This document shows positions 1-64,000 of a DNA stretch of 64,000 nt, one piece after another (the first letter of the stretch is position 1; every line of letters begins with the position of its first letter). The stretch is from Promicromonospora sukumoe 327MFSha3.1. GTDB lineage: Bacteria > Actinomycetota > Actinomycetes > Actinomycetales > Cellulomonadaceae. A program made the translations under genes and the position numbers. Location of the stretch: assembly GCF_000385135.1 (NCBI RefSeq), contig NZ_ARQM01000017.1, positions 124,001 to 188,000 on the forward strand. Direction: 5' to 3'. The notes under the pieces were generated by a model. It saw nothing but the letters and a program-made list of their open reading frames with translations. It made no database searches and was not told the DNA's origin.

Positions 1-558
1 GAGATCGCGGCCGAGGTGCTCGACGACGCGGCCCTGGCCGCGGACGCGCGGGCGCTGTCCGGGGAGCTGGTCGCCGGGGTCGCGGAGTTCGGCGTCGTCG
101 CCGGGCCGGACGGCGCGCGCGTCTACGCCTACGAGGTGGACGGGCTCGGCGCCGCGCTCCTGATGGACGACGCCAACACCCCGTCGCTGCTGTCGCTGCC
201 GCTCAACGCCCCGGACGTGCTCGACGCCGAGGTGTGGCGCGCGACGCGCGAGCTGGTGCTCAGCCCCGCCAACCCGTACTACGTGACCGGCACGGCGGCG
301 AGCGGCATCGGCAGCCCGCACACCAGGCCGGGCCGGGTCTGGCCGATCGCGCTGGCCGTCGAGGCGCTCACGGGCACGGCCGAGGACCGGGTGCGGATCC
401 TCGACGTGCTCGCCCGGACCGACGCCGGCACGGGCCGCATGCACGAGTCGTTCGACGCCTCCGACCCGGCGGCGTACTCGCGGCCGTGGTTCTCCTGGGC
501 CGACTCGATGTTCTGCGAGGTCGCGCTGGTGGTCGCGGAGGAGTCCGCCGGCTCGTAG
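1..558 (+). CDS. Glycoside hydrolase family 125 (exo-alpha-mannosidase), C-terminal part
   Basis: Partial gene: the frame is open from base 1, so the start lies outside the window; 185 residues remain. Signatures of GH125 (DUF1237, exo-alpha-1,6-mannosidase) are visible: GIGSPHTRPGRVWP around residue 101, then ESFDASDPAAYSRPWFSWAD and a final MFCE motif near the C terminus. Family members remove terminal alpha-1,6-mannose and often sit with other mannan or N-glycan enzymes; the upstream neighbours cannot be seen here. The stop is directly abutted by the stop of the convergent LuxR gene, with no intergenic space. Assignment to the family is confident; the exact substrate is inference. Confidence 0.85.
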   Translation, partial: EIAAEVLDDAALAADARALSGELVAGVAEFGVVAGPDGARVYAYEVDGLGAALLMDDANTPSLLSLPLNAPDVLDAEVWRATRELVLSPANPYYVTGTAASGIGSPHTRPGRVWPIALAVEALTGTAEDRVRILDVLARTDAGTGRMHESFDASDPAAYSRPWFSWADSMFCEVALVVAEESAGS

Positions 559-2139
559 TCACGCCGTCCGCGGCGCGTCCGGCGGGATCAGGCCGAGCTG
601 CCCCGCCTTCGCGAGGGCGCTGGTGCGGCTGGACGCGTTGAGCTTGCGGTAGACCTTGCGCACCTGGGTGCGCACGGTGTTGACCGAGACGCCGTGGTCC
701 GCCGCGATCCGCACGGCGCTGTCCCCGGCGGCCAGCCCGACCAGCACCGCCCGCTCGCGCCGGGTCAGCAGCACGATCGGGCCGGACGCCGGGTTCCGCG
801 CGTCGTCGAGGGTGCGGGTCATCCCCAGGTCCTGCGGATCGGTGCCGGTCAGGTGGCACAGCTCCAGCACCTCGTCCCGCGGGAACAGCGCGAACGGCGC
901 GAGCAGCCCCTGCCGGCCGAGCTCGACGGCGTGCAGGAACCGCGCCCGCGCCTCGTCGGTCTCGCCGGAGCGCAGGTGCACCACGGCGATGACGAGCTGG
1001 AGCTCGAGCGCGTCCCGCGGGGTCACCCCGGCGTCCCGCATCGCCCGCCCGGCGACCGTCAGCGCGCCGTCGGAGTCGCCGGCCAGCAGCCGCACCCGGG
1101 CCGCGGGCGGTAGCAGCCGGCCGGTGGTCGCGGCGGTCTCGGCCAGAGCCACCACGCGGTTGCCCTCGCCGGTCGCGGCGAGCAGGTCGGCGTGCGCCCG
1201 CAGCAGCACCGGGTGCGCGTCCGGGCCGGGCCGCATGCCCATCCCGTGCGCGAAGCAGGCCGCGTCGAGTCCCAGCAGCCCGTTCACCGGCTCGTCGAAG
1301 GCCACCGAGTACGCCGCCCACGCGGCCGCGAGGAACGGCCAGAGGTCGCCCGGGTCCTCGGCGCTGCCCGCCTGGTCCAGGGCCTGCTCCGCGGCGTACG
1401 CGTCGAGCCGGTCGATCGCGAGGAGGGCCCGCGCGATGACGGCGCCCAGCAGCAGGTGGTGCTCCAGCCACTCCGGGACCGGTCCGCACTGCCCGATGCG
1501 GTCCAGCCAGCTCTCGGCCATGGCGTGGTGCCCGCGCACCGCCGCGAGCAGCGCGAGGTTCGCGCACGCGGCGGCGCCCGCGAAGTGCTGGAACGGCGGC
1601 GGGCCGGCCTGCTCGTAGGCGCGGCGCAGGTGGCCGATCGCGACGGCGGGCCGCCCGGCCAGCATCGCCGTCACGCCCCGGTTCAGGGCGATCAGGCCGG
1701 GCCGCCCCACCCGGCGGTCGGCACTCCAGGGCAGGGCGCCGGCGTCGTCGGTCCGGAGCAGGTGCTCCTCGACCCAGGCGCCGATGCCCTCCGCGGTCCG
1801 GTACTGGCCGCGGGTCCGCGCCGCGTGCATCGCCAGCGCGCCCGCCGCGATCATGTCGCCGGGCCGCGTGAACGAGCGCAGCCGCTTGGACAGGCGCACG
1901 CCGTGCAGCTCGAACAGGCGCATCGTGGCGCGCAGGTGGGCGTCGTCGCCGGCCTCGGCGAGCTGGTAGGCCAGCACGCCCGCCATGAGCAGCCGCGGAC
2001 GGCGGGCGGCCATGGTGGCGGGCAGCCGTTCGAGCAGGCCGAGCAGCTCCGGGCCGAACCGGGCGGGCAGCTCGAACCACCACACGTCCGCCAGGTCCTC
2101 GAGGGTGTCCAGGTCGCCGGAGGCGATGGCGCTCAGCAC
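559..2139 (-). CDS. LuxR-family transcriptional regulator with long sensor/TPR-like N terminus
   Basis: About 526 residues. The last 65 residues form a GerE/LuxR helix-turn-helix (LLTRRERAVLVGLAAG, then VSVNTVRTQVRKVYRKLNA). The preceding 440 residues are Ala/Leu-rich helical repeats resembling the sensor half of large LAL/MalT-like regulators, but no Walker A motif is present, so there is no ATPase domain. The frame stays open to 2340, but the extra 67 codons read as non-coding (Pro/Arg-rich, crossing a lower-GC stretch); I chose the GTG at 2139, which has a GGAG seven bases upstream. It is convergent and flush with the GH125 gene, which makes a role in mannan use possible but unproven. Confidence 0.75.
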   Translation of the reverse strand: MLSAIASGDLDTLEDLADVWWFELPARFGPELLGLLERLPATMAARRPRLLMAGVLAYQLAEAGDDAHLRATMRLFELHGVRLSKRLRSFTRPGDMIAAGALAMHAARTRGQYRTAEGIGAWVEEHLLRTDDAGALPWSADRRVGRPGLIALNRGVTAMLAGRPAVAIGHLRRAYEQAGPPPFQHFAGAAACANLALLAAVRGHHAMAESWLDRIGQCGPVPEWLEHHLLLGAVIARALLAIDRLDAYAAEQALDQAGSAEDPGDLWPFLAAAWAAYSVAFDEPVNGLLGLDAACFAHGMGMRPGPDAHPVLLRAHADLLAATGEGNRVVALAETAATTGRLLPPAARVRLLAGDSDGALTVAGRAMRDAGVTPRDALELQLVIAVVHLRSGETDEARARFLHAVELGRQGLLAPFALFPRDEVLELCHLTGTDPQDLGMTRTLDDARNPASGPIVLLTRRERAVLVGLAAGDSAVRIAADHGVSVNTVRTQVRKVYRKLNASSRTSALAKAGQLGLIPPDAPRTA

Positions 2140-2550
2140 TCCGTGCTCTCCGTGCTCGTCCGCGCGGCTGTGTGCTGCCTGGGCGCCCGGTCCGGGCGTG
2201 ACAAGCCACTTCAAGTCGTAAGACAAAGTCGTTGCGTCCCATTTCCACCAGCCCGTCGGCGCATTTCGTGGCGGGGAATTCGGCCTGGGGTGCCGGCTCG
2301 GCTGCCCGGGCCGGGTAGGCCGGGCGCAACAAGGGGGCAACTCCGGCGTTTCCCCTGCTCAGGGCTACACCAGTGCTGGTACGTCAGGAGTGGAGCATCG
2401 TTTCGCATGAAGTATGCGCGACGGCACTATAAGCCGTCCGACAATCCCTTGAAAAGGGGTGTCCGGTACGGCCTGATATCACCGACCATAAAAGCAATAA
2501 ATGCCCAGATCATCGTGCTGCTCCGTAGTGCACGGAATCCGGCCGACGGC
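2140..2550. other. Intergenic region with candidate promoter for the LuxR gene
   Basis: About 410 bases without a convincing gene, with locally lower GC (2400-2520). On the minus strand there is a TATAGT box at 2426-2431 with a poor -35-like TTTTCA about 18 bases upstream, which could serve the LuxR gene at a distance of nearly 290 bases. A short dyad CCCTT-GAA-AAGGG lies near 2447. Nothing else was recognised. Confidence 0.3.
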
Positions 2551-2589
2551 GGTTCCTCGCCCCGCCATGGGGCGGCGGGGCGAGGAACC
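2551..2589 (-). terminator. Long perfect stem-loop terminator
   Basis: Perfect 16-bp inverted repeat (2551-2566 with 2574-2589) around a 7-base loop, ending seven bases beyond the stop of the minus-strand surface-protein gene. It lacks a T tract, as is common in actinobacteria. Confidence 0.75.
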
Positions 2590-2595
2590 GGGTGG

Positions 2596-5418
2596 TCAGC
2601 TCACCGTGCGGCGACGCACGACGAACAGGGTCGCGGCACCGGTCAGGAAGAGCAGCGCGGCGAGACCGGCCGTCCAGCCGAGGTCGGCGCCGGTCGCGGC
2701 CAGAGAGCCGTCCGGGCGGTCCGGCTGCGCCGGGGCCGGGGGCGCCGGGTCAGCAGGGTCCACCGGGACGTCGACGGTCGACGGCGGCGAGGTGGGCGGC
2801 GGGACGTCGCCCGGCGGGGTGCCGGTGGCCGTGGCCGTGTTGCTCAGCTCCCCGGTCTCGAGGTCCGCCTTCGTGACCACGTAGGTCGCGGTGCAGGTCA
2901 CGGACGCACCCGGCGCGAGGCTGGCGGCCTCCGCGGGGCAGTCGACCGGCGAGAGCTCACCCGAGCCGGAGAAGTCCGAGTCGTCGACCGTGACGTCGGC
3001 CAGGCTCACGTTGCCGGTGTTGGTCACCTCGAAGCTGTAGGTGACCTTCTGGCCCACCTTCGTGATCTTGTCCGTGTCGGAGGTCTTGACCACCTCGATG
3101 CCGGGCGCAGGGGTGCTCGGGATCTCGATGGTCGACGGCGGGGAGGTCGGCGGCGGGGTGTCCCCCGGCGGCGTACCCGTGGCCGTCGCGGTGTTGGTCA
3201 GCCCGGTCGAGTCGAGGTCGGCCTGCGTGACCGTGTAGGTCGCGGTGCAGGTCACCGACGCACCCGGCGCGAGGCTGGCGGCCTCCGCGGGGCAGTCGAT
3301 CGCCGACAGCTCACCCGAGCCGGAGAACTCCGCGTCGTTCACCGTGACGTCGGTCAGGGTGACGTTGCCGGTGTTGGTCACCGCGAAGCTGTAGGTGACC
3401 TCCTGGCCCACCTCGCTGATCTCCTCGGTGTCCGAGGTCTTGACCACCTCGACGCCCGGCGCCGGCGGGGTGGGGACCACCACGGTCGACGGCGGGGAGG
3501 TCGGCGGCGGGGTGTCCCCCGGCGGCGTACCCGTGGCGGTCGCGGAGTTCGTCACCTCGCCCGAGTCCACGTCCTCCTGCGTGAGCGTGTAGCTCGCGGT
3601 GCAGGTCAGCGAGTCACCCGGCGCCAGGACGACGTCGGCGGGGCAGGTCGCGACCGGGGCCTCGCCCGTGCCCGAGAACTCGGTCTCGTCGACCGTGACG
3701 TCGCTCAGCGGCACGTTGCCGGTGTTGGTCACCTCGAAGTTGTAGGTGATCTCCTGGCCCACGGTGAACGTCTCCGGGCCCGACGGCGTCGCGGACTTCA
3801 CGACCTCGACGGCGGGGTCCGGGGCCTCGGTCGGCGTGCTCGTCTCCGAGGGCGGCGAGCCGATCGGGGTGGTCGTGCCGGGCGGGGTGCCGGTGGCGGT
3901 CGCCGAGTTGTCGACCGAGCCCGCCTCGACGTCCTCGTCCGTGACCACGTAGGGCTCGTCGGTGGTGCAGGTGACCGAGTCCCCCGGCTCGACCGAGGTC
4001 GCCTCGCAGGTGATCGCGCCCACCTTGGGGTCGTCGATCGCGAGGTCGTCGATCGCGACGTCGCCGGTGTTGGTCACCTCGAACGTGTAGGCGATGGTGT
4101 CGCCGGTGTCCGTGATGCCGTTCTCGTTGACGTCGACCGGCTCACCGGCGGTCTTGACGAGCTCCAGGCTCGGGTCGCCGAACGTCACGGTCGAGGGGTC
4201 CGGGTAGTCCAGGCCGATCGCCGAGATGTTGTCGGGGCCGTTGGTGTAGCTGCCCGCCTCGTCCGAGGTCACGTTCACCGAGATGGTGCAGGAGGCCATG
4301 CCGGCGTCCAGGTTGCCGGTCGCCTCGACAGCCGTGGCGCCGGCGGCGGCGGTCACGTCGCCGGCCGGGCAGTCCGTCTCGACGGCGGCCGGGTCGGCGA
4401 CGACCAGGCCCTCCGGGAGGGTGTCGGTGAACGACCAGCCGTTCTTGGCGGCCAGGTCGCTCGTGTTCGTGATCGTCAGCGTCAGGGTGGAGATGCCGCC
4501 GGTCGCGACCGAGGTCGGGCTGAACTCCTTGTCGAGCTGCGGCGTGACGTCGAGCACGCGGATGTTGTCGTAGGCGCCGTCGTTGCCCTGGCCGCTGCCG
4601 TTCTCGTTGCGCATCACGATGCCGAACGAGCCGCCGGTCACGAGGTTCGAGCCGTCGGCCGGGAAGCGCCCGCCGATCACCACGCGCGGCGTGCCGTCCT
4701 GGGCGGGCGCGTTGTACTGCGTGCCGCGCGGGTCGGTGCACGGGTCGATCGCGGTACTGGAGACCGCGATCTCGTCCCCGTTGCCGTCGACCAGGTAGAA
4801 GCGCAGCTCGGGGTGGGTCGAGGTGCAGTTCTGCGCGACGGCGTCGACCGAGAACGTGACGAACCGGCCCGCGGTGGGCAGGGTCAGCGGGTCGGCCGTG
4901 CGGAACTGGATCTCGTTGGGCGTGGTGTTGCCCGAGGTGTAGGACGACGCCGCGGCGTTGCTCGCCGGGTCGGTGCCGTTGATCGTGCCGAGGGTGTACG
5001 GCAGGGACATCAGCGAGTTGTACACGCCGATGCCCCCGGCCTCGCCGCCCTGACCGACGCAGTCGCCGACGACACGCGGGCTGCTGTAGTTGACGATGAA
5101 CCCGTTGCAGGCCGCGCGGTCCACCCAGAACGGGTCCGCCGCATACGCCGTCCCGTCGGCCCCCGTGTAGTCCGTCAGGAGCACGTTCGAGTCCGCGGCC
5201 CGGTTCTCGAAGTCCTCGACGAAGAGGACCGTCGGCTCACCGGGCACGCCGGGGTTGCCGGGCGCGGCGACGGCGCTCGGCGTGACCGCCGTGAACGAGG
5301 TGGCGACCAGGCCCGCCCCGACCAGGCTGAGCGCCGCCAGGACCGCCGGAACCCGTCCGCGGCGCCCCCTGACCGTCCCGCCCCGGGTGGTCCTCGTCGA
5401 TGACCTTCGTGCTTGCAT
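2596..5418 (-). CDS. Secreted LAXTG-anchored surface protein with DUF11/DUF7507 repeats
   Basis: 940 residues, exported and probably covalently linked to the cell wall. The N terminus has twin Arg-rich patches followed by a hydrophobic core and an Ala-x-Ala cleavage site around residue 52 (signal peptide). Residues about 55-300 form a non-repetitive N-terminal domain with paired cysteines. From about residue 300 there are Ig-like DUF11/DUF7507 repeats of roughly 118 residues with the recurring pattern EVTNTGNV and TATGTPPGD. The C terminus carries LAATG, then a hydrophobic helix and RRR tail: a sorting signal of the LAXTG type recognised by class E sortases of actinobacteria. ATG start with GAGGGGAA upstream. 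No catalytic domain is seen, so an adhesive or stalk role is inference. Confidence 0.85.
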   Translation of the reverse strand: MQARRSSTRTTRGGTVRGRRGRVPAVLAALSLVGAGLVATSFTAVTPSAVAAPGNPGVPGEPTVLFVEDFENRAADSNVLLTDYTGADGTAYAADPFWVDRAACNGFIVNYSSPRVVGDCVGQGGEAGGIGVYNSLMSLPYTLGTINGTDPASNAAASSYTSGNTTPNEIQFRTADPLTLPTAGRFVTFSVDAVAQNCTSTHPELRFYLVDGNGDEIAVSSTAIDPCTDPRGTQYNAPAQDGTPRVVIGGRFPADGSNLVTGGSFGIVMRNENGSGQGNDGAYDNIRVLDVTPQLDKEFSPTSVATGGISTLTLTITNTSDLAAKNGWSFTDTLPEGLVVADPAAVETDCPAGDVTAAAGATAVEATGNLDAGMASCTISVNVTSDEAGSYTNGPDNISAIGLDYPDPSTVTFGDPSLELVKTAGEPVDVNENGITDTGDTIAYTFEVTNTGDVAIDDLAIDDPKVGAITCEATSVEPGDSVTCTTDEPYVVTDEDVEAGSVDNSATATGTPPGTTTPIGSPPSETSTPTEAPDPAVEVVKSATPSGPETFTVGQEITYNFEVTNTGNVPLSDVTVDETEFSGTGEAPVATCPADVVLAPGDSLTCTASYTLTQEDVDSGEVTNSATATGTPPGDTPPPTSPPSTVVVPTPPAPGVEVVKTSDTEEISEVGQEVTYSFAVTNTGNVTLTDVTVNDAEFSGSGELSAIDCPAEAASLAPGASVTCTATYTVTQADLDSTGLTNTATATGTPPGDTPPPTSPPSTIEIPSTPAPGIEVVKTSDTDKITKVGQKVTYSFEVTNTGNVSLADVTVDDSDFSGSGELSPVDCPAEAASLAPGASVTCTATYVVTKADLETGELSNTATATGTPPGDVPPPTSPPSTVDVPVDPADPAPPAPAQPDRPDGSLAATGADLGWTAGLAALLFLTGAATLFVVRRRTVS
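2777..3838 (-). repeat. Three near-identical 354-bp tandem repeats inside the surface-protein gene
   Basis: The same stretch (GTCGACGGCGG-GAGGT-GGCGG and what follows) recurs at 2777, 3131 and 3485, exactly 354 bp or 118 codons apart. A fourth, diverged unit starts near 3839. Nucleotide identity is high enough for recombination between units, so unit number may vary between strains. Confidence 0.85.
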
Positions 5419-5788
5419 CTGCGTTCCCCTCGCTCACGGGCCGCGCGGCCCAGATCCAGTACGGCGAGTTCAATGCCATCCCCTCGGCGCCCGATCACCA
5501 GTCGGGGATCAAGAAATCACCAACCAAATCACCAACTCGCAGGCGTAATTCACCCGTTCCCCGGCGTCTGACGAGGTGGCGAGGGGGTGAGCAGCCGCTT
5601 CGCCAGGCAAGGCCGGATGGGTCCAGGACCATGGTCGGGCCGCAGTGCCGCGGGAACGGCCGCGAGGCCGGTCCGTCGCGGACCCCGCCTCGTGAGTCCC
5701 GTCGACTCGTGATACTTCTTTGACTGCCACGCAGGACTTCTTTACCCGTTGAAATACGAACCACAGCACCGACCCGAGGGAGCGACGC
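5419..5788. promoter_or_regulatory. Divergent intergenic region with candidate promoter for the VanY-like gene
   Basis: 370 bases between divergent genes. A plus-strand TTGACT at 5720-5725 is followed after 17 bases by TACCCG (5743-5748), a plausible but weak promoter for the downstream peptidase. A short direct repeat (ATCACCAAC-) occurs near 5516-5535, upstream of the surface-protein gene. I see no other feature. Confidence 0.35.
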
Positions 5789-7498
5789 GTGCAGGAGCAG
5801 GCGAACGAGCTGGTGTCCCCCGAGAACCGCCCCGACCGGCGCAGAGTCCTGCGCACCACGTGGGCGGGCGCGATCGCCACGGTGACGGCGGGAGGCCTGC
5901 TGTTCGCGGCGGCGCCGACCGTCCCGGGCACGCCCCTCGCCGGGGGCGACCCGGACCGGCCGGTCCGGCACCAGGGGCCCGTCGAGGCCGCGCCGGCCGC
6001 CGCGACCGTGACCACGCCGCGGCACGTGACGACGGAGCAGATCACGGCGGTCCTGGCGCGCGCCGACGAGCAGGCCCGGCGCGAGGGTTCGGACCTCAGC
6101 CCGGCGGTCGCCCAGGCCGCCGCCGAGCTCGGCATGCTCTACACCACGTACCTCATGCAGGAGCTCGCGTTCGGCGAGGCGGAGGAGGGCCTGCGCGTCG
6201 CGGACGCGCCGGTCGCGCGGACGGCCGGGGACGACGACGGCTCGGGGACGACCGTCGTCACAGACGACCTCCAGGCCGTGATCACGGTGTCGGACGAGCA
6301 CGGCCCGGAAACCCAGGACCTGCCCTCCGGCCAGATCACCTACCACCAGGTGGTGCTGGCGGCGGTGCGGCTGGCGAACCTGCTGGACCCGTCGGTGCCC
6401 AGCACGCTGGCCGAGGTGGAGGCCACGGGTGAGGACGGGGAGCCGTCGGCGCGCGGGACCGCCGGGGCGGACGGCGACCGCGACCGCGCCGGGGACCCGC
6501 TGCGCGAGAGCCTGCTCGACGTGGTCTCGGCGTTCGGCACCTCGACCGTCGAGTACGCGAACGGCCGCATCCCGGCCGACGTGCTGTGCCCGCTGGACTT
6601 CGCGCCGGGCCACCTGCTGCGCTGCGACGCGGCGGAGCGGCTGACGGCGCTGAGCGTGGAGTTCGAGGAGGAGTTCGGGCGCCCGATCCCGATCACCGAC
6701 TCGTACCGGTCCTACGTCGACCAGGTGGCCGTGGCCGGCGCCAAGCCGCACCTGGCGGCGGTCCCGGGCACGTCCAACCACGGGTGGGGCCTGGCGGTCG
6801 ACCTGGGCGCGCCGATCTCGGGCGGCTCGTCGCCCGAGTACGTGTGGCTGCGGGTGCACGGCCCGGACTACGGCTGGGACAACCCGTCGTGGGCGCGCCT
6901 GGGCGGCGCCAAGCCGGAGCCGTGGCACTTCGAGTTCTTCGCGGCGGGCTCGGTGCCGAACCGCGCGGTCGACCCGTCCGACGTCGACCGGTGGACCAAG
7001 GGCGAGAAGTCCGAGGACGACGGCCCGCGCTACGAGGCGGCGGCCGACACCAGGGCGAAGGACCGCCCAGCGGCCGAGGAGACGCGCAAGCCGGTGGCCA
7101 AGCCCGCCGACGAGCCGCGCAAGCCCGGGACGAAGCAGCCCGCCAAGCCCGGCGCCAAGCCGAAGCCGAGCGAGCCGGCCCCGAAGCCCAGGCCGACGCC
7201 GAAGCCGACGCCGTCGCCCACCCCGACCCCGTCGCCGTCGGACCCGGGCGTGCCCTCGCCCTCGCCCTCGCAGCCGGCTCCGAGCCCGACGCCGGTCCCG
7301 ACGCCGAGCGAGCCGGAACCGAGCGAGCCGGCGCCGTCGCCCAGCGAGCCCGAGGCGCCGCCGAGCTCGGCCCCGGAGCCCGCTCCGAGCGGCACCGAGA
7401 CGCCGGCCTCGCCGGCGCCGTCGGCCAGCCCCTCGGCCACGCGTGAGTCCCTGCTGGGCCTGGCCAAGGACCTGGGCCTGACCGACGACCAGGGGTGA
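5789..7498 (+). CDS. VanY/DacY-like D-alanyl-D-alanine carboxypeptidase (M15B) with Pro-rich tail
   Basis: 569 residues, exported zinc peptidase predicted to trim the terminal D-Ala of peptidoglycan stem peptides. The N terminus has RRRVLRTTWAGA followed by a hydrophobic core (Tat-like signal or anchor). The M15 domain lies at about residues 255-390: SYRSYVDQ near 303, GTSNHGWGLAVDLG near 328-342 (His and Asp zinc ligands) and EPWHFEF near 376-382 (catalytic Glu and third ligand His). From about residue 430 the chain becomes a long Pro/Ser/Glu/Lys low-complexity tail, likely a wall-spanning spacer. GTG start with GAGGGA eight bases upstream. The tail is unusually long for the family. Confidence 0.85.
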   Translation: MQEQANELVSPENRPDRRRVLRTTWAGAIATVTAGGLLFAAAPTVPGTPLAGGDPDRPVRHQGPVEAAPAAATVTTPRHVTTEQITAVLARADEQARREGSDLSPAVAQAAAELGMLYTTYLMQELAFGEAEEGLRVADAPVARTAGDDDGSGTTVVTDDLQAVITVSDEHGPETQDLPSGQITYHQVVLAAVRLANLLDPSVPSTLAEVEATGEDGEPSARGTAGADGDRDRAGDPLRESLLDVVSAFGTSTVEYANGRIPADVLCPLDFAPGHLLRCDAAERLTALSVEFEEEFGRPIPITDSYRSYVDQVAVAGAKPHLAAVPGTSNHGWGLAVDLGAPISGGSSPEYVWLRVHGPDYGWDNPSWARLGGAKPEPWHFEFFAAGSVPNRAVDPSDVDRWTKGEKSEDDGPRYEAAADTRAKDRPAAEETRKPVAKPADEPRKPGTKQPAKPGAKPKPSEPAPKPRPTPKPTPSPTPTPSPSDPGVPSPSPSQPAPSPTPVPTPSEPEPSEPAPSPSEPEAPPSSAPEPAPSGTETPASPAPSASPSATRESLLGLAKDLGLTDDQG

Positions 7499-7507
7499 CC
7501 GAACCGC

Positions 7508-7912
7508 TCAGCGGCTGAGCTCGATGAGCGCCAGCAGCGCGAGCCCGTAGGCCTCGGCGGGGTCCGGGTCGGCGAACAGCCGGACCTCGCCGAGGAGCTG
7601 GGCCTCGACCTCGAAGCCCTTGTCGGTGCGGCGCAGCGCGTGGAAGGCCGAGCGCAGCAGCGCGCGGAGCTGGTCCTCGCGCGGCAGCCAGAGGGCGTCC
7701 TCGATCGCGACCGAGTCCAGCGCCCACTCGGTGGTGCCGTTGAACCCGAGGATCGTGCCCGTCGGGTACTCGTGCGCCTCGATGGTCATCGTGCTCACGG
7801 TGAAGATGTCGCTCTCGAGGTCGGGCGCCTGCACCCGGAACTGGTCGCCGTCGACCGGCGTCCAGACCAGGCCGGCGTCGTGCAGCTTCGTGGCCAGCTC
7901 GGTGGAGATCAT
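7508..7912 (-). CDS. Conserved small actinobacterial protein of unknown function
   Basis: 134 residues, soluble, no signal peptide or membrane segment. The opening MISTELATKLHDAGLVW-P and the ending ALLALIELSR match a small family common in actinobacteria that databases often label, without real support, as a pilus assembly CpaE-like protein. It has no ATPase motif, so that label should not be trusted. Its stop faces the VanY-like gene 9 bp away, and it lies 19 bp downstream of the VOC gene on the same strand, so it may be the last gene of a tetR-VOC transcript. Confidence 0.65.
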   Translation of the reverse strand: MISTELATKLHDAGLVWTPVDGDQFRVQAPDLESDIFTVSTMTIEAHEYPTGTILGFNGTTEWALDSVAIEDALWLPREDQLRALLRSAFHALRRTDKGFEVEAQLLGEVRLFADPDPAEAYGLALLALIELSR

Positions 7913-7931
7913 CGAACCATTCTGACCCCGT

Positions 7932-8321
7932 CTACGGCGCCAGAGTCCGCAGCACGCAGAACTCGTTGCCCTCGGGGTCGGCCATGACCACCCAGCTCTG
8001 GTCCGGGCCCTGGCCGACGTCGGCCCTGGTGGCGCCCAGGGCGAGCAGCCGGGTCACCTCGTCCTCGGTGCTGCCGTCGATCGGGCTGACGTCGAGGTGC
8101 AGCCGGTTCTTCACGATCTTGCTCTCGGGCACCCGGACGAACACCAGCGTCGGCGCCATCTGCCGGTCCCGGACCTCCTCGACCGTCGGCTCCCAGGAGC
8201 CGACCTCGATCTTGCCCGCGCTGCGGTCGATCACGGCGAAGCCCAGGACCTCGCTCCAGAACGCGGCGAGCAGCTCGGGGTCGTGGCAGTCGACGGCGAG
8301 CTCGGTGAACCTGCTGGTCAT
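7932..8321 (-). CDS. VOC (glyoxalase/bleomycin-resistance fold) protein
   Basis: 129 residues with the vicinal-oxygen-chelate pattern: an N-terminal LAVDCHDPELLAAFWSEVLGF, a central LHLDVSP strand and a C-terminal VMADPEGNEFCVL. The family includes metal-dependent isomerases, dioxygenases and drug-binding resistance proteins; which applies here cannot be read from the sequence. The start overlaps the stop of the TetR gene by four bases, with AGGGAG upstream inside tetR, so the two are translationally coupled. Confidence 0.8.
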   Translation of the reverse strand: MTSRFTELAVDCHDPELLAAFWSEVLGFAVIDRSAGKIEVGSWEPTVEEVRDRQMAPTLVFVRVPESKIVKNRLHLDVSPIDGSTEDEVTRLLALGATRADVGQGPDQSWVVMADPEGNEFCVLRTLAP

Positions 8322-8944
8322 GACGCTCCCTGCTGGTGCGGATCGGTGAAGGCGCCGCCGGCGGCGGCCAGCACGGCCGCCGCCGCGGCCCGTCCCGGAA
8401 GGTCCGGGTCGGGGTCGGCGCGCAGGAGCACCAGCTCGTGGTAGACCGGCGCGGTCGCGGCGACGAGCAGGCTACGCGCATCCGGCTGCCCGGTGAGTTC
8501 CCCGCGCTCGACGGCGCGGTCGACGAGGACCTCGCACTGCGCGTAGCGGTCCGCCCACAGCCGGGTCTGGGCCTGGGCGGCCTGCTCGGAGTGGAACGAG
8601 GCGGCCATCAGGGCGACGGCGAACGACGGCCGCACCAACAGCGACTCCTGGATCTCCTGGTTGAGGGCAGCCAGGTCGCCGCGCAGCGAGCCGGTGTCCG
8701 GGGGCTGCCAGTCGATCTCCCCCGCGGCCGCGATGGTGTCGGCGAGCAGGCCGCCCACGTCGCGCCAGCGCCGGTAGACCGTGGCCCGGTGCACCCCCGC
8801 GCGGGTCGCGACGCCTTCCATGGTGAGCCCCTCGTGGCCGCTCTCGGCGAGCTCGGCGCGCACGGCGTCGAGCACCTGGGCGCGGACGCGGGCGGTGCGG
8901 CCGCCAGGGCGGCGGTCAGCGGTGACGTTCGGCGGTTCTGTCAT
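8318..8944 (-). CDS. TetR/AcrR-family repressor
   Basis: 208 residues. The N-terminal HTH reads LTMEGVATRAGVHRATVYRRWRD, typical of TetR; the rest is the usual helical ligand and dimer domain with a TetR_C-like ending. The ATG at 8944 was chosen because upstream in-frame codons contain Cys-rich, non-coding-looking sequence. The gene is divergent from the acetyltransferase/glycosyltransferase operon and shares a 100-bp control region with it, and it is coupled to the VOC gene, so it probably represses both. Confidence 0.85.
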   Translation of the reverse strand: MTEPPNVTADRRPGGRTARVRAQVLDAVRAELAESGHEGLTMEGVATRAGVHRATVYRRWRDVGGLLADTIAAAGEIDWQPPDTGSLRGDLAALNQEIQESLLVRPSFAVALMAASFHSEQAAQAQTRLWADRYAQCEVLVDRAVERGELTGQPDARSLLVAATAPVYHELVLLRADPDPDLPGRAAAAAVLAAAGGAFTDPHQQGAS

Positions 8945-8998
8945 CGGGGATCCAGTATCCGGTTGATCGGGGCACGGGTGATGTGCCAGGATCTTAAC

Positions 8999-9012
8999 GC
9001 GACACTCGTCGC
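8999..9012. promoter_or_regulatory. Candidate TetR operator
   Basis: Dyad GCGAC-ACTC-GTCGC in the 100-bp gap between tetR and the acetyltransferase gene, directly before an AATAGT -10-like box. Arm length is short, so this is a candidate only. Confidence 0.35.
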
Positions 9013-9044
9013 AATAGTAGTGACCGAGAGGAACCACCCTGCCG

Positions 9045-9698
9045 ATGCCGCCCGTCCCCGCCGACCCCACCGTGCTCCACCCGATGCCGGACCACCCGCG
9101 CGTCGTCCTGCTCAAGCCCCTGGTGCAGTCGCCGCTGATCGACGTCGGCGAGTTCTCGTACTACGACGACCCCGACGACCCGACCGCGTTCGAGACGCGC
9201 AACGTGCTCTACCACTACGGCCCCGAGCGGCTCGTCATCGGCCGGTACTGCGCGCTCGGCACCGGCACCCGGTTCATCATGAACGGCGCCAACCACCGCA
9301 TGGACGGCCCCTCCACCTTCCCGTTCCCCACCATGGGCGGCTCGTGGGCGGAGCACTTCGACCTGATCACCGGGCTGCCGAACCGCGGTGACACCGTCGT
9401 CGGCAACGACGTCTGGTTCGGGCACGGCGCCACGGTCATGCCGGGTGTCCGCATCGGGCACGGCGCGATCGTCGCCGCGGGGGCCGTGGTCACGGGCGAC
9501 GTGCCGGACTACGGCATCGTCGGCGGCAACCCGGCCCGGCTCATCCGCACCCGGTACGACGCCGACGACGTCGCCCGGCTGCTCGCGATCGCCTGGTGGG
9601 ACTGGCCCGTGGAGCACGTGACCGAGCACGTGCGGACCATCATGTCGGGCACCGTCGACGACCTCGAGCGGGCCGCCGAGCAGGTGGGGCGGCCTTGA
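9045..9698 (+). CDS. Vat/CatB-type xenobiotic O-acetyltransferase (hexapeptide repeat)
   Basis: 217 residues. The left-handed beta-helix signature is clear: [10 protein letters not shown] near residue 65, the NGANHRMDG active-site loop (residues about 84-92, with the family's catalytic His), [36 protein letters not shown] at about 118-152, then [11 protein letters not shown]. This is the group of streptogramin A (Vat) and chloramphenicol (CatB) acetyltransferases, which use acetyl-CoA. The actual acceptor cannot be told from sequence. It is followed after two bases by the glycosyltransferase gene, so the two form one operon opposite tetR. Confidence 0.85.
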
Positions 9699-9700
9699 CC

Positions 9701-10894
9701 ATGCCTCCTCGCCGCTCCCACATCGCGATGATCGGCGTCCCGGTCGTCAGCCACGTGCTGCCCGGCCTCGCGGTGATCCGCGAGCTGGTGGCCCGCGGCC
9801 ACCGGGTCACCTACGCCGTCGACCCGTTCGTGGCCGACCGCGTGGAGTCCACCGGCGCGCAGCTCGTACCGCTCACCTCCACGCTGCCCGTCGCCGACAA
9901 CGACTGGCCCACCGACCCCATCGCGGCGGCGAGCCTCTTTCTCGACGACGCCGTCCAGGCGCTCCCCCGGCTCCGGGCGGCCTACGACGACGACCCGGCG
10001 GACCTGTACCTCTACGACATCGGTGCCTACGCCGGACGCGCGCTGGCGGAGGCGCAGGGCCGGGACCTGCTGCAGCTGTCCCCGACGTTCGTCGGCTGGG
10101 ACGGCTACGAACAGGAGGTGGCCGTGCACCTGCGCGGGCTGCCGGGAGCCGACGCCTACCGGGAGCGGTTCACCCGGTGGCTCGCCGGCTGCGGGGCGAC
10201 CACCACCGACATGGACGCCTTCTCCGGCACGCCGGACCGCGCCCTCGCCCTCATCCCGCGGGCGATGCAGCCGCACGCCGACCGCGTCGACCCCGGCACG
10301 GTGACCTTCGTGGGCCCGTGCTTCGACATCCGGTCCGACGGCGGCGGGTGGACCCGCCCCGCGGACGCCGAGCGCGTGCTGCTGATCTCCCTGGGCTCGG
10401 CCTACACGCGCCAGCCGGAGTTCTACCGCCGGTGCCTCGCCGCCTTCGGCGACCTGCCCGGCTGGCACGTCGTGCTGCAGATCGGCCGGCACACCGACGT
10501 CGCCGAGCTCGGCGAGATCCCGGGCAACGTCGAGGTGCACTCCTGGGTGCCGCAGCGGGCGATCCTGGACCAGGCCGACGCGTTCGTCACCCACGCCGGC
10601 ATGGGCGGCTGCGGCGAGGGGCTGCTGGCGGGCGTGCCGATGATCGCGGTGCCGCAGGGCGCCGAGCAGTTCATGAACGCCGACCGCCTGGTGGAGCTCG
10701 GGGTCGCCCGCCGGGTCGACACCGCGGACGCCACGGCCGAGGTGCTCCGCGCGGCGCTGCACGACCTGGTCACGGACCCGGAGCGCGTGGCGCGCTCCGA
10801 GCGCCTGCGGGCCGCCGCCCGCGCCGAGGGCGGGACCGCTCACGCCGTCGGCGTCATCGAGGAGATGGCGGGACGTACCACGCCCACATCTTGA
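9701..10894 (+). CDS. MGT-family (macrolide-type) UDP-glycosyltransferase
   Basis: 397 residues, GT-B fold family 1 transferase. The N-terminal half begins with HIAMIGVPVVSHVLPGLAVIRELVARGH, the acceptor-binding Rossmann domain. The C-terminal donor site has SLGSAYTRQ near 230, then THAGMGGCGEGLLAGVPMIAVPQGAEQFMNA (residues about 297-327), the signature of the macrolide-inactivating and macrolide self-resistance subgroup. ATG at 9701 chosen because it begins two bases after the acetyltransferase stop and directly opens the conserved domain. Likely function: glucosylation of a macrolide or other small molecule; the substrate is inference. Confidence 0.85.
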   Translation: MPPRRSHIAMIGVPVVSHVLPGLAVIRELVARGHRVTYAVDPFVADRVESTGAQLVPLTSTLPVADNDWPTDPIAAASLFLDDAVQALPRLRAAYDDDPADLYLYDIGAYAGRALAEAQGRDLLQLSPTFVGWDGYEQEVAVHLRGLPGADAYRERFTRWLAGCGATTTDMDAFSGTPDRALALIPRAMQPHADRVDPGTVTFVGPCFDIRSDGGGWTRPADAERVLLISLGSAYTRQPEFYRRCLAAFGDLPGWHVVLQIGRHTDVAELGEIPGNVEVHSWVPQRAILDQADAFVTHAGMGGCGEGLLAGVPMIAVPQGAEQFMNADRLVELGVARRVDTADATAEVLRAALHDLVTDPERVARSERLRAAARAEGGTAHAVGVIEEMAGRTTPTS

Positions 10895-10976
10895 CGTGTT
10901 GTAGAGATAGGGCGACCCTCGTAGAGGGCATCCAGCACGCGCCCGGGTCCCGTCCGTTCCAACAGAGGAGAAAGCG

Positions 10977-11198
10977 ATGAGCGACAACTCTCAGCTGCTT
11001 CATGTGGCGACGTTCTGCGGCAAGTGCGACTGCGGCTGCCCGGAGCTGTTCGTCGACCCGACCGCCGAGCCGCTGAAGCAGATCGTGATCACCGACGACT
11101 TCGGCCAGCGCATCCAGATGAGCCACGACCAGCTCGCGGACCTGGTGGAGCAGGCCCGCAGCGGCGCTCTCGACGCGGCTGCGCTCCAGCCGGCCTGA
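10977..11198 (+). CDS. Small four-cysteine protein of unknown function
   Basis: 73 residues starting MSDNSQLL, with AGAGGAGA as ribosome binding site. The cysteines at residues 14, 17, 19 and 21 (pattern CxxCxCxCP) are followed by ELFVDPTAEP and IVITDDFGQRIQMS. Short proteins with this KCDCGCP core recur in actinobacteria without a known function. The clustered cysteines suggest zinc or copper binding, which would fit its position beside a BlaI/CopY-type repressor and the copper cluster, but a modified-peptide precursor cannot be excluded. A strong hairpin follows at 11235. Confidence 0.7.
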   Translation: MSDNSQLLHVATFCGKCDCGCPELFVDPTAEPLKQIVITDDFGQRIQMSHDQLADLVEQARSGALDAAALQPA

Positions 11199-11234
11199 CG
11201 GTTCAGGTGGTTCCGTCCGGTATTCCGGACGACG

Positions 11235-11276
11235 GCAAAGGTGGCTGTCCACTTCCCGGTGGGCGGCCACCTTTGC
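11235..11276 (+). terminator. Stem-loop between the Cys-rich gene and the BlaI-type gene
   Basis: Perfect 11-bp arms GCAAAGGTGGC (11235-11245) and GCCACCTTTGC (11266-11276) with an inner CCAC/GTGG pairing. It sits 36 bp after the stop of the small Cys-rich gene and 25 bp before the next start, so it probably ends the first transcript. Confidence 0.6.
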
Positions 11277-11301
11277 AGTATGGTCCTGCCAGGAGGGCAC
11301 T

Positions 11302-11694
11302 ATGTCAGGCAGGACTCGCGCACGCGGACAGCTCGAGGCGGAGGTCATGCGCATCCTCTGGGACCACGAGGACGCGATCGGGGCACGAGCGATCCAGGAG
11401 AGGTTCGGGGACGAGCACGTCCCCGCCTACACCACGCTCCTGACGGTGCTCGACCGCCTGGAGAAGAAGGGTGAGGTGGTCCGCATCGCGGCCTCTCCCC
11501 GGAAGGTCCGGTTCCGCCCCACCCGGTCGGACGGCGAGCGCGCCGGAGCCGCGATGCTGTCGGTGCTGGAGGGCACCGGCGACCGCGAGGAGGCGCTGCT
11601 CCGCTTCGCCGACCACCTGACGGCGCGCGACGCCGAGATGCTCCAGCGGGCGCTGCGCCCCAAGCCCAACCCGGGCCGCCGCCGCGCGGGCTGA
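11302..11694 (+). CDS. BlaI/MecI/CopY-family transcriptional repressor
   Basis: 130 residues. Winged helix at residues 10-80: LEAEVMRILWDHEDAIGARAIQ, then AYTTLLTVLDRLEKKGEVVR, the diagnostic BlaI recognition helix, followed by a short dimerisation domain. ATG with a very strong AGGAGGG upstream. The M56 sensor protease that usually accompanies BlaI is absent; the next gene is the convergent DUF5134-like membrane gene that ends the copper cluster. Orphan members of this family in actinobacteria often act as copper-responsive (CopY-like) repressors, and control of the adjacent cluster is my inference. Confidence 0.85.
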   Translation: MSGRTRARGQLEAEVMRILWDHEDAIGARAIQERFGDEHVPAYTTLLTVLDRLEKKGEVVRIAASPRKVRFRPTRSDGERAGAAMLSVLEGTGDREEALLRFADHLTARDAEMLQRALRPKPNPGRRRAG

Positions 11695-11708
11695 GCTGCG
11701 CCCGGGCC

Positions 11709-12332
11709 TCAGCCGACGAGCACCAGCCCGCACGCTGCGGCCATGCCGAGGCTCATCAGGGCGCCCGCGAGCAGGTCGGCCCCGGTGCGACCCACCGTGC
11801 CACGCTCCTGCCGGTACCGGACCAGGTCGGCCAGGAACAGCACCCCACCGGCCGCGAGCGCCGCGACCAGCACCGCGCCGCTGACGACCGTCAGGGAGTC
11901 CAGCGGCACGGACACCGCGGCGTGCGTCGAGTGACCCGGGTGACCTGCACCGGCGCCGTCGGCATGCCGCGTCATCACCGCGAGCATCCACACCATCGCG
12001 AGCATCATGACGGCGTTCACGGCCTGGCACCGGGCGCTCCGACGACGGCCCCGCCGCCTGCCCGTCGTCGACAGCCCGTCCAGCGCGAACCACCCCGCCG
12101 CCCCGGCGAAGAACGCCGCCCCCGCGGCGAAGAAGGCGACCTGGGGCAGCGTGGGCAGCCGGGCCCACCAGGGCCAGACCATGGCGACCATCACCAGGTT
12201 CATGCCGAGGTGGAACAGGTGGCCCGTTCCGGCGAAGAGGTGGCGCGCGGTCACGAGCCGCCACAGGGAGTAGGCGGTCAGCGCGCCGAAGAGGGCCGTC
12301 GTGGCCCACTGCACGGCCGGGTCCGACGTCAC
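11709..12332 (-). CDS. DUF5134-like His/Met-rich integral membrane protein
   Basis: 207 residues with about six hydrophobic segments. Met- and His-rich stretches (HLFHLGMNLVMVAMVW near 41-56, AVNAVMMLAMVWMLAVMTRHAD near 104-125, HPGHSTH near 132-138) match the DUF5134 type of membrane protein found with copper genes. It probably handles copper in the membrane, but no biochemical role is established. GTG start with GGGGGCG upstream. It is separated from the PepSY gene by a short region holding a candidate operator and a decayed chaperone fragment. Confidence 0.65.
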   Translation of the reverse strand: MTSDPAVQWATTALFGALTAYSLWRLVTARHLFAGTGHLFHLGMNLVMVAMVWPWWARLPTLPQVAFFAAGAAFFAGAAGWFALDGLSTTGRRRGRRRSARCQAVNAVMMLAMVWMLAVMTRHADGAGAGHPGHSTHAAVSVPLDSLTVVSGAVLVAALAAGGVLFLADLVRYRQERGTVGRTGADLLAGALMSLGMAAACGLVLVG

Positions 12333-12386
12333 TGGCGCCCCCGCGTCCCGAGAAGTTACAGCGACCGGACAGCCGCCGACAGTACC

Positions 12387-12411
12387 ACATCATGTAGAGA
12401 TGTCGTATTAC
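12387..12411 (-). promoter_or_regulatory. Candidate BlaI/CopY-type operator at the DUF5134-like promoter
   Basis: Dyad ACATC-N7-GATGT (12387-12403) immediately downstream of a minus-strand TAATAC -10 box (12406-12411), so a repressor bound here would cover the transcription start of the DUF5134-like gene. The word TGTAGAGAT inside it (12393-12401) recurs at 10900-10908, in front of the small Cys-rich gene. Confidence 0.4.
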
Positions 12412-12487
12412 CCTGGCGCCGGTCGACCGCGCGGAGGTCGAGGCCGCGGTCGCCGACGCCGGGTTCGAGCTCAGGGCGTGGCGCTGA
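12398..12487 (+). pseudogene. Remnant of a heavy-metal-associated (CopZ-like) chaperone domain
   Basis: On the plus strand a frame opening after a TAG at 12395 reads RITLAPVDRAEVEAAVADAG followed by FELRAWR and a stop at 12485-12487. This resembles the last 25 residues of an HMA copper-chaperone domain (xVDRxxVxxAVxxAGYEL). The N-terminal half with the MxCxxC metal site is missing. It lies antisense in the gap between the PepSY and DUF5134-like genes and overlaps the PepSY stop. It looks like a decayed copZ, which supports the copper reading of the cluster; chance resemblance is possible at this length. Confidence 0.4.
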
Positions 12488-13943
12488 CCTCCGTCCGGGC
12501 GCGGCGGGCCTGGACGAGCCCCACGACGACGTCCACCAGGACGAACGCCACCAGGGTGTAGCCGACCAGCGGCAGGAACGTCCCGACCGTGATCGCCACC
12601 GCGGCGACCGCCGCGAGCCCCCACCACGGCGCGCCCTGGAGCGCGCCGCGCACCGGCGCCGGGCCGCCCAGACCGCGCGGCTCGCGGGTGGGCCGGCGCT
12701 TCCACCACATGAGGTAGCCGAGCACCACCATGGAGCCGATGCCCAGTGCGAGCACGAACAGCACGAGCTGGTTGGCCAGCCCGAACAGCAGGCCCATGTG
12801 CAGGTCGATGCCCCAGGTCGTGAGCTTGGCCATGAGCGGGAACTGCGAGAAGTCGGTCCGGTGCACCACCTGCATGGTGGTCCCGTCGACGGCCACGGCG
12901 TCGGCCTGCGTCGGCACGTCGCTCTTGTTCTCCTGCACGGTCCACGCCATGCCGGGCTCGGCCGGCGGCTTGATCTCGACCTCGCCGGTGTTGACGTTGA
13001 TGCCCTGCGCGATGGCGAGCACGCCGTCGAACGTGGCGGGGTTCGCCACCCCGGTCGGCCCCTGCTCCCCTTCCGACGACGACGCGCCGTGCCCGGCGTG
13101 CTCGTCGCCGCCGGCGGGAACGTCGCCGCTCAGCCGCGTGTCCAGGGCGGGCGTGGTCCACCCCATGGCGGTGCGCAGCTCCCCGACGTTGCCGCCGCCG
13201 TGCTGCGACCAGGTGATGCCGGTGGCGGACAGGAACAGCGCGCCGAGCACCACGAACGCGCCGACGGCGGTGTGCCAGGACAGCAGCCGCCGGTACCCGG
13301 TGACCCGCCGCTTCGGGCGGACGACGTCGGCGGCCCGCCGGGACGCGCGCAGCCGGTTGATCCACAGGATCAGCCCGGCCACGACGACGATGCCGAGCCA
13401 GGACGCCGCCAGCTCGCTGTACAGCCGGCCCGGGTCGCCGAGGTGCAGGCTGCGGTGCAGGTTCGAGATCCAGGTGCGCAGCGGCAGGGAGCCGCTGGAC
13501 CCGTACACCGTGAGGTCGCCGCGGACCTCGCCGGTCGCGGGGTCCACGAAGATCGCCCGGGACTCGCTGGGCCCGAGCCCGTCCTCGCCGAACATGACCC
13601 GGGTGGTGTCCCCCGGTTCCGGTGCGGGGCGGACGGCGGTGAGGACGGCGTCGGCGTCGACCCGGGTCTGGGCGACCTCGATCTGCTCGGCCAGGCTCAG
13701 CGACGTGCTGCCGACGGGGGCGTGCAGCTCCTGGTCGTAGACCACCTGCTCGATGGACGGCGCGAGCGCGTAGAGGGCGCCGCTGGTGGCGGCGACCAGG
13801 ATGAACGGCCCGACGAGCAGGCCGGCGTAGAAGTGCAGCCGCCGCAGCAGCGGGCCGAACCACGGCGTCCTGCGCGCGGGTGGTGGTGACGGGTCGACTT
13901 CGGCGGGTAGCTCGGCGGTCGAACCGGTGAGGGTGTCGGTCAT
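12471..13943 (-). CDS. PepSY-associated transmembrane protein
   Basis: 490 residues. N-terminal RRLHFYAGLLVGPFILVAATSGALYAL (about residues 34-60) is the typical first PepSY_TM helix; further helices lie near 190-210 (LGIVVVAGLILWINR), 235-260 and 385-410, with a large outside loop between. A His/Glu/Ser-rich stretch (HAGHGASSSEGEQ) sits near residue 285. The family includes iron- and copper-related membrane reductases and transporters. It lies 13 bp after the Dyp peroxidase gene on the same strand, so it is part of the copper operon. A redox or metal-transfer role is inference. Confidence 0.8.
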   Translation of the reverse strand: MTDTLTGSTAELPAEVDPSPPPARRTPWFGPLLRRLHFYAGLLVGPFILVAATSGALYALAPSIEQVVYDQELHAPVGSTSLSLAEQIEVAQTRVDADAVLTAVRPAPEPGDTTRVMFGEDGLGPSESRAIFVDPATGEVRGDLTVYGSSGSLPLRTWISNLHRSLHLGDPGRLYSELAASWLGIVVVAGLILWINRLRASRRAADVVRPKRRVTGYRRLLSWHTAVGAFVVLGALFLSATGITWSQHGGGNVGELRTAMGWTTPALDTRLSGDVPAGGDEHAGHGASSSEGEQGPTGVANPATFDGVLAIAQGINVNTGEVEIKPPAEPGMAWTVQENKSDVPTQADAVAVDGTTMQVVHRTDFSQFPLMAKLTTWGIDLHMGLLFGLANQLVLFVLALGIGSMVVLGYLMWWKRRPTREPRGLGGPAPVRGALQGAPWWGLAAVAAVAITVGTFLPLVGYTLVAFVLVDVVVGLVQARRARTEVSATP

Positions 13944-13956
13944 GAAGGGCCTGCTT

Positions 13957-15177
13957 TCAGGTGAGGAGGGATTCGCCGATGAATCCGCCCTCGCGGCACC
14001 CGGGTGGGATGGCGAAGACGGCCGAACCGATGGGGACGGTCCATTCGTTGAGCAGGTCGAGCTGGTCCAGGCGGCGCTGGAGCGGGACGAACTGTCTGTC
14101 GACGTCCGCCTGGAAGGACACGAAGATCAGGCCGGCGTCGGAGACCTCGGCTCCGGCGCCGCCGTCGTCGTAGTTGTAGGCCCGCCGGAAGATCCGCTCG
14201 TCCGGGTTCTCGCTGCGCGCCCGGCGCAGGTGGGAGAACTCCGGGATCACGGGGAACCCGATGGCGGTGGTGGCCTCGAAGTCGGGCTCGTCGAACTCGT
14301 CGGTGCCGGTCAGGGGCGCGCCGCTGGCCAGGTACCGGCCCACGGACTGCTCCCGTCCGCCGCGGTCGAGCTCGTCCCACTTGTCGAGGTCCATCCGGAT
14401 GCGGCGCACCACCATGCCGGTGCCGCCGGCGAGCCAGCCGTCGGTGGCCCACACCACGCGGTCGAAGTCGGTGGTGCCGGGGGCCGGGTTGGTGGTGCCG
14501 TCGACCTGGCCGAACAGGTTCCGCATGGTGGTGCCGGGTGCGACGGTGCCGTGCGCGCGCCGGAACCCCTGCTGGGTCCAGCGCACCGAGGCGAAGCTGC
14601 GGGTGTCCTTCAGCAGCATGCGCGAGGCGTGGGCGACGGTCAGCGGGTCGTCGGCCGCGACCTGGAGCAGCAGGTCGCCGTCACCGAGCCCGGGCTCCAG
14701 CCGGTCGATGCCGAACGCCGGGAGCGGGCCCAGCCAGCCCGGCCGGGAGCCGCCCGCGCGCTCGACGAACCGCGGGCCGAACCCGAACGTGACCGTGAGC
14801 CGGGCCGGGGACGCCGCCAGCTCCGGCTCGGAGTCCGCGAGCGCCGGGGCGCCCTGGGTGAGGCGGGCGGCGTCGTCGGTGAGGATGCGCATCATGCGGG
14901 TCAGGTCGGCGCGGTCAGCGGAGTCGTGCAGGTCGAGCGCGACGAAGAACCCGTGCGCCTGGGCGGCGGTGTCGATGCCCGCCTGGTGTTCCCCGTGGAA
15001 CGGGACGGTCTGCTCGCCGTGCGGCGGCGCCGGGGGCGCCTCCTGGGCGGCGGCGTTCAGGGCGGTGTCTGCGCCGATGGCCGCGGCCGCGCCGACGCCG
15101 GCGACAGCTCCCCCGAGAAGGAACTGCCGCCGGGTCGACCCCGACCGGGCGCGTGCGCCGTGGTCAGGAGGGGTCAT
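13957..15177 (-). CDS. Tat-exported Dyp-type heme peroxidase (EfeB/DtpA-like)
   Basis: 406 residues. Tat signal STRRQFLLGG with the twin Arg at residues 16-17 and a hydrophobic stretch to about 45, so the enzyme is folded with heme in the cytoplasm and exported. The family motif GQVDG is at 223-227 (catalytic Asp 226), the proximal heme His is 316 in FSHLRRA, and the distal Arg lies in RIFRRAYNY near 331. In Streptomyces lividans a Tat-exported Dyp (DtpA) is encoded with PCuAC- and CopC-type genes and works in copper delivery to a secreted oxidase; the gene order here is similar. The start overlaps the PCuAC gene by 14 bases. Confidence 0.9.
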   Translation of the reverse strand: MTPPDHGARARSGSTRRQFLLGGAVAGVGAAAAIGADTALNAAAQEAPPAPPHGEQTVPFHGEHQAGIDTAAQAHGFFVALDLHDSADRADLTRMMRILTDDAARLTQGAPALADSEPELAASPARLTVTFGFGPRFVERAGGSRPGWLGPLPAFGIDRLEPGLGDGDLLLQVAADDPLTVAHASRMLLKDTRSFASVRWTQQGFRRAHGTVAPGTTMRNLFGQVDGTTNPAPGTTDFDRVVWATDGWLAGGTGMVVRRIRMDLDKWDELDRGGREQSVGRYLASGAPLTGTDEFDEPDFEATTAIGFPVIPEFSHLRRARSENPDERIFRRAYNYDDGGAGAEVSDAGLIFVSFQADVDRQFVPLQRRLDQLDLLNEWTVPIGSAVFAIPPGCREGGFIGESLLT

Positions 15178-15691
15178 AGTTCTCGTTCGCCCCGGAGTAG
15201 TCCTTGACGGGTGCCGTGAACTCGAAGGTGGAGTCGTCCGAGAAGGTGAGCGTGAACGTGACCTCCTCGCCCGCCTCCAGCGGGTGGGCGAGGTCCATCA
15301 GCATGATGTGGCTGCCGCCGGGTTCGAGGGCCAGCGTCTGCCCGGCGGGGATCACGAACCCGCCGTCGATCTCCCGCATGATCAGCTCGCCGGTCTCGTT
15401 CTCCACGGTCTCGTGGAGCTCGAGCATCGAGGCGGCCTCCGTCGTCGCGGAGACGACGGTGACGTCCTGGGACCCCGCGTTGGTCAGCCCGCCGAACGCG
15501 GCGGACATCCCGGAGCCGGCGGCCTTGACCCAGCCGTCGGTCAGGGTCACGGACTCGCCGGCCGGGGCCGCGACGGCGTCGTCGGCCGCGTCGGCGGCGG
15601 TGCAGCCGGCCAGGGCCAGCGTGGCCGCCAGGGCGAGGGCGAGCCGGGCGGTGTTGCGCTTCGTAGGTGTGAACACAGAAGTACCTCTCAC
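15164..15691 (-). CDS. PCu(A)C copper chaperone lipoprotein
   Basis: 175 residues. Lipoprotein signal with lipobox LALAGC, Cys 30. The copper(I) site of the family is complete: Met 89 and His 93 (MLELHE), Met 105, and His 128/Met 130 in GGSHIMLM. Such proteins bind Cu(I) outside the membrane and pass it to cytochrome oxidase or other copper enzymes. The start codon overlaps the CopC stop by four bases and the gene overlaps the Dyp gene by 14, so copC, this gene and the Dyp gene are tightly coupled. Confidence 0.9.
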   Translation of the reverse strand: MRGTSVFTPTKRNTARLALALAATLALAGCTAADAADDAVAAPAGESVTLTDGWVKAAGSGMSAAFGGLTNAGSQDVTVVSATTEAASMLELHETVENETGELIMREIDGGFVIPAGQTLALEPGGSHIMLMDLAHPLEAGEEVTFTLTFSDDSTFEFTAPVKDYSGANENYDPS

Positions 15692-16356
15692 TTCGTTCCC
15701 GGCGCGTCGGGGGTGTCCCCGTCGTCGCCGGGGCCGCTCGCATCGCTGCGGCGGCGGAGAAAATGGACGAGCGCGAACAGGGCCGCCGCGACGGCGGCCC
15801 CGCCCGCACCGACGAGGACGACCCGCCAGGGCCCCTCGTCCTCCTGTGCGGTCTGGTTCTGCGAGCTGTTCGGCGTGGCGGCATCGGCGGCCGCATCGTC
15901 CGCGGGCGCGGAAGCAGCAGGTTCGGACGCCGCGGCGTCGTCCCCGGCCTGGCCGGCCGAGCCGGACCCCGCCCCCGGCTCCTCGCCGTCCCCGACGGCG
16001 AACGGGACGATCCCCGTGATGGGGTGCCCGTCCGAGGACACGACCCGCCAGCGGATCTCGTAGCCGCCGTCCGGCATGTCCGCGTCCAGGGCGGCCGTCA
16101 CGGTCGCCCCGTCGATCGCGGGCGCGTCGGACACCCAGTCGGTGCCGTCGCCGTCGGTGACGACGACGGCGGCGCCCATGTCCAGGACTTCGGCGGAGTA
16201 CGTCAGGGACACCGTGGCCGGTGCCTCCGCCAGCGTCTGGTCGGACGTCGGATCACTGGCGACCAGCTTGTCGTGGGCGGACGCGGGGGCCGCGGTCGCG
16301 AGCAGCGCGACGACGGCCACCGCGGTCCCGCCCACGAGGGGACGGAATCGGGGCAT
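15688..16356 (-). CDS. CopC-type copper-binding protein with C-terminal membrane anchor
   Basis: 222 residues. Signal peptide cleaved after ASA27, giving a mature N-terminal His 28 (HDKLVASDP), the usual Cu(II) ligand; the second conserved His is 111 in SSDGHPITG. A Ser/Ala/Glu-rich linker (about 125-180) leads to one membrane helix (VVLVGAGGAAVAAALFALVHFL) and an RRR stop-transfer. It acts at the outer face of the membrane in copper binding. First gene of the coupled copC-PCuAC-Dyp-PepSY series. Confidence 0.9.
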   Translation of the reverse strand: MPRFRPLVGGTAVAVVALLATAAPASAHDKLVASDPTSDQTLAEAPATVSLTYSAEVLDMGAAVVVTDGDGTDWVSDAPAIDGATVTAALDADMPDGGYEIRWRVVSSDGHPITGIVPFAVGDGEEPGAGSGSAGQAGDDAAASEPAASAPADDAAADAATPNSSQNQTAQEDEGPWRVVLVGAGGAAVAAALFALVHFLRRRSDASGPGDDGDTPDAPGTK

Positions 16357-16443
16357 GAAGGGACCTCTCCTCGGACGTCAGGGATCGACGTCGGCACAGC
16401 ACGGAACAGCCCACGGGCACACCAGTGCGCCGTGGGGCAGAGC

Positions 16444-17082
16444 TCAGACCGCGTGCGGTGCGGGAGGTCCCCTGCGGAGGAGAGGGGTGATCCGCGGCCC
16501 CGGGTGGAGCGGGCGGAAGGTCTCGGCGCGCACCCGGGAGCGGGCGGGCGCGACGAAGGTGAGCACGTGGGCGGCGACGGCCCAGCCGCGCAGGAGCCAG
16601 GCCGCCATGCGGCCGCCGAGCTCGCGCAGGCGCCGCAGCAGCAGCTCCCCGCGGTGCAGGACGATCACGGTGACCGCCGCCGCGATGCCGTGCCAGAGCC
16701 ACATCTGCGGGCCGCCGTGCATCAGCTCGGCCTGGAGCGGCGCCCCGGACATCGTCAGCGGGGCCATGTCCCCGTGCGCGCCGTGCGTCCCCGGGTTCGC
16801 GGCCTGGAGCGTGCCGGCCGGGGTGCCGAGCTGGAACAGCAGGTGGAACAGGAGCTGGCTGGCCGCGACCGAGACCGTCAGGCGCGGCAGCGTGAGCCGG
16901 CGGGCGACCAGCGCCGTGCAGACGGGCAGGGAGAGCACCCAGGGCACGAGGACGCCGAGCCAGCTCGGGAGGTCCCCGCCGCCGGCGAGGTGGGAGGCGA
17001 GGGCCACGAGGGTCGCCGCCGACGCCGCGAGGACGCCGCGCACTCCGCGCGCGGTCCCCCGTCCGGCGTCGGGTGCGTTCAT
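16444..17082 (-). CDS. His/Met-rich integral membrane protein of the copper cluster
   Basis: 212 residues, about four to five hydrophobic segments. A loop around residues 95-130 is rich in His and Met (GTHGAHGDMAPLTMSG, ELMHGGPQMWLWHG), as in membrane proteins that handle copper. ATG at 17082 chosen for its GAGGGGGAA site; the upstream in-frame codons are Arg/Gly-rich and look non-coding. It is upstream of copC on the same strand, 87 bp away, and may lead the operon. I do not recognise a named family. Confidence 0.7.
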   Translation of the reverse strand: MNAPDAGRGTARGVRGVLAASAATLVALASHLAGGGDLPSWLGVLVPWVLSLPVCTALVARRLTLPRLTVSVAASQLLFHLLFQLGTPAGTLQAANPGTHGAHGDMAPLTMSGAPLQAELMHGGPQMWLWHGIAAAVTVIVLHRGELLLRRLRELGGRMAAWLLRGWAVAAHVLTFVAPARSRVRAETFRPLHPGPRITPLLRRGPPAPHAV

Positions 17083-17207
17083 CGGCCTGTTCCCCCTCGT
17101 GACAGTCACAAGACGGACGCCAGGATATGGGTCGCCGCACGCAAAAGGGAAGTCTGGTACGTGCCTCGCAGAGGCCGCTGCCTTGACTTCGGTCGGGGGC
17201 GCAGCCT

Positions 17208-17831
17208 TCAGCCCGCCGGCTCCAGGCCTGCCGCCTGGCGGGCCGCGCTGACGAACGCCACGCGCACGTTGTCCCAGCCGTCCAGGTACCCGCCCACCAG
17301 GGCGGCGTCGCGCAGGAGCACGAGCTGGCCGGCGCGGGTCACGGCGTCGTCGACCCCCGCGTCGGTCAGCACCTGCTTGAGCGCGCCCCGGAACCACGCG
17401 CGGTGCTTGTCGACGGCGCGCCGTACGCCGCTGTCGGCGTCGGGGTACTCGGCGGCGGCGTTGATGAAGGGGCAGCCGCGGGTGTGGTGGCGGGCGACGT
17501 CCTCGGCGATGCCCTCGATCACCATCCCGACCAGCTCGACCGGGTCGTCGGTGGCGGCGCGGGCGCCGCCGAGCGCCGCGCGGAGGTTCGTGTCCTCGAC
17601 ACCGAGGTAGGCCTCGACGAGGTCCTCCTTGCCCGGGAAGTGCCGGTAGAAGGTGGCGCGCGTGACCCCGGCGGCGGCGACGATGCGGTCGACGCCGACC
17701 ACGTGGATGCCCTCGGCGTAGAACAGCTGGGACGCGGTGCGCAGCAGGCGTTCGCGCGCCTCCGAGGCGCCGTCGGCGGTCTTGCGCGGGGCGCGGGAGG
17801 CGGTGGTCCTGGGTGCCATGCCGTTCAGCAT
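17208..17831 (-). CDS. TetR/AcrR-family repressor
   Basis: 207 residues. HTH near residues 33-60: VGVDRIVAAAGVTRATFYRHFPGKEDL. The C-terminal domain contains GCPFINAAAEYPD, typical of the TetR subgroup that regulates small oxidoreductase or hydrolase genes. The first ATG (17831) has GAGAAAG upstream; an ATG four codons later (17819) is also possible. It is divergent from the alpha/beta hydrolase gene, and two matching dyads lie in the shared region. Confidence 0.85.
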   Translation of the reverse strand: MLNGMAPRTTASRAPRKTADGASEARERLLRTASQLFYAEGIHVVGVDRIVAAAGVTRATFYRHFPGKEDLVEAYLGVEDTNLRAALGGARAATDDPVELVGMVIEGIAEDVARHHTRGCPFINAAAEYPDADSGVRRAVDKHRAWFRGALKQVLTDAGVDDAVTRAGQLVLLRDAALVGGYLDGWDNVRVAFVSAARQAAGLEPAG

Positions 17832-17832
17832 A

Positions 17833-17915
17833 GAACGATCTTTCTCTTTAGGGCTTGACGGCCGCCCAGGCCGGGCGTACCTTCTCGGAATAACAGAGAA
17901 AGAACGATCGTTCTT
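17833..17915 (+). promoter_or_regulatory. Divergent promoter with two TetR operators
   Basis: A perfect 16-bp palindrome AAGAACGATCGTTCTT lies at 17900-17915 and a near-palindromic copy AGAACGATCTTTCT at 17833-17846, directly before tetR. Between them a strong plus-strand promoter TTGACG (17855-17860), 17-bp spacer, TACCTT (17878-17883) would drive the hydrolase gene. Both operators flank the promoter, so ligand-released repression of both genes is expected. Confidence 0.75.
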
Positions 17916-17966
17916 CCTGACGACGACGGACCGGGTCCCCGGCCCACCGAGACCGAGGAGCCCGAC

Positions 17967-18833
17967 ATGAACGCCACCGCCGACACCACCACCAACGGCA
18001 CCACCCCCGCCCCCGCCCCCGCCAAGCTGCCGATCGTCCTGGTCCACGGCCTGTGGATGACGCCGAAGAGCTGGGACACCTGGGCCGAGCGCTTCCGCGC
18101 CGCGGGCCACGAGGTGCTCGTCCCGGGCTGGCCCGGCATCGACGACCGCAGCGTGCAGGACATCCGCTCCAACCCCGCAGCACTGCGCGGCATCGGGCTG
18201 AAGGAGATCGCCGACCACTACGAGCGCATCATCCGCACCCTGCCGGTCAAGCCGATCATCATGGGCCACTCGTTCGGCGGCGTCATCACGCAGATGCTGG
18301 CCGACCGCGGCCTGGGTGCCGCCTACGTGGGCGTCGCGCCGGGACAGACCGCCGGGATCACCACCCTCCCCCTGTCCACGCTGCGCACCGGGCTGCCGAT
18401 CCTGTCCAACCCGTTCGGCCGCAACGGCGCCAAGCCGCTGTCGAAGGGGCACTTCCACTTCACGTTCGGCAACGACCTGAACCGCGCCTCGTCGGACGTC
18501 CTCTGGGAGCAGTCCGCCGTCCCGTCCTACAACCGGGTCCTCTTCGAGGGCGTGGCCGCGACCACGAACGAGAAGGGCGGGGTGAGCCACGTCGACTACG
18601 CCCGGGCCGACCGCGCGCCGCTCCTGGTCATCACGGGCGGCATCGACAACGTGGTCCCGCCGGCCATCGGCAAGGCCATCGTCGCGAAGTACAACGGCAC
18701 CGGCAGCCCCGCGGTGGTCGAGTACAAGGAGTACGCGGGGCGCACGCACCGGCTCGTCTCCCAGCCCGGCTGGGAGGAGATCGCCGACTACGCCCTGACC
18801 TGGGCCGCGTCGCACGCCACCGTCACGGCGTGA
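17967..18833 (+). CDS. Alpha/beta hydrolase
   Basis: 288 residues, cytoplasmic (a Thr/Pro/Ala-rich start but no signal peptide). The oxyanion motif LVHGLWM is near residue 25, the nucleophile is Ser 102 in GHSFGG, the acid lies in GGIDNVVPP and the His in GRTHRLVSQPGWE. It is a clear paralogue of the hydrolase at 31899 (shared LVHGLWMTP, PIIMGHSFGG, ADRAPLL). Substrate unknown. Controlled by the divergent TetR. Confidence 0.85.
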   Translation: MNATADTTTNGTTPAPAPAKLPIVLVHGLWMTPKSWDTWAERFRAAGHEVLVPGWPGIDDRSVQDIRSNPAALRGIGLKEIADHYERIIRTLPVKPIIMGHSFGGVITQMLADRGLGAAYVGVAPGQTAGITTLPLSTLRTGLPILSNPFGRNGAKPLSKGHFHFTFGNDLNRASSDVLWEQSAVPSYNRVLFEGVAATTNEKGGVSHVDYARADRAPLLVITGGIDNVVPPAIGKAIVAKYNGTGSPAVVEYKEYAGRTHRLVSQPGWEEIADYALTWAASHATVTA

Positions 18834-18920
18834 CGGCGGCGGCGGCCAGTCGGCCGGGCGGGGTCCTGTTGCTCGGTGGCTGGTGCCACGGGTTCGGTGC
18901 GTCATGCTTCGCGGGCCCAG

Positions 18921-18986
18921 GTGATCGGTAGAAGGTCAGGTGATCGGCAACTCGAGTTGCCGATCACCTGACCTTCTACCGATCAC
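18921..18986. repeat. Perfect 66-bp palindrome without a loop
   Basis: The left arm 18921-18953 is the exact reverse complement of the right arm 18954-18986, centred on CTCGAG. Each arm contains GTGATCGG twice, 19 bp apart (18921 and 18940). It lies 87 bp after the hydrolase stop and about 125 bp before the DUF222-HNH gene. As RNA it would form a stem of about 31 bp, so it could be a terminator, but it is longer and more exact than the other hairpins here. Confidence 0.9.
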
Positions 18987-19111
18987 TTGCGCGGCCATCG
19001 AGCGCGGCCATCGAGTTTCAGGGTTCCGTCGCGAGGCGCAGTCGATTCTGCTGATGGCAGATCGGGTCGATTCAACGAGCGGTACGTACGTGTGTGCCAT
19101 ATGTTGATGGC

Positions 19112-21055
19112 ATGACGCGAACGGGTGAGGTACCAGGACGAGCAGGCAAGCAGCCTGCTCGATCGGTGCTGCCCGAGAACGGACCGAAGCGGCCTGGCGG
19201 GTCGGTGCTGCCCGGCCGTGCCGGGACATCCGATACCGCCGGGATGTCCGGTGCCTCCGGTGCATCCGCGCCTGGCGGAGTTGTCGACGCGGCGGGCGTT
19301 CGGGCGGTACGACGGGCCTTGGCAGAGATGATCTTGCCCGGCGCCACTGACATCGAGTCCGGAAGCATGGGTGTTCCGGGTGCGGTGCAGGCCGAATGGG
19401 TCGACCTGCTTGGGGAACTCGAAGCCGTCAAGAACGCGATCACCGCCACCCAGGCCCGGCTGACGGTGGCGCTGGACGAGGCGACCCGGGCTGACGAGGC
19501 CCGGCAAAGCATCCGCGCCGAGCGGCGCGGGCGGGGTGTCCCCAACCAGGTCGGTGCCGCCCTGCGTGTGAGTCCGCACGCGGGTGCCGGGTTCGTCTCC
19601 ACCTCCCGGGTCTGGGTCACCCAGATGCCCCACACCTTCGCCGCACTGCAGGCCGGAGTGCTGTCCCAGTGGCGTGCAACCATCCTGGTCCGCGAGACCT
19701 CCCACCTGTCACTGGAACACCGTGCCCTCATCGACGAGGAGATCTGCGGACCCGCACACCTGACCGAACTGACCCGGATGAGCACGAAGCGGCTGATCGC
19801 CCGGATCAAGGAACTCGCCGCCCAGCTCGACGTGCACGCCTGCGTGAAGCGCAACGCGAAGGCCGTGACGGAGCGGCGGGTCTCGATCCGCCCAGCACCC
19901 GACCTGATGGTCTACCTCACCGCCCTGGTCCCGATGGCACAGGGCGTCCAGGCCTACGCCCAGCTCAAAGCAACCGCCGACGCCACGAAGGCCACGGGTG
20001 ACGAGCGTGGAGTGGGCCAGATCATGGCCGACACCCTCATCGAACGCGTCACCACCCGTGAACCCGGGCAGGCGAACGATGTCCCGGTCACGATCAACCT
20101 GCTCGTCTCCGACGACACCCTCCTCGCGGGCGGCAATCAGCCCGCCGTGGTGGTCGAGGGCGCATCGGCGGGCGCGGGCGTCGTGCCGGCACCGGTCGCC
20201 CGCAACCTTGCCGCCCACGCGATCGACAAGGACACGGCGTGGCTGCGCTCGATCTACGTCAACCCCCACGGCCGGCTCCTAGCCACGACATCCACATCCC
20301 GGTTCCACCCCCAGGGCCTGGCAGCGTTGCTGCGAGCCCGGGAACAGGGCATCTGCGCCACCACGTGGTGCGACGCCCCCATCCGGCACACCGATCACGT
20401 CACCCCGCACGCCGAGGGCGGCCCGACCAGCCTCGACAACGGCCAAGGCCTGTGCGCCAGGTGCAATCACGCCAAGCAAGCACCAGGCTGGCGGCAGAAG
20501 ACCACCCAGCTCAACGGCCTCCACGCAGTCGAGACCATCACCCCGACCGGGCACACGTACGTCTCGGTCGCGCCGGAACCTCCGACACCGGTCAGGGCCA
20601 ACAACACGACAACAAGCCCCGACGCGTCACCAGCCAGGACCCGCGATACGGCACTGGTTCCCGGTGCGGACTCCACCGGAGCGGCACCCGCCGACCCGCT
20701 GGTATCCGGTCAGACGCGCCGAGACCTGGACTCGACCCCCGACCGAGACACGACCGCGTCCGGCGACGGGCGCGCGTCGGCAACCGATGCGCCCAGTGAC
20801 GGTCAGGGTGCGCCATCGGCCCGCGAGCGCTCCGCGACACCACCCTGGCTCCCGGCCGTCGGCGTAACCGGCCCCGCACCCGGTCGCATCCCCCGCAGCC
20901 GCTACTCGATCGGCTGCCAGACCACCCCGGCCCACGGCGCGATCCCCTACCAGCCGAGCCAACCACCTCGCCAACCACGCCCGACACAAGGGCCGCCCGG
21001 TCGAGCCCGCACCCGCGCGCGCCGACCCGACCTCTCCTGGACGCACCCCACTTGA
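19112..21055 (+). CDS. DUF222 / HNH endonuclease-like protein (13E12 repeat family)
   Basis: About 647 residues. DUF222 spans roughly residues 65-370 and the HNH signature lies near 405-460: REQGICATTWCDAPIRHTDH, then VTPHAEGGPTSLDNGQGLCARCNHAK, with the zinc Cys pairs and catalytic His present. The last 150 residues are a low-complexity Thr/Pro/Ser/Arg tail. The family is highly repeated in actinobacterial genomes (13E12/REP13E12 elements) and its role is unclear; nuclease activity is inferred. ATG at 19112 chosen; a GTG at 19094 is equally possible. Codon use is somewhat less GC-rich than its neighbours, consistent with mobility. Confidence 0.85.
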   Translation: MTRTGEVPGRAGKQPARSVLPENGPKRPGGSVLPGRAGTSDTAGMSGASGASAPGGVVDAAGVRAVRRALAEMILPGATDIESGSMGVPGAVQAEWVDLLGELEAVKNAITATQARLTVALDEATRADEARQSIRAERRGRGVPNQVGAALRVSPHAGAGFVSTSRVWVTQMPHTFAALQAGVLSQWRATILVRETSHLSLEHRALIDEEICGPAHLTELTRMSTKRLIARIKELAAQLDVHACVKRNAKAVTERRVSIRPAPDLMVYLTALVPMAQGVQAYAQLKATADATKATGDERGVGQIMADTLIERVTTREPGQANDVPVTINLLVSDDTLLAGGNQPAVVVEGASAGAGVVPAPVARNLAAHAIDKDTAWLRSIYVNPHGRLLATTSTSRFHPQGLAALLRAREQGICATTWCDAPIRHTDHVTPHAEGGPTSLDNGQGLCARCNHAKQAPGWRQKTTQLNGLHAVETITPTGHTYVSVAPEPPTPVRANNTTTSPDASPARTRDTALVPGADSTGAAPADPLVSGQTRRDLDSTPDRDTTASGDGRASATDAPSDGQGAPSARERSATPPWLPAVGVTGPAPGRIPRSRYSIGCQTTPAHGAIPYQPSQPPRQPRPTQGPPGRARTRARRPDLSWTHPT

Positions 21056-21102
21056 CCACCGCCCCAGCCCCAGCCCCAACCCCAACCATCTAGGGTTCGT
21101 GG

Positions 21103-21831
21103 GTGCGCATCGAGACCGACGGCCACCCCGCCGACCCCGGCGATCTGTTCAGCACCTACGGCCACTTCACGGCCATGCAGGTGCGCGACGGCGGCGTCCA
21201 GGGCCTGGCCAACCACCTGGCCCGGCTCGACGCCGCGCACCGCGAGCTGTTCGGCCGCCCGCTGGAGGCTGACCGGGTCCGGGACCTCATCCGGCACGCA
21301 CTGGACGGCACGGCCGACGCGGCGGTGCGGGTCACGCTCCGGCACGCCGAGCACGTCGTCGTCTCCGTGGCCGACCCCCGCGATCCGCCTGCCGCGCCGC
21401 AGCGGCTGCGCTCCGTGCCCTACCTGCGGCCGTTCCCGCACGTGAAGCACCTGGGCGGGTTCGCCCAGGCTGAGTGGGCCCGCCGCGTGGCCCTCGAGGG
21501 GTACGACGACGCCCTGCTGACCGCCCCCGACGGCGCCGTCGCCGAGTCGTCGATGGCGAACATCGGCTTCCTGGAGCCCGACGGCGCCGTCGTCTGGCCG
21601 GACGCTCCCCAGCTGCACGGCACCGCGATGCGGCTGGTCGAGGCCACGACGCCGTCGAGCAGCCGCACCGTCCGGCTCGGCGACGTCGGCCGGCTCGCCG
21701 GGGCGTTCCTGGTCAACTCCATCGGCGTGGTCGCCGTGGCCTCGATCGACGACGTCCCGCTGCCCGACGCCGGCCCGCTCCTGGCCGGCGTCGTCGACCG
21801 GCTGGCCGCGGTCCCGTGGGACCAGGTCTGA
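21103..21831 (+). CDS. Class IV aminotransferase (aminodeoxychorismate lyase/branched-chain type)
   Basis: 242 residues, PLP-dependent fold IV. The PLP lysine is likely in PHVKHLGGFAQ near residue 113; the AVAESSMANIGF motif near 143-155 and the final VNSIGVVAV strand are typical. The chain is short (usual 270-290 residues), as in actinobacterial aminodeoxychorismate-lyase-like homologues. GTG start. Whether it acts in folate synthesis or on D-amino acids cannot be decided; no pab genes are nearby. Confidence 0.75.
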   Translation: MRIETDGHPADPGDLFSTYGHFTAMQVRDGGVQGLANHLARLDAAHRELFGRPLEADRVRDLIRHALDGTADAAVRVTLRHAEHVVVSVADPRDPPAAPQRLRSVPYLRPFPHVKHLGGFAQAEWARRVALEGYDDALLTAPDGAVAESSMANIGFLEPDGAVVWPDAPQLHGTAMRLVEATTPSSSRTVRLGDVGRLAGAFLVNSIGVVAVASIDDVPLPDAGPLLAGVVDRLAAVPWDQV

Positions 21832-21847
21832 GCGACAGCGCGGGACC

Positions 21848-22306
21848 TCAGCCGGCTACCGGGTCCGCGTTGGCCGCCTCGAACGCCTGACGGGCCTGCG
21901 CGATCTGGTCCTGGTGCTCCTCGGTCCAGGACACCAGCGCCTGCGTCGTCGCCAGCAGGGTGCGGCCCAGCGCGGTGAGCTCGTACTCCACGCGCGGCGG
22001 CACCTCGGGGTAGACCGTGCGCGAGACCAGGCCGTCGCGTTCGAGGTTGCGCAGCGTCACGGTCAGCATCCGCTTGCTGATGCCGTCGATCTCCCGGCCC
22101 AGCTCGCCGAACCGGAGCTTCTTCTCGTCGAGCAGGGCGATCACCAGCAGGGACCACTTGTCGGCGATGCGGTCCAGGATCTGCCGCACCTGGCAGTCCT
22201 CGCGGACGTCCCACTGGAACGGGTCGCGGTCCGCCCGGCACTCCGCCAGCTCCGCGGCGGTTACCTCGAGGGAACCCGGTGACGTCGAAGTGCCTTCTTG
22301 TGCCAT
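21848..22306 (-). CDS. HxlR-family transcriptional regulator
   Basis: 152 residues. Winged-helix HxlR core: CQVRQILDRIADKWSLLVIALL at about 43-64, then FGELGREIDGISKRMLTVTLRNLERDGLVSR and VPPRVEYELTALGRTL. A conserved Cys precedes the core (REDCQV), a position used for redox or electrophile sensing in some members. ATG at 22306 chosen over longer in-frame extensions. Divergent from an MFS exporter with a dyad between them, so it is probably the local regulator. Confidence 0.85.
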   Translation of the reverse strand: MAQEGTSTSPGSLEVTAAELAECRADRDPFQWDVREDCQVRQILDRIADKWSLLVIALLDEKKLRFGELGREIDGISKRMLTVTLRNLERDGLVSRTVYPEVPPRVEYELTALGRTLLATTQALVSWTEEHQDQIAQARQAFEAANADPVAG

Positions 22307-22331
22307 CCGTCGATCGTGCCCAACGATCGTC

Positions 22332-22352
22332 ATGGTTACAAGTGGTAACCAT
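22332..22352. promoter_or_regulatory. HxlR operator between hxlR and the MFS gene
   Basis: Perfect 8-bp arms ATGGTTAC and GTAACCAT separated by AAGTG, centred in the 70-bp gap between the divergent starts. Size and GTTAC half-site fit HxlR-type binding sites. Confidence 0.7.
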
Positions 22353-22376
22353 GCGGATCCGAGCGAGGAGATCTCT

Positions 22377-23777
22377 GTGACGGACACGAGTGCGGTCGCA
22401 CGACCGACCACCGCGACACGGACGGGCTGGGGAGTGCTCGCCGTCGTCTGCGGCGCGCTCTTCCTGGAGGGCATCGACATCGCGATGCTCAACGTCGCGG
22501 TGCCCGCCATCGCCGCGGACATCGGCCTGGCGACCGCCGACGCGCACTGGGTGATCAGCGCCTACGTGCTGGCCTACGGCGGGTTCATGATCCTCGGCGG
22601 CCGCACGGCCGACCTCGTGGGCCGACGACGCACGTTCCTGGTCGCCCTCGCGGTGTTCGTCGTGTTCTCCGGCCTGGGCGGCCTGGCCGACGACGCCTGG
22701 GTGCTGGTCGTCGCCCGGTTCGTCACCGGGGCCACCGCGGGGTTCATGACACCGGCGGGCTTCAGCCTGCTGACCACCAGCTACCCCGAGGGCCCACTCC
22801 GCGACCGGGCGCTGGCGATCTACGGCGCGATCGGCGCGGGCGGGTTCACGCTCGGCGTCGTCGCGGGCGGTTTCCTCACCGACGCGGGCTGGCGCTGGGT
22901 GTTCTTCGCACCCGTGATCGTGGGCGCCGCGCTCTGGATCGCCGGGCGGCTGCTCATCCGGCCGGACGAGCCCGCCGACGTGCCCCGCGGCGGGTTCGAC
23001 GTCGGCGGCGCGGTCACGCTGACGTCAACCATGGTCGCGCTCATCTACGGCGTGGTCGCCCTCGGCGAGGGCGGGCACGTGGTGGCGGGCCTCGCCGCGT
23101 TCGCCGCGGCGGCGGTGCTGGCCGGAGCGTTCGTGCTGGTCGAACGGCGGGCGAAGGACCCGCTGCTGCGGCCGGCCGTGCTGCGCGAGGGGCTGCTGCT
23201 CCGTGCGAGCCTGGCGGGGCTGCTGGTCATCGGAGCGTTCTTCGCGTTCCAGTTCCTGATCACGCTCTACCTGCAGGAGTACCGGGGCTGGTCCCCGGTT
23301 GCGACGGGACTGGTCTTCGCCGTCATGGGCGCCGACATGATCATCGCGCCGCTGGTCACCCACCGCCTGGTCCAGCGGTTCGGGAACGTGCCCGTGCTGG
23401 TGGCCGGGATCGCCGCCGGCGCGGTCGCGTTCGTCCTGGCCCTGCGCCTCGACGGCGCCTGGGGCTACCTCGACCTGCTGCCCTCGCTGCTGCTCGTCGC
23501 GGTGATGTTCGCCCTCGTGTACGGGCCGCTGACCGGCGCGGCCACGGCGGGCCTGGCCGAGTCGGAGCACGGCGTGGCCGGCGGTGTGGTCTACACGGCG
23601 TTCCAGTTCGGCGCCGCGCTGGGCGTCACGGCAGCCACGATCGTGCTGGTGAACGGGCACGCCTCCTCGCCCGCCGGAGCAGCGGACTACCAGCGGGCGC
23701 TGCTGGTGCCCGCGACCGCCGCGGTGCTCGCCCTGGCACTCGGGATCGCCACCTGGGTGCGCGGTCGGCGTCCCTGA
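22377..23777 (+). CDS. MFS drug exporter of the DHA2 (14-TMS) type
   Basis: 466 residues, about 14 membrane helices. The motif GGRTADLVGRRRTF (motif A) is near 68-81, LGVVAGGFLTDAGWRWVFF near 158-176 is the DHA2 antiporter motif C region. GTG start with GAGCGAGGAG upstream. Likely proton-driven efflux of a hydrophobic compound, controlled by the divergent HxlR. A REP-like hairpin follows the stop. Confidence 0.85.
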   Translation: MTDTSAVARPTTATRTGWGVLAVVCGALFLEGIDIAMLNVAVPAIAADIGLATADAHWVISAYVLAYGGFMILGGRTADLVGRRRTFLVALAVFVVFSGLGGLADDAWVLVVARFVTGATAGFMTPAGFSLLTTSYPEGPLRDRALAIYGAIGAGGFTLGVVAGGFLTDAGWRWVFFAPVIVGAALWIAGRLLIRPDEPADVPRGGFDVGGAVTLTSTMVALIYGVVALGEGGHVVAGLAAFAAAAVLAGAFVLVERRAKDPLLRPAVLREGLLLRASLAGLLVIGAFFAFQFLITLYLQEYRGWSPVATGLVFAVMGADMIIAPLVTHRLVQRFGNVPVLVAGIAAGAVAFVLALRLDGAWGYLDLLPSLLLVAVMFALVYGPLTGAATAGLAESEHGVAGGVVYTAFQFGAALGVTAATIVLVNGHASSPAGAADYQRALLVPATAAVLALALGIATWVRGRRP

Positions 23778-23784
23778 CGCCCAC

Positions 23785-23832
23785 CGCTGGTCGAGCTTGC
23801 CGGGACGTGGGTCTCGACAAGCTCGACCAGCG
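23785..23832. repeat. REP-like extragenic palindrome (TGGTCGAGCTTG / CAAGCTCGACCA)
   Basis: Perfect 15-bp arms 23785-23799 and 23818-23832, with a further half-copy GCTCGACCAGCG at about 23839. The word CTCGACAAGCTCGACCAGC is a well-known dispersed repeat of Micrococcales genomes. It lies between convergent genes and can act as a bidirectional terminator. Confidence 0.7.
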
Positions 23833-23859
23833 AGGAACGCTCGACCAGCGAACGGCTAC

Positions 23860-26800
23860 CTAGCCGCAGTACTCGTTCAGCTCGAAGTCGTGCACCACCG
23901 TCTGCCCCTTGACGATGCGCGCCGACTTCGACTCCGGCGGGTACCCCGTCGCCGAGCTGAGCAGCGTCAGCCGGTTGTTGGACACCCCCATCCAGCGGGC
24001 GTAGCCGCCGTCCGGCCCGGTCACGAGCGTGACGTCGTACTCGGAGCCGTCGATGACCACGAACGCGCCCTCGAGCGGCACCGTCTCGTCGTCACAGGTG
24101 GCGCCCGTGACCGTGCCGGCGATCTTGCCCCAGCTCGCGGGCGGGGTCACCGAGAGCGACACCTCGACGCGGGGCTCGGCGTACGGCGTACCGCCGTCGG
24201 CCACGACCTCCGAGGTGTAGGTGCCCGGCTGGTCCACCCGGCTGCTGTCGAGGTCGACCAGCACCTTCGCCGACTTGCCCGGGGCCAGCGTGAAGGCCGG
24301 GGGCTGCACGTCGAGCCACGGCACGTCGACCGTGGTCTCGCCGGTCACGTTGAGCACCGTGTGCATGTCGGGGAAGCCGAGGTCCGCCACGGTGGCGGGC
24401 TCGGGATTGCCGCAGTCGTCGGAGGCGAGGTACGACGGCGCCGTCTCCGGCTCCGCGTTGGAGCCGATGAAGAACTCGTCGGCGCTGACCACCTCGACCA
24501 CGAGCGTGCCGGACGCGGTGCCGGTGACCTGCACGTCCACCAGCGTGAGCTCCTGGGCCTCCAGCGTGACGTCGGACGAGCCCACGAGCGTCATGTTCTC
24601 GTAGACGAAGTCCCCGTCGAGCTCGTACAGGTTGACCGTGACGTCGCTGTCCGCCGCCGCGAGCTCCACGCCGAACGACACGTTGGTCACGGCGAGCTCG
24701 CCCTGGATGTCGAAGTCCTCCAGGGTGAACGTCCGCAGCCACTGCGTCTGGCTGCCCACGCACCCCACCGAGTTGCCCATGGTGATGTCCTGCGACGAGG
24801 AGTGGGTGATCGTGGTCCCGTCCGCGAGGAGCGCCGGCGGGGCCGACGGCGTCGCCGTCCTCCCGGGGTGCTTCCCGTTCCGGGCCAGGCCGTCGTCCTT
24901 CGCGGCCGCCACGCCCTTGGCGCCCGGCGACGACGCCGTGGTCACCTCGGTCGTCTCACCGGTCGCCCCCTTGATGACACCGGTGCCCGCCGTCGACCCG
25001 AGGATCTCGAAGTCGGACGACGCCGGCGCCACCTCGACGTCCGCGGGCGCGGTGCCCTCGTTCGTCACGGTGAACGAGCCGGACCGGGTGCCGCCCAGGC
25101 GCACCTCGCGGGAGATCTGCTCCGGCGAGACGGTCAGGAGCGGGGCCGCGAGCTCGACGTCCTGCCGGGTGATCGCGTCGGCGACGACGGTCACCGTCGC
25201 CTCGGTGGACTCGTAGTCCTTGGCGGCGTAGCCGACCTGCTGCTCGCCGACCTGAGGCGAGAACAGCGAGTAGTACCCGGCGCCGACCGTCGGGTTCTCC
25301 GGGTCGGCGGTCTTCGTGCTCTGCTCCCCCGCCGTCACCGTGGCGCCGTTCACGCCGTCGCCGGTGTTGAGGTCGTGCACGAACCCGGAGACCAGGCCGC
25401 CCTCGATCGGGGTGCAGGCCCCGATCGCGACGTTGTCGACCTGCCACCACAGGGCGTACACGGCGTCCCCGTAGTGGAACCGGACCCGCACGTCGGACCG
25501 GTCGGCGGCGGCCGTGATCGGCACGACCGTGTGCCCGAGCGCGTCGGACGTCTGGTGCAGCACGGTCTCCCAGGTCTCCCCACCGTCGAGGCTGAGGTCC
25601 ACGTCGGCGAAGTCGCCGATCGCGCCGTACGACTGGTCGAACGTCAGGAGCGGCGCCTCGATGCCCGACAGGTCGTACGCGGGCGAGGTGAGCGTGGTGT
25701 CCTGCGCGCCGTCCTCGCCGTAGGCGTCGCTGTTCACCTCGGCGAACAGGCCCTCGCCGCCGGTCATGTTGCTCGCGCCGAACCGGTCGTCGAACGTCCA
25801 GACCTGCTCGGTGCCGGCGAGGTCCTCGACGGTCCAGCCCTCGGGCACGTCGCCCGACTCGAACTCCTCCGTGGCGCCCGCCCCGACGAGGTCGTAGCCG
25901 GGGGCCGTGCACTCGGAGAGCACGGGGATCGCGGCGTCGGCGGACACCGGGTCCGTGCCGACCTCGACCGCCTGGGTGAACGCGGCATAGCCGGTCGCGG
26001 ACGGCTGCACCACGAGCGTGTGCGTGGCCGACTGCGGCAGCTCCAGCGAGTACTCGCCGGTGAACGGGTCGGTCCAGGTGGCGACGCCGCTCGGCGCGCC
26101 CTGCACCGTGATCTCGGCGTCGAGCGGCCAGTCGTGGCCGGAACCGTCGGTGACGGTGCCGCTCACGGTCGTGGTCGGCGCGGCCTCCAGGGTGACGTCC
26201 ACCGTGACCGTCTCGCCCTCGACGACCTCGGCCTGCGCCGTGGCGTCCAGGTACCCGAACGCGGAGACGGCCAGCTCGTGCGTGCCCTCCTCCAGGCCCA
26301 GGCGGAACGCGCCCTCGGCGTCCGTGGTGTCGGAGCGGTCGCCCGTGGTCACGCGCGCCCCGCCGACGGGCTCGCCGTCGGCGTCGGTCACGGTGCCCGC
26401 GACGAAGCCGAAGCCGTCGGTCGGCGCGGCGGCGACGAGCGCCGCGACGTCGAGCTTGCCCTCACCCCACACGTTGTTGTCGGCGGGGGTGCCGCCGCAG
26501 GAGTCGTCGGCCACGTCGACCGAGGTCTGGTCCAGCAGGGCCTGGGTGCCCTCGATGTCACCGACCAGGACCGGGGCCGCGCTCCACAGCAGCGCGACGG
26601 CGCCCGCGAGGTGCGGGGAGGCCATGGACGTGCCGCTGAACTCGGCGTAGTCGCCGCCCGGGACGGACGAGCGCACGTTGTCACCGGGGGCGGACAGGTT
26701 CGGCTTGGTCTCGCCGTCGGCGCCCGGGCCGCGCGACGAGAACTCGGCGATCTCGCCGGACTCCCCGAACGCGCCGGCCGCGTAGGTGGCCACGTTGGCC

Positions 26801-27912
26801 CCGGGGGACGACGTCGACTGGCAGCCGGCCTCGCCCGCGTTGCCCGCGGCCCACGCGCCGAAGATGCCCGCCGCCTCCCAGGCGTCGATCTCCTCGGACA
26901 TGAAGTCGTCGATGGCGCCCGGCTCCTGCTGGCCCCACGAGTTGTTCACGACGTGCGGGCGCTGGGACGGGTCGGGGTCCGAGCCGTCTGCGCGCGTCGG
27001 CGCCAGGATCCACTGGCCCGAGGCCAGCAGGTCGGCGTCGGAGCAGGAGGCGCAGCCGTTGGCCGCGATCCAGTCGGCGCCCGGTGCGACGCCGACCTGG
27101 TTGCCCTCGCCGTCGTCGCCCACCATGGTGCCCATGACGTGCGTGCCGTGGGCGTCGCCGTCGCACGGCGCGCCGTCGCAGAAGCCGCCGGCGTCGAACC
27201 AGTTGTAGTCGTTGCTCAGGCCGTCCGCGCCCAGGTAGCCGCGGTAGTGCTCCAGCAGCGCGGGGTGCTCGACGTCGACGCCGGAGTCGATGTTCGCCAC
27301 GGTGATGCCCTCACCGGTGAACCCGAGGTCCCACACGTCGGGGGCGCCGATCGCGTCCAGGCCCCACTCGGTCGCGAGCGGCGCCCGCTTGGTCGCGGCC
27401 TTGCGCTCCACGGGCTCGACGGGCTGGGCCGCGAACCGCTCGTGCACCTGCCGGACCTCGCGGTCGGCGGCGACCTGCTCGGCGAGCTCCTGCGTGCCGT
27501 CCTCGACGAGGATCGCGTTGCTGATCCAGTAGGACTCGTAGTCCACGCCGGCGGCCTTCAGGTCGGCGACGACGCCGGACTGCGCCGCCTTGGCCGTGCG
27601 GGTCAGCTCGTCGTAGACGTACTGGCCGCGCTCGTCCCAGTCGGTCATCGCCTTGGCCGGCGCGAGGTCCGGCCGGTCGGCGAACCGGATCCAGAAGTCG
27701 GCCGACTCCTTGGTCTCCAGCCGGGTCTGCACGGCGGGCGTGATCTTGTCGGCGGCGCGGTCGGGGACGTCGGCAGTCACGACGGGCGCCGCCCCCACCG
27801 GGGCCGGGGTGCTCGCGAGCGCCGGGGTCACGCTCACCGTGGTGGCCAGCAGTGCGCCGACCGCTGCGAGAGCGATCGGCGCGCGTCGTCTGGTTGGCAT
27901 GCGACTGTGCAT
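23860..27912 (-). CDS. Large secreted subtilisin-like serine protease (S8) with multidomain C terminus
   Basis: 1350 residues. Signal peptide MPTRRRAPIALAAVGALLATT to ALAS; a propeptide of about 100 residues; S8 catalytic domain with Asp in ANIDSGVDVEHP (about 207), His in DAHGTHVMGT (about 254) and Ser in GTSMASPHLAG (about 428), a bacillopeptidase F-like arrangement. Downstream are carboxypeptidase-regulatory-like Ig domains (about 495-720), a MAM/choice-of-anchor-J-like domain (about 730-850), further Ig-like and transglutaminase-surface-like domains, and a final CarboxypepD_reg-like domain; no sorting signal. ATG at 27912 with CGGAGGC upstream. Likely extracellular protein degradation. 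Confidence 0.9.
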   Translation of the reverse strand: MHSRMPTRRRAPIALAAVGALLATTVSVTPALASTPAPVGAAPVVTADVPDRAADKITPAVQTRLETKESADFWIRFADRPDLAPAKAMTDWDERGQYVYDELTRTAKAAQSGVVADLKAAGVDYESYWISNAILVEDGTQELAEQVAADREVRQVHERFAAQPVEPVERKAATKRAPLATEWGLDAIGAPDVWDLGFTGEGITVANIDSGVDVEHPALLEHYRGYLGADGLSNDYNWFDAGGFCDGAPCDGDAHGTHVMGTMVGDDGEGNQVGVAPGADWIAANGCASCSDADLLASGQWILAPTRADGSDPDPSQRPHVVNNSWGQQEPGAIDDFMSEEIDAWEAAGIFGAWAAGNAGEAGCQSTSSPGANVATYAAGAFGESGEIAEFSSRGPGADGETKPNLSAPGDNVRSSVPGGDYAEFSGTSMASPHLAGAVALLWSAAPVLVGDIEGTQALLDQTSVDVADDSCGGTPADNNVWGEGKLDVAALVAAAPTDGFGFVAGTVTDADGEPVGGARVTTGDRSDTTDAEGAFRLGLEEGTHELAVSAFGYLDATAQAEVVEGETVTVDVTLEAAPTTTVSGTVTDGSGHDWPLDAEITVQGAPSGVATWTDPFTGEYSLELPQSATHTLVVQPSATGYAAFTQAVEVGTDPVSADAAIPVLSECTAPGYDLVGAGATEEFESGDVPEGWTVEDLAGTEQVWTFDDRFGASNMTGGEGLFAEVNSDAYGEDGAQDTTLTSPAYDLSGIEAPLLTFDQSYGAIGDFADVDLSLDGGETWETVLHQTSDALGHTVVPITAAADRSDVRVRFHYGDAVYALWWQVDNVAIGACTPIEGGLVSGFVHDLNTGDGVNGATVTAGEQSTKTADPENPTVGAGYYSLFSPQVGEQQVGYAAKDYESTEATVTVVADAITRQDVELAAPLLTVSPEQISREVRLGGTRSGSFTVTNEGTAPADVEVAPASSDFEILGSTAGTGVIKGATGETTEVTTASSPGAKGVAAAKDDGLARNGKHPGRTATPSAPPALLADGTTITHSSSQDITMGNSVGCVGSQTQWLRTFTLEDFDIQGELAVTNVSFGVELAAADSDVTVNLYELDGDFVYENMTLVGSSDVTLEAQELTLVDVQVTGTASGTLVVEVVSADEFFIGSNAEPETAPSYLASDDCGNPEPATVADLGFPDMHTVLNVTGETTVDVPWLDVQPPAFTLAPGKSAKVLVDLDSSRVDQPGTYTSEVVADGGTPYAEPRVEVSLSVTPPASWGKIAGTVTGATCDDETVPLEGAFVVIDGSEYDVTLVTGPDGGYARWMGVSNNRLTLLSSATGYPPESKSARIVKGQTVVHDFELNEYCG

Positions 27913-28030
27913 CTTGCCTCCGGGGTGCAAGCGCCCTGAGCGGGGCGCAACCACTGGTCCACGTACGTGGGCCACGTGACACTCTGGAGAGAGCGGGCGA
28001 AAAGGGCAACGAAAGTATGCTGCTCACCCG

Positions 28031-28070
28031 CTGTCCGCCGCCTGGGAACCAGCACCCAGGCGGCGGACAG
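28031..28070 (-). terminator. Perfect 16-bp stem-loop terminator
   Basis: Arms 28031-28046 and 28055-28070 (CTGTCCGCCGCCTGGG and its complement) with an 8-base loop, 17 bp past the stop of the minus-strand hydrolase and before the protease promoter. It separates these two same-strand genes. Confidence 0.75.
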
Positions 28071-28087
28071 CTTTCAGCGGGCGGGGC

Positions 28088-28933
28088 TCAGCTGTTCCGG
28101 GCCGCGTCCAGGATGACCTTGGTGACGGCGCCGGGCTGGCTGATCATCGCGACGTGGGAGCTCTTGAGCTCGACCGTCGTGGAGCCGGCGCGCTTCGCCA
28201 TGGCCCGTTCGGCCTGGGGCGGGATGATCCGGTCGTTCTTGGCCACGATGTACCAGCTCGGGATGTCCTCCCAGGCGGGCGGGCCGGACGGCGTCACCAG
28301 CGAGCTGAGCGTCGCCGGGCGCTGGCTGGTGGCCATGACGCGGGCCGTGTCGCGCGGGAGGTCCTGGGCGAACAGTCGCGGGTACCACTCGGGGTCGATG
28401 TACGCGTCGGCGTCGTTCTCCGGGGCCCCGGGGTAGGGGCGCAGCACGAGGTGGTCGATCACGACCGGCGGCGGGCCGCCGCCCAGCGCGTTGGCGTCGG
28501 CCACGGTCTCGCCCTCCGCGAGCGCGAAGCCCGCCACGTAGACCAGCGCCTCGACGTCGTCGTCGCCGGTCGCGGCGTTGGTGATGACCGCGCCGCCGTA
28601 GGAGTGGCCCACCAGCACGATCGGTCCCTCGATCGTGTCGAGGAACAGGCGCAGGTACTCGCTGTCCGACGTCGGGCCGCGCAGCGGGTTGGAGAACGCG
28701 ATGACCGGGTAGCCGCGGTCCATGAGGCGCTCGGAGACGCCGGACCAGCCGCTGGAGTCGGCGAACGCGCCGTGCACGAGCACGATGGTGGGCTTGGTGT
28801 GATCACCCGGGGACCCGTGGGAACCGTGCGAGCGGGCCGGCATGGTGGAGCCGGTCACGGACGAGAGAGCGAGCAGTGCCGTGGCGAGCGCGGCGACCAA
28901 GGCGGTAGGGCGGGTGAAGCGTCTCCTGGCCAT
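28088..28933 (-). CDS. Secreted alpha/beta hydrolase (esterase-like)
   Basis: 281 residues. N-terminal signal peptide (RRRFTRP then a hydrophobic run to about residue 30) and a His/Gly/Ser linker, so the enzyme is exported. Oxyanion motif LVHGAFADSSGW near 52-63, nucleophile Ser 111 in VGHSYGG, acid in VAKNDRIIPP and His in SSHVAMISQPG near the end: the salicylate-esterase/MenH-like group of small hydrolases. ATG at 28933 with GGAGAC upstream. A 23-bp site lies 59 bp upstream, identical and in the same orientation to that before the hydrolase at 31899. Confidence 0.85.
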   Translation of the reverse strand: MARRRFTRPTALVAALATALLALSSVTGSTMPARSHGSHGSPGDHTKPTIVLVHGAFADSSGWSGVSERLMDRGYPVIAFSNPLRGPTSDSEYLRLFLDTIEGPIVLVGHSYGGAVITNAATGDDDVEALVYVAGFALAEGETVADANALGGGPPPVVIDHLVLRPYPGAPENDADAYIDPEWYPRLFAQDLPRDTARVMATSQRPATLSSLVTPSGPPAWEDIPSWYIVAKNDRIIPPQAERAMAKRAGSTTVELKSSHVAMISQPGAVTKVILDAARNS

Positions 28934-28992
28934 CGGTATGTCTCCTGTCGTGGTACGGACACAAAAGATCATCCGCAGCGGACCGGGTGAAT

Positions 28993-29015
28993 GGACCACG
29001 TGAACCACGTAGTCC
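28993..29015 (-). promoter_or_regulatory. 23-bp regulator site, copy 1 (upstream of the secreted hydrolase)
   Basis: Read towards the hydrolase at 28088 the site is GGACTACGTGG followed by TTCACGTGGTCC. It is an imperfect dyad (9-bp arms with one mismatch, 5-bp centre). The exact sequence recurs at 31809-31831. It also sits 26 bp before the start of the LuxR gene. Confidence 0.75.
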
Positions 29016-29041
29016 CTCCCGTACCGACCTACCGTGGGCGG

Positions 29042-31789
29042 ATGGAGACCGCCGCCACCCCTCTGGGGCGCGACGAGGAGCTGCGTCGGCTGGCCGCGCT
29101 GCTCCGCGGTGCACGCACCGGCCGCGGCGGGTCGCTGCTGGTGCTGGGCGAGCCGGGGATCGGCAAGACCTGCCTGCTGACCGAGGCGACCCGCGTGCCG
29201 GGCCTGGCCACGATCCGCCTGGACGGGTACGAGTCGGAGTCGACCATCCCGTTCGCGGCGGTGCAGCGCCTGGTCACGACGCTCCGCGAGCACTGTGCCG
29301 AGCTGCCGGAGCGGCAGCGGCAGGCGGTGCGCGTCGCGTCGGGCCAGACCGAGGGGCCGCCGCCCGACCGGTTCCTGGTGGGCCTGGGCGTGCTGGGCCT
29401 GCTCTCGGCGGCCGCGGACCGCACCCCCGTGGTGTGCGTGGTCGACGACGCGCACCTGATCGACGCCGAGAGCCTGGACGCCCTCGCGTTCGTGGCGCGG
29501 CGGCTCGCGGTGGAGCACGTCGCCGTGGTCTTCGCGGCGCGGGACGACGGCGGCTTCGCGGAGCGGATGGGCGGCGTGCCGCACCTCGCCCTCACGGGCC
29601 TGGACCTGGAGGCCGCGGTGCAGCTGCTGAACCGGTCGGCGGCGCAGCCCGTGGCGCCGTCGGCGGCCGCGGCCATCGCCCGGGCCACGGGCGGCAACCC
29701 GCTGGCGCTGATCGACCTGGCGGGCGACGCCCTGGTGCACGAGCTGCCCGACCTGGGGCTCGGCGGCGCGCCCGTGCCCGTCGGCCGGCACCTCGAGGAG
29801 CACTACGTGCGGCAGGTGCGGCGCGCCGACCACCACGTGCAGGCCTGGGTGCTGCTCGCGGCCGCGGACTCCACGGGGAACATCGACCTGCTGGCCGCCG
29901 CGGCGGCCGACGTCGGGCTGGACCCCGGCGGCGGCGACCGGGCCGAGCTCGCCGGCCTGGTGGAGCTGCAGCCCGTGGTGCGGTTCCGGCACCCGCTCGT
30001 GCGCTCGGCCGTCTACAACGCCGCGCCCGGCCCCGAGCTGCGCCGCATGCACGCGGCGCTCGCGCGGGCGGCGGAGGGCCTCGGCCTGGTCGAGACGGCG
30101 GCCTGGCACGCGGCCCGCGCCGTGCTGGGCACCGACCCGGCGGTCGCCGACCGCCTGGCGCACACCGCGGACCTGGCCGCGCGGCGCGGCGGGCTCGCCT
30201 CGCGCGCGACGATCCTGACCCGCGCCGCCGAGCTCACGCCGCCCGGGCCGGTCCGCGGCGCGCGGCAGGTCGGCGCGGCCGAGGCGGCACTGTCCGTCGG
30301 GGCCGTCCACCTGGCCCAGCGGCTCGTCGACGAGATCGACCTGACCGCGGTCGACGCCGTCACGAGCGGCCGCGTGACATCGGTGCGCAGCGCCCTGGCC
30401 CTGTTCACGGCCGACCCCGACGGCGTCCGCGGGGTCACGGCCGCGCGCCTCGGCGCGGCAGACGCGTTCCACGGCCGGGACCCCGAGCGGGAGCAGGTGG
30501 CGCTGCTGCGCGCGTTCGAGTCGTGCTGCACGGCCGAGCGGCTCATGCTCGGGGTCACGCGCGAGGAGCTGGGCCGGCGGCTCGCCGCGGGCGCGGACCT
30601 CGCGGAGGGGCCGACGTCCGCCGTCCTGCGCGGGCTGGGCGCCCTGGTGCTCGAACCGTATCCCCAGGCCGTGGGCCCGGCGCGGGCCGCGCTCGACGCG
30701 CTCCTCGCGCTGCCCGACACCGAGCTGATGCACCTGGGCACCACCATCGCCTCGCTCGGCACGTTCCTGTGGGACGACGCCGGCCGCACCGCCGCCCTGG
30801 TCCGCGCCGCCCAGGCGGCGCGCGACTCCGGGGCGCTGCAGGTGCTCGACACCCTGCTGTGGGTCATGGCCATGACCGAGCTCTGGGGCGGGTCGCTGCG
30901 CCGGGCCACCAGCTACGACGAGCTGGTGCGGGAGGTGCGCCGCGCCATGGGGTACGACGCCGAGAACGTGCCCAACGTCGCCGTCCTGGCCTGGACCGGG
31001 GCGCCGCGGCCCGCCGTCCAGGCGATCGCCGACGGCGCCGCCGCGACCGGGTTCGGCGGGGTCGAGGGGTCCGCCGTGGCGGCTCTCGCGGTGCGCGACC
31101 TCGCCGAGGGCAGCTACCAGGACGCCTACGAGCGGCTGCTGCCGCTCATCGAGGACCCGTTCCTGCACGTCACACCGCACCAGTACCCCGACTACGTCGA
31201 GGCGGCCGCGCGCAGCGGGCACCCGGCCGAGGCGGCGCGGGCCGCCCGGCTGCTGTCCGCCCTCGCGGACGCGAACGGCTCGGCGTGGTGCCGCGGGGTC
31301 GCGGAGCGGGCGCTGGCGCTGTCCCTGGCCGACCCCGACGATCCCGAGCCGCACTACCGCGCCTCGATCGAGGCCCTGGGCGGCACGGGCGCGGAGATGG
31401 ACCGGGCCCGGTCCCACCTGGTCTACGGGGAGTGGCTGCGCCGGGCCCGACGGCGGCGTGACGCGGCCGAGCAGCTCCGCCTGGCCCTGCAGCAGCTGCA
31501 CCACAGCGGCGCCGAGCTGTTCGTGGCGCGCACCGTCGCGGAGCTGGCGACGCTCGGCACCCCGGGCGACACCGACGCCCCGCCCCGGCGGTTCGGGCTG
31601 ACGGCGCAGGAGCACACCATCGCGCGCCTGGCCGCGCGCGGGCGCACCAACCCCGAGATCGCGGCGAACCTGTTCATCAGCCCCAGCACCGTGGACTACC
31701 ACCTGCGCAAGGTCTTCCAGAAGCTCGGCGTGACCTCGCGGCGGCAGCTCGCGGACCGGCTGGCCCTGCACGCCGGCGCGGCGCCATAG
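29042..31789 (+). CDS. LAL-type LuxR regulator (AAA ATPase + HTH)
   Basis: 915 residues. N-terminal AAA domain: Walker A GEPGIGKT near 36-43 and Walker B VVCVVDDAH near 133-141. A long helical (TPR-like) middle region follows, and a C-terminal GerE HTH at about 855-910 (FGLTAQEHTIARLAARGRTN, PSTVDYHLRKVFQKLGV). Large ATP-dependent LuxR proteins usually activate target promoters on ligand binding. I chose the ATG at 29042 rather than the in-frame ATG at 28991, because the longer form would begin inside the 23-bp regulator site. Both flanking genes are alpha/beta hydrolases with this site upstream, which makes them the likely targets. Confidence 0.9.
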   Translation: METAATPLGRDEELRRLAALLRGARTGRGGSLLVLGEPGIGKTCLLTEATRVPGLATIRLDGYESESTIPFAAVQRLVTTLREHCAELPERQRQAVRVASGQTEGPPPDRFLVGLGVLGLLSAAADRTPVVCVVDDAHLIDAESLDALAFVARRLAVEHVAVVFAARDDGGFAERMGGVPHLALTGLDLEAAVQLLNRSAAQPVAPSAAAAIARATGGNPLALIDLAGDALVHELPDLGLGGAPVPVGRHLEEHYVRQVRRADHHVQAWVLLAAADSTGNIDLLAAAAADVGLDPGGGDRAELAGLVELQPVVRFRHPLVRSAVYNAAPGPELRRMHAALARAAEGLGLVETAAWHAARAVLGTDPAVADRLAHTADLAARRGGLASRATILTRAAELTPPGPVRGARQVGAAEAALSVGAVHLAQRLVDEIDLTAVDAVTSGRVTSVRSALALFTADPDGVRGVTAARLGAADAFHGRDPEREQVALLRAFESCCTAERLMLGVTREELGRRLAAGADLAEGPTSAVLRGLGALVLEPYPQAVGPARAALDALLALPDTELMHLGTTIASLGTFLWDDAGRTAALVRAAQAARDSGALQVLDTLLWVMAMTELWGGSLRRATSYDELVREVRRAMGYDAENVPNVAVLAWTGAPRPAVQAIADGAAATGFGGVEGSAVAALAVRDLAEGSYQDAYERLLPLIEDPFLHVTPHQYPDYVEAAARSGHPAEAARAARLLSALADANGSAWCRGVAERALALSLADPDDPEPHYRASIEALGGTGAEMDRARSHLVYGEWLRRARRRRDAAEQLRLALQQLHHSGAELFVARTVAELATLGTPGDTDAPPRRFGLTAQEHTIARLAARGRTNPEIAANLFISPSTVDYHLRKVFQKLGVTSRRQLADRLALHAGAAP

Positions 31790-31808
31790 CACCTCCCGGA
31801 CCCGCGAC

Positions 31809-31831
31809 GGACTACGTGGTTCACGTGGTCC
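31809..31831 (+). promoter_or_regulatory. 23-bp regulator site, copy 2 (upstream of the cytoplasmic hydrolase)
   Basis: Identical over all 23 bases to the site at 28993-29015 when each is read towards its own hydrolase gene (GGACTACGTGG then TTCACGTGGTCC). It ends 67 bp before the ATG at 31899, against 59 bp for copy 1, a position typical for an activator upstream of the -35 region. Confidence 0.75.
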
Positions 31832-31898
31832 GCGCGAGCCGGGCTGGACGGCAAGGTCGAGGACGTCGCCCCTGACCGACGCCCCGAGGAGCAGCCAG

Positions 31899-32723
31899 AT
31901 GAACGCAGCACAGCCCGACACCGTCGTCCTCGTCCACGGTTTGTGGATGACCCCGCGCAGCTGGGAGGCCTGGGTGGACCACTTCCGGGCCGAGGGCCTG
32001 AACGTGGTGACGCCCGGCTACCCCGGCTTCGACATCGAGGTCGAGGCACTGCGGGAGAACCCCGAGATCATCGCGAAGCTCACCGTGCCCGAGACCGTCG
32101 ACCACCTCGCCGGCGTGATCGAGGCCCTGCCGAAGCCGCCGATCATCATGGGCCACTCGTTCGGGGGCACGCTCACGCAGCTCCTGCTGGCCCGCGGGCT
32201 CGGCGCCGCGGGCGTCGTGATCGACTCCGCGCCCACCGAGGGTGTGCGGGTCAGCCCGCTGTCGCAGGTCAGGTCGCTGTTCCCGGCGCTGAAGAACCCC
32301 GCCAACCGGCACCGCGCCGTGGGCTTCACGCCCGAGGAGTTCCACTACGCGTTCACCAACACGCTCTCCGAGGAGGAGTCCCGCCAGGTCTGGGAGCGGT
32401 ACGCCATCCCGGCGCCCGGGCACTGGGTCTGGGAGTACGGCCTGTTCGCGAACCTCAAGCCCGGGCCCCAGGAGACCTGGGTGGACTACGCGGCCGACCG
32501 CGCCCCGCTGCTCTTCATCGGCGGCAGCGAGGACCACATCATGCCGCCATCGGTGAACCGGTCCAACGCCAGGCACTACGACAAGTCTCCCGCGGTCACG
32601 GAGTACTACGAGTTCGAGGGCCGCGACCACTGGACCTGCGGCGCGACCGGCTGGGAGGCCGTGGCCGACCACGCCCTGGCCTGGGCGCGGGAGCACGCGG
32701 CGACGTCGGACCCGGTGGGCTGA
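31899..32723 (+). CDS. Alpha/beta hydrolase, paralogue of the one at 17967
   Basis: 274 residues, no signal peptide. LVHGLWMTPRSW at 11-22 (oxyanion hole), nucleophile Ser 87 in GHSFGG, acid in GGSEDHIMPP, His in GRDHWTCG. GAGGAG precedes the ATG. The shared core with the 17967 hydrolase suggests a recent family expansion. Together with the exported hydrolase at 28088 it could form a two-step route, one enzyme outside and one inside the cell; that is inference. Confidence 0.85.
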   Translation: MNAAQPDTVVLVHGLWMTPRSWEAWVDHFRAEGLNVVTPGYPGFDIEVEALRENPEIIAKLTVPETVDHLAGVIEALPKPPIIMGHSFGGTLTQLLLARGLGAAGVVIDSAPTEGVRVSPLSQVRSLFPALKNPANRHRAVGFTPEEFHYAFTNTLSEEESRQVWERYAIPAPGHWVWEYGLFANLKPGPQETWVDYAADRAPLLFIGGSEDHIMPPSVNRSNARHYDKSPAVTEYYEFEGRDHWTCGATGWEAVADHALAWAREHAATSDPVG

Positions 32724-32749
32724 GCCGGCGCGGGGCGCCTGCGGCGCCG

Positions 32750-32818
32750 CCCCTTTCGAGGCCTAAGTTTCTTCGCTTTGAATGACTCCAAAGCGAAGAA
32801 ACTTAGGCCTCGAAGGGG
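32750..32818. repeat. Long hairpin element, copy 1
   Basis: 24-bp perfect arms (32757-32780 with 32789-32812), extended by CCCCTTT against AAGGGG with one bulge, and an 8-base loop. The core GAGGCCTAAGTTTCTTCGCT is shared with the element at 39212. It lies between convergent genes 27 bp after the hydrolase stop and is probably a bidirectional terminator. Confidence 0.85.
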
Positions 32819-32847
32819 AGCCGCTAACGCGGCTCCGGACCCGGCCG

Positions 32848-34197
32848 TCAGGACGACGACGCCGGCTCCGGTGCCTCCGTCCGTGCGCGTTCGACGCCGT
32901 TGATCGCCGGCGTCACGCGCCGTCCGACGGCGAACGCCGTCGCCGCGATGCCGGCGCAGCCCGCCACCACGACGCCGATGAACGCCCCCGACCACCCGTG
33001 CTCCAGCAGCAGCCCCGCGACCACGGGCCCCGCGATGGTCCCGGCCTGGAACGAGCCCGAGCCGATCGCGTTGTAGCGGCCGCGCAGGTGGGCGGGCGCC
33101 ATGTCGTTGGTCAGGGCGGGCAGCACGGACTGCATCAGGGTCTCCCCCAGGCCGAACACGCCGTGGAACGCCAGCACGATCGCCACGGCCGCGAGCCCGC
33201 CCGGCATCAGGCCGGTGACGCCGAGCAGCAGCCAGGCCGCCGCCCAGACCACGGCCATGAGCGCCAGCACGCGCGTGCGGCGTCGTCCGCTCACGCGGTT
33301 CATCACCCAGAACTGGAGCACCACGATCACCACGGTGTTCACCACGAACGCGAACCCGACCACGCGCGTGGAGACCTCGGCGACCTGCCGGGCGAAGGCC
33401 GGGAAGCCGCCCTCCATCTGCCCGTAGCCCACGAACGCCGCGAGCAGGCCGAGCGCCGAGAGCCACAGCACCTCTGGCCGGCGCAGGATCGCGAGGTAGC
33501 TCTCGCCGCCGACCTCGGCGTCGTGCGGGCGGTCCACGCGGCCGTGCAGGTGCCGCAGCGGGCCCAGCAGCACCACGATCGGCAGCAGGAACGTCGCGGC
33601 GTTGACCAGGAACGCCATCACGAAGGTGCCGGGCCGCTCGACGTCGACCACGAGGCCGCCCACCACGCCGCCCACGCCGACGCCGAGGTTGAGCAGCGCG
33701 AAGTTCACGCCGTAGTACCGCTGCCGCAGGTCGCCGTCGACGACCGTGGCCACCAGCGCGTTCACCGACGGCCAGCCGACGCCGAGCTGAACCCCGAACA
33801 GGGCGAGCCCGGCGGCCGCGACCAGCGGCGTCGTGGCGAAGGCCAGCACCGAGTAGCCCGCCACGGCGAAGAACAGGCCGGTCAGCATGACGCGGCGGGC
33901 GCCGTACCGGTCGACCAGCGCGCCGGCCGGGCCGGTCACGAGCACGCCGACCACGGCGATCAGGCCCATGAGCGTGCCGGACAGGGCGAGCGAGAACCCG
34001 CGCACCTCGTGCAGGTAGATGATCGTGAAGGGGAGCGTCAGGCCGCGGCCGAAGAACTGCACCACCACGGTGGACAGCAGCCAGCGGCCGTCCCGCGGCA
34101 GGTCCGCCCAGAATCCGAGGGCGCCGGTGCGTGGAGAAGAGGTCACCGGCCGATCCTCGCCCCGGGCCCGGCGGCGCGGAAAGCGGATTTCGGACAT
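32848..34197 (-). CDS. MFS exporter (12-TMS DHA1 type)
   Basis: 449 residues with about 12 hydrophobic helices; GALVDRYGARRVMLTG near 92-107 is motif A. The C-terminal tail is polar. ATG at 34197; a GTG at 34146 would shorten the N terminus by 17 residues and is also possible. It runs in the same direction as the regulator at 34220 with only 22 bp between, so they may be one operon. Substrate unknown. Confidence 0.8.
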   Translation of the reverse strand: MSEIRFPRRRARGEDRPVTSSPRTGALGFWADLPRDGRWLLSTVVVQFFGRGLTLPFTIIYLHEVRGFSLALSGTLMGLIAVVGVLVTGPAGALVDRYGARRVMLTGLFFAVAGYSVLAFATTPLVAAAGLALFGVQLGVGWPSVNALVATVVDGDLRQRYYGVNFALLNLGVGVGGVVGGLVVDVERPGTFVMAFLVNAATFLLPIVVLLGPLRHLHGRVDRPHDAEVGGESYLAILRRPEVLWLSALGLLAAFVGYGQMEGGFPAFARQVAEVSTRVVGFAFVVNTVVIVVLQFWVMNRVSGRRRTRVLALMAVVWAAAWLLLGVTGLMPGGLAAVAIVLAFHGVFGLGETLMQSVLPALTNDMAPAHLRGRYNAIGSGSFQAGTIAGPVVAGLLLEHGWSGAFIGVVVAGCAGIAATAFAVGRRVTPAINGVERARTEAPEPASSS

Positions 34198-34219
34198 TGC
34201 CGTGCCCGCGTCGCGCAGG

Positions 34220-35227
34220 TCACACGGGAACGGCCCCCGCGCGCACCCACCCGCGCGTCGCGGCGTGCCAGCCGAGCTGCACGCGGGTCTCGACGCCGGC
34301 CAGGTCCATCAGCGCGCGCACCCGGCGCTGCACGGTGCGCAGCGACGTGCCGAGCTGCTTGGCCACGGCCTGGTCGGTGAGCCCGGCGAGCAGCAGGCCG
34401 AGCACGCGGGCGTCGTCGTCGTCCACGTGCTCCACCACGTCGCCGGCCAGGCCGGACGTGCCCACGAGCAGCGGTGTCGAGCGGTCCCAGACGTTCTCGA
34501 AGAGCGCGAGCAGGGCGTCGAGCAGCGTGCTCTCGCGGACCAGCAGCGCGCCCACGACGTCGCCCGACGACGTGAGCGGCAGCAGCGCGAGCCGGCGGTC
34601 GATGAGGATGAGCTTGAGCGGCACGCGCTCGGCGAACCGCACGTCCTCCCCCGCCTCCGTGGCCTCGACCGCCTCGTCGATCGTCACGTCCTGGCTCTCC
34701 AGCATGCTGCGCTCGACCACCACCCGGTACTGCACGCCCCGCTCGACGGCCTGGCCCTCGGCGGAGTTCTCCTGGCTGGACGTGACGATCACGGGCGGGC
34801 GGACGAACGCGTCGACGCACTCGCGCGCCCCGAGCTGGAGCTGCTCGAACCGGTGCCGCACGGCGTCCTCGCCCCGGATGACGTCGACGACGTCGGTGGG
34901 TCCCCGGCCCGCCGCCGCCACCCGGTAGACCTCCTCGAGCCGGCTGAGCTCGACCTCGGCGTGCCGCACCTCGTCCTGCCGCCGGGCGAGCAGCGCGCCG
35001 AGCGCGATCGCGGGCGGCGCGGCGGCGAACCGCCGTTCGTCCCCGGTGAGCCGCGCTGCCAGGCCGTGCTCCTCCAGGCGCCGCAGCAGCCGGTGGGCGT
35101 CGCCCAGGGAGGTCCCGAAGGTGGAGAGCGCCGCCGCGAGGTCCGCCACGGTCGCCGAGGGCATGGCGACGAGCTCGCTGTACGCGAGGGTCTCGTCAGG
35201 GGTCAGTCCGAGCACGTCGCCGAGCAT
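34220..35227 (-). CDS. Regulator with TrmB-like N terminus and LuxR-type C-terminal HTH
   Basis: 335 residues. The first 90 residues resemble a TrmB/winged-helix module (LTPDETLAYSELVAMPSATVADLA); the last 65 carry a LuxR HTH (DDARVLGLLLAGLTDQAVAKQLGTSLRTVQRRVRALMDL). Such TrmB-LuxR proteins are common in actinobacteria next to secreted subtilases. It is divergent from the S8 protease at 35344 with about 115 bp between, so it probably controls that gene and possibly the MFS gene behind it. Confidence 0.8.
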   Translation of the reverse strand: MLGDVLGLTPDETLAYSELVAMPSATVADLAAALSTFGTSLGDAHRLLRRLEEHGLAARLTGDERRFAAAPPAIALGALLARRQDEVRHAEVELSRLEEVYRVAAAGRGPTDVVDVIRGEDAVRHRFEQLQLGARECVDAFVRPPVIVTSSQENSAEGQAVERGVQYRVVVERSMLESQDVTIDEAVEATEAGEDVRFAERVPLKLILIDRRLALLPLTSSGDVVGALLVRESTLLDALLALFENVWDRSTPLLVGTSGLAGDVVEHVDDDDARVLGLLLAGLTDQAVAKQLGTSLRTVQRRVRALMDLAGVETRVQLGWHAATRGWVRAGAVPV

Positions 35228-35343
35228 GGCACTCCTCCGTCACGTCGATGGGTGCCCAACTCTGGCGGAGTCACGACATGCCGTAAAGCCGCCACGATGC
35301 GCCTCTTGTGACGTGTCGCGACCGGCTGCGAGTGTCCAGGCCC

Positions 35344-38300
35344 ATGAGATCCCCAACCCGGCGCGGGCTCCCGGCCGCCACCAGGGCCGCCGCGGCAGTC
35401 GCCGCGACCGCCCTGGTCGCCGCGATGGCCACCACAGCGCACGCGACCCCCAGCAGCTCTGGTTCAGGTAGTAGCTCCGCCCCCGACACCCCCGCGCTGG
35501 CCGACGGCCGCACCACGGTCACCCTGGTCACCGGAGACGTCGTCGACGTCACCACCGGGGACGACGGCGCGCTGACCCTCGGCGTCGAGCCGGCCGGGGG
35601 CGGCGCCGTCCGCACCCAGCAGGTGGGCGACCACACCTACGTGATCCCGGACGTCGCGCTCCCGTACCTGGCGGCCGGCACGCTGGACCGGCGGCTCTTC
35701 GACGTGACCGCGCTGCTGCAGATGCAGTACGACGACGAGACCGTGGCCGCGACGCCGCTCATCCTGGAGCACGCCGGCGCCAGGGCGCGCTCCGCCGCGG
35801 CCGAGCTGCCGGGCGCGAAGCGGACGCTGGACCTGCCGAGCATCGACGCGTCCGCCGTGGACGCGACGAAGGCCGAGGCGTCGGCGTTCTGGTCGGCCGC
35901 GACCGCTCCTGCGCGCTCGGCGCGCTCGGGCGCCGGGGCCGGCACGTTCGCCGGGGGCGTCGAGAAGATGTGGCTCGACGGCAAGGCCGAGTCCACCCTG
36001 GACCACAGCACGGCGCAGATCGGCGCGCCCGAGGCGTGGGCGGCCGGCTTCGACGGCACGGGCGCCTCGGTGGCGGTGCTCGACACCGGCATCGACGCGA
36101 CGCACCCCGACGTCGCGGACCAGATCGCGCAGGCGGAGTCGTTCGTGCCCGGCCAGGCGGTCGACGACGACCAGCACGGGCACGGCACGCACGTCGCGTC
36201 CACGGTGCTCGGCACGGGCGCCGCGAGCGAGGGCCTGTACAAGGGCGTCGCCCCGGGCGCCGACCTGCTGGTCGGCAAGGTGCTCGACAACGACGGCTAC
36301 GGCCAGGACTCCTGGATCATCGCGGGCATGGAGTGGGGCGCCGCCAACGCGGACGTCGTCTCCATGAGCCTCGGCGACTCCAGCCTCAACGACGGCACCG
36401 ATCCCATGGCGCAGGCGCTCAACGCGCTGAGCGAGGAGACGGGCGCCCTGTTCGTCGTCGCGGCCGGCAACAGCTACGCGGAGGGTTCGCTCGGCAGCCC
36501 GGGCACGGCGGACGCCGCCCTCACGGTCGGCGCGGTGGACGACGGCGACGTGCGCGCCGACTTCTCCAGCTACGGCCCGCGCGTGGGCGACCACGCGATC
36601 AAGCCCGACCTGACGGCGCCCGGCGTCGGCATCGTCGCGGCCCGCTCGCAGCAGTCCGGCGGTGAGGGCTGGTACGTGTCGATGAACGGCACCTCCATGG
36701 CCACCCCGCACGTCGCGGGAGCCGCCGCGATCGTCAAGGGCGCGCATCCGGAGCTGACGGGCGAGCAGCTCAAGGAGGCCCTGGTCTCGTCGGCGGCCGA
36801 CATCGACGCCCCCGCTTACGAGGTGGGCACGGGCCGCCTGGACGTCCCGGCCGCGCTCGACGGCGTGGACGCGTCCGGCGGCGGGCTGCTCGGCTTCTAC
36901 GGCTGGCCGCACGACGGCGACGAGCCCGCGAGCGCCGTCGTCACCCTCACCAACTCCACGGACGCCGACGTCACGCTCGCCCTGAGCACGGACGTCACGG
37001 GGCCGGACGGCGCGGACAGCGACCTGATGACCCTGTCCGCCTCCGAGGTGGTGGTCCCGGCCGGCGGCACGGCCGACGTCACGGTCACCGCCGACGCCGA
37101 CGACGCGGCCCTGGCGGGCAAGTACTCCGGCGCAGTCGTCGGTACGGACGCCTCGGGCGAGGTGAGCGTGCGGACCGCCGTCGCGCTGGTCAAGGAGGAG
37201 GAGCGGTACGGCCTCGACATCACGGCGCTGGACCGGTCCGGCAAGCCGGCGAGCGGCTACGTGGACTTCTACCGCTACGGCGACCAGTTCACCAGCAGCC
37301 TGCCGATCGACCCGGCCACGGGCGAGGTGCCGACGCAGCGGCTGGAGCCCGGCGTGTACTCCGCGACCGCGTTCCTCGACGTCGCCGGTTCGAAGGGCCC
37401 CGGCTCGACCGGCGTCGCGCTGGTCGGTGACCCGCAGGTCGTCGTGTCCGACGCGGACCAGTCCCTGGTGCTCGACGCCCGGAACGCCGACGAGCTGACG
37501 CTGCGCACGCCACGCGCCAGCGAGGTGAGCTACCGGCGGTTCCAGTTCTTCAACGACTCCGGGATCGGCGGCCTGTACTCGACGTTCGGCGCCACGTACG
37601 CGGTGCCGGCCGACGTCGACTCGTTCTACGCCGCGCGGACGGGGCGGGTCGACAGCGCCGACTTCGACTTCGCCGTCCGCTGGCGGGCGACCGAGCCGGC
37701 GCTCGACGTGCGGGCCTGGGCTCCCCCGCCCGTCGCGTTCGACCCGGTCTACCAGGTCGGCTCGGCGCGCCTCGACGGCCGGGTCACGCTGCGGGCCGTC
37801 GCGGCCGGCACGGGTACGGCCGCCGACTACGAGGGCGTGCGCGCGGAGGGTCGCGCGGTGCTGGTGACCAGGGACGACGCCGTGTCCGCCGAGGAGCGGG
37901 AGGCCGCGGCCCAGGCGGCCGGGGCCGCGCTGCTGGTGGTCGTCGACGACCGGCCGGGCTCGCTGGTCGAGAACGTCACCCAGGGTGACGTGCCCGTCGT
38001 CTCGGTGCCGCAGGCGCAGGGCGCCAAGCTCCTCGCGGCAGCGCGCAAGGGCCTGCTCACCCTCACCGGCAAGGCCGTCGAGTTCCCGACCTACCTGTAC
38101 GACGTGTCCAAGAGCTGGCCCGGCGAGATCCCCGCCGAGCTGGGGCTGGCGCCGTCGAGCAGGCAGCTCGCGACCGTGGAGAGCCGGTACGACGACACCC
38201 AGGAGCGGCTCGCCGTCGACGACCGCGCCGACTGCCGCGACTACCAGTGGCCGCCGTGCCTGAGCGTCCGGGCCCTGCAGCCCACGCAGGCGGAGCGCAC

Positions 38301-39114
38301 CGACTACGTCTCCACGTACGACGACGTCGAGTGGTACGAGAACGTGGACCACGAGAGCACCTGGGAGCAGCGGGGCGTGCGCCAGGCGTACGAGCCGCGC
38401 AGCACCACGGTGCGTGACTGGTTCGCGCCGGTGACGGCGCCCCGCACGGGCGACGGCTACTGGAGTCCGTGGCACGGCGGCGACTGGTTCGCGGTCAACG
38501 TCGCGCCGTCGAGCGGCCCGGCCGGCATCACCGGCGGGTTCCCGTGGGGCGAGACCCCGGTGACCTCCCGCCTCTACCAGGGCGACACCCTGGTGCGGGA
38601 GAGCATCGGCCAGGCGGTCCAGGCCTCGGTCCCGGCGGTCGACGGGCCGCAGGAGTACCGGTTCGAGCTCGACACCGACGCCGCCGACGACGCCCACCGG
38701 TACTCGACGCGCACCCGCACGTCGTGGACCTTCGTGGCCGACCAGGCCGACGAGGCCGCACCCGGCGAGAACGGCACGCCGCTCCCGCTGGTGCAGCTCG
38801 ACTACGACGTCGACACGGCGCTGGACGGCACCGTCCGGGCCGGCTCGACCGTGCCGTTCGCGGTGGTCCCGTACACCGTGCCGGGCGCGCCGCGGGCCGG
38901 TTCGGTGCAGGACGCGACGCTGGAGGTCAGCTACGACGGCGGCTCGTCGTGGTCTGCCGTGAAGCTGCGGCGCGACGACGACCGCTGGGAGGCGCGCCTG
39001 CGCATCCCGTCCCGCGGCGCCGACCTGGTCTCGCTCCGGGCGACCGCCCGGGACGACGCCGGCAACGCGGTGACCCAGGAGATCACGTCGGCGTTCGGCA
39101 TCGCGGGCCGCTGA
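35344..39114 (+). CDS. Large secreted subtilisin-like protease (S8) with PA domain
   Basis: 1256 residues. Signal peptide (RSPTRRG, hydrophobic run, cleavage near AHAT), propeptide to about 215, then S8 domain: Asp in AVLDTGIDATHPD (about 246), His in HGHGTHVAST (about 280) and Ser in NGTSMATPHVAG (about 449). A PA (protease-associated) domain lies at about 820-920 (VLVTRDDAVSAEE, ALLVVVDDRPGS, VPVVSVPQAQG), and C-terminal Ig-like domains follow. ATG at 35344; a GTG at 35308 is a weaker option. Unlike the S8 protease at 23860, the PA insertion sits after and not inside the catalytic domain. Confidence 0.88.
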   Translation: MRSPTRRGLPAATRAAAAVAATALVAAMATTAHATPSSSGSGSSSAPDTPALADGRTTVTLVTGDVVDVTTGDDGALTLGVEPAGGGAVRTQQVGDHTYVIPDVALPYLAAGTLDRRLFDVTALLQMQYDDETVAATPLILEHAGARARSAAAELPGAKRTLDLPSIDASAVDATKAEASAFWSAATAPARSARSGAGAGTFAGGVEKMWLDGKAESTLDHSTAQIGAPEAWAAGFDGTGASVAVLDTGIDATHPDVADQIAQAESFVPGQAVDDDQHGHGTHVASTVLGTGAASEGLYKGVAPGADLLVGKVLDNDGYGQDSWIIAGMEWGAANADVVSMSLGDSSLNDGTDPMAQALNALSEETGALFVVAAGNSYAEGSLGSPGTADAALTVGAVDDGDVRADFSSYGPRVGDHAIKPDLTAPGVGIVAARSQQSGGEGWYVSMNGTSMATPHVAGAAAIVKGAHPELTGEQLKEALVSSAADIDAPAYEVGTGRLDVPAALDGVDASGGGLLGFYGWPHDGDEPASAVVTLTNSTDADVTLALSTDVTGPDGADSDLMTLSASEVVVPAGGTADVTVTADADDAALAGKYSGAVVGTDASGEVSVRTAVALVKEEERYGLDITALDRSGKPASGYVDFYRYGDQFTSSLPIDPATGEVPTQRLEPGVYSATAFLDVAGSKGPGSTGVALVGDPQVVVSDADQSLVLDARNADELTLRTPRASEVSYRRFQFFNDSGIGGLYSTFGATYAVPADVDSFYAARTGRVDSADFDFAVRWRATEPALDVRAWAPPPVAFDPVYQVGSARLDGRVTLRAVAAGTGTAADYEGVRAEGRAVLVTRDDAVSAEEREAAAQAAGAALLVVVDDRPGSLVENVTQGDVPVVSVPQAQGAKLLAAARKGLLTLTGKAVEFPTYLYDVSKSWPGEIPAELGLAPSSRQLATVESRYDDTQERLAVDDRADCRDYQWPPCLSVRALQPTQAERTDYVSTYDDVEWYENVDHESTWEQRGVRQAYEPRSTTVRDWFAPVTAPRTGDGYWSPWHGGDWFAVNVAPSSGPAGITGGFPWGETPVTSRLYQGDTLVRESIGQAVQASVPAVDGPQEYRFELDTDAADDAHRYSTRTRTSWTFVADQADEAAPGENGTPLPLVQLDYDVDTALDGTVRAGSTVPFAVVPYTVPGAPRAGSVQDATLEVSYDGGSSWSAVKLRRDDDRWEARLRIPSRGADLVSLRATARDDAGNAVTQEITSAFGIAGR

Positions 39115-39160
39115 CCCCTCGCGAGCCGGGCCGGTCGGGGCAAGGCATGAACAACGGCTG

Positions 39161-39197
39161 GGTAACGGAGAAGTAGCAGTGCTACTTCTCCGTTACC
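39161..39197. terminator. Perfect 17-bp stem with 3-base loop
   Basis: GGTAACGGAGAAGTAGC and its exact complement around AGT, 46 bp after the protease stop. It is followed 14 bp later by the long hairpin element, so the convergent genes have a double terminator. Confidence 0.8.
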
Positions 39198-39211
39198 TAC
39201 CGCTCGATTCT

Positions 39212-39275
39212 CCTTTGAGGCCTAAGTTTCTTCGCTTTGGGTCGCCGCAAAGCGAAGAAACTTAGGCCTCAAAGG
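39212..39275. repeat. Long hairpin element, copy 2
   Basis: Perfect 28-bp arms (39212-39239 with 39248-39275) and an 8-base loop. It has the same stem core as the element at 32750 but a different loop, so the stem, not the loop, is conserved. Again between convergent genes. Confidence 0.9.
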
Positions 39276-39325
39276 GGACCGTTCCGCCGGGACCGGAGGT
39301 CGGACGACGGCGGACGGCGAGCAGC

Positions 39326-39934
39326 TCAGTCGCAGCTGTCGCAGACGCCCGTCGCCGGGAGCTGCATGTAGCAGGAGGGGCAGGTCGGCGGCGCCGGCTC
39401 CGGCTCCTGCGCGGCCGCCGCCCGCGTCTTGCCGGCGGCGCTCGCCCGCTGCTTGCCGGCCGCCGTCGTCCGCCCCGAGGGGGTCGCCAGCACGAGGCGC
39501 TCGTAGCCGCCCTCGTCCTTGCGCATGTCGACGGAGTCCTTGCTGAAGAACGCGGTCACCTCGTGTCCCGTGCCGGGCGAGACGGCCACGTAGGTGCGCG
39601 TCGACGGGATCCAGATGCGGGACGTGTCGAGCCCCTCGGCGATGGCGCGCATCGCCGGGCGGTTCGCCGCCGGGACCTGGAGCGCCTCGAGCGCGGCGTC
39701 GAACGACTCGAAGTCGTCCCGGCCCGGGTCGCCGTCGAGGGCGATGATGCACGACCTGCAGATCTTGAACTTCTGCCGGTCGAGCTCGGTCGCCGGCTGG
39801 AGCGTGGCCAGCCGGTTCGTGGTCAGGTGCTGGCAGTCCTTGCCGTGCAGCACCTTGCCGTAGGGAACTCGGTAGAGCAGCTCGATCGGGATATCCGCCC
39901 CTGCTTCCGCGGGGGTAACGATGGACGTGTTCAC
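39326..39934 (-). CDS. Hypothetical protein with C-terminal zinc ribbon
   Basis: 202 residues. A first Cys group lies in HGKDCQHL and FKICRSC (about residues 28-60), and the C terminus ends in CPSCYMQLPATGVCDSC, a zinc ribbon with four Cys. The middle has ESFDAALEALQVP and a Ser/Thr/Ala-rich linker (about 150-185). GTG at 39934 is the only start giving the conserved region without crossing the upstream protease gene; its ribosome site is poor. Two possible zinc sites suggest nucleic-acid or protein binding; function unknown. Confidence 0.65.
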   Translation of the reverse strand: MNTSIVTPAEAGADIPIELLYRVPYGKVLHGKDCQHLTTNRLATLQPATELDRQKFKICRSCIIALDGDPGRDDFESFDAALEALQVPAANRPAMRAIAEGLDTSRIWIPSTRTYVAVSPGTGHEVTAFFSKDSVDMRKDEGGYERLVLATPSGRTTAAGKQRASAAGKTRAAAAQEPEPAPPTCPSCYMQLPATGVCDSCD

Positions 39935-39977
39935 ACTCCAGTATCGCGGTTCCGCGGACCCCCTCCTGCCACGGCTG

Positions 39978-40832
39978 TCATCCGCGACGCAGCTCGGCCC
40001 TGATGAGGTCGGCGTAGACGTCGACCCTCGTGTACCCGCTGTAGGCGTCCGCGCAGACCGTGCCGTTGCGGGAGAGGATCGGCCCGAACACCCCGGCCAG
40101 CCGCCCGTCGATGACCAGCGGGCCGCCGCTGTCGCCACCGCACGCCGCGGGGCCGCCGTCGGGCACGCCGCCGCAGACGTAGAACCGGGGGTCGAGCTGG
40201 CGCGGCAGGGCCGGGTGCCCCTTGAAGGCGTCGTTGCAGGTGGTGTAGTCCAGCATCGGGATGCGGCCCCGCTGCAGCACGGGTGACGGGCCGAGCAGCC
40301 CGTCCTCCTCGTAGATGCCCCAGCCGAGGATGGTCGCCTGCCGTCCGGGGGTGTAGCGCCACGCGTCGTCGGCGTCGACCATGCGGAGGGTGCGGTAGGG
40401 CATGGGGTGCTCCAGGGTCAGCACCGACAGGTCGCCCCCGCCGACGAACACCGGTTCCCCCGGCTCGGCCGCGGGTGGCGGCACCCGGGGTGCGTTCCAC
40501 ACGGAGACGACGTCGCGCACGGTGCCGTTCCGGCGGTGCAGGTCGGTGCGTCCGCCGATGACCTGGAACTCCTCGGGCGCGAGGTCGTCGATGCAGTGCG
40601 CTGCGGTCACCACCTTGGTCGGGGCCACGAGGGTTCCCCCGCAGAACTGGCCCGACGGCGTCGTCGGGTCACCGACGCGGCTGAGGAACACCATCCACGG
40701 GTACTGCCGGGTCGAGGCGTCGTCCCCGCCGACCACCGCCTGGGCGGGAGCGGCGGCGAGGGACACCAGCATCGCTACGGCGACGACGGGAGCGAGCAGG
40801 ACGGAGGCGAGGCGTGCTCTGGTGGGCGTCAT
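39978..40832 (-). CDS. Secreted chymotrypsin-fold serine protease (S1)
   Basis: 284 residues. Signal peptide cleaved after AQA32, so the mature chain begins VVGGDD, the N terminus required for S1 activity. Catalytic triad His 79 (VVTAAHC), Asp 134 (GGGDLSVLTLEH) and Ser 235 (CGGDSGGPL), with conserved cysteines. The residue at the bottom of the S1 pocket (six before Ser 235) is Ala 229 instead of the Asp of trypsin, so trypsin-like Arg/Lys specificity is unlikely. No propeptide is visible between signal and VVGG. Confidence 0.88.
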   Translation of the reverse strand: MTPTRARLASVLLAPVVAVAMLVSLAAAPAQAVVGGDDASTRQYPWMVFLSRVGDPTTPSGQFCGGTLVAPTKVVTAAHCIDDLAPEEFQVIGGRTDLHRRNGTVRDVVSVWNAPRVPPPAAEPGEPVFVGGGDLSVLTLEHPMPYRTLRMVDADDAWRYTPGRQATILGWGIYEEDGLLGPSPVLQRGRIPMLDYTTCNDAFKGHPALPRQLDPRFYVCGGVPDGGPAACGGDSGGPLVIDGRLAGVFGPILSRNGTVCADAYSGYTRVDVYADLIRAELRRG

Positions 40833-40941
40833 GCGTCCGACCGTAGAAAAGGTCGCGGGCCCCTGACATCAGGATTGCCCCTGGTAGCGACCCTGAACCC
40901 GCCGGGCCGGAGAATTCCGGCGAAGATTTCTCGTGACCGGT

Positions 40942-40970
40942 TGTCGTATCCGTCGCGGCCGTGCCGACCA
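40942..40970 (+). promoter_or_regulatory. Candidate ECF42 sigma factor promoter
   Basis: TGTCGT (40942-40947), 17-bp spacer, CGACCA (40965-40970), 49 bp before the DGPF gene. This fits the published ECF42 consensus TGTCGA and CGA/TC with one mismatch, and suggests autoregulation. Confidence 0.6.
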
Positions 40971-41019
40971 AGGGGTACGACGACGGCAGAGCGCCGCCGC
41001 CGCGAACCCAGGAGGAACC

Positions 41020-41388
41020 ATGAAGTACCTGATCCTGATGCAGATCAACCCCACCGTCCTCGAGCAGCTCACCCCCGAGCAGGGCAAGCAGGTCCAGGAC
41101 GGTCACGAGGCGTTCATGGCGCACGTCAAGGAGCGCGGTGAGTTCGTGGGCACGCAGGCGCTGGCCGACCCGAGCCAGAGCAAGGTGGTCCGGTCGGTGG
41201 CCGGGACCACGCAGACCAGCGACGGGCCGTTCGCCGAGGCCAAGGAGTTCCTGGGCGGCTTCTACCTGGTCGACGTCGAGGACGAGGCCCGGGCGCTGGA
41301 GCTCGCCCGCATGATCCCGGACACGGCGATCGACGGGCTCGCCGTCGAGGTGCGGCCCGTGATGTTCAGCGACTTCGGGGACTCGTGA
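41020..41388 (+). CDS. DGPF (YCII-related) protein, partner of the ECF42 sigma factor
   Basis: 122 residues, ferredoxin-like YCII fold starting MKYLILMQINP, with the diagnostic TSDGPFAEAKEF motif near 66-77. ATG with GGAGGA upstream. DGPF proteins are the standard companion of ECF42 sigma factors; their role is unknown. The stop overlaps the sigma gene start by four bases, so the two are coupled. Confidence 0.9.
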   Translation: MKYLILMQINPTVLEQLTPEQGKQVQDGHEAFMAHVKERGEFVGTQALADPSQSKVVRSVAGTTQTSDGPFAEAKEFLGGFYLVDVEDEARALELARMIPDTAIDGLAVEVRPVMFSDFGDS

Positions 41389-42650
41389 GCGCTGGACCCG
41401 CCGTCGGCGAGGACCTGCTGCGCGACCTCGCGCCGCAGGTCCTGGCCCGGCTCGTGCGCACCTACGGCGCGGGCCAGTTCGACGTGTGCGAGGACGCCGT
41501 CCAGGACGCCCTGCTCGCGGCGTACCGGCAGTGGCCGGCCGACCCGCCGTCGGACCCGCTGGCCTGGCTGGTCACCACGGCCCGACGGCGCTACGTGGAC
41601 CGGGTGCGCGCCGACAGCCGGCGCCGCGACCGCGAGGCCCGGGAGGCGCTCCTGGCCGAGCCGCTGAGCGCGCCGGCGGCCGGGCCGGAGGCAACCGGCC
41701 CGGAGGTGGCGGCGTCCCCCGCCGACGACAGCCTGCTCCTGCTGCAGCTCTGCTGTCACCCCGCGCTGGCCCGGCCCGCGCAGGTCGCCCTCACGCTGCG
41801 CGCCGTGGCCGGCCTGAGCACGGCGCAGATCGCGGACGTGCACCAGCTCCCCGAGGCGACCGTGGCGCAGCGCATCACGCGAGCCAAGCGCCGCCTGGCC
41901 GAGCTGGGCGGGGACCTGCCCCGGCCCCGGGACGCCGCCGAACGGCTCGGCCCCGTGCTCGACGTGCTCTACGCGATGCTGACCGAGGCCCACCACACGA
42001 CGTCGGGCACGCCCGCCCGCGACACGGACCTGGCGGCCGAGGCGATCCACCTGGCCCGGCTGCTGCGCCAGGCCCTGCCCGGCGACCCGGAGGTGGCCGG
42101 GCTGCTGGCGCTCATGCTGCTCACCGAGTCGCGCGGTCCGGCCCGCCAGGCGGCCGACGGCGCCCTGGTCCCGCTGGACGAGCAGGACCGGACCCGCTGG
42201 GACCAGGCCCTCGTGCACGAGGGGATCCGCCTGGTCGAGGCGACCGTGCCGGGCGCGGTCCCGGGCCCGTACCTGCTGCAGGCCTGCATCGCGGCGCTGC
42301 ACGCGGAGGCCCCGGACACGGCGTCGACCGACTGGTCCGAGATCCTCGCGCTGTACGGGGTCCTGGAGGTCGTGACCGGCCGGCAGAACCCGACGATCAC
42401 GCTGAACCGGATCGTGGCGGAGGCCCAGGTGCACGGCGACGGACCGGCCCTGGACTCCCTGTCCGGCCTGGAGCGGGCGCACCCCGGGCTGCCCCGGCTC
42501 GACGCCGTCCGCGCGCACCTGCTGGCGCGCGCCGGCCGCACGGCCGAGGCCGCCGACGCCTACCGCCGCGCCGCCCGGGCCACCCGCAACCTCGCCGAGC
42601 AGCAGTACCTGCAGCGACGCCTGCGGGAGCTCTTGGCCGGCCCGTCCTGA
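41385..42650 (+). CDS. ECF42-type RNA polymerase sigma factor with C-terminal extension
   Basis: 421 residues. Region 2 reads VCEDAVQDALLAAYRQWP near 32-49, region 4 GLSTAQIADVHQLPEATVAQRITRAKRRL near 144-172. The long C-terminal domain (DUF6596, about 185-420, SRGPARQAADGALVPLDEQDR) is characteristic of ECF42 and replaces an anti-sigma factor as the control element. GTG start coupled to the DGPF gene. ECF42 members in Streptomyces respond to stress, but the signal is unknown. Confidence 0.9.
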   Translation: MSAGPAVGEDLLRDLAPQVLARLVRTYGAGQFDVCEDAVQDALLAAYRQWPADPPSDPLAWLVTTARRRYVDRVRADSRRRDREAREALLAEPLSAPAAGPEATGPEVAASPADDSLLLLQLCCHPALARPAQVALTLRAVAGLSTAQIADVHQLPEATVAQRITRAKRRLAELGGDLPRPRDAAERLGPVLDVLYAMLTEAHHTTSGTPARDTDLAAEAIHLARLLRQALPGDPEVAGLLALMLLTESRGPARQAADGALVPLDEQDRTRWDQALVHEGIRLVEATVPGAVPGPYLLQACIAALHAEAPDTASTDWSEILALYGVLEVVTGRQNPTITLNRIVAEAQVHGDGPALDSLSGLERAHPGLPRLDAVRAHLLARAGRTAEAADAYRRAARATRNLAEQQYLQRRLRELLAGPS

Positions 42651-42656
42651 GCCGGG

Positions 42657-43604
42657 TCAGCGGTCCCCCACCAGCACGGCGAAGCCGTCCAGGTGCCGCG
42701 CCAGGCCGTACTCGAACTGCGCGTCGAGGTCCCGCGGGGCGTCCTCGGGAACCGAGGCGAGCAGCGGGAACCGCCCGGTGCGGAGCAGCTCCTGCGCGCG
42801 GGCGGCCTGGCCGGCGTGCCAGCGGTCGAGCGTGACGCCGCTGTCCTGCTCCGCCTCGACCTCGTCCGCCAGCGACAGCGCGGCGGTCAGGACCAGCCCG
42901 TGCAGCGCGAGCGCCTCCCGCATCCGCACGGTCGGGTCGAGCCCGAACCCGTCGAGCGCACGCAGCGTCCACTCGGTCTGCGCCATCATGTTCGGCGCCA
43001 GGAGCGGACGGGTGAACGAGATCGTCCGGGGCAGCCAGAGGTGCTTGCGACAGAGCGCCCACTGCCGGCGGGCGGCCAGCTCGAGCCGTGCGCGCCAGCC
43101 CTCCGGCCCGGTCGCCGGCAGGTCGATCTCGCCGAAGGCCCGGTCGGCCATCTCGACCAGCAGCTCGTCCTTGTTCGCCACGTGCCGGTAGAGCGACATC
43201 GGGCCGACGCCGAGGTGGGCCGCGAGCCGGCGCATCGACACGGCCTCCAGCCCCTCGGCGTCGGCGATCTCGATGGCGGCCCGCAGCAGGTGGTCCCGGC
43301 TCAGCGCCGCCGTCCGCTCCGCGTCCGGGCGCCCGGGCTCCGTGACCGGGCGTCCGGCTCGCCCGCGCCGAGCCTGCCCGCTGACCACGGTGCCGGAACC
43401 CACGCGGGCCTCGACCAGGCCCTCGTCACGCAGGACGGCGGTGACGCGCGTGGCCGTGGCGGCCGCGACGCCCCACCGCTGGGCGATCTGGCGCACGGAG
43501 GGCACCCGGTCCCCCGGGCGCAGGTCGCCCGCCAGGATCCTGGCGCGCAGCTCCCCCGCGATCTGCCGGTACGGCGACTCGGCCTGCTGCGACGACGTGG
43601 ACAT
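42657..43604 (-). CDS. Fusion regulator: GntR-type HTH plus TetR domain
   Basis: 315 residues. An N-terminal GntR winged helix (PYRQIAGELRARILAGDLRPGDRVPS, about 11-75) is joined through an Arg/Pro linker to a TetR HTH (MRRLAAHLGVGPMSLYRHVANKDEL near 135-160) with a TetR_C dimer domain. ATG at 43604 with GGAGGTG upstream. Two DNA-binding modules in one chain are unusual. It is divergent from the FAD monooxygenase gene, with a dyad between them. Confidence 0.85.
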   Translation of the reverse strand: MSTSSQQAESPYRQIAGELRARILAGDLRPGDRVPSVRQIAQRWGVAAATATRVTAVLRDEGLVEARVGSGTVVSGQARRGRAGRPVTEPGRPDAERTAALSRDHLLRAAIEIADAEGLEAVSMRRLAAHLGVGPMSLYRHVANKDELLVEMADRAFGEIDLPATGPEGWRARLELAARRQWALCRKHLWLPRTISFTRPLLAPNMMAQTEWTLRALDGFGLDPTVRMREALALHGLVLTAALSLADEVEAEQDSGVTLDRWHAGQAARAQELLRTGRFPLLASVPEDAPRDLDAQFEYGLARHLDGFAVLVGDR

Positions 43605-43634
43605 GGGCACCTCCGGCTCGTTCCCGTCCGCACA

Positions 43635-43648
43635 GTGTACTAGTTCAC
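43635..43648. promoter_or_regulatory. Candidate operator of the GntR-TetR regulator
   Basis: GTG-T-ACTAGT-T-CAC, a 14-bp dyad with one mismatched pair of positions, 30 bp upstream of the regulator start in the shared divergent region. No -10 box is obvious. Confidence 0.45.
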
Positions 43649-43782
43649 TTCCTAGCTGGGCGAGCACACTTTCTCCCGGGATTCCGCCGTGATCGGGGCG
43701 AGGGCTCGCTAGCGTGGGTGAAGTACCGCACCTCCGATACGCCGTACGCACCCCACGGCGACGACCACCCAGGGAGAAAACC

Positions 43783-45012
43783 ATGAACAACCGGAGCGTC
43801 CTCATCTCCGGCGCCGGGATCGGCGGACCGACGCTGGCCTACTGGCTCCACCGGTACGGCTTCGACGTGACCGTGGCCGAACGAGCGCCCGCTCCCCGGA
43901 GCGGCGGGCACGCCGTCGACATCCGGGGCACCGCCCGCGAGGTGGCCCGGCGGACCGGGATCGTGCCCGCCGTCCGCGCGGCCCACACGGGGGCCTGCGG
44001 GATGGCGTTCGTCGACGAGGACAACAGGTGGGTGGCCGCCCTCGGCACCGACGTGTTCGGCCACTCGGGCGGCCCCGTCGCCGAGATGGCGATCCTGCGC
44101 ACCGACCTCGCCCGGATCCTGCACGACGCGACGCGGGACGACGTCGAGTACCTCTTCGGCGACCCGGTCGCGTCGGCCGAGCAGGACGACGACGGCGTCA
44201 CGGTCCGGTTCGAGAGCGGCACCTCGCGCCGCTTCGACCTGCTCGTCGGCGCCGACGGCGTGCGCTCGACGGTGCGCCGGCTGATGTTCGGCCCCCACGA
44301 GCGGTACCTCCGCGACCTCGGCTGCTACATCGCGCTCTACTCCACGACGACCGACCTGGAGCACGACGGCTGGCAGCTCATGTACACGATGCCCGCGGGC
44401 GGCGGACGGCCGGGCCGCACCGCCGGCATCTACCCGCGGACCGCACCGGGGACCGGCCTGGCCGCGTTCTTCCTGCGCTCGGCACCGCTGGCCTACGACC
44501 GGCACGACGTCGACGAGCAGAAGCGGATCGTGACGCGCGCCTTCGAGGGCGACGGCTGGGAGATCCCCCAGATGCTGTCGACGATCGGTGACGCGTCCGA
44601 CTTCTACTTCGACCGCGTCGTGCAGGTCGAGGTCGACGGCTGGTCCCGCGGCCGCACGGTGCTGCTCGGCGACGCCGGCTACTGCGCCTCGCCGATGTCC
44701 GGCATCGGCACCAGCCTCGCGCTCGTCGGCGCTTACGTGCTGGCCGGCGAGCTCGCCACCGCCGACGGCGACCACACCCGCGCCTACCCCGCCTACGCGG
44801 ACCGGATGCGCGAGTTCGTGCGCCGCGCGCAGGAGTTCGCCCGGACGCAGGGCGACGGCGGCCTGATGCCGCAGAGCCGGGCACAGCTGAGGATGCGCAA
44901 CCTGTCCGTCCACCTGCTGCCGTACCTGCCGCGCAGCCTGGTCGGCCGGGGCATGGAGCGGGTCGCCGGCGCGGTCGAGCTGCCGGACTACGCCGCCCTG
45001 GCGCACCGCTGA
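43783..45012 (+). CDS. FAD-dependent monooxygenase (TetX/aromatic hydroxylase type)
   Basis: 409 residues, group A flavoprotein hydroxylase. The dinucleotide motif GAGIGGPTLAYWL is at 10-22, the RxSGGHAVDIRG loop near 42-54 is typical of the TetX branch, GADGVRSTVRR near 170 is the DG motif, and LLGDAGYCASPMSGIGTSLAL near 295 binds the FAD ribityl chain. ATG with AGGGAGA upstream. Such enzymes hydroxylate tetracyclines, rifampicin or other aromatics; substrate unknown. It is followed after 16 bp by a membrane protein gene and is controlled by the divergent GntR-TetR protein. Confidence 0.85.
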   Translation: MNNRSVLISGAGIGGPTLAYWLHRYGFDVTVAERAPAPRSGGHAVDIRGTAREVARRTGIVPAVRAAHTGACGMAFVDEDNRWVAALGTDVFGHSGGPVAEMAILRTDLARILHDATRDDVEYLFGDPVASAEQDDDGVTVRFESGTSRRFDLLVGADGVRSTVRRLMFGPHERYLRDLGCYIALYSTTTDLEHDGWQLMYTMPAGGGRPGRTAGIYPRTAPGTGLAAFFLRSAPLAYDRHDVDEQKRIVTRAFEGDGWEIPQMLSTIGDASDFYFDRVVQVEVDGWSRGRTVLLGDAGYCASPMSGIGTSLALVGAYVLAGELATADGDHTRAYPAYADRMREFVRRAQEFARTQGDGGLMPQSRAQLRMRNLSVHLLPYLPRSLVGRGMERVAGAVELPDYAALAHR

Positions 45013-45028
45013 CCGGAAGGTAGGAGAC

Positions 45029-46051
45029 ATGACGAGGGACGAGGACGCACGAGGTCGGCTGCGGGCCGCCTGGACCCTGGCGCTGCTGACCACGGTGTGC
45101 GCGGAGCTGACCTTCACGGCCGTGGCCGTGCCGTTCGCGTGGCTGCTGCTGCCGCTGCTGCTGGTGATGTACGGGGCGGGGGTGCTGCTGCTCCGGGAGG
45201 CCGTGGTGCGCGCCGGCGGCGGCTGGCCCAGCCTCGTGCTGCTGGGCCTGGCCTACCAGCTGGCCGAGGACGGGCTGGGCCTGCAGGCGCTGACCAGCCC
45301 GGACATGTACGGCGCCGCGGACTGGGGCTGGCGCGCGCTCGGCGCCAACTGGAGCTACTGGGCGTCCCAGGTCGGGGTACACGTGGTGTTCAGCGTGCTC
45401 GTCCCGGTGCTGCTCACCGACCTGCTCTTCCCGGCCCGGCGCGGGCGTCCGTACCTGCGCGCCGGCGGCCTGGCCGGCGTCGGGCTGCTGGCGGTGCTCG
45501 GGGTGGCCGGGCTGCGGGTGGTCATCAGCGGCACCGAGGATCCCGGCTACCTGGCGCCGTGGGGCTGGACCGCGGCGTTCGTCGTGGCGATCGCGGCGCT
45601 GGCCTGGCTGGCGCTGCGGGTGCTGCCCCGGCGCGCGGTCCCGGCCCCGCGGCCGGCAGCGGCCGCACCGCACCCCGCGGTGGTCGCGACCGCTCCCGGG
45701 GTCGGGACCGTGGTGTTCCTGGCGCTGCTCATCCCGCCGGGCCTGGGACCCCGGACCCTGATCGCCGACGGGATCCCGCCGGCGGTCCCCCTCGCCGCGG
45801 CGGCCCTGGTCGGGCTGGGACTCGCGTGGGCGGTGCTGCGCTGGACCGCCGCGCCCGGCTGGAGCGACCGGCACCGGATCTGGCTGGCCGGCGGCATCCT
45901 GGTGGGCCACACGGCCTTCATGATGCCGGGCCCGCCTGCCAACGCCGTCGTCGGTGCCGTCACGATATCGCTGCAGGTGGCGCTCCTGATCGTGCTCGCC
46001 CGGCACGTCGCGCGCCGCGATCGGAGGGGCGTCCGGAACGTTCCCGCGTGA
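45029..46051 (+). CDS. Multi-pass membrane protein of unknown function
   Basis: 340 residues with about eight or nine hydrophobic helices and short loops; conserved-looking polar spots are AEDGLGLQALTSPDMYG (about 82-98) and HTAFMMPGPPANA near 293-305. No transporter motif was recognised. It begins 16 bp after the FAD monooxygenase and is probably cotranscribed. Ends before an 8-bp hairpin. Confidence 0.65.
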   Translation: MTRDEDARGRLRAAWTLALLTTVCAELTFTAVAVPFAWLLLPLLLVMYGAGVLLLREAVVRAGGGWPSLVLLGLAYQLAEDGLGLQALTSPDMYGAADWGWRALGANWSYWASQVGVHVVFSVLVPVLLTDLLFPARRGRPYLRAGGLAGVGLLAVLGVAGLRVVISGTEDPGYLAPWGWTAAFVVAIAALAWLALRVLPRRAVPAPRPAAAAPHPAVVATAPGVGTVVFLALLIPPGLGPRTLIADGIPPAVPLAAAALVGLGLAWAVLRWTAAPGWSDRHRIWLAGGILVGHTAFMMPGPPANAVVGAVTISLQVALLIVLARHVARRDRRGVRNVPA

Positions 46052-46078
46052 TCCGCAAGCAAGAGGTGGGAATTCACC

Positions 46079-46101
46079 CCCTCTGGTGATGGACCAGAGG
46101 G
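46079..46101 (+). terminator. Short stem-loop after the membrane protein
   Basis: CCCTCTGG, 7-base loop, CCAGAGGG, 27 bp after the stop. Moderate strength, without a T tract. It may also lie in the leader of the NlpC/P60 gene. Confidence 0.45.
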
Positions 46102-46232
46102 TTGTCCGTTCCGTTACTCTTGGGGCCACCATGGGCCTGACACGTCATCTCAGTTCGCAACCCGCCGGTACCCGGCCGGGGTCGGCGGGCGCCCTGACGG
46201 TCCCCCTTCCGACCAGAAAGGTCCCAGCCTTC

Positions 46233-46997
46233 ATGGAGCCCAACCTCGAACCGGCAGCACGCGTACGCGGTCGGCACCGAGCCGCCCACCGTCCGCTGGC
46301 GGGCGTCGCACGCGCCGCCGGTGACCAGGTCACCACGTTCGCCGGCCGCGGCGCGGTCGTCGCGGCCGCCGGCGGCGGCGTGCTGCTGTCGCTCATCGCC
46401 CCGCCCGCCCAGGCGGCACCGGCGACGATGTCGGTCGGCACGGAGCTGACGGGCCAGCCCGTCCAGGCCGCGCTGAACACCGCGGACCTCAACGCGCTGA
46501 CCACCCAGGCCCGTGAGTCGGTCTCCGCGTCGACCATGATCTCCGTCGCTGCCGACGCCGAGCTGAAGGTCGAGAAGTCGGCGGTCACCGTGGTCTCCGC
46601 CAAGGAGAACGCCGAGTACCAGGCGAAGATCGAGGCGGAGCAGGCCGAGCAGGCCTCCATCCAGCGCGGCGCGTCCGTCGTCTCCATCGCGATGCGCTAC
46701 CTCGGCGTCCCCTACGTGTGGGGCGGCACCACCCCCAGCGGGTTCGACTGCTCCGGGTTCACGTCCTACGTGTTCGCCCAGGTGGGCATCGACCTGCCGC
46801 GCACCTCGTCCCAGCAGCTCTACGCCGGCACGCCGGTGTCGGGGGCGGAGGCCCGGGCGGGCGACCTGATCTGGACCCCCGGCCACATCGCGATCTACGC
46901 GGGCAACGGCATGCAGATCGAGGCGCCGGTCCCCGGCAAGAGCGTGCGGTACACCAGCATCTGGCAGTCCAACCCCACCTTCCTGCGGGTCGGCTGA
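46233..46997 (+). CDS. Secreted NlpC/P60 (C40) peptidoglycan endopeptidase
   Basis: 254 residues. Signal sequence about residues 45-70 (AVVAAAGGGVLLSLIAPPAQA). A coiled segment rich in Lys/Glu (ELKVEKSAVT to EQASIQRG, about 110-150) precedes the C40 domain with Cys 173 in DCSGF, His 218 in GHIAIY and the acid/amide in MQIEAPV. It cleaves peptidoglycan stem peptides (D,L-endopeptidase, RipA-like). ATG at 46233 was taken because it has an AGAAAGG site; an in-frame extension starting at 46086 is judged to be leader. Confidence 0.85.
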   Translation: MEPNLEPAARVRGRHRAAHRPLAGVARAAGDQVTTFAGRGAVVAAAGGGVLLSLIAPPAQAAPATMSVGTELTGQPVQAALNTADLNALTTQARESVSASTMISVAADAELKVEKSAVTVVSAKENAEYQAKIEAEQAEQASIQRGASVVSIAMRYLGVPYVWGGTTPSGFDCSGFTSYVFAQVGIDLPRTSSQQLYAGTPVSGAEARAGDLIWTPGHIAIYAGNGMQIEAPVPGKSVRYTSIWQSNPTFLRVG

Positions 46998-47009
46998 CCA
47001 CAGCCGGAA

Positions 47010-47066
47010 GATCGGGCGGTGTCGCGGAGAGTGCAGGATGCTGGCTCTCAGCGACACCGCCCGATC
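47010..47066 (+). terminator. Long hairpin after the NlpC/P60 gene
   Basis: Perfect 16-bp arms (47010-47025 with 47051-47066), with an inner GAGAG/CTCTC pairing, 13 bp after the stop and 30 bp before the methyltransferase start. Confidence 0.75.
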
Positions 47067-47095
47067 CGTCTTCCACGACCGGTGAGCGAGGCACC

Positions 47096-47728
47096 ATGGT
47101 GAGACCACCCAGCCAGGACCGGATCCGCCGGCACTGGGACCGGCAGTCCGTGGGCTACGACCGCAAGATGGACAGCGCCGAGCGGATGTTCGGCGACACC
47201 CGCGACTGGGTGTGCCGGCAGGCGGTCGGCCAGGTGCTGGAGGTCGCCGTCGGCACCGGCCTCAACCTGGACCGGTACCCCGCGCACGCGACCCTGACCG
47301 CCATGGACCTGAGCCCGGCCATGCTCGACCACGCCCGCCGGCACGCCGCCGAGCTCGGCCGCGCGGTGGACCTGCGCGTCGGCGACGCCCAGCACCTGGA
47401 GTTCGACGACGCCTCGTTCGACACCGTGGTCTGCACGTTCGGGCTGTGCGCCGTGCCCGACGACGAGGGCGCCGTCGGCGAGATGGTCCGGGTGCTGCGG
47501 CCCGGCGGCCTGCTGCTGCTCGCCGACCACGTGGTCAGCACGTCGGCGCCGCTCCGGATGCTCCAGGCCGTCGCCGAGGTGTACAGCGTGCGGTTCCAGA
47601 GCGAGCACTTCCGCCGCCGTCCGCTGCTGCACGTCGAGGCGGCCGGGCTGACCGTCGAGCGGCACGACCGGTTCAACCGGGGCATCATCGAGCGGCTCGC
47701 GGCGCGCAAGCCCGTCACGCCGCCGTAA
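47096..47728 (+). CDS. Class I SAM-dependent methyltransferase
   Basis: 210 residues. Motif I VLEVAVGTGLNLDRYP near 41-56, post-I LTAMDLSPAMLDHAR near 62-76, motif II-III CTFGLCAVPDDEGAV and LRPGGLLLLADH. This is a Methyltransf_11/25 type small-molecule enzyme; substrate unknown. The GTGAGCGAGG sequence lies upstream of the ATG. Its end overlaps the convergent SDR gene by 14 bases. Confidence 0.8.
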   Translation: MVRPPSQDRIRRHWDRQSVGYDRKMDSAERMFGDTRDWVCRQAVGQVLEVAVGTGLNLDRYPAHATLTAMDLSPAMLDHARRHAAELGRAVDLRVGDAQHLEFDDASFDTVVCTFGLCAVPDDEGAVGEMVRVLRPGGLLLLADHVVSTSAPLRMLQAVAEVYSVRFQSEHFRRRPLLHVEAAGLTVERHDRFNRGIIERLAARKPVTPP

Positions 47729-48443
47729 GACCCGCCAGCGCGCGGGCCATCGCGGCGTCGAACTCCTCCGGGGTCAGCGGGAGCCGGGCCTTGATGTCCC
47801 GGCTCCACTGGTCGGCCAGCACCTCGGCGGACCCGGCCTCGACGCCGTCGAGCGCGGCGTCGGCCAGGTCGGACGGCGAGATCTTGGCCACCTGCCAACC
47901 CGCGGACATGTCGGTGTCGGCCAGGCCGAGGTGGACGGCGGTCACGAGCGTGCCCTGGTCGGCCAGCTCCAGGCGCACGCCGTTGGTCATGGCCCACGCG
48001 GCGGCCTTGGACAGGTGGTAGGCGTTGCCGCCCTTGACCCCGAACCACGACATGGCGGACAGGACGTTCACGACCGCTCCCCCGCCGTGCGCGGCGAGGG
48101 CCGGCGCCAGCTCGCGGATCATCGTGAGACCGCCGAGCACGTTGGTCTCCAGCTCGCGCCGCACGACGTCGAGCGAGCCGGTCACGAGGTCGGTCCCGGT
48201 CGAGATGCCGGCGTTGTTGACGAGCAGCGAGACGTCGGACGCCGCCCGCGCCGCGGCCCGCACGGACGCCGGGTCGGTGACGTCGAGGGCGAGCACCTCG
48301 ACGCCGGGCAGGTCCACGGTCTCGGGACGGCGGGCAGTGGCGTAGACCTTGCGCGCGCCCCGGTCGAGGAGCCGCTGGGCGAAGGCGCGGCCGAGCCCGC
48401 GGTTGGCTCCGGTGACGAGGGCGACTGAGTTGTTGATCTCCAT
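47715..48443 (-). CDS. Short-chain dehydrogenase/reductase (SDR)
   Basis: 242 residues, classical Rossmann SDR. Cofactor motif TGANRGLG at 11-18, NNAGIS near 84-89, catalytic Ser near 137 (NVLSAMSW), and YHLSK (Tyr/Lys at about 148-152). The RRPE after the second strand suggests NADPH. The promoter is the 19-bp-spaced MerR type described at 48452, and the transcript would be nearly leaderless. Confidence 0.88.
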   Translation of the reverse strand: MEINNSVALVTGANRGLGRAFAQRLLDRGARKVYATARRPETVDLPGVEVLALDVTDPASVRAAARAASDVSLLVNNAGISTGTDLVTGSLDVVRRELETNVLGGLTMIRELAPALAAHGGGAVVNVLSAMSWFGVKGGNAYHLSKAAAWAMTNGVRLELADQGTLVTAVHLGLADTDMSAGWQVAKISPSDLADAALDGVEAGSAEVLADQWSRDIKARLPLTPEEFDAAMARALAGLTAA

Positions 48444-48451
48444 GTCGGGTA

Positions 48452-48482
48452 CGCTAAAACCTGACGTTGACGTCAGGGTCAA
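48452..48482 (-). promoter_or_regulatory. MerR-type promoter with 19-bp spacer and perfect operator
   Basis: Minus strand: TTGACC (48477-48482), 19-bp spacer, TTAGCG (48452-48457). The spacer carries CCTGACGT-TG-ACGTCAGG (48460-48477), an 18-bp dyad with perfect 8-bp arms of SoxR size. This is the standard twisted-promoter layout by which MerR proteins activate, and the ATG of the SDR follows after about eight bases. Confidence 0.85.
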
Positions 48483-48518
48483 GTCCTGATTCGAACCGCA
48501 GCAGCGAGAGGGGGCGCC

Positions 48519-48896
48519 ATGAGCGTCACGACGGCGGACGCCGAGCGGCTGGTCCGCATCGGCGAGGTGGCGCGCGACGCCGGGGTCTCGGTGCGCGCGG
48601 TGCGGTACTACGAGCAGCAGGGGCTGCTCACCGCGGAGCGCAGCCCGTCGGGCCAGCGGCTCTACCCGCGCGAGGCGGGGGCCCGCGTGCGGTTCTTCCA
48701 GCAGATGTACGCCGCCGGGCTGACCAGCCGGAACATCGCGGAGCTGCTGCCGTGCATCGAGTCCGGGCACACCGACGCCGAGCAGCGGGCCATGCTGCAC
48801 ACCGAGCGCGACCGGATCCGCGCCAAGATCGACGACCTGCAGGCGGCCCTGGACCGCCTGGACGAGGTCATCGAGGTGACGGCGAGCCACCCGTAG
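48519..48896 (+). CDS. MerR-family regulator of the divergent SDR gene
   Basis: 125 residues. N-terminal HTH RIGEVARDAGVSVRAVRYYEQQGLL at 12-36, followed by the wing and a C-terminal coiled coil (DRIRAKIDDLQAALDRLDEVI). No Cys cluster is present, so a metal or redox sensor is unlikely; a small-molecule effector fits better. ATG with GAGAGGGGG upstream. Confidence 0.88.
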   Translation: MSVTTADAERLVRIGEVARDAGVSVRAVRYYEQQGLLTAERSPSGQRLYPREAGARVRFFQQMYAAGLTSRNIAELLPCIESGHTDAEQRAMLHTERDRIRAKIDDLQAALDRLDEVIEVTASHP

Positions 48897-48902
48897 CCGG
48901 CG

Positions 48903-49163
48903 TCACGGCCCGCGGCGCGCCGCCCGCAGCACCTGCAGCCGTTCGCGGTACTCCTGGTCGTCGATCTGCCCGTGCGCGAACCGGTCCGCGAGCACCTGCT
49001 CGGCGTCCTCCGGGCCGGCCGACCCCTCGCGCCGGCCCGGCCCGCGCAGGACGGCGACCAGGCCCCAGACCACCGCGCCGATGACCACGAGCCAGACGAC
49101 GGCCATGAACGCCATCATCAGCAGGCCCCAGCCCCAGCCGAACCCACCCCAGTCCCACATCAT
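48903..49163 (-). CDS. Small membrane protein with SHOCT domain
   Basis: 86 residues starting MMWDWGGFGWGWG, one membrane helix (LLMMAFMAVVWLVVIGAVVWGLVAVL) and a C-terminal SHOCT motif (AEQVLADRFAHGQIDDQEYRERLQVL). Such proteins are common and of unknown function. The ATG at 49163 was preferred over one 16 codons upstream because it begins the conserved Trp/Gly motif. Confidence 0.75.
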   Translation of the reverse strand: MMWDWGGFGWGWGLLMMAFMAVVWLVVIGAVVWGLVAVLRGPGRREGSAGPEDAEQVLADRFAHGQIDDQEYRERLQVLRAARRGP

Positions 49164-49212
49164 CGTCGCGTCCCCTTCCGGGCGACGGCGGCCCGCCGCC
49201 TCCACCTTCACG

Positions 49213-50418
49213 CTAGGCGCGTGCGCGGGGCGTGGTCCCGGGACCTTCGTCCCCGCGCGCAGGGTCTCCGGTCACGGGGCCCCGGGCCGCGATCCGGCCG
49301 GCCACCACGGGCAGCACCATCACGGAGAGCACCCCGGCGCCGACGAGCGCCGCGCCCGTCGCCGTCGACATGAGGTCGCGCTGGACCGCGATCCCGGTCA
49401 GCGCGACCAGCAGCGGGAGGGCGGTCGCGGAGTAGAGCGCGGCCTGGACCCGTTCCGCGGCGGGCAGCTCGCGGCGGAGCCACAGCAGCACGGGGCCGCC
49501 ACGGACCACGACCATCAGAGCGAACATCAACAGGGGCAGGCCGGGCGCGGCGAGGATGGAGGCGACGTCCAGCGCCATCCCCGAGTTGACGAAGAACACG
49601 GGGATGAACACGCCGAACGCCACGGCGTCGAGCTTCTTCTCCAGGCTGCTGACGTCGCCGGGCGCCCACCGGCGCAGCACCATGCCGCCGACGAACGCGC
49701 CGAGCACCGCGTCGAAGCCGAAGGCCGACGCGACGGAGAGCAGCCCCACCAGCAGCAGCACCGTCAGCCGCAGGGTGCTCTGCCCGGTGCCGTGCTCCGC
49801 GCCCAGGACGAGGCGCCCGGCCCTCGGCGCGGGGAAGCTCGGCACCAGCGCCACCCCTACCGCCAGGACCGCGAACACCACCAGGAGCAGGGCGGCGGCG
49901 CCCGAGCCGCGGGTCCCGAGCAGCAGCGCCATCGCGACGATGGGACCGAGCTCGCCGTATGCGCCGACCACCATCACGGCCCGCCCGAACCGGGACTCGA
50001 GCCGGCCGCCGTCCCGCAGGATCGGGAGCAGGACGCCGAGGGTGGTGGTTGTCAGCGCGATCGCCCCGGCCGCGAGCACCTCCTCCTCGTCGGGCCGGAT
50101 CAGCACCATGACGACGACGGCGGCGAGCAGCAGCGACGTGCACCACGCCGCGCCGGCGAGGCGACCGACCCGCTCGCGGAACAGGCTCGGCTCCAGCTCG
50201 TAGCCCGCCAGGAGGAAGAGGAAGCCCATCCCGAGGTCGGAGAGCAGCGTGACGTCGTCCGGCGCGGCGAGCCCGAGCGCCGACGGCCCGATGAGCACGC
50301 CGCCCAGCAGGAGCAGCACCACCTGCGGCAGCCGCGACCGCGTCGGCATCAGCGCCGTGAGCAGCGGCGCGAGCAGGGCCACCACGAACACGGGGACGAG
50401 CGGCGCGTAGACGTTCAT
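49213..50418 (-). CDS. Cation:proton antiporter (CPA2/KefB-like)
   Basis: 401 residues, about 12 helices. GFLFLLAGYELEPSLFRERVG near 84-104 and VASAFGFDAVLGAFVGGMVL near 235-254 are typical Na/H exchanger family segments; FVNSGMALDVAS near 285-296 matches the GM/LxLD motif of KefB-type proteins. No RCK or TrkA domain follows. The start overlaps the ClC stop by four bases, so both are coupled. Confidence 0.85.
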   Translation of the reverse strand: MNVYAPLVPVFVVALLAPLLTALMPTRSRLPQVVLLLLGGVLIGPSALGLAAPDDVTLLSDLGMGFLFLLAGYELEPSLFRERVGRLAGAAWCTSLLLAAVVVMVLIRPDEEEVLAAGAIALTTTTLGVLLPILRDGGRLESRFGRAVMVVGAYGELGPIVAMALLLGTRGSGAAALLLVVFAVLAVGVALVPSFPAPRAGRLVLGAEHGTGQSTLRLTVLLLVGLLSVASAFGFDAVLGAFVGGMVLRRWAPGDVSSLEKKLDAVAFGVFIPVFFVNSGMALDVASILAAPGLPLLMFALMVVVRGGPVLLWLRRELPAAERVQAALYSATALPLLVALTGIAVQRDLMSTATGAALVGAGVLSVMVLPVVAGRIAARGPVTGDPARGDEGPGTTPRARA

Positions 50419-51683
50419 GACTCGACCGTGGCGGGCCGCCGGGCGTTCAGCAGCCCCTTGAGCAGCGTGCCGACGAGCGCCCCGAGTATGGCCGGGACGG
50501 TGACGGCGGACCCCGCGCTCACGCAGAGCAGCAGGGCCAGGACGAGGGCGGTGACCGGCATCCCGGCGGCGGCCGCCACCCCGGCGGCGATGCCGCAGGC
50601 CACCAGGGGCGCGAGCGCCGTCCCGGGGACCAGGAGGGCGGCCGCGGCGCCGGCGGCCGCGCCGATGAACACCGACGGGAAGATCGTCCCGCCGTGGAAC
50701 CCCGTGCCCAGGCTCACGGAGTAGGCCGCGGACTTCACGACGGCGACCACGACCAGCGTGCCCGCGGCCGTCGTCGTCGTCACCGTGGACAGCGACTGCT
50801 GCCCGGAGAACAGCACGGTGTTCACGTCGGCGCCCGTCGTCGCCCGGACCAGCACCGCGAGGAGACCGACCGTCAGGCCGCCGGCCAGGAGCGCCACGAA
50901 CGGGCTGCGGGCCGCCGGCTTCCGGACGACGCCGCCGAGCCGCATGGCCCCGAGCACGAGGCCCCCGGCCACCACGGCCACCACGGCTCCGGCGAGGAGG
51001 TCGACCACGTGGAGGGCCGGGTACGAGCCGAGGTCGCCCATGGACAGCTCGGGGACGTGGACGCCCGGCCAGTCGGCGATTCCGATGCGCACCACGTAGC
51101 CGGCGCCGAGCGCCGCGAGGATCGGGACCACCTGGAGCACCGGCTGCTCGGGGCGCGGCCGCGCGGAGAGGAACATCGCCTCCAGCACGAGCAGCATGGT
51201 GACGACGGGGTTGCCCAGGACGACGCCGAGCGCCGCCGCGGCGGAGGCCATGACGAGCACCTTGGACGCGTCGGTGCCGAGGCGGTGGTGCACGGCGAAG
51301 CCGATGCTCGTGCCGATCGCGATCAGCGGCGCCTCTGGTCCGAGCACCGCGCCGAACACCAGGGACGACGCCGCCGCCAGCAGCGTCGAGGGCAGCTCGC
51401 GCCCCGTGATGTCGAAGGCGAACCCGTCCAGCGGGTGGTGGCCGCCGTGCCCCGGCAGCCGCGACGCCAGGTACACACCGACCCCGCCGAGCAGCAGGAG
51501 CAGCAGCACCCACCACCACGGAACGCCGTCGAGCCCCAGGGCGCCGGGGAGCCAGGTCCAGAACAGCCACTCGCCGCCGTGCACGAGCGAGGTGAAGAGC
51601 GTGGCGCAGAGCGCCGCCCCGACGCCGACCACGGCCGGAAGCCCGACGAGCGTGGCCAGCGGCCTCTTGCCGTGTGCGTCCAT
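50415..51683 (-). CDS. ClC-family chloride channel/transporter
   Basis: 422 residues, about 10-12 helices. The selectivity motifs are present: GPEAPLIAIG near 113-122 (with the gating Glu) and GTGFHGGTIFPSVFIGAAAG near 322-341 (GxFxP type). The typical GSGIP motif is absent or diverged. No C-terminal CBS domains. Coupled to the antiporter gene, suggesting joint ion/pH homeostasis, which is inference. Confidence 0.85.
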   Translation of the reverse strand: MDAHGKRPLATLVGLPAVVGVGAALCATLFTSLVHGGEWLFWTWLPGALGLDGVPWWWVLLLLLLGGVGVYLASRLPGHGGHHPLDGFAFDITGRELPSTLLAAASSLVFGAVLGPEAPLIAIGTSIGFAVHHRLGTDASKVLVMASAAAALGVVLGNPVVTMLLVLEAMFLSARPRPEQPVLQVVPILAALGAGYVVRIGIADWPGVHVPELSMGDLGSYPALHVVDLLAGAVVAVVAGGLVLGAMRLGGVVRKPAARSPFVALLAGGLTVGLLAVLVRATTGADVNTVLFSGQQSLSTVTTTTAAGTLVVVAVVKSAAYSVSLGTGFHGGTIFPSVFIGAAAGAAAALLVPGTALAPLVACGIAAGVAAAAGMPVTALVLALLLCVSAGSAVTVPAILGALVGTLLKGLLNARRPATVES

Positions 51684-51749
51684 GGCGCACTCCCGGTCGG
51701 ACCACCGCTGAACACCCCGATCGTCGCACCGCGTCGCGGGGTTCGCGCG

Positions 51750-53342
51750 CTAGACAGCGCTGGCGGCGAGCGGGATCAGCGGGACGTCCGGGTGGGCCCG
51801 CTCGAAGGCCCGCGCGTGCCAGATGTCGCGCAGCAGCACGAGCGGGGTGCCGTCGCCGCGGCGCACCATCTCGACGCCCGGGTAGGCGGCGATCGTGTCG
51901 ATGTGCTCCGGCGCGGCCTCGCGGGCCAGCGACAGGCCGAGCTGCTCGGTCCGGATGGGCGCCGAGAACTCGTGCTCCATGCGGAACGTCGCGACCTCGA
52001 ACTGCAGCGGGCCGACCGCCGCGAGGATCGGGTTGCCGTCGCCGCGCGCCTCGGACACCAGGACCTGGACCACGCCCTCCTGCTCGAGCTGCGAGATGCC
52101 CTTGCGGAACTGCTTGGAGCGGCCCGGGTCGACCGACCGGGCGGCCGCGAAGTGCTCGGGTGCGAACACCGGCATCGGCGGGAACCGCACCTTCGGGCCG
52201 GCGGCGTCGTACACGGTGTCGCCGACGGCGAGGGTGCTGGCGTTGACCAGGCCCACGACGTCGCCGGGGTACGCGTCCTCGACCGTCTGGCGTTCCCGGC
52301 CGAAGACCGACAGCGCGTACTTCGTGGCGAACGGCCGGCCGGTGCGCTCGTGCGTCACGACCATGCCGCGCTCGAAGCGGCCGGAGCACACGCGGATGAA
52401 GGCCACGTGGTCGCGGTGGTGCGGGTCCATGCCCGCCTGCATCTTGAACACGAACCCGCTGAAGGCCTGGTCCACGTCGCGCGGGGTGCCGTCGACGGCG
52501 GGCCGCGAGCCCGGCGCGGGGGCGAGCTCCACGACGGCGTCCAGGAGCTGCTTGACGCCGATGTTGGCCAGCGCCGCGCCGAACAGCAGCGGCGTCGTCG
52601 TACCGGCGAGGAACGACTCCCGGTCGAGCTCGTCGAGGAGCTGCACGCTCTCCACGGCCTCGGTGTGGTCGTCGCCCAGCGTGTCGGCCGCGGCCTGCGG
52701 CGTCAGGAGGTGCTCCTCGGCGATCGACGCGCCGCCCGGCGCGCGGCGGTAGGTGCGCACCTCGCCGCTCGCGCGGTCGAGCAGCCCGAGGAACCGGCCG
52801 GCCTCGCCGATGGGCCAGCTGAGCGGCGTCGGGCGCAGGTCGATGCGCTCCTGCAGCTCGTCGCACAGCTCCAGCGCCTCGCGGCCGGGGCGGTCCCACT
52901 TGTTGACGAACGTGATGACCGGCACCCCGCGGCGGCGGCACACCTCGAAGAGCTTGAGCGTCTGCGGCTCCAGGCCCTTCGCGGAGTCGAGCAGCATGAC
53001 GGCGGCGTCGACCGCCGTCAGCACGCGGTAGGTGTCCTCGGAGAAGTCGGCGTGGCCCGGGGTGTCCAGCAGGTTGATCACCACGTCGCCGTAGGCGAAC
53101 TGGAGGGCCGCGGACGTGATCGAGATGCCGCGCTTCTGCTCCATCTCGAGCCAGTCGGACACGACGCCGGCGCGGTTGCCCTTGCCGTGCACCGCCCCGG
53201 CCTCCTCGATCGCGTGGGCGTGCAGGGCCAGGGCCTCGGTCAGGGTCGACTTGCCGGCGTCGGGGTGCGAGATCACCGCGATGCTGCGGCGGCGCGCCGC
53301 CTCGGCCCCGACCGGACGGGCGTCGGAGGTCAGGACGGTCAC
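51750..53342 (-). CDS. prfC: Peptide chain release factor 3 (RF-3)
   Basis: 530 residues, translational GTPase that recycles RF1/RF2. All G motifs are visible: SHPDAGKST (about 25-33), GISITS (about 72-77), DTPGHADFSED (about 92-102) and NKWDR (about 147-151). Domains II and III of RF3 follow (EQEGVVQVLVSEARGDGNPILAAVGPLQFEV). GTG start with GGTGGAG upstream. Its length matches the family. The motif and domain order distinguish it from TetO/M-type ribosome protection proteins. Confidence 0.93.
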   Translation of the reverse strand: MTVLTSDARPVGAEAARRRSIAVISHPDAGKSTLTEALALHAHAIEEAGAVHGKGNRAGVVSDWLEMEQKRGISITSAALQFAYGDVVINLLDTPGHADFSEDTYRVLTAVDAAVMLLDSAKGLEPQTLKLFEVCRRRGVPVITFVNKWDRPGREALELCDELQERIDLRPTPLSWPIGEAGRFLGLLDRASGEVRTYRRAPGGASIAEEHLLTPQAAADTLGDDHTEAVESVQLLDELDRESFLAGTTTPLLFGAALANIGVKQLLDAVVELAPAPGSRPAVDGTPRDVDQAFSGFVFKMQAGMDPHHRDHVAFIRVCSGRFERGMVVTHERTGRPFATKYALSVFGRERQTVEDAYPGDVVGLVNASTLAVGDTVYDAAGPKVRFPPMPVFAPEHFAAARSVDPGRSKQFRKGISQLEQEGVVQVLVSEARGDGNPILAAVGPLQFEVATFRMEHEFSAPIRTEQLGLSLAREAAPEHIDTIAAYPGVEMVRRGDGTPLVLLRDIWHARAFERAHPDVPLIPLAASAV

Positions 53343-53459
53343 CGGGCTCCACCATTCAGTTCGTGCTGCACCAACGCCATCCCATCTCCCGCGCCTACCG
53401 CTTCCGGACAGCCCGCAACTCTACCTTCTCGGGGCGGCGGAGCCGCGCGAACCGGGGTC

Positions 53460-53489
53460 TTCACCCGAGGTATACACCGTGTGTATAGT
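53460..53489 (+). promoter_or_regulatory. PadR promoter and operator
   Basis: Dyad TATACAC-CGT-GTGTATA (53471-53487), overlapping a TATAGT -10 box (53484-53489), with a weak TTCACC -35 at 18 bp spacing. The -10 ends eight bases before the padR ATG, so the transcript is nearly leaderless and the operator would block it directly. Confidence 0.75.
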
Positions 53490-53497
53490 GCGGTGGC

Positions 53498-54019
53498 ATG
53501 ACCGTTGGACACGCACTGCTGGGGCTGCTCGAGGGCGGGCCCGCGCACGGGTACGACCTCAAGCGCTCCTACGACGAGCGCTTCGGGCAGGACCGTCCGC
53601 TGGCCTACGGCCAGGTCTACTCGACGCTCGCCCGGCTGCTGAAGAACGGGCTGGTCGAGGTCGAGGCCGAGCCGGGCGCCGGCCCCGAGCGCAAGAAGTA
53701 CGCGATCACGCAGGCCGGCGTCTCCGACGTCGCCGCGTGGCTCGCCCAGCCCGAGAAGCCCGAGCCCTACCTGCAGAGCACCCTCTACACCAAGGTCGTG
53801 CTCGCCCTGCTCACGGGGCACGACGCCGACGATCTGCTCGACACCCAGCGCGCCGAGCACCTGCGCCTCATGCGCGACCTCACGCGCCGGCGGGACACCG
53901 GGGACCTGGCCGACCAGCTCATCTGCGACCACGCCCTGTTCCACCTGGAGGCCGACCTGCGCTGGCTGGAGGTCACGGCGGCGCGCGTCCAGCAGCTCGC
54001 CGCGCAGGTGCGCGGCTAG
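53498..54019 (+). CDS. PadR-family repressor
   Basis: 173 residues. PadR winged helix: LLEGGPAHGYDLKRSYDERFG (about 9-30), VYSTLARLLKNGLVEVE, then EPGAGPERKKYAITQAG. A VirR-like C-terminal helical domain (about 95-173) completes it. First gene of an operon with the ABC exporter genes, 45 bp away, the typical drug-sensing PadR arrangement. Confidence 0.9.
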   Translation: MTVGHALLGLLEGGPAHGYDLKRSYDERFGQDRPLAYGQVYSTLARLLKNGLVEVEAEPGAGPERKKYAITQAGVSDVAAWLAQPEKPEPYLQSTLYTKVVLALLTGHDADDLLDTQRAEHLRLMRDLTRRRDTGDLADQLICDHALFHLEADLRWLEVTAARVQQLAAQVRG

Positions 54020-54064
54020 CCCCGCCCCACCCTTCCCGCCCGCTCCCCCACACCTGGAGGCACG

Positions 54065-54748
54065 ATGGCCGACGAACCCCTGCTCATCGCCGAGAACCTG
54101 CAGCTCAGCTTCGGCTCCACCACGGCGCTGGAACACGCGACCGCCGAGGTGCACGCCGGAGAGGTGCTGGCCCTGATGGGCCCATCCGGCTCGGGCAAGT
54201 CCACCCTGCTGCACTGCATGGCCGGCATCCTCCTGCCCGACGCGGGCCGCGTGACCTACGCCGGACGCGACCTGACCGCCATGCACGACGACGAGCGCAG
54301 TGCGCTGCGGCGCACCGAGTTCGGGTTCGTCTTCCAGTTCGGGCAGCTCGTCCCGGAGCTCACCTGCCTGGAGAACGTGGCGCTGCCCCTGCGGCTGGGC
54401 GGGGCGAGCCGCCGCGCGGCCCTGCGCAGCGCGGAGGCCTGGCTGGAGCGGCTGGAGGTGTCCGACGTCGCCGGCAAGCGCCCGGGCCAGGCGTCCGGCG
54501 GGCAGGGCCAGCGCGTGGCCGTGGCCCGCGCGCTGGTGACCCGGCCCAAGGTGGTGTTCGCCGACGAGCCGACCGGGGCGCTGGACACCGTCAACGGCGA
54601 CCGCGTGATGCAGCTCTTCGTCGCGGCCGCGCGCGACACCGGCGCCGCCGTCGTCCTGGTGACGCACGAGCCGCGCGTCGCGGCGCACTCCGACCGGGAG
54701 GCCGTGGTGCGCGACGGCCGCGTGCGGCAGCAGGAGCTCGTGCGATGA
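54065..54748 (+). CDS. ABC transporter ATP-binding protein (MacB/LolD type)
   Basis: 227 residues. Walker A GPSGSGKST near 39-47, signature ASGGQGQRVAVARAL near 142-156 (ASGGQ in place of LSGGQ), Walker B VVFADEPTG near 163-171, H-loop VTHEPRV. ATG with GGAGG upstream. It ends inside the start of the permease gene (ATGA overlap). Confidence 0.92.
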   Translation: MADEPLLIAENLQLSFGSTTALEHATAEVHAGEVLALMGPSGSGKSTLLHCMAGILLPDAGRVTYAGRDLTAMHDDERSALRRTEFGFVFQFGQLVPELTCLENVALPLRLGGASRRAALRSAEAWLERLEVSDVAGKRPGQASGGQGQRVAVARALVTRPKVVFADEPTGALDTVNGDRVMQLFVAAARDTGAAVVLVTHEPRVAAHSDREAVVRDGRVRQQELVR

Positions 54749-57093
54749 GGCGGTGGCTCACCGACCTCTCCCTCGGCGTTCGGCTGAGCGTGGGCGGCGG
54801 CCGGTCCGGCTGGGCGCGACTCGCCCTGATCGCCGACGGCGTGGGGCTGGGCGTGACCATGCTGCTGGTCGCGGCCAGCATCCCGCCCGTGCTCGACGCC
54901 CGCACCGACCGTGCGGCCGCCCGGTCGGTCGAGTCGGGCCAGACGCTGACGCCGGGCGCGCCCACGCTGCTGACGGCCGAGGTCCGGTCCGTGTTCCACG
55001 ACGCGGCGATCAACGGCCGGCTGCTCCAGCCCGAGTCCGACGACGCCCCGCTGCCGCCGGGCGTGACCCGGCAGCTCGCCCCCGGCGACGTCGTCCTCTC
55101 CCCCGCCCTGGAGCGCCTGCTCGCCTCCGACGACGGCGCCGCGTTGCGGGGCCGCTGGGGCGACCGCGTGGTCGGCACCATCGGCGCCGAGGGGCTGGCC
55201 GGCGCCGGGGAGCTCACGTTCTACCTGGGCACCGACCGGCTCACGGACGAGACGGCCAACCGGATCCAGTCCTTCGGCGGAGCCACGACCCCCGAGGAGG
55301 GCCTCAGCCCGGTGCTGATGCTGCTCGCCCTGGTCGGCATCGTCGTGCTGCTGCTGCCCGTCGCGATCTTCGTCAGCACCGCCGTGCGGTTCGGCAGCGA
55401 GAGCCGCGACCGCCGGCTCGCCGCGGTGCGCCTGGTCGGGGCCGACGTCGGCGCGACGCGGCGGATCGCCGCCGGCGAGACCCTCGCGGCCGCGGTGCTG
55501 GGGCTGGCCGTCGGCGGCCTGCTCTACCTCGCGGTGCGGCAGACGGCCGGGTACCTGGTGCCGGGCAACCTGAGCTTCTACCCCGCCGACTTCCGGCCCG
55601 TGCCCGCGCTCGCCGCCCTGGTCGTGGTGCTGGTGCCGGTGACGACGGTGCTGGTCACCCTCTCGGCGCTGCGCCAGGTGCTGGTCGAGCCGCTGGGCGT
55701 GGTGCGGCGCGGCAGCGAGCGCCGCCGCCGGTTGTGGTGGCGCCTGGTGTTCCCGGTGCTGGGGCTGGTGCTGCTGCACCCGCTGGTCACGGGCCTGGAC
55801 GACGCGCTGGGGACGCAGGTCATGATCGTGGCCGGGCTGGTGCTGCTGCTGACCGGGGTGGCCCTGGTCCTGCCGTGGCTCGTGGAGGCGACGGTGCGCC
55901 GGCTGGGTCCGGGCGGTGTCGCGTGGGATCTCGCGGTGCGCCGGCTGCAGCTCGACAGCGACACGGCGGTGCGCGCCGTGTCGGGCATCGCGGTCTCCGT
56001 CGCGGGACTGATCGCGCTGCAGGGGCTGGTCGGTGCGATCGGTGCGCTGACGGCCGGGTCGCAGGCCGACACGAGCACGTACCAGGCGTCCGTGCTGGAC
56101 ATCAGCGGCGGGGCCGGGGCCGACGAGGTCTGGGCGCGCGAGCTGGCGCAGGCGCGGGGCGTGACGGCGGTCGGGACGCTGACGTCGGTGTGGGCGGCGC
56201 CGGACGGGCCGTCCGGGGGCTCGGGCGGGGCCGACGACGAGGGCCTGCTCATCGACTCCGGCACGTGCGAGGTGCTGGCCCAGGAGGCGCAGCTCGACTC
56301 GTGCGCGGACGGCGACGTCTTCGTGGTGCTGCCCGACGGCGCCACGGCGCCCGCTCCCGGGAGCGAGTTCCTGCTGGGCGGTTCACGGCAGGGCGGTTCG
56401 GACGACGGCGGGGACGGCGCCGGTGCCGGCGCCCTGGCCCCGTGGACCCTCCCGGCGTCGGCCAAGGAGGTGGCGCCGCCGGAGGGCGGGGTGACCGCCC
56501 TGAACGGCGGCGGCCCGCCGCGCATCCTGGTGACGCCGGGCGCGCTGGACGGCGCGAGCCTGGAGCCGATGTCGGTGACCACGTACGTGGCGCTCGATCC
56601 CGCCGAACCGGACGCCCTGGACCACTTGCGGACGGCGGCGGCGCAGGTCGACCCGGTCGCCTACGCGTCGCCGATCGAGCAGCGCGGCATCTCCGCGGCC
56701 CTGGGCGGCATCCGGCAGGTGCTGCTGGTCGGCACGGTCGCGCTGCTGGTGATGATCGGCGCCAGCATGCTGGTCAACGTCGTCGAGCAGCTCCGGGAGC
56801 GGCGTCGGCTGCTGGCGGTGCTGGTCGCGTTCGGCACGCGGCAGCGCACCCTGAGCGGTTCGGTGCTGTTCCAGGTGGCCATCCCGGTGGTGCTCGGCCT
56901 GGCCCTGGCGGTGGTGACCGGCTCGGTGCTGGCGCTGGCGCTCCAGGTGGCCGTCCAGGCGCCGCTCCGGTTCGACTGGGTCGGCGTCGGTACGACGTCG
57001 GGCGCGGCCGCCCTGGTGGTGCTGCTCACGACGGCGGCCGGGCTGCCACTGCTGTGGCGGCTGACCCGGCCGGAGGGCCTGCGCAGCGAGTGA
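54745..57093 (+). CDS. ABC transporter permease with two FtsX domains
   Basis: 782 residues, export-type (MacB-like) permease. A first helix (about 25-45) is followed by an extracellular loop, FtsX domain 1 (about 190-345, LVLLLPVAIFVSTAVRFGSESRDRRLAAVRLVG) and a second FtsX domain near the C terminus (about 650-775). ABC plus PadR organisation resembles peptide/lantibiotic or drug efflux systems. Start overlaps the ATPase stop. Confidence 0.9.
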   Translation: MRRWLTDLSLGVRLSVGGGRSGWARLALIADGVGLGVTMLLVAASIPPVLDARTDRAAARSVESGQTLTPGAPTLLTAEVRSVFHDAAINGRLLQPESDDAPLPPGVTRQLAPGDVVLSPALERLLASDDGAALRGRWGDRVVGTIGAEGLAGAGELTFYLGTDRLTDETANRIQSFGGATTPEEGLSPVLMLLALVGIVVLLLPVAIFVSTAVRFGSESRDRRLAAVRLVGADVGATRRIAAGETLAAAVLGLAVGGLLYLAVRQTAGYLVPGNLSFYPADFRPVPALAALVVVLVPVTTVLVTLSALRQVLVEPLGVVRRGSERRRRLWWRLVFPVLGLVLLHPLVTGLDDALGTQVMIVAGLVLLLTGVALVLPWLVEATVRRLGPGGVAWDLAVRRLQLDSDTAVRAVSGIAVSVAGLIALQGLVGAIGALTAGSQADTSTYQASVLDISGGAGADEVWARELAQARGVTAVGTLTSVWAAPDGPSGGSGGADDEGLLIDSGTCEVLAQEAQLDSCADGDVFVVLPDGATAPAPGSEFLLGGSRQGGSDDGGDGAGAGALAPWTLPASAKEVAPPEGGVTALNGGGPPRILVTPGALDGASLEPMSVTTYVALDPAEPDALDHLRTAAAQVDPVAYASPIEQRGISAALGGIRQVLLVGTVALLVMIGASMLVNVVEQLRERRRLLAVLVAFGTRQRTLSGSVLFQVAIPVVLGLALAVVTGSVLALALQVAVQAPLRFDWVGVGTTSGAAALVVLLTTAAGLPLLWRLTRPEGLRSE

Positions 57094-57101
57094 GCGGGCC
57101 G

Positions 57102-57134
57102 CGGCCCTGACCCGGGTACGCCGGGTCAGGGCCG
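57102..57134. terminator. Bidirectional stem-loop between convergent genes
   Basis: Perfect 14-bp arms CGGCCCTGACCCGG / CCGGGTCAGGGCCG with a GTACG loop, between the permease stop (57093) and the GH43 stop (57147). Confidence 0.8.
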
Positions 57135-57146
57135 TGGTGCGTGTTC

Positions 57147-60100
57147 CTACACCGCCGTCCATCCCTTGCAGCCGGGAGCCGGCTTGATCCTGGCGCCCCG
57201 CTCGGACACCGCCGTCCCCGGCAGCGCCCCGGGTCGCGTCGCGGTCACCTGGACGGACATCCGGTGCCCGACGTCGGCGGTGGTGAGCCGGTACGTGCGG
57301 CCCTCCGCGCCGGCCACGGGTGCGCCGTCCCGCAGCCACCGGTAGCCGAAGGTGACGTCGCGCCGGTCCCAGCGGCCGGGCGCGGCCGTGAGGGTGGACC
57401 CGGCCGCGGGCCGGCCGTCGACCGTCGGCGGCTTCAGGGCCCGCGGCCGCACGCCGTCGTAGGCGAGCGGGTCGACGCTCGTGAGCGTGGGCGTGACCGT
57501 CCGCATGAGGCCGTCGGCGCCGAAGGTCAGCCGGTCGATCGTGGTCTCGCGGTGGGTCCCGTCGCCGCCGGGGATCGCGAACCGGTGGTAGGCGATGTAC
57601 CACTCGTCGGTGCCGGGGACCTGGACGATCGAGCTGTGCCCGGTCGCGAGGATGCCCTGGCTCGTGTCCTTGGACAGGATGACGCCGCGGTAGGTCCACG
57701 GTCCGTCGACGCTGGTGGCCGTGGCGTACCCGACGCGGTAGTCGGCGGAGCCGGTGTCGTCGATGGAGTAGGTCAGGTGGTAGAGCCCGTCGCGGTAGTT
57801 GAGGAAGGTGCCCTCGCGGAAGTTCGTGAGCCCGCCGATCCGCGCCAGGGTGTCCTGCTTGATCGAGAGCATGTCGTCGCTCAGCTCGGCGTACACCGGG
57901 CCGTTCGACGGGCCGCCGTTGCCCCAGAACAGGTAGTACCGGCCGGTCTCCGGGTCCTGGAACGCCGCGGGGTCGATCGCCTGCCCCGAGGCGATCGGCT
58001 CGTCGTTCAGGATCATCGCCGTGGGCTGCGCGGTGAACGGCCCCTCGGGGTGGTCGGCCACGGCCACGCCGAGCGTCTTGCGGTTGTACGCCGGGTTGTG
58101 GCCCGAGAAGTAGAAGTAGTACTTCCCGTCCCGCTCGATGATGGTGGGCGCCCAGGCGTTGCCGCTGGCCCACGGGACGTTGCCCGCAGCGCCGTCCAGG
58201 GTCAGGATCGGCTCGGCCGAACGCTCCCAGTCCACCAGGTCCTTCGACGTCCAGACGTAGAAGTCCTTGCCGCCCCAGCCCGCCACGCCGTCCGACGTCG
58301 CGTAGAGGTAGTAGGTGTCGCCGAAGTGCGCGATGTTCGGGTCCGCGTACAGGCCCGGCAGCACGGGCGAGCGCATCTCGACGGCGCGCACGGTCCAGTC
58401 GCGGCGGGCGCCGTCCTGGGCCGTGACCGTGAAGGTCCGCGGCGCCGACAGGTCGACCGGACCCGTGACCTGGGGCGAGACCGTGGAGGTGGAGACCACC
58501 TCGAAGGCCGGCTCCAGCGCCGTCACGTCGGTGCCGGGGGCCACCGGCAGTGTCACGGTCGACGTCGCGCCGTCGATGACGGCGGGCACCTTGAGGGCGT
58601 CCAGCTCGACGCCCGTGATGGCGGTCGGGTCCGCGCCGAGCTCCCGCACCTCGCCGGCCGTCAGGGCACGGTTGTAGAGGCGGAAGTCGCGCACCTTGCC
58701 CTTGAGATACCGGTCGGCGGTGTAGGTGGAGCGGCCGATGTAGTTGGCCGTGGTCCAGCCGTCGCCGATGTCGCCCGGCTCGATCGTGACGCCGGTCTTC
58801 TCGCCCACCCGGACGCCGTCCAGGTAGAGCGTGGCGGTGCCGTCCTGGAGCGTGTAGGTCAGCGTCTTCCAGGCGCCGCGGGGCAGCGCCGAGCCCGAGG
58901 CGACCGTCTGCTCGGTGGACCAGTTGCCGGTCGCGATCGAGGAGCGGTAGTTGTTCCCCGTGGTGAACAGGTAGCCGCTGCCGGCGCCGCCGCCGTCGGT
59001 GTTGCCCAGGCCCCAGATGAAGTAGGGCGTGGCCTGCGCCGGGTCCAGCCAGACCTTCGTCGACACCGTGATGGCGTCGAGTCCGGCCATCATGTCGTCG
59101 GGCAGCCGCACGTGGCCGTTCGTCCCGCCGAGGTTCAGCGCGCCGTCGGCCCAGGTGGCATCGCCGCTGACGACGCCGTCGTACCCGTGGCCGGTGCCGT
59201 CCGCCGCGACCGTGCCGCTGGTCTCGTCGAGCGCGTAGTGCGCGACCAGGCCGTTCTCGTCGGCGACGACCGGCGTCGGCGGGTCGGGGACGACGATGCC
59301 CTCGCGCAGCGCCGCGAGCTCGGCCGCCGTCACGGGGATCACGGTGCCGTGGCGCGGGCTGGCGGGCAGGTCGTAGTCCGCGGGGACCTGCCAGTCGGGG
59401 TTCTCGAGGTCGTCGGTGCCGAGCGGGATGTAGCCGCGGCCGCCGTACTCGTCCACGAACAGGTAGAACGGCGAGCCGGACGTGTCGCCCGGGTTCGCCT
59501 TGAAGACTGTCGGCCCCTCGACGGCGGACGTGCCGGCCTCCCGGCCGATGCAGCCCGCCATGAACTCCCAGGACGGGTCGCCGGGCAGGTCGACGGCCGT
59601 GAGCGACGCCGACTTCTCCTGGATGATGTCCGAGCAGCCGGTCCCGCCGCCGCCCTCGTCCTTGGTGAAGCGGTAGTAGACGTCGTTCTCGCGGATCACC
59701 GTCGAGTCGATCCGCGACTCGCCGCGGTCCTGCCAGACCTGCGCCTCGCTGAACGTCACGAAGTCGCGCGTGGTGGCGTACAGCATCCGGTTGTAGGCGC
59801 TGCCGGTGTGGTCCGGGTCGTCGTCCGCGTAGAGCTTCGACGCCCAGAACACGACGTACTGCCCCAGCGACTCGTCCCAGTACGCCTCGGGCGCCCAGGT
59901 GTTGCCCGCGTTGTCGGGCGAGACCTTGACGTGCCGCTGCTCGGACCAGGTGACGAGGTCCGTGGACTCCCAGACCTCCAGGTACTGGCTGCCGTGCCGC
60001 TGCGCCGCGTCCCAGTCACCGTTGCGCCCGATCGACAGGTCGGTGGCGATCAGGAAGAACCTGTCGCCCTCGGGCGAGCGGATCAGGAACGGGTCGCGCA

Positions 60101-60668
60101 GGCCGAGGGTGCCCTCGCCCGACTCCAGCACCGGCTGCCCGCTGTTGGTCTCGTCCCAGGTCAGGGCGTCGTTGCCGCGGCTGGCCGCGAAGTAGATCTT
60201 CTCGCCGGCGACCGAGTTGCCGGTGAAGTAGCTGAACGCGTAGCCCTCGTAGGCCGCGGCGGCCGGCTGCTCGCGGACCGTGAGCGGGATCTCGCGGGCC
60301 GACGTCGCGTCGCCGACCTCGGCGGTCGCCGTCAGGGTGACCTCCGTGTCGCCGGCGCCGTTGGCCGGGCGGTGGACGACGCCGTCGGCCGCGACGACGT
60401 CGGGGTCGGAGGACGCCCAGGTGACCGTGGCGCCGTCCGGGCCCGACGTCGGCAGGGTGAGGTGGCCGCGCACGTCGTCGGCGTGCACGACGCCGAGGGC
60501 GGCGGCCGCGGCGTCGGCCTGGTCCTGGGCGGCGGTCCGGGTCGGGGCGGTCGCGACCGCCGTGGCGCTTGCGGGGATCAGGGGCAGCAGGCTGCCGAGC
60601 AGTGCGACGACGGCGCCCGTGGCGACGGTGCGCAGGGGCAGGCGGGAAGGACGAGTGCTTCTTTGCAC
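57147..60668 (-). CDS. Secreted enzyme with two GH43 domains, LamG and Ig-like modules
   Basis: 1173 residues. Signal peptide to about residue 37 (LPLIPASATA); an Ig-like cell-adhesion domain (about 45-130); first GH43 five-bladed propeller (about 135-450; YAFSYFTGN, RDPFLI, WAPEAYWDESL, IDSTVIREND); LamG/concanavalin-like domain (about 470-665; GLVAHYALDETSGT to FRLYNRALTAGEV); second GH43 (about 765-1070; LPGLYADPNIAHFGDTYYLYA, GNAWAPTIIERDGKYYFYFS, EGTFLNYRDGLYHLTYS); C-terminal Ig-like domain. GH43 enzymes cleave arabinan or xylan side chains. The catalytic motifs appear intact in the second domain; the first is more diverged. GTG start with GAGGTCAAC upstream. Confidence 0.88.
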   Translation of the reverse strand: MQRSTRPSRLPLRTVATGAVVALLGSLLPLIPASATAVATAPTRTAAQDQADAAAAALGVVHADDVRGHLTLPTSGPDGATVTWASSDPDVVAADGVVHRPANGAGDTEVTLTATAEVGDATSAREIPLTVREQPAAAAYEGYAFSYFTGNSVAGEKIYFAASRGNDALTWDETNSGQPVLESGEGTLGLRDPFLIRSPEGDRFFLIATDLSIGRNGDWDAAQRHGSQYLEVWESTDLVTWSEQRHVKVSPDNAGNTWAPEAYWDESLGQYVVFWASKLYADDDPDHTGSAYNRMLYATTRDFVTFSEAQVWQDRGESRIDSTVIRENDVYYRFTKDEGGGGTGCSDIIQEKSASLTAVDLPGDPSWEFMAGCIGREAGTSAVEGPTVFKANPGDTSGSPFYLFVDEYGGRGYIPLGTDDLENPDWQVPADYDLPASPRHGTVIPVTAAELAALREGIVVPDPPTPVVADENGLVAHYALDETSGTVAADGTGHGYDGVVSGDATWADGALNLGGTNGHVRLPDDMMAGLDAITVSTKVWLDPAQATPYFIWGLGNTDGGGAGSGYLFTTGNNYRSSIATGNWSTEQTVASGSALPRGAWKTLTYTLQDGTATLYLDGVRVGEKTGVTIEPGDIGDGWTTANYIGRSTYTADRYLKGKVRDFRLYNRALTAGEVRELGADPTAITGVELDALKVPAVIDGATSTVTLPVAPGTDVTALEPAFEVVSTSTVSPQVTGPVDLSAPRTFTVTAQDGARRDWTVRAVEMRSPVLPGLYADPNIAHFGDTYYLYATSDGVAGWGGKDFYVWTSKDLVDWERSAEPILTLDGAAGNVPWASGNAWAPTIIERDGKYYFYFSGHNPAYNRKTLGVAVADHPEGPFTAQPTAMILNDEPIASGQAIDPAAFQDPETGRYYLFWGNGGPSNGPVYAELSDDMLSIKQDTLARIGGLTNFREGTFLNYRDGLYHLTYSIDDTGSADYRVGYATATSVDGPWTYRGVILSKDTSQGILATGHSSIVQVPGTDEWYIAYHRFAIPGGDGTHRETTIDRLTFGADGLMRTVTPTLTSVDPLAYDGVRPRALKPPTVDGRPAAGSTLTAAPGRWDRRDVTFGYRWLRDGAPVAGAEGRTYRLTTADVGHRMSVQVTATRPGALPGTAVSERGARIKPAPGCKGWTAV

Positions 60669-60684
60669 GTTGACCTCGCGAGAA

Positions 60685-60698
60685 TGTGAGCGTTAACA
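60685..60698 (-). promoter_or_regulatory. LacI-family operator upstream of the GH43 gene
   Basis: TGTGAGCGTTAACA matches the ideal actinobacterial LacI-type palindrome TGTTAACGTTAACA at 12 of 14 positions, 17 bp upstream of the GTG. A LacI regulator is not in the window, so it must act in trans. Substrate-induced expression is expected. Confidence 0.65.
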
Positions 60699-60747
60699 GT
60701 CGCGTCATCCGACCATCGACGAATGACCGTGTCAAGGGACCGGGGCG

Positions 60748-60785
60748 AAAAAGCATGGCGGCCCGCGGAGGCCGGCCCGTAGGGT
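60748..60785 (+). promoter_or_regulatory. WhiB7-like promoter of the erm gene
   Basis: A-tract AAAAA (60748-60752), three bases, -35-like TGGCGG (60756-60761), 18-bp spacer, TAGGGT (60780-60785). An AT-rich block three bases before the -35 is the known mark of WhiB7-activated promoters, such as mycobacterial erm(37). The -35 is poor, which fits dependence on an activator. Confidence 0.5.
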
Positions 60786-60795
60786 CGGCCGCGAT

Positions 60796-60831
60796 ATGAA
60801 CGCAATGATCAGGCAGCGTTCCGCCCGCTAG
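60796..60831 (+). CDS. Erm leader peptide with Arg-Gln-Arg motif
   Basis: ATG AAC GCA ATG ATC AGG CAG CGT TCC GCC CGC TAG encodes MNAMIRQRSAR. It begins about 10 bases after the -10 box, so the transcript is nearly leaderless, and ends 113 bases before erm. The Arg-x-Arg at residues 6-8 matches the +X+ arrest motif of ErmDL-type leaders (MTHSMRLR), at which macrolide-bound ribosomes stall. Function as a sensor is inference from this and from the overlapping hairpin. Confidence 0.6.
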   Translation: MNAMIRQRSAR

Positions 60832-60895
60832 CGGCGCGGAACGCACACCACCCCAAGCGCGTGCTCCGCGCCGCCGGCTCCCGCCGGGCGGCGCG
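60816..60895 (+). promoter_or_regulatory. Putative translation attenuator between leader and erm
   Basis: Hairpin 1 has perfect 9-bp arms GCGTTCCGC (60816-60824) and GCGGAACGC (60836-60844) and includes the leader codons for QRSAR and the stop. Hairpin 2 pairs CGCGCCGCC (60867-60875) with GGCGGCGCG (60887-60895). A ribosome stalled at Arg-Gln-Arg would sit on the first arm and could remodel the structure. The erm ribosome site (CTGGAG, 60932) is 37 bases further on. Confidence 0.5.
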
Positions 60896-60944
60896 TTCGT
60901 GCTGCCCGGATTCTTTGTCAGCCGACGAATCCTGGAGCACACCC

Positions 60945-61766
60945 ATGTCGCGCAACCGCACTTCCCGTCCCGCGGACCTCCGCCTCCCGCCGGGCAACGA
61001 TCCCGGCGGCGCCCACGAGCTGGGCCAGAACCTGCTGGTCGACACGCAGGTGATCGACCGGACGGTCGCCCTGGTCCCCCGCGCCGACCGGCCGCTGGTC
61101 GAGTGGGCCGCCGGACGCGGCGCGCTGACCCTGCCCCTGGCCAGGCTCGGCCGGCCGGTCGAGGCCGTCGAGATCGACCCGCGCTCGGTCGCGCGGCTGG
61201 GGCGGATCGCCCCGGGCAACGTCACGGTCACGCGGGGCGACATCCTGCGCCACGCGCCGCCGGCCGAGGCCTACGACCTCGTGTGCAACGTGCCGTTCCA
61301 CCTGACCACCCCGGTGCTGCGGCGCCTGTTCACGCTGACCGGCTGGCAGCGCGCCGTGCTGATCACGCAGTGGGAGGTCGCGCGCAAGCGCGCCGCCGTC
61401 GGCGGCACCACACTGCTGACGGCCCAGTGGTGGCCGTGGTTCACCTTCGGCCTGGACCGTCGGGTGCCCGCCTCGGCCTTCCGGCCGCGGCCGAGCGTCG
61501 ACGCCGGCCTGCTCGTGATCGACCGGCGTCCGGAGCCGCTGGTGCCGGTGGCCGACCTGGACCGCTACCAGCGGTTCGCCGCCGCCGTCTTCAACGGTCC
61601 CGGCCGGGGCGTCCACGAGGTGCTGGTCCGCACCGGCGTGGGGCGGGGCGACGTCCGGCGGTGGGCGCGTGCGAACGGCGTCGGGCCGGCCGCCCTGCCC
61701 CGCGACCTGGACGCCCGGGCCTGGGTCGACGCGTACGCGACGAGCGTGCGACGGCGGCCGAGATGA
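60945..61766 (+). CDS. erm: Erm-type 23S rRNA (adenine-N6)-methyltransferase
   Basis: 273 residues. HELGQNLLVD near 24-33 (GQNFL-type start), motif I EWAAGRGALTLPLA at 53-66, post-I VEAVEIDPRS, motif IV NVPFHLTTPVLRRL near 106-119, plus FRPRPSVDAGLLVI. NxPF/Y in motif IV is the adenine-N6-methylase hallmark. Motif I has Ala in place of the usual first Gly, which is unusual. The closest relatives are actinobacterial Erm proteins that protect A2058 and give macrolide-lincosamide-streptogramin B resistance. ATG with CTGGAG upstream; preceded by a leader peptide and attenuator. Confidence 0.88.
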   Translation: MSRNRTSRPADLRLPPGNDPGGAHELGQNLLVDTQVIDRTVALVPRADRPLVEWAAGRGALTLPLARLGRPVEAVEIDPRSVARLGRIAPGNVTVTRGDILRHAPPAEAYDLVCNVPFHLTTPVLRRLFTLTGWQRAVLITQWEVARKRAAVGGTTLLTAQWWPWFTFGLDRRVPASAFRPRPSVDAGLLVIDRRPEPLVPVADLDRYQRFAAAVFNGPGRGVHEVLVRTGVGRGDVRRWARANGVGPAALPRDLDARAWVDAYATSVRRRPR

Positions 61767-61832
61767 GACCCATCACGTGATGCCCCGCGGTTCGCCATGA
61801 GTCCGGCATGACGATGCTGTCGAATAGGGCAC

Positions 61833-62447
61833 ATGTCGTCGAACGCCGCCGCGCCGCCGAGCGCTCCCCGCCGTCCCCGCCGTCGCTGGATCGTCGTCCT
61901 GGTCTCGGTGGTCGCCGTGCTGGTGGCGCTCGGCGTGGCGGCCGAGGTGCTGCTGCGCGGTGTGATCGACGACCGGATCGCGGCCGCGGAGGCGGACCTG
62001 CCGGCGGGCGTCACGGTGGAGCGTGACGACACGCCCGCTCTCGTGCAGCTGGCGACCGGGCGGGCCACCGTGCGGGCGGAGGTCTCCCCGGAGGCCCTCA
62101 CCGACATGGCCCGCACGGCCACCGAGCTGCCGGAGCTGCAGGTCGCGCCGCAGTCCGGCGGCCTGGTGGCACAGGTGCCGCTGTCCATCGCGGGCAGCGA
62201 GCAGAACGTGGACGTCTCGCTCTCCGTCACCGCCGAGAACGGCCGGGCGGTGCTGCGCGCGGAGTCCGTCGAGTTCGCGGGCATCTCGCTCCCCCTGGCC
62301 GCCGTGGCCGACCAGCTCGGCAACGACCAGCTCAACCAGCTCGTCGAGGGCGTGGCGTTCCCGGAGGACGAGACCGAGGTGACCATCTCGTCGGCCCGGG
62401 CCACGCAGAACGGCCTGGAGCTGGGCGCGGAGGTCGCGATCTGGTGA
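61833..62447 (+). CDS. LmeA-like phospholipid-binding protein (DUF2993)
   Basis: 204 residues. N-terminal Arg/Pro-rich region and one membrane helix (WIVVLVSVVAVLVALGVAAEVLL, about 19-41), then the DUF2993 domain with alternating strands (VTVERDDTPALVQLATG to LELGAEVAIW). In mycobacteria LmeA is a periplasmic lipid-binding protein in lipomannan elongation. Whether it has this role here is inference. Confidence 0.8.
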   Translation: MSSNAAAPPSAPRRPRRRWIVVLVSVVAVLVALGVAAEVLLRGVIDDRIAAAEADLPAGVTVERDDTPALVQLATGRATVRAEVSPEALTDMARTATELPELQVAPQSGGLVAQVPLSIAGSEQNVDVSLSVTAENGRAVLRAESVEFAGISLPLAAVADQLGNDQLNQLVEGVAFPEDETEVTISSARATQNGLELGAEVAIW

Positions 62448-62468
62448 ACGTGCCCGGTAGGTACCCGG

Positions 62469-62486
62469 TGCTCTTGGGGAAGAGCA
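62469..62486 (+). terminator. Short stem-loop after the LmeA-like gene
   Basis: TGCTCTT-GGGG-AAGAGCA, 7-bp stem, 4-base loop, 21 bp past the stop. Weak but well placed. Confidence 0.45.
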
Positions 62487-62551
62487 GCCCGTGCGGCGGT
62501 CCCGGCCGATAGCGTCCCGCGGGACACCGACCGTCGCACGAAGGGGATCCG

Positions 62552-63256
62552 ATGAAGGCCGACCACTACGACGAGTTCGCGGCGAGCTACGACACCGAGA
62601 ACTCCGGGAGCCTGCTCAACGCCTGGTACGAACGACCGGCCATGATCCGCCTCGCGGGCGACGTGCGCGGCCGCAAGATCCTGGACGCGGGCTGCGGCTC
62701 CGGACCGCTGTCGGCCGAGCTGCGCGACCGCGGCGCCGAGATGAGCGGGTTCGACGGCAGCCCGGAGATGATCGAGATCGCGCGCCGCCGGCTCGGCGAC
62801 GACGTCCCGCTGACCGTCGCGGACCTCGCCCAGCCGCTCCCCTACGCGGACGACGCATTCGACGACGTCGTCTCCTCCCTCGTGCTGCACTACCTCGAGG
62901 ACTGGGAGCCGCCGCTGGCCGAGCTGCACCGGGTCCTCAAGCCGGGCGGCCGGCTCATCCTCTCCGTGAACCACCCGCTCACCCGCCCCTTCCTCTTCCC
63001 GGACGAGGGCTACTTCGGCACCCGGCAGCACACGGACGAGTTCGAGTTCGCGGGCCAGCCCGGGACGCTGACGTTCTGGCACCGCCCGCTGCACGCGATG
63101 TCCGACGCCTTCGCCGCCGCCGGGTTCAGCATCACGTCCATGGCCGAGCCCGCGCCGTCCCCGGACACGCCGCCCGAGCTCCTCCCGCCCCGCATCGCCA
63201 GCGGCGAGCGGTCGGCGTTCGTGTGCTTCCTCTTCTTCGTCCTGGAGGCCCGCTGA
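62552..63256 (+). CDS. Class I SAM-dependent methyltransferase
   Basis: 234 residues. Motif I ILDAGCGSGPLSAELRDRG near 44-62, MSGFDGSPEMIEIARRR near 65-81, VVSSLVLHYLEDWEPPLAELHRVLKPGGRLI near 106-136. This is a Methyltransf_11 small-molecule enzyme. ATG with GAAGGGGATCCG upstream. Neither substrate nor operon partner is evident. Confidence 0.85.
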   Translation: MKADHYDEFAASYDTENSGSLLNAWYERPAMIRLAGDVRGRKILDAGCGSGPLSAELRDRGAEMSGFDGSPEMIEIARRRLGDDVPLTVADLAQPLPYADDAFDDVVSSLVLHYLEDWEPPLAELHRVLKPGGRLILSVNHPLTRPFLFPDEGYFGTRQHTDEFEFAGQPGTLTFWHRPLHAMSDAFAAAGFSITSMAEPAPSPDTPPELLPPRIASGERSAFVCFLFFVLEAR

Positions 63257-63353
63257 GGACACCGTCCCTCCTGTGAACGGGCGCGGGCACCAGCCGCCTG
63301 GCCGGCCGGAAAGACGTCGCCACGCGCCCGTTCTGCGTCCCATCCTCCGGGAC

Positions 63354-63422
63354 ATGTCCACGACGATCGCCTACCCACCCAGCCGGACGGCGTACGCCGA
63401 GCAGGTCCGAGGCACTTCGTGA
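63354..63422 (+). CDS. Possible 22-residue coding sequence upstream of the broken gene
   Basis: Reads MSTTIAYPPSRTAYAEQVRG then TS and stop. Its TGA (63420-63422) overlaps the GTG start (63419) of the next frame, a coupling layout. The evidence is limited to that overlap, and no ribosome site is clear. Confidence 0.25.
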   Translation: MSTTIAYPPSRTAYAEQVRGTS

Positions 63423-64000
63423 ACCGGCTCTCAGGCCACACCTGGCGCACCACGGTCTCGACCACAACCCTCGACGGACGGCCCTACCGAGTGGTGCGCC
63501 CAGCGCGACCGGTCGCGAACGCCTCCCTGCGCGAGGGCTATTGCGGTCCGCAGCTGAGCGTCCACCAGGACGTAGCGTGCGACCTCGTCGCCGCGTGGTG
63601 GCTGGCGGCACGTTCACCGCGCTCCGTCATCCACCTCCCGCTGCGCGGCTCAGGCCATGTCGACGGGGGGGGGACGACGCGCGTCCGCTCGACCTCGTCC
63701 TGGTGCACCACAGCCTGAGGCTTCGTCCGGCCGACTGGAAGACGATCCGCACGCGCGCCGGGACCGGCGGATCCACGCACACCGTCGAGCTGCCGGAGCG
63801 CCTGTTCCCGACCTTCACGCGGGACGACTACTGGGCGACGCACCACCGAGAGCACCTCGACGACCTGCACTGGACGATCCTCGCGGACACCGTGTTCCTG
63901 ACCGGGAGCCGGACCGCCTTCGAGCTGCAGGGGCCCGAGCTGCGAGACCTCGTCGAGGAGAGCCCAGCGATCCTCGCGTCCCGGCCCGACGGACATTGCT
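63419..64000 (+). pseudogene. Unknown gene interrupted at a nine-G tract, truncated by the window end
   Basis: From GTG 63419 the frame reads VNRLSGHTWRTTVSTTTLDG and continues well to a run of nine G at 63665-63673. Beyond it a different frame is the good one, DDARPLDLVLVHHSLRLRP, and stays open to the last base (108 codons). With ten or seven G the two would join. I do not recognise the product; the joined chain is soluble with no signal peptide. The break may be a sequencing error, a real frameshift or phase variation. The continuation at the right is outside the window. Confidence 0.55.

Follow-up and report, generated by a model that had tools for sequence, protein, structure and literature searches.

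A 23-bp sequence that occurs twice in a 64,000-nucleotide stretch of the Promicromonospora sukumoe 327MFSha3.1 genome (contig NZ_ARQM01000017.1, positions 124,001 to 188,000; we refer to the whole of this stretch as the window) is most probably the operator of a large ATP-binding LuxR (LAL) regulator encoded between two alpha/beta hydrolases, H1 and H2. We put at about 0.8 the probability that the LAL acts there as an activator, in a class II geometry, with both binding and activation deduced from sequence comparison. The computed support consists of the site itself, its conservation, a fixed promoter geometry, the way in which the site tracks hydrolase genes and its co-occurrence with the LAL.

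As the sequence-only reading had it, the 23-bp sequence is present in two identical copies, which lie 59 bp before the ATG of H1 (28933) and 67 bp before that of H2 (31899). Both have the same orientation relative to their own hydrolase, because the copies are mutually inverted on the forward strand and H1 is encoded on the minus and H2 on the plus strand. With up to three mismatches allowed, the chance expectation in the window is 0.00 (100 shuffles). The genome-wide search for the 23-mer that had been suggested (6.25 Mb, 18 contigs) returns, at up to two mismatches, only the two places in the window; at three mismatches there are eight further matches vs 13 for a reversed-pattern control, so this level is not above control. 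The site, which had not been called a palindrome, is an imperfect one: GGACTACGTG-nnn-CACGTGGTCC. Its short core has 249 matches in the own genome, many of them due to chance, against 140 in the control, and a looser pattern, built from the bases that are invariant in relatives, finds one extra place, which is inside open frames and is followed within about 120 bp by no start of an open frame of 120 aa. Within the genus, 5 of the 15 places matched by the degenerate pattern are off the locus; all five fall inside long open frames (a single frame contains three of them), and we regard them as coding chance. We also rejected a candidate third site before an S8 peptidase gene (27964-27979), the core of which has one mismatch: its ends are unlike those of the operator, and the core is broken in the relative G097 despite a conserved neighbourhood. 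The segment before this peptidase (27951-27985) is rich in CACGTG, reading GTCCACGTACGTGGGCCACGTGAC on the plus strand, and is partly altered in G097.

Features of the LAL locus in the window, with positions counted from the first nucleotide of the window
Feature	Position	Strand	Basis
Proposed operator copy 1, GGACTACGTGGTTCACGTGGTCC, oriented to H1	28993..29015	-	sequence and genome search
Proposed operator copy 2, identical to copy 1, oriented to H2	31809..31831	+	sequence and genome search
Putative H1 promoter -10, GATGAT, with its A at offset 21 past the site	28968..28973	-	conserved AnnnT offset; function inferred
Putative H2 promoter -10, CAAGGT, with its A at offset 22 past the site	31852..31857	+	conserved AnnnT offset; function inferred
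H1, alpha/beta hydrolase, 281 aa, N-terminal signal-like stretch	28088..28933	-	Pfam and alignment
LAL, 915 aa, AAA_16 ATPase and LuxR/GerE helix-turn-helix, proposed activator	29042..31789	+	Pfam and relatives
Putative LAL gene -10, TACCGT, located 14 bp past operator copy 1	29030..29035	+	sequence and TAnnnT in relatives
H2, alpha/beta hydrolase, 274 aa, without signal-like stretch	31899..32723	+	Pfam and alignment

The regulator in the window is a LAL: it has the size of about 900 aa, the N-terminal ATPase and the C-terminal LuxR helix-turn-helix of this group. In a Pfam scan, the ATPase (AAA_16, PF13191) scores 73.4 bits at residues 7-163, with GEPGIGKT present, and the C-terminal GerE domain (PF00196) scores 57.8 bits at residues 853-905; no autoinducer-binding domain is found among the Pfam hits at E 0.001. 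Assignment to MalT proper was rejected, as the PRK04841 model reaches 29.7 bits against a cut-off of 537 and matches residues 849-902 only. For the LAL gene, 29042 is the most likely start, in preference to an in-frame ATG (28991) directly before the site, because relatives align from 29042 onward.

H1 and H2 match Abhydrolase_6 with 105.8 and 71.7 bits, respectively. Their catalytic triads, assigned by sequence, are invariant in the alignments, with Ser111/Asp234/His260 in the 11 aligned H1 sequences and Ser87/Asp212/His244 in the 10 aligned H2 sequences, the window included in both. H1 is putatively exported, given an N-terminus that appears signal-like by eye. Among solved structures, those nearest to the H1 family profile are the alpha/beta hydrolases 8hfw (65 bits) and 6tj2 (44 bits), followed by a pyrethroid hydrolase, hydroxynitrile lyases and SABP2 (35-38 bits), and matches of the H2 family profile are weak at most (6tj2, 42 bits). 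We rejected membership of either protein in the non-heme chloroperoxidase family, whose best member, a gamma-lactamase, scores 33.2 bits with the H2 profile and 22.7 bits with the H1 profile. The predicted structures have a mean pLDDT of 54.8 (H2) and 34.2 (H1), a quality too low for a fold search. Two long hairpin-like inverted repeats, found by eye past H2 (32760-32825) and in the gap between H1 and the S8 peptidase gene (28025-28075), are probably terminators; the repeat at 28025-28075 is present in the relative G128 and absent from G097.

By the criterion set beforehand, a binding site would have been refuted if relatives had kept the three genes but lost the sites; among close orthologues this did not happen. 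Our family sample comprised 150 genomes out of a larger group. A LAL at E 1e-100 is present in 45 of them, and in 24 of the 45, the own genome included, it is at least 46% identical, which gives 25 loci, two of them in G105. At every one of these 25 loci (24/24 genomes) a site with at most three mismatches stands before a hydrolase. In other families of the order, a site with two to five mismatches precedes a hydrolase at 16 of the 17 loci where a LAL reached E 1e-150; the remaining locus, L153, has just a partial LAL match with 423 bp of sequence after it. The loci of the relatives thus support the earlier proposal of a LuxR-protein binding site before an outside/inside pair of hydrolases, with the LAL as the presumed binding protein. 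Seven distant LAL loci, of 38-42% identity, have no match better than five mismatches across the whole locus, although three of the seven carry a variant site (described below), and for LALs of 36-39% identity no site above chance level was found. In the wider class, LAL matches occur in 6 of 345 genomes, three of them new, and two of the new genomes have an altered site before a hydrolase of the chloroperoxidase (CPO) type. In a scan of the phylum, 22 of 396 genomes had matches, which were at one mismatch except in the own genome.

The third new genome of the class (L166) belongs to another family and has no site within 1.5 kb of its LAL. A site is present 2.5 kb away (7560-7582), and this operator with its -10 is followed after 86 bp by a second LAL-like ATPase gene, not by a hydrolase; an Abhydrolase_10 protein is encoded between the first LAL and the second LAL-like gene. 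At L083, L085 and L091 the LAL match is in pieces while the sites and hydrolases are kept, H2 also being split in L091; the split LALs reflect either decay or an assembly error.

Three types of hydrolase are found at LAL loci that carry the site: H1, H2 and the CPO type, which has full-length matches to chloroperoxidases/arylesterases (1a8s, 1a88, 1zoi). The first gene after the LAL in the 25 family loci is of the CPO type in 18 and H2 in the other 7, which include the window, and the commonest order (15/25) is LAL, CPO-type hydrolase and then H2. No CPO-type hydrolase was found at the window locus, and the gene was presumably lost in the lineage of the window. Among loci of the same genus and related ones, G128 is like the window, G097 has CPO and H2, and G105 has only CPO at this locus. 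H1 carries a site of its own and is placed divergently from the LAL, upstream of it in the same direction or elsewhere; L069-L071 show the second of these placements, with the site before H1. A scan of the downstream neighbours of H2 in seven relatives revealed no shared gene, with a phosphodiesterase in two and a NAD-binding protein in two.

The anatomy of the site was studied in a set of 51 sites from 40 loci (34 CPO, 11 H1 and 6 H2). An H2-like locus with two mismatches (L086) was left out of this set by a GHS motif filter, and L087-L089 were handled apart as variants. Eleven positions (3, 4, 6, 7, 8 and 16-21) are invariant across the 51 sites, and the 43 sites with distinct flanks hold 32.4 bits within the site against about 0.3 bit per flanking base, a conservation that is somewhat inflated by the collection rule (at most five mismatches) and that comes from related genomes, which are not independent samples. 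A -10-like AnnnT is found at offset 21 or 22 past the site in 51/51 sites and in 43/43 flank-distinct ones. At the other three-offset windows tested it is found in at most 8 of the 51, and 5000 shuffles for the 43 sites gave a mean of 1.5 and a maximum of 7. Ten further sites obey the same rule: 9/9 outside the set, and L086. Across the 51 sites the first base of the -10-like hexamer is G (32), C (18) or A (1), and never T.

Class II activators bind an operator next to the -35, with its centre near -42, and need a constant spacing from operator to -10. Because the AnnnT offset is fixed, the centre of the palindrome would fall in a class II-like position, at about -43, provided that AnnnT is the -10. 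Of the 14 loci read at the LAL start, 11 (L066, L067, L069, L071-L074, L076, L077, L081 and L083) also have a TAnnnT no more than 40 bp from the residue at which the LAL alignment begins, a pattern that suggests leaderless or short-leader transcription of the LAL gene. In the window the LAL may also control itself, because the LAL start follows copy 1 at a distance of 26 bp and TACCGT follows it at 14 bp.

The opposite sign of regulation is conceivable for the same arrangement: the LAL would bind and repress, its site overlapping the -35 and blocking polymerase until a ligand frees it. The expected -35 position does lie under the site, and copy 1 in the window is just upstream of the -10-like element of the LAL gene, so that self-repression would be possible. 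Still, we consider repression unlikely, since hexamers that never begin with T fit dependence on an activator and the constant -10 spacing is what a class II activator requires. Furthermore, MalT, a STAND-type relative, is an activator according to passages of PMC10427625.

A pattern scan of the 150 family genomes yielded 26 zero-mismatch matches to the degenerate pattern, 24 of which (hand count) are at LAL loci. One of the remaining two, in G122, is 58 bp before an H1 homologue that shares a contig with the LAL but is 1.67 Mb away from it; the other, in G074, is within long open frames. In G116, a site with three mismatches precedes a remote H1. Of 30 loci taken from the scan matches, all 14 in LAL genomes are followed by a hydrolase and none of the 16 in genomes lacking that LAL is. 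For H1 and for H2, the test covered 30 loci each, taken among matched places. H1 genes of at least 64% identity in LAL genomes have the site in 13 of 14 cases (the exception, in G060, has its H1 after CPO and H2), and the site is found at 0/14 H1 loci in genomes without the LAL and at neither of two H1 paralogues of 47% in LAL genomes; this contrast may partly be one of relatedness, because the H1 homologues in genomes without the LAL are more distant (47-62%) and the 47% paralogues have no site. G031, a genome of the same genus, has six H1-type homologues at E 1e-50 and no LAL of at least 46% identity; the one of these loci examined (L187) is without the site. The 30 H2 loci have the site in 5 and a variant site in 4, and those without it are behind CPO in LAL genomes (12) or in genomes without the LAL (9). 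It is hydrolase promoters that the site accompanies, including ones remote from the LAL.

All 41 site-bearing LALs that were read have T[VI]DYHLRK[VI]F in the helix-turn-helix, a recognition segment common among LALs. Three LALs of 40-42% identity have TVHYHLRKAF in place of TVDYHLRKVF, and these have a changed palindrome, TGACTACCCGnnnCGGGTGATGC, before H2 (one starts GG). The variant reads TGACTACCCG-nnn-CGGGTGATGC (GGACTACCCG... in G085), with the frame and the distance to the promoter unchanged. Four more distant LALs have the helix T[IV][DE]AHLR[SRN]IF. The covariation of helix and site is not strict, because L162 and L163 keep the usual helix and have an altered right half-site.

An unlinked regulator that binds the palindrome, with the LAL a mere neighbour, is in our view quite improbable. 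The site does contain CACGTG, which can be bound by several unrelated regulators, and G073 (L226) has a variant operator before H2 and no LAL reaching E 1e-100. Against these observations, the site stands before a hydrolase in 24/24 family genomes with a LAL of at least 46% identity, none of the 16 pattern matches in genomes without the LAL precedes one, and a changed LAL helix accompanies the changed site in three genomes. That the two copies are a functionless recent duplication or gene-conversion tract, as their variable centre, also identical between copies in the window and in G128, might suggest, is hardly credible given the same site amid divergent flanks in 40 loci, its 11 invariant positions and the differences between the two copies in G105, G097 and G067.

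We therefore return to activation by the LAL, for which we propose the following course. The LAL, a STAND-type regulator, would be switched on by a signal and, in its active form, would bind, in dimeric or higher oligomeric form, to the palindrome, whose centre would be some 43 bp ahead of the transcription start. It would then contact RNA polymerase and activate the weak -10 promoters (first base not T) of H1 and H2; in most relatives it would activate the CPO-type hydrolase and usually then H2. With one LAL acting on both promoters, outside and inside esterase-type enzymes would be made together. The likeliest role of these hydrolases would be to degrade and so remove a compound that resembles an ester or lactone and is related to the inducer; the type of enzyme and the one putatively exported partner point to clearance of an ester-like compound both outside and inside the cell. 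A more elaborate version, which we regard as doubtful, is a self-limiting relay in which the STAND regulator would sense an ester- or lactone-like signal of neighbours or plants, and the induced exported hydrolase and one or two internal ones would process and remove it. An internal hydrolase might also restrain the regulator, a feature modelled on E. coli Aes with MalT.

What began as a repeat in one genome has led to a proposed operator in which 11 bases are invariant and the spacing to a -10-like element is fixed. Its putative targets are both near and far from the regulator, and it would join three types of hydrolase into one response. Together with a natural pair of helix and site variants, these features open the DNA code and the inducer of this LAL group to direct tests. 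Our literature search, the coverage of which mostly leaves out subscription papers, found no description of this operator or module.

Several known systems share parts of this arrangement. The lux box of Vibrio fischeri, a palindrome of roughly 20 bp, sits beside the -35 in a class II position near -42, and the operator in the window resembles it as a palindrome that would adjoin the -35. However, unlike V. fischeri LuxR, the LAL has no autoinducer-binding domain by Pfam, and the sequence of the site differs. The non-heme chloroperoxidase/arylesterase family (1a8s, 1a88, 1zoi) is matched by the CPO-type hydrolases of the relatives, whereas H1 and H2 fall into other alpha/beta hydrolase groups. 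E. coli MalT, a STAND activator, shares with the LAL the ATPase and the C-terminal LuxR-type helix-turn-helix; the MalT model matches the helix-turn-helix alone, and the operator and target genes differ. MalT is bound and inhibited by the esterase Aes, as passages of PMC10427625 describe. The LAL regulators of actinomycetes, such as SCO0877 and SCO7173, are like the LAL of the window in size, N-terminal ATPase and C-terminal LuxR helix-turn-helix. In passages of PMC3282765, the LAL family is described as poorly studied, S. coelicolor is credited with 14 putative LALs, and LALs of the SCO0877/SCO7173 type appear as pleiotropic or antibiotic-cluster regulators. Compared with the regulators portrayed in those passages (PMC3282765), the LAL of the window is seen with a narrow operator and a regulon of hydrolases.
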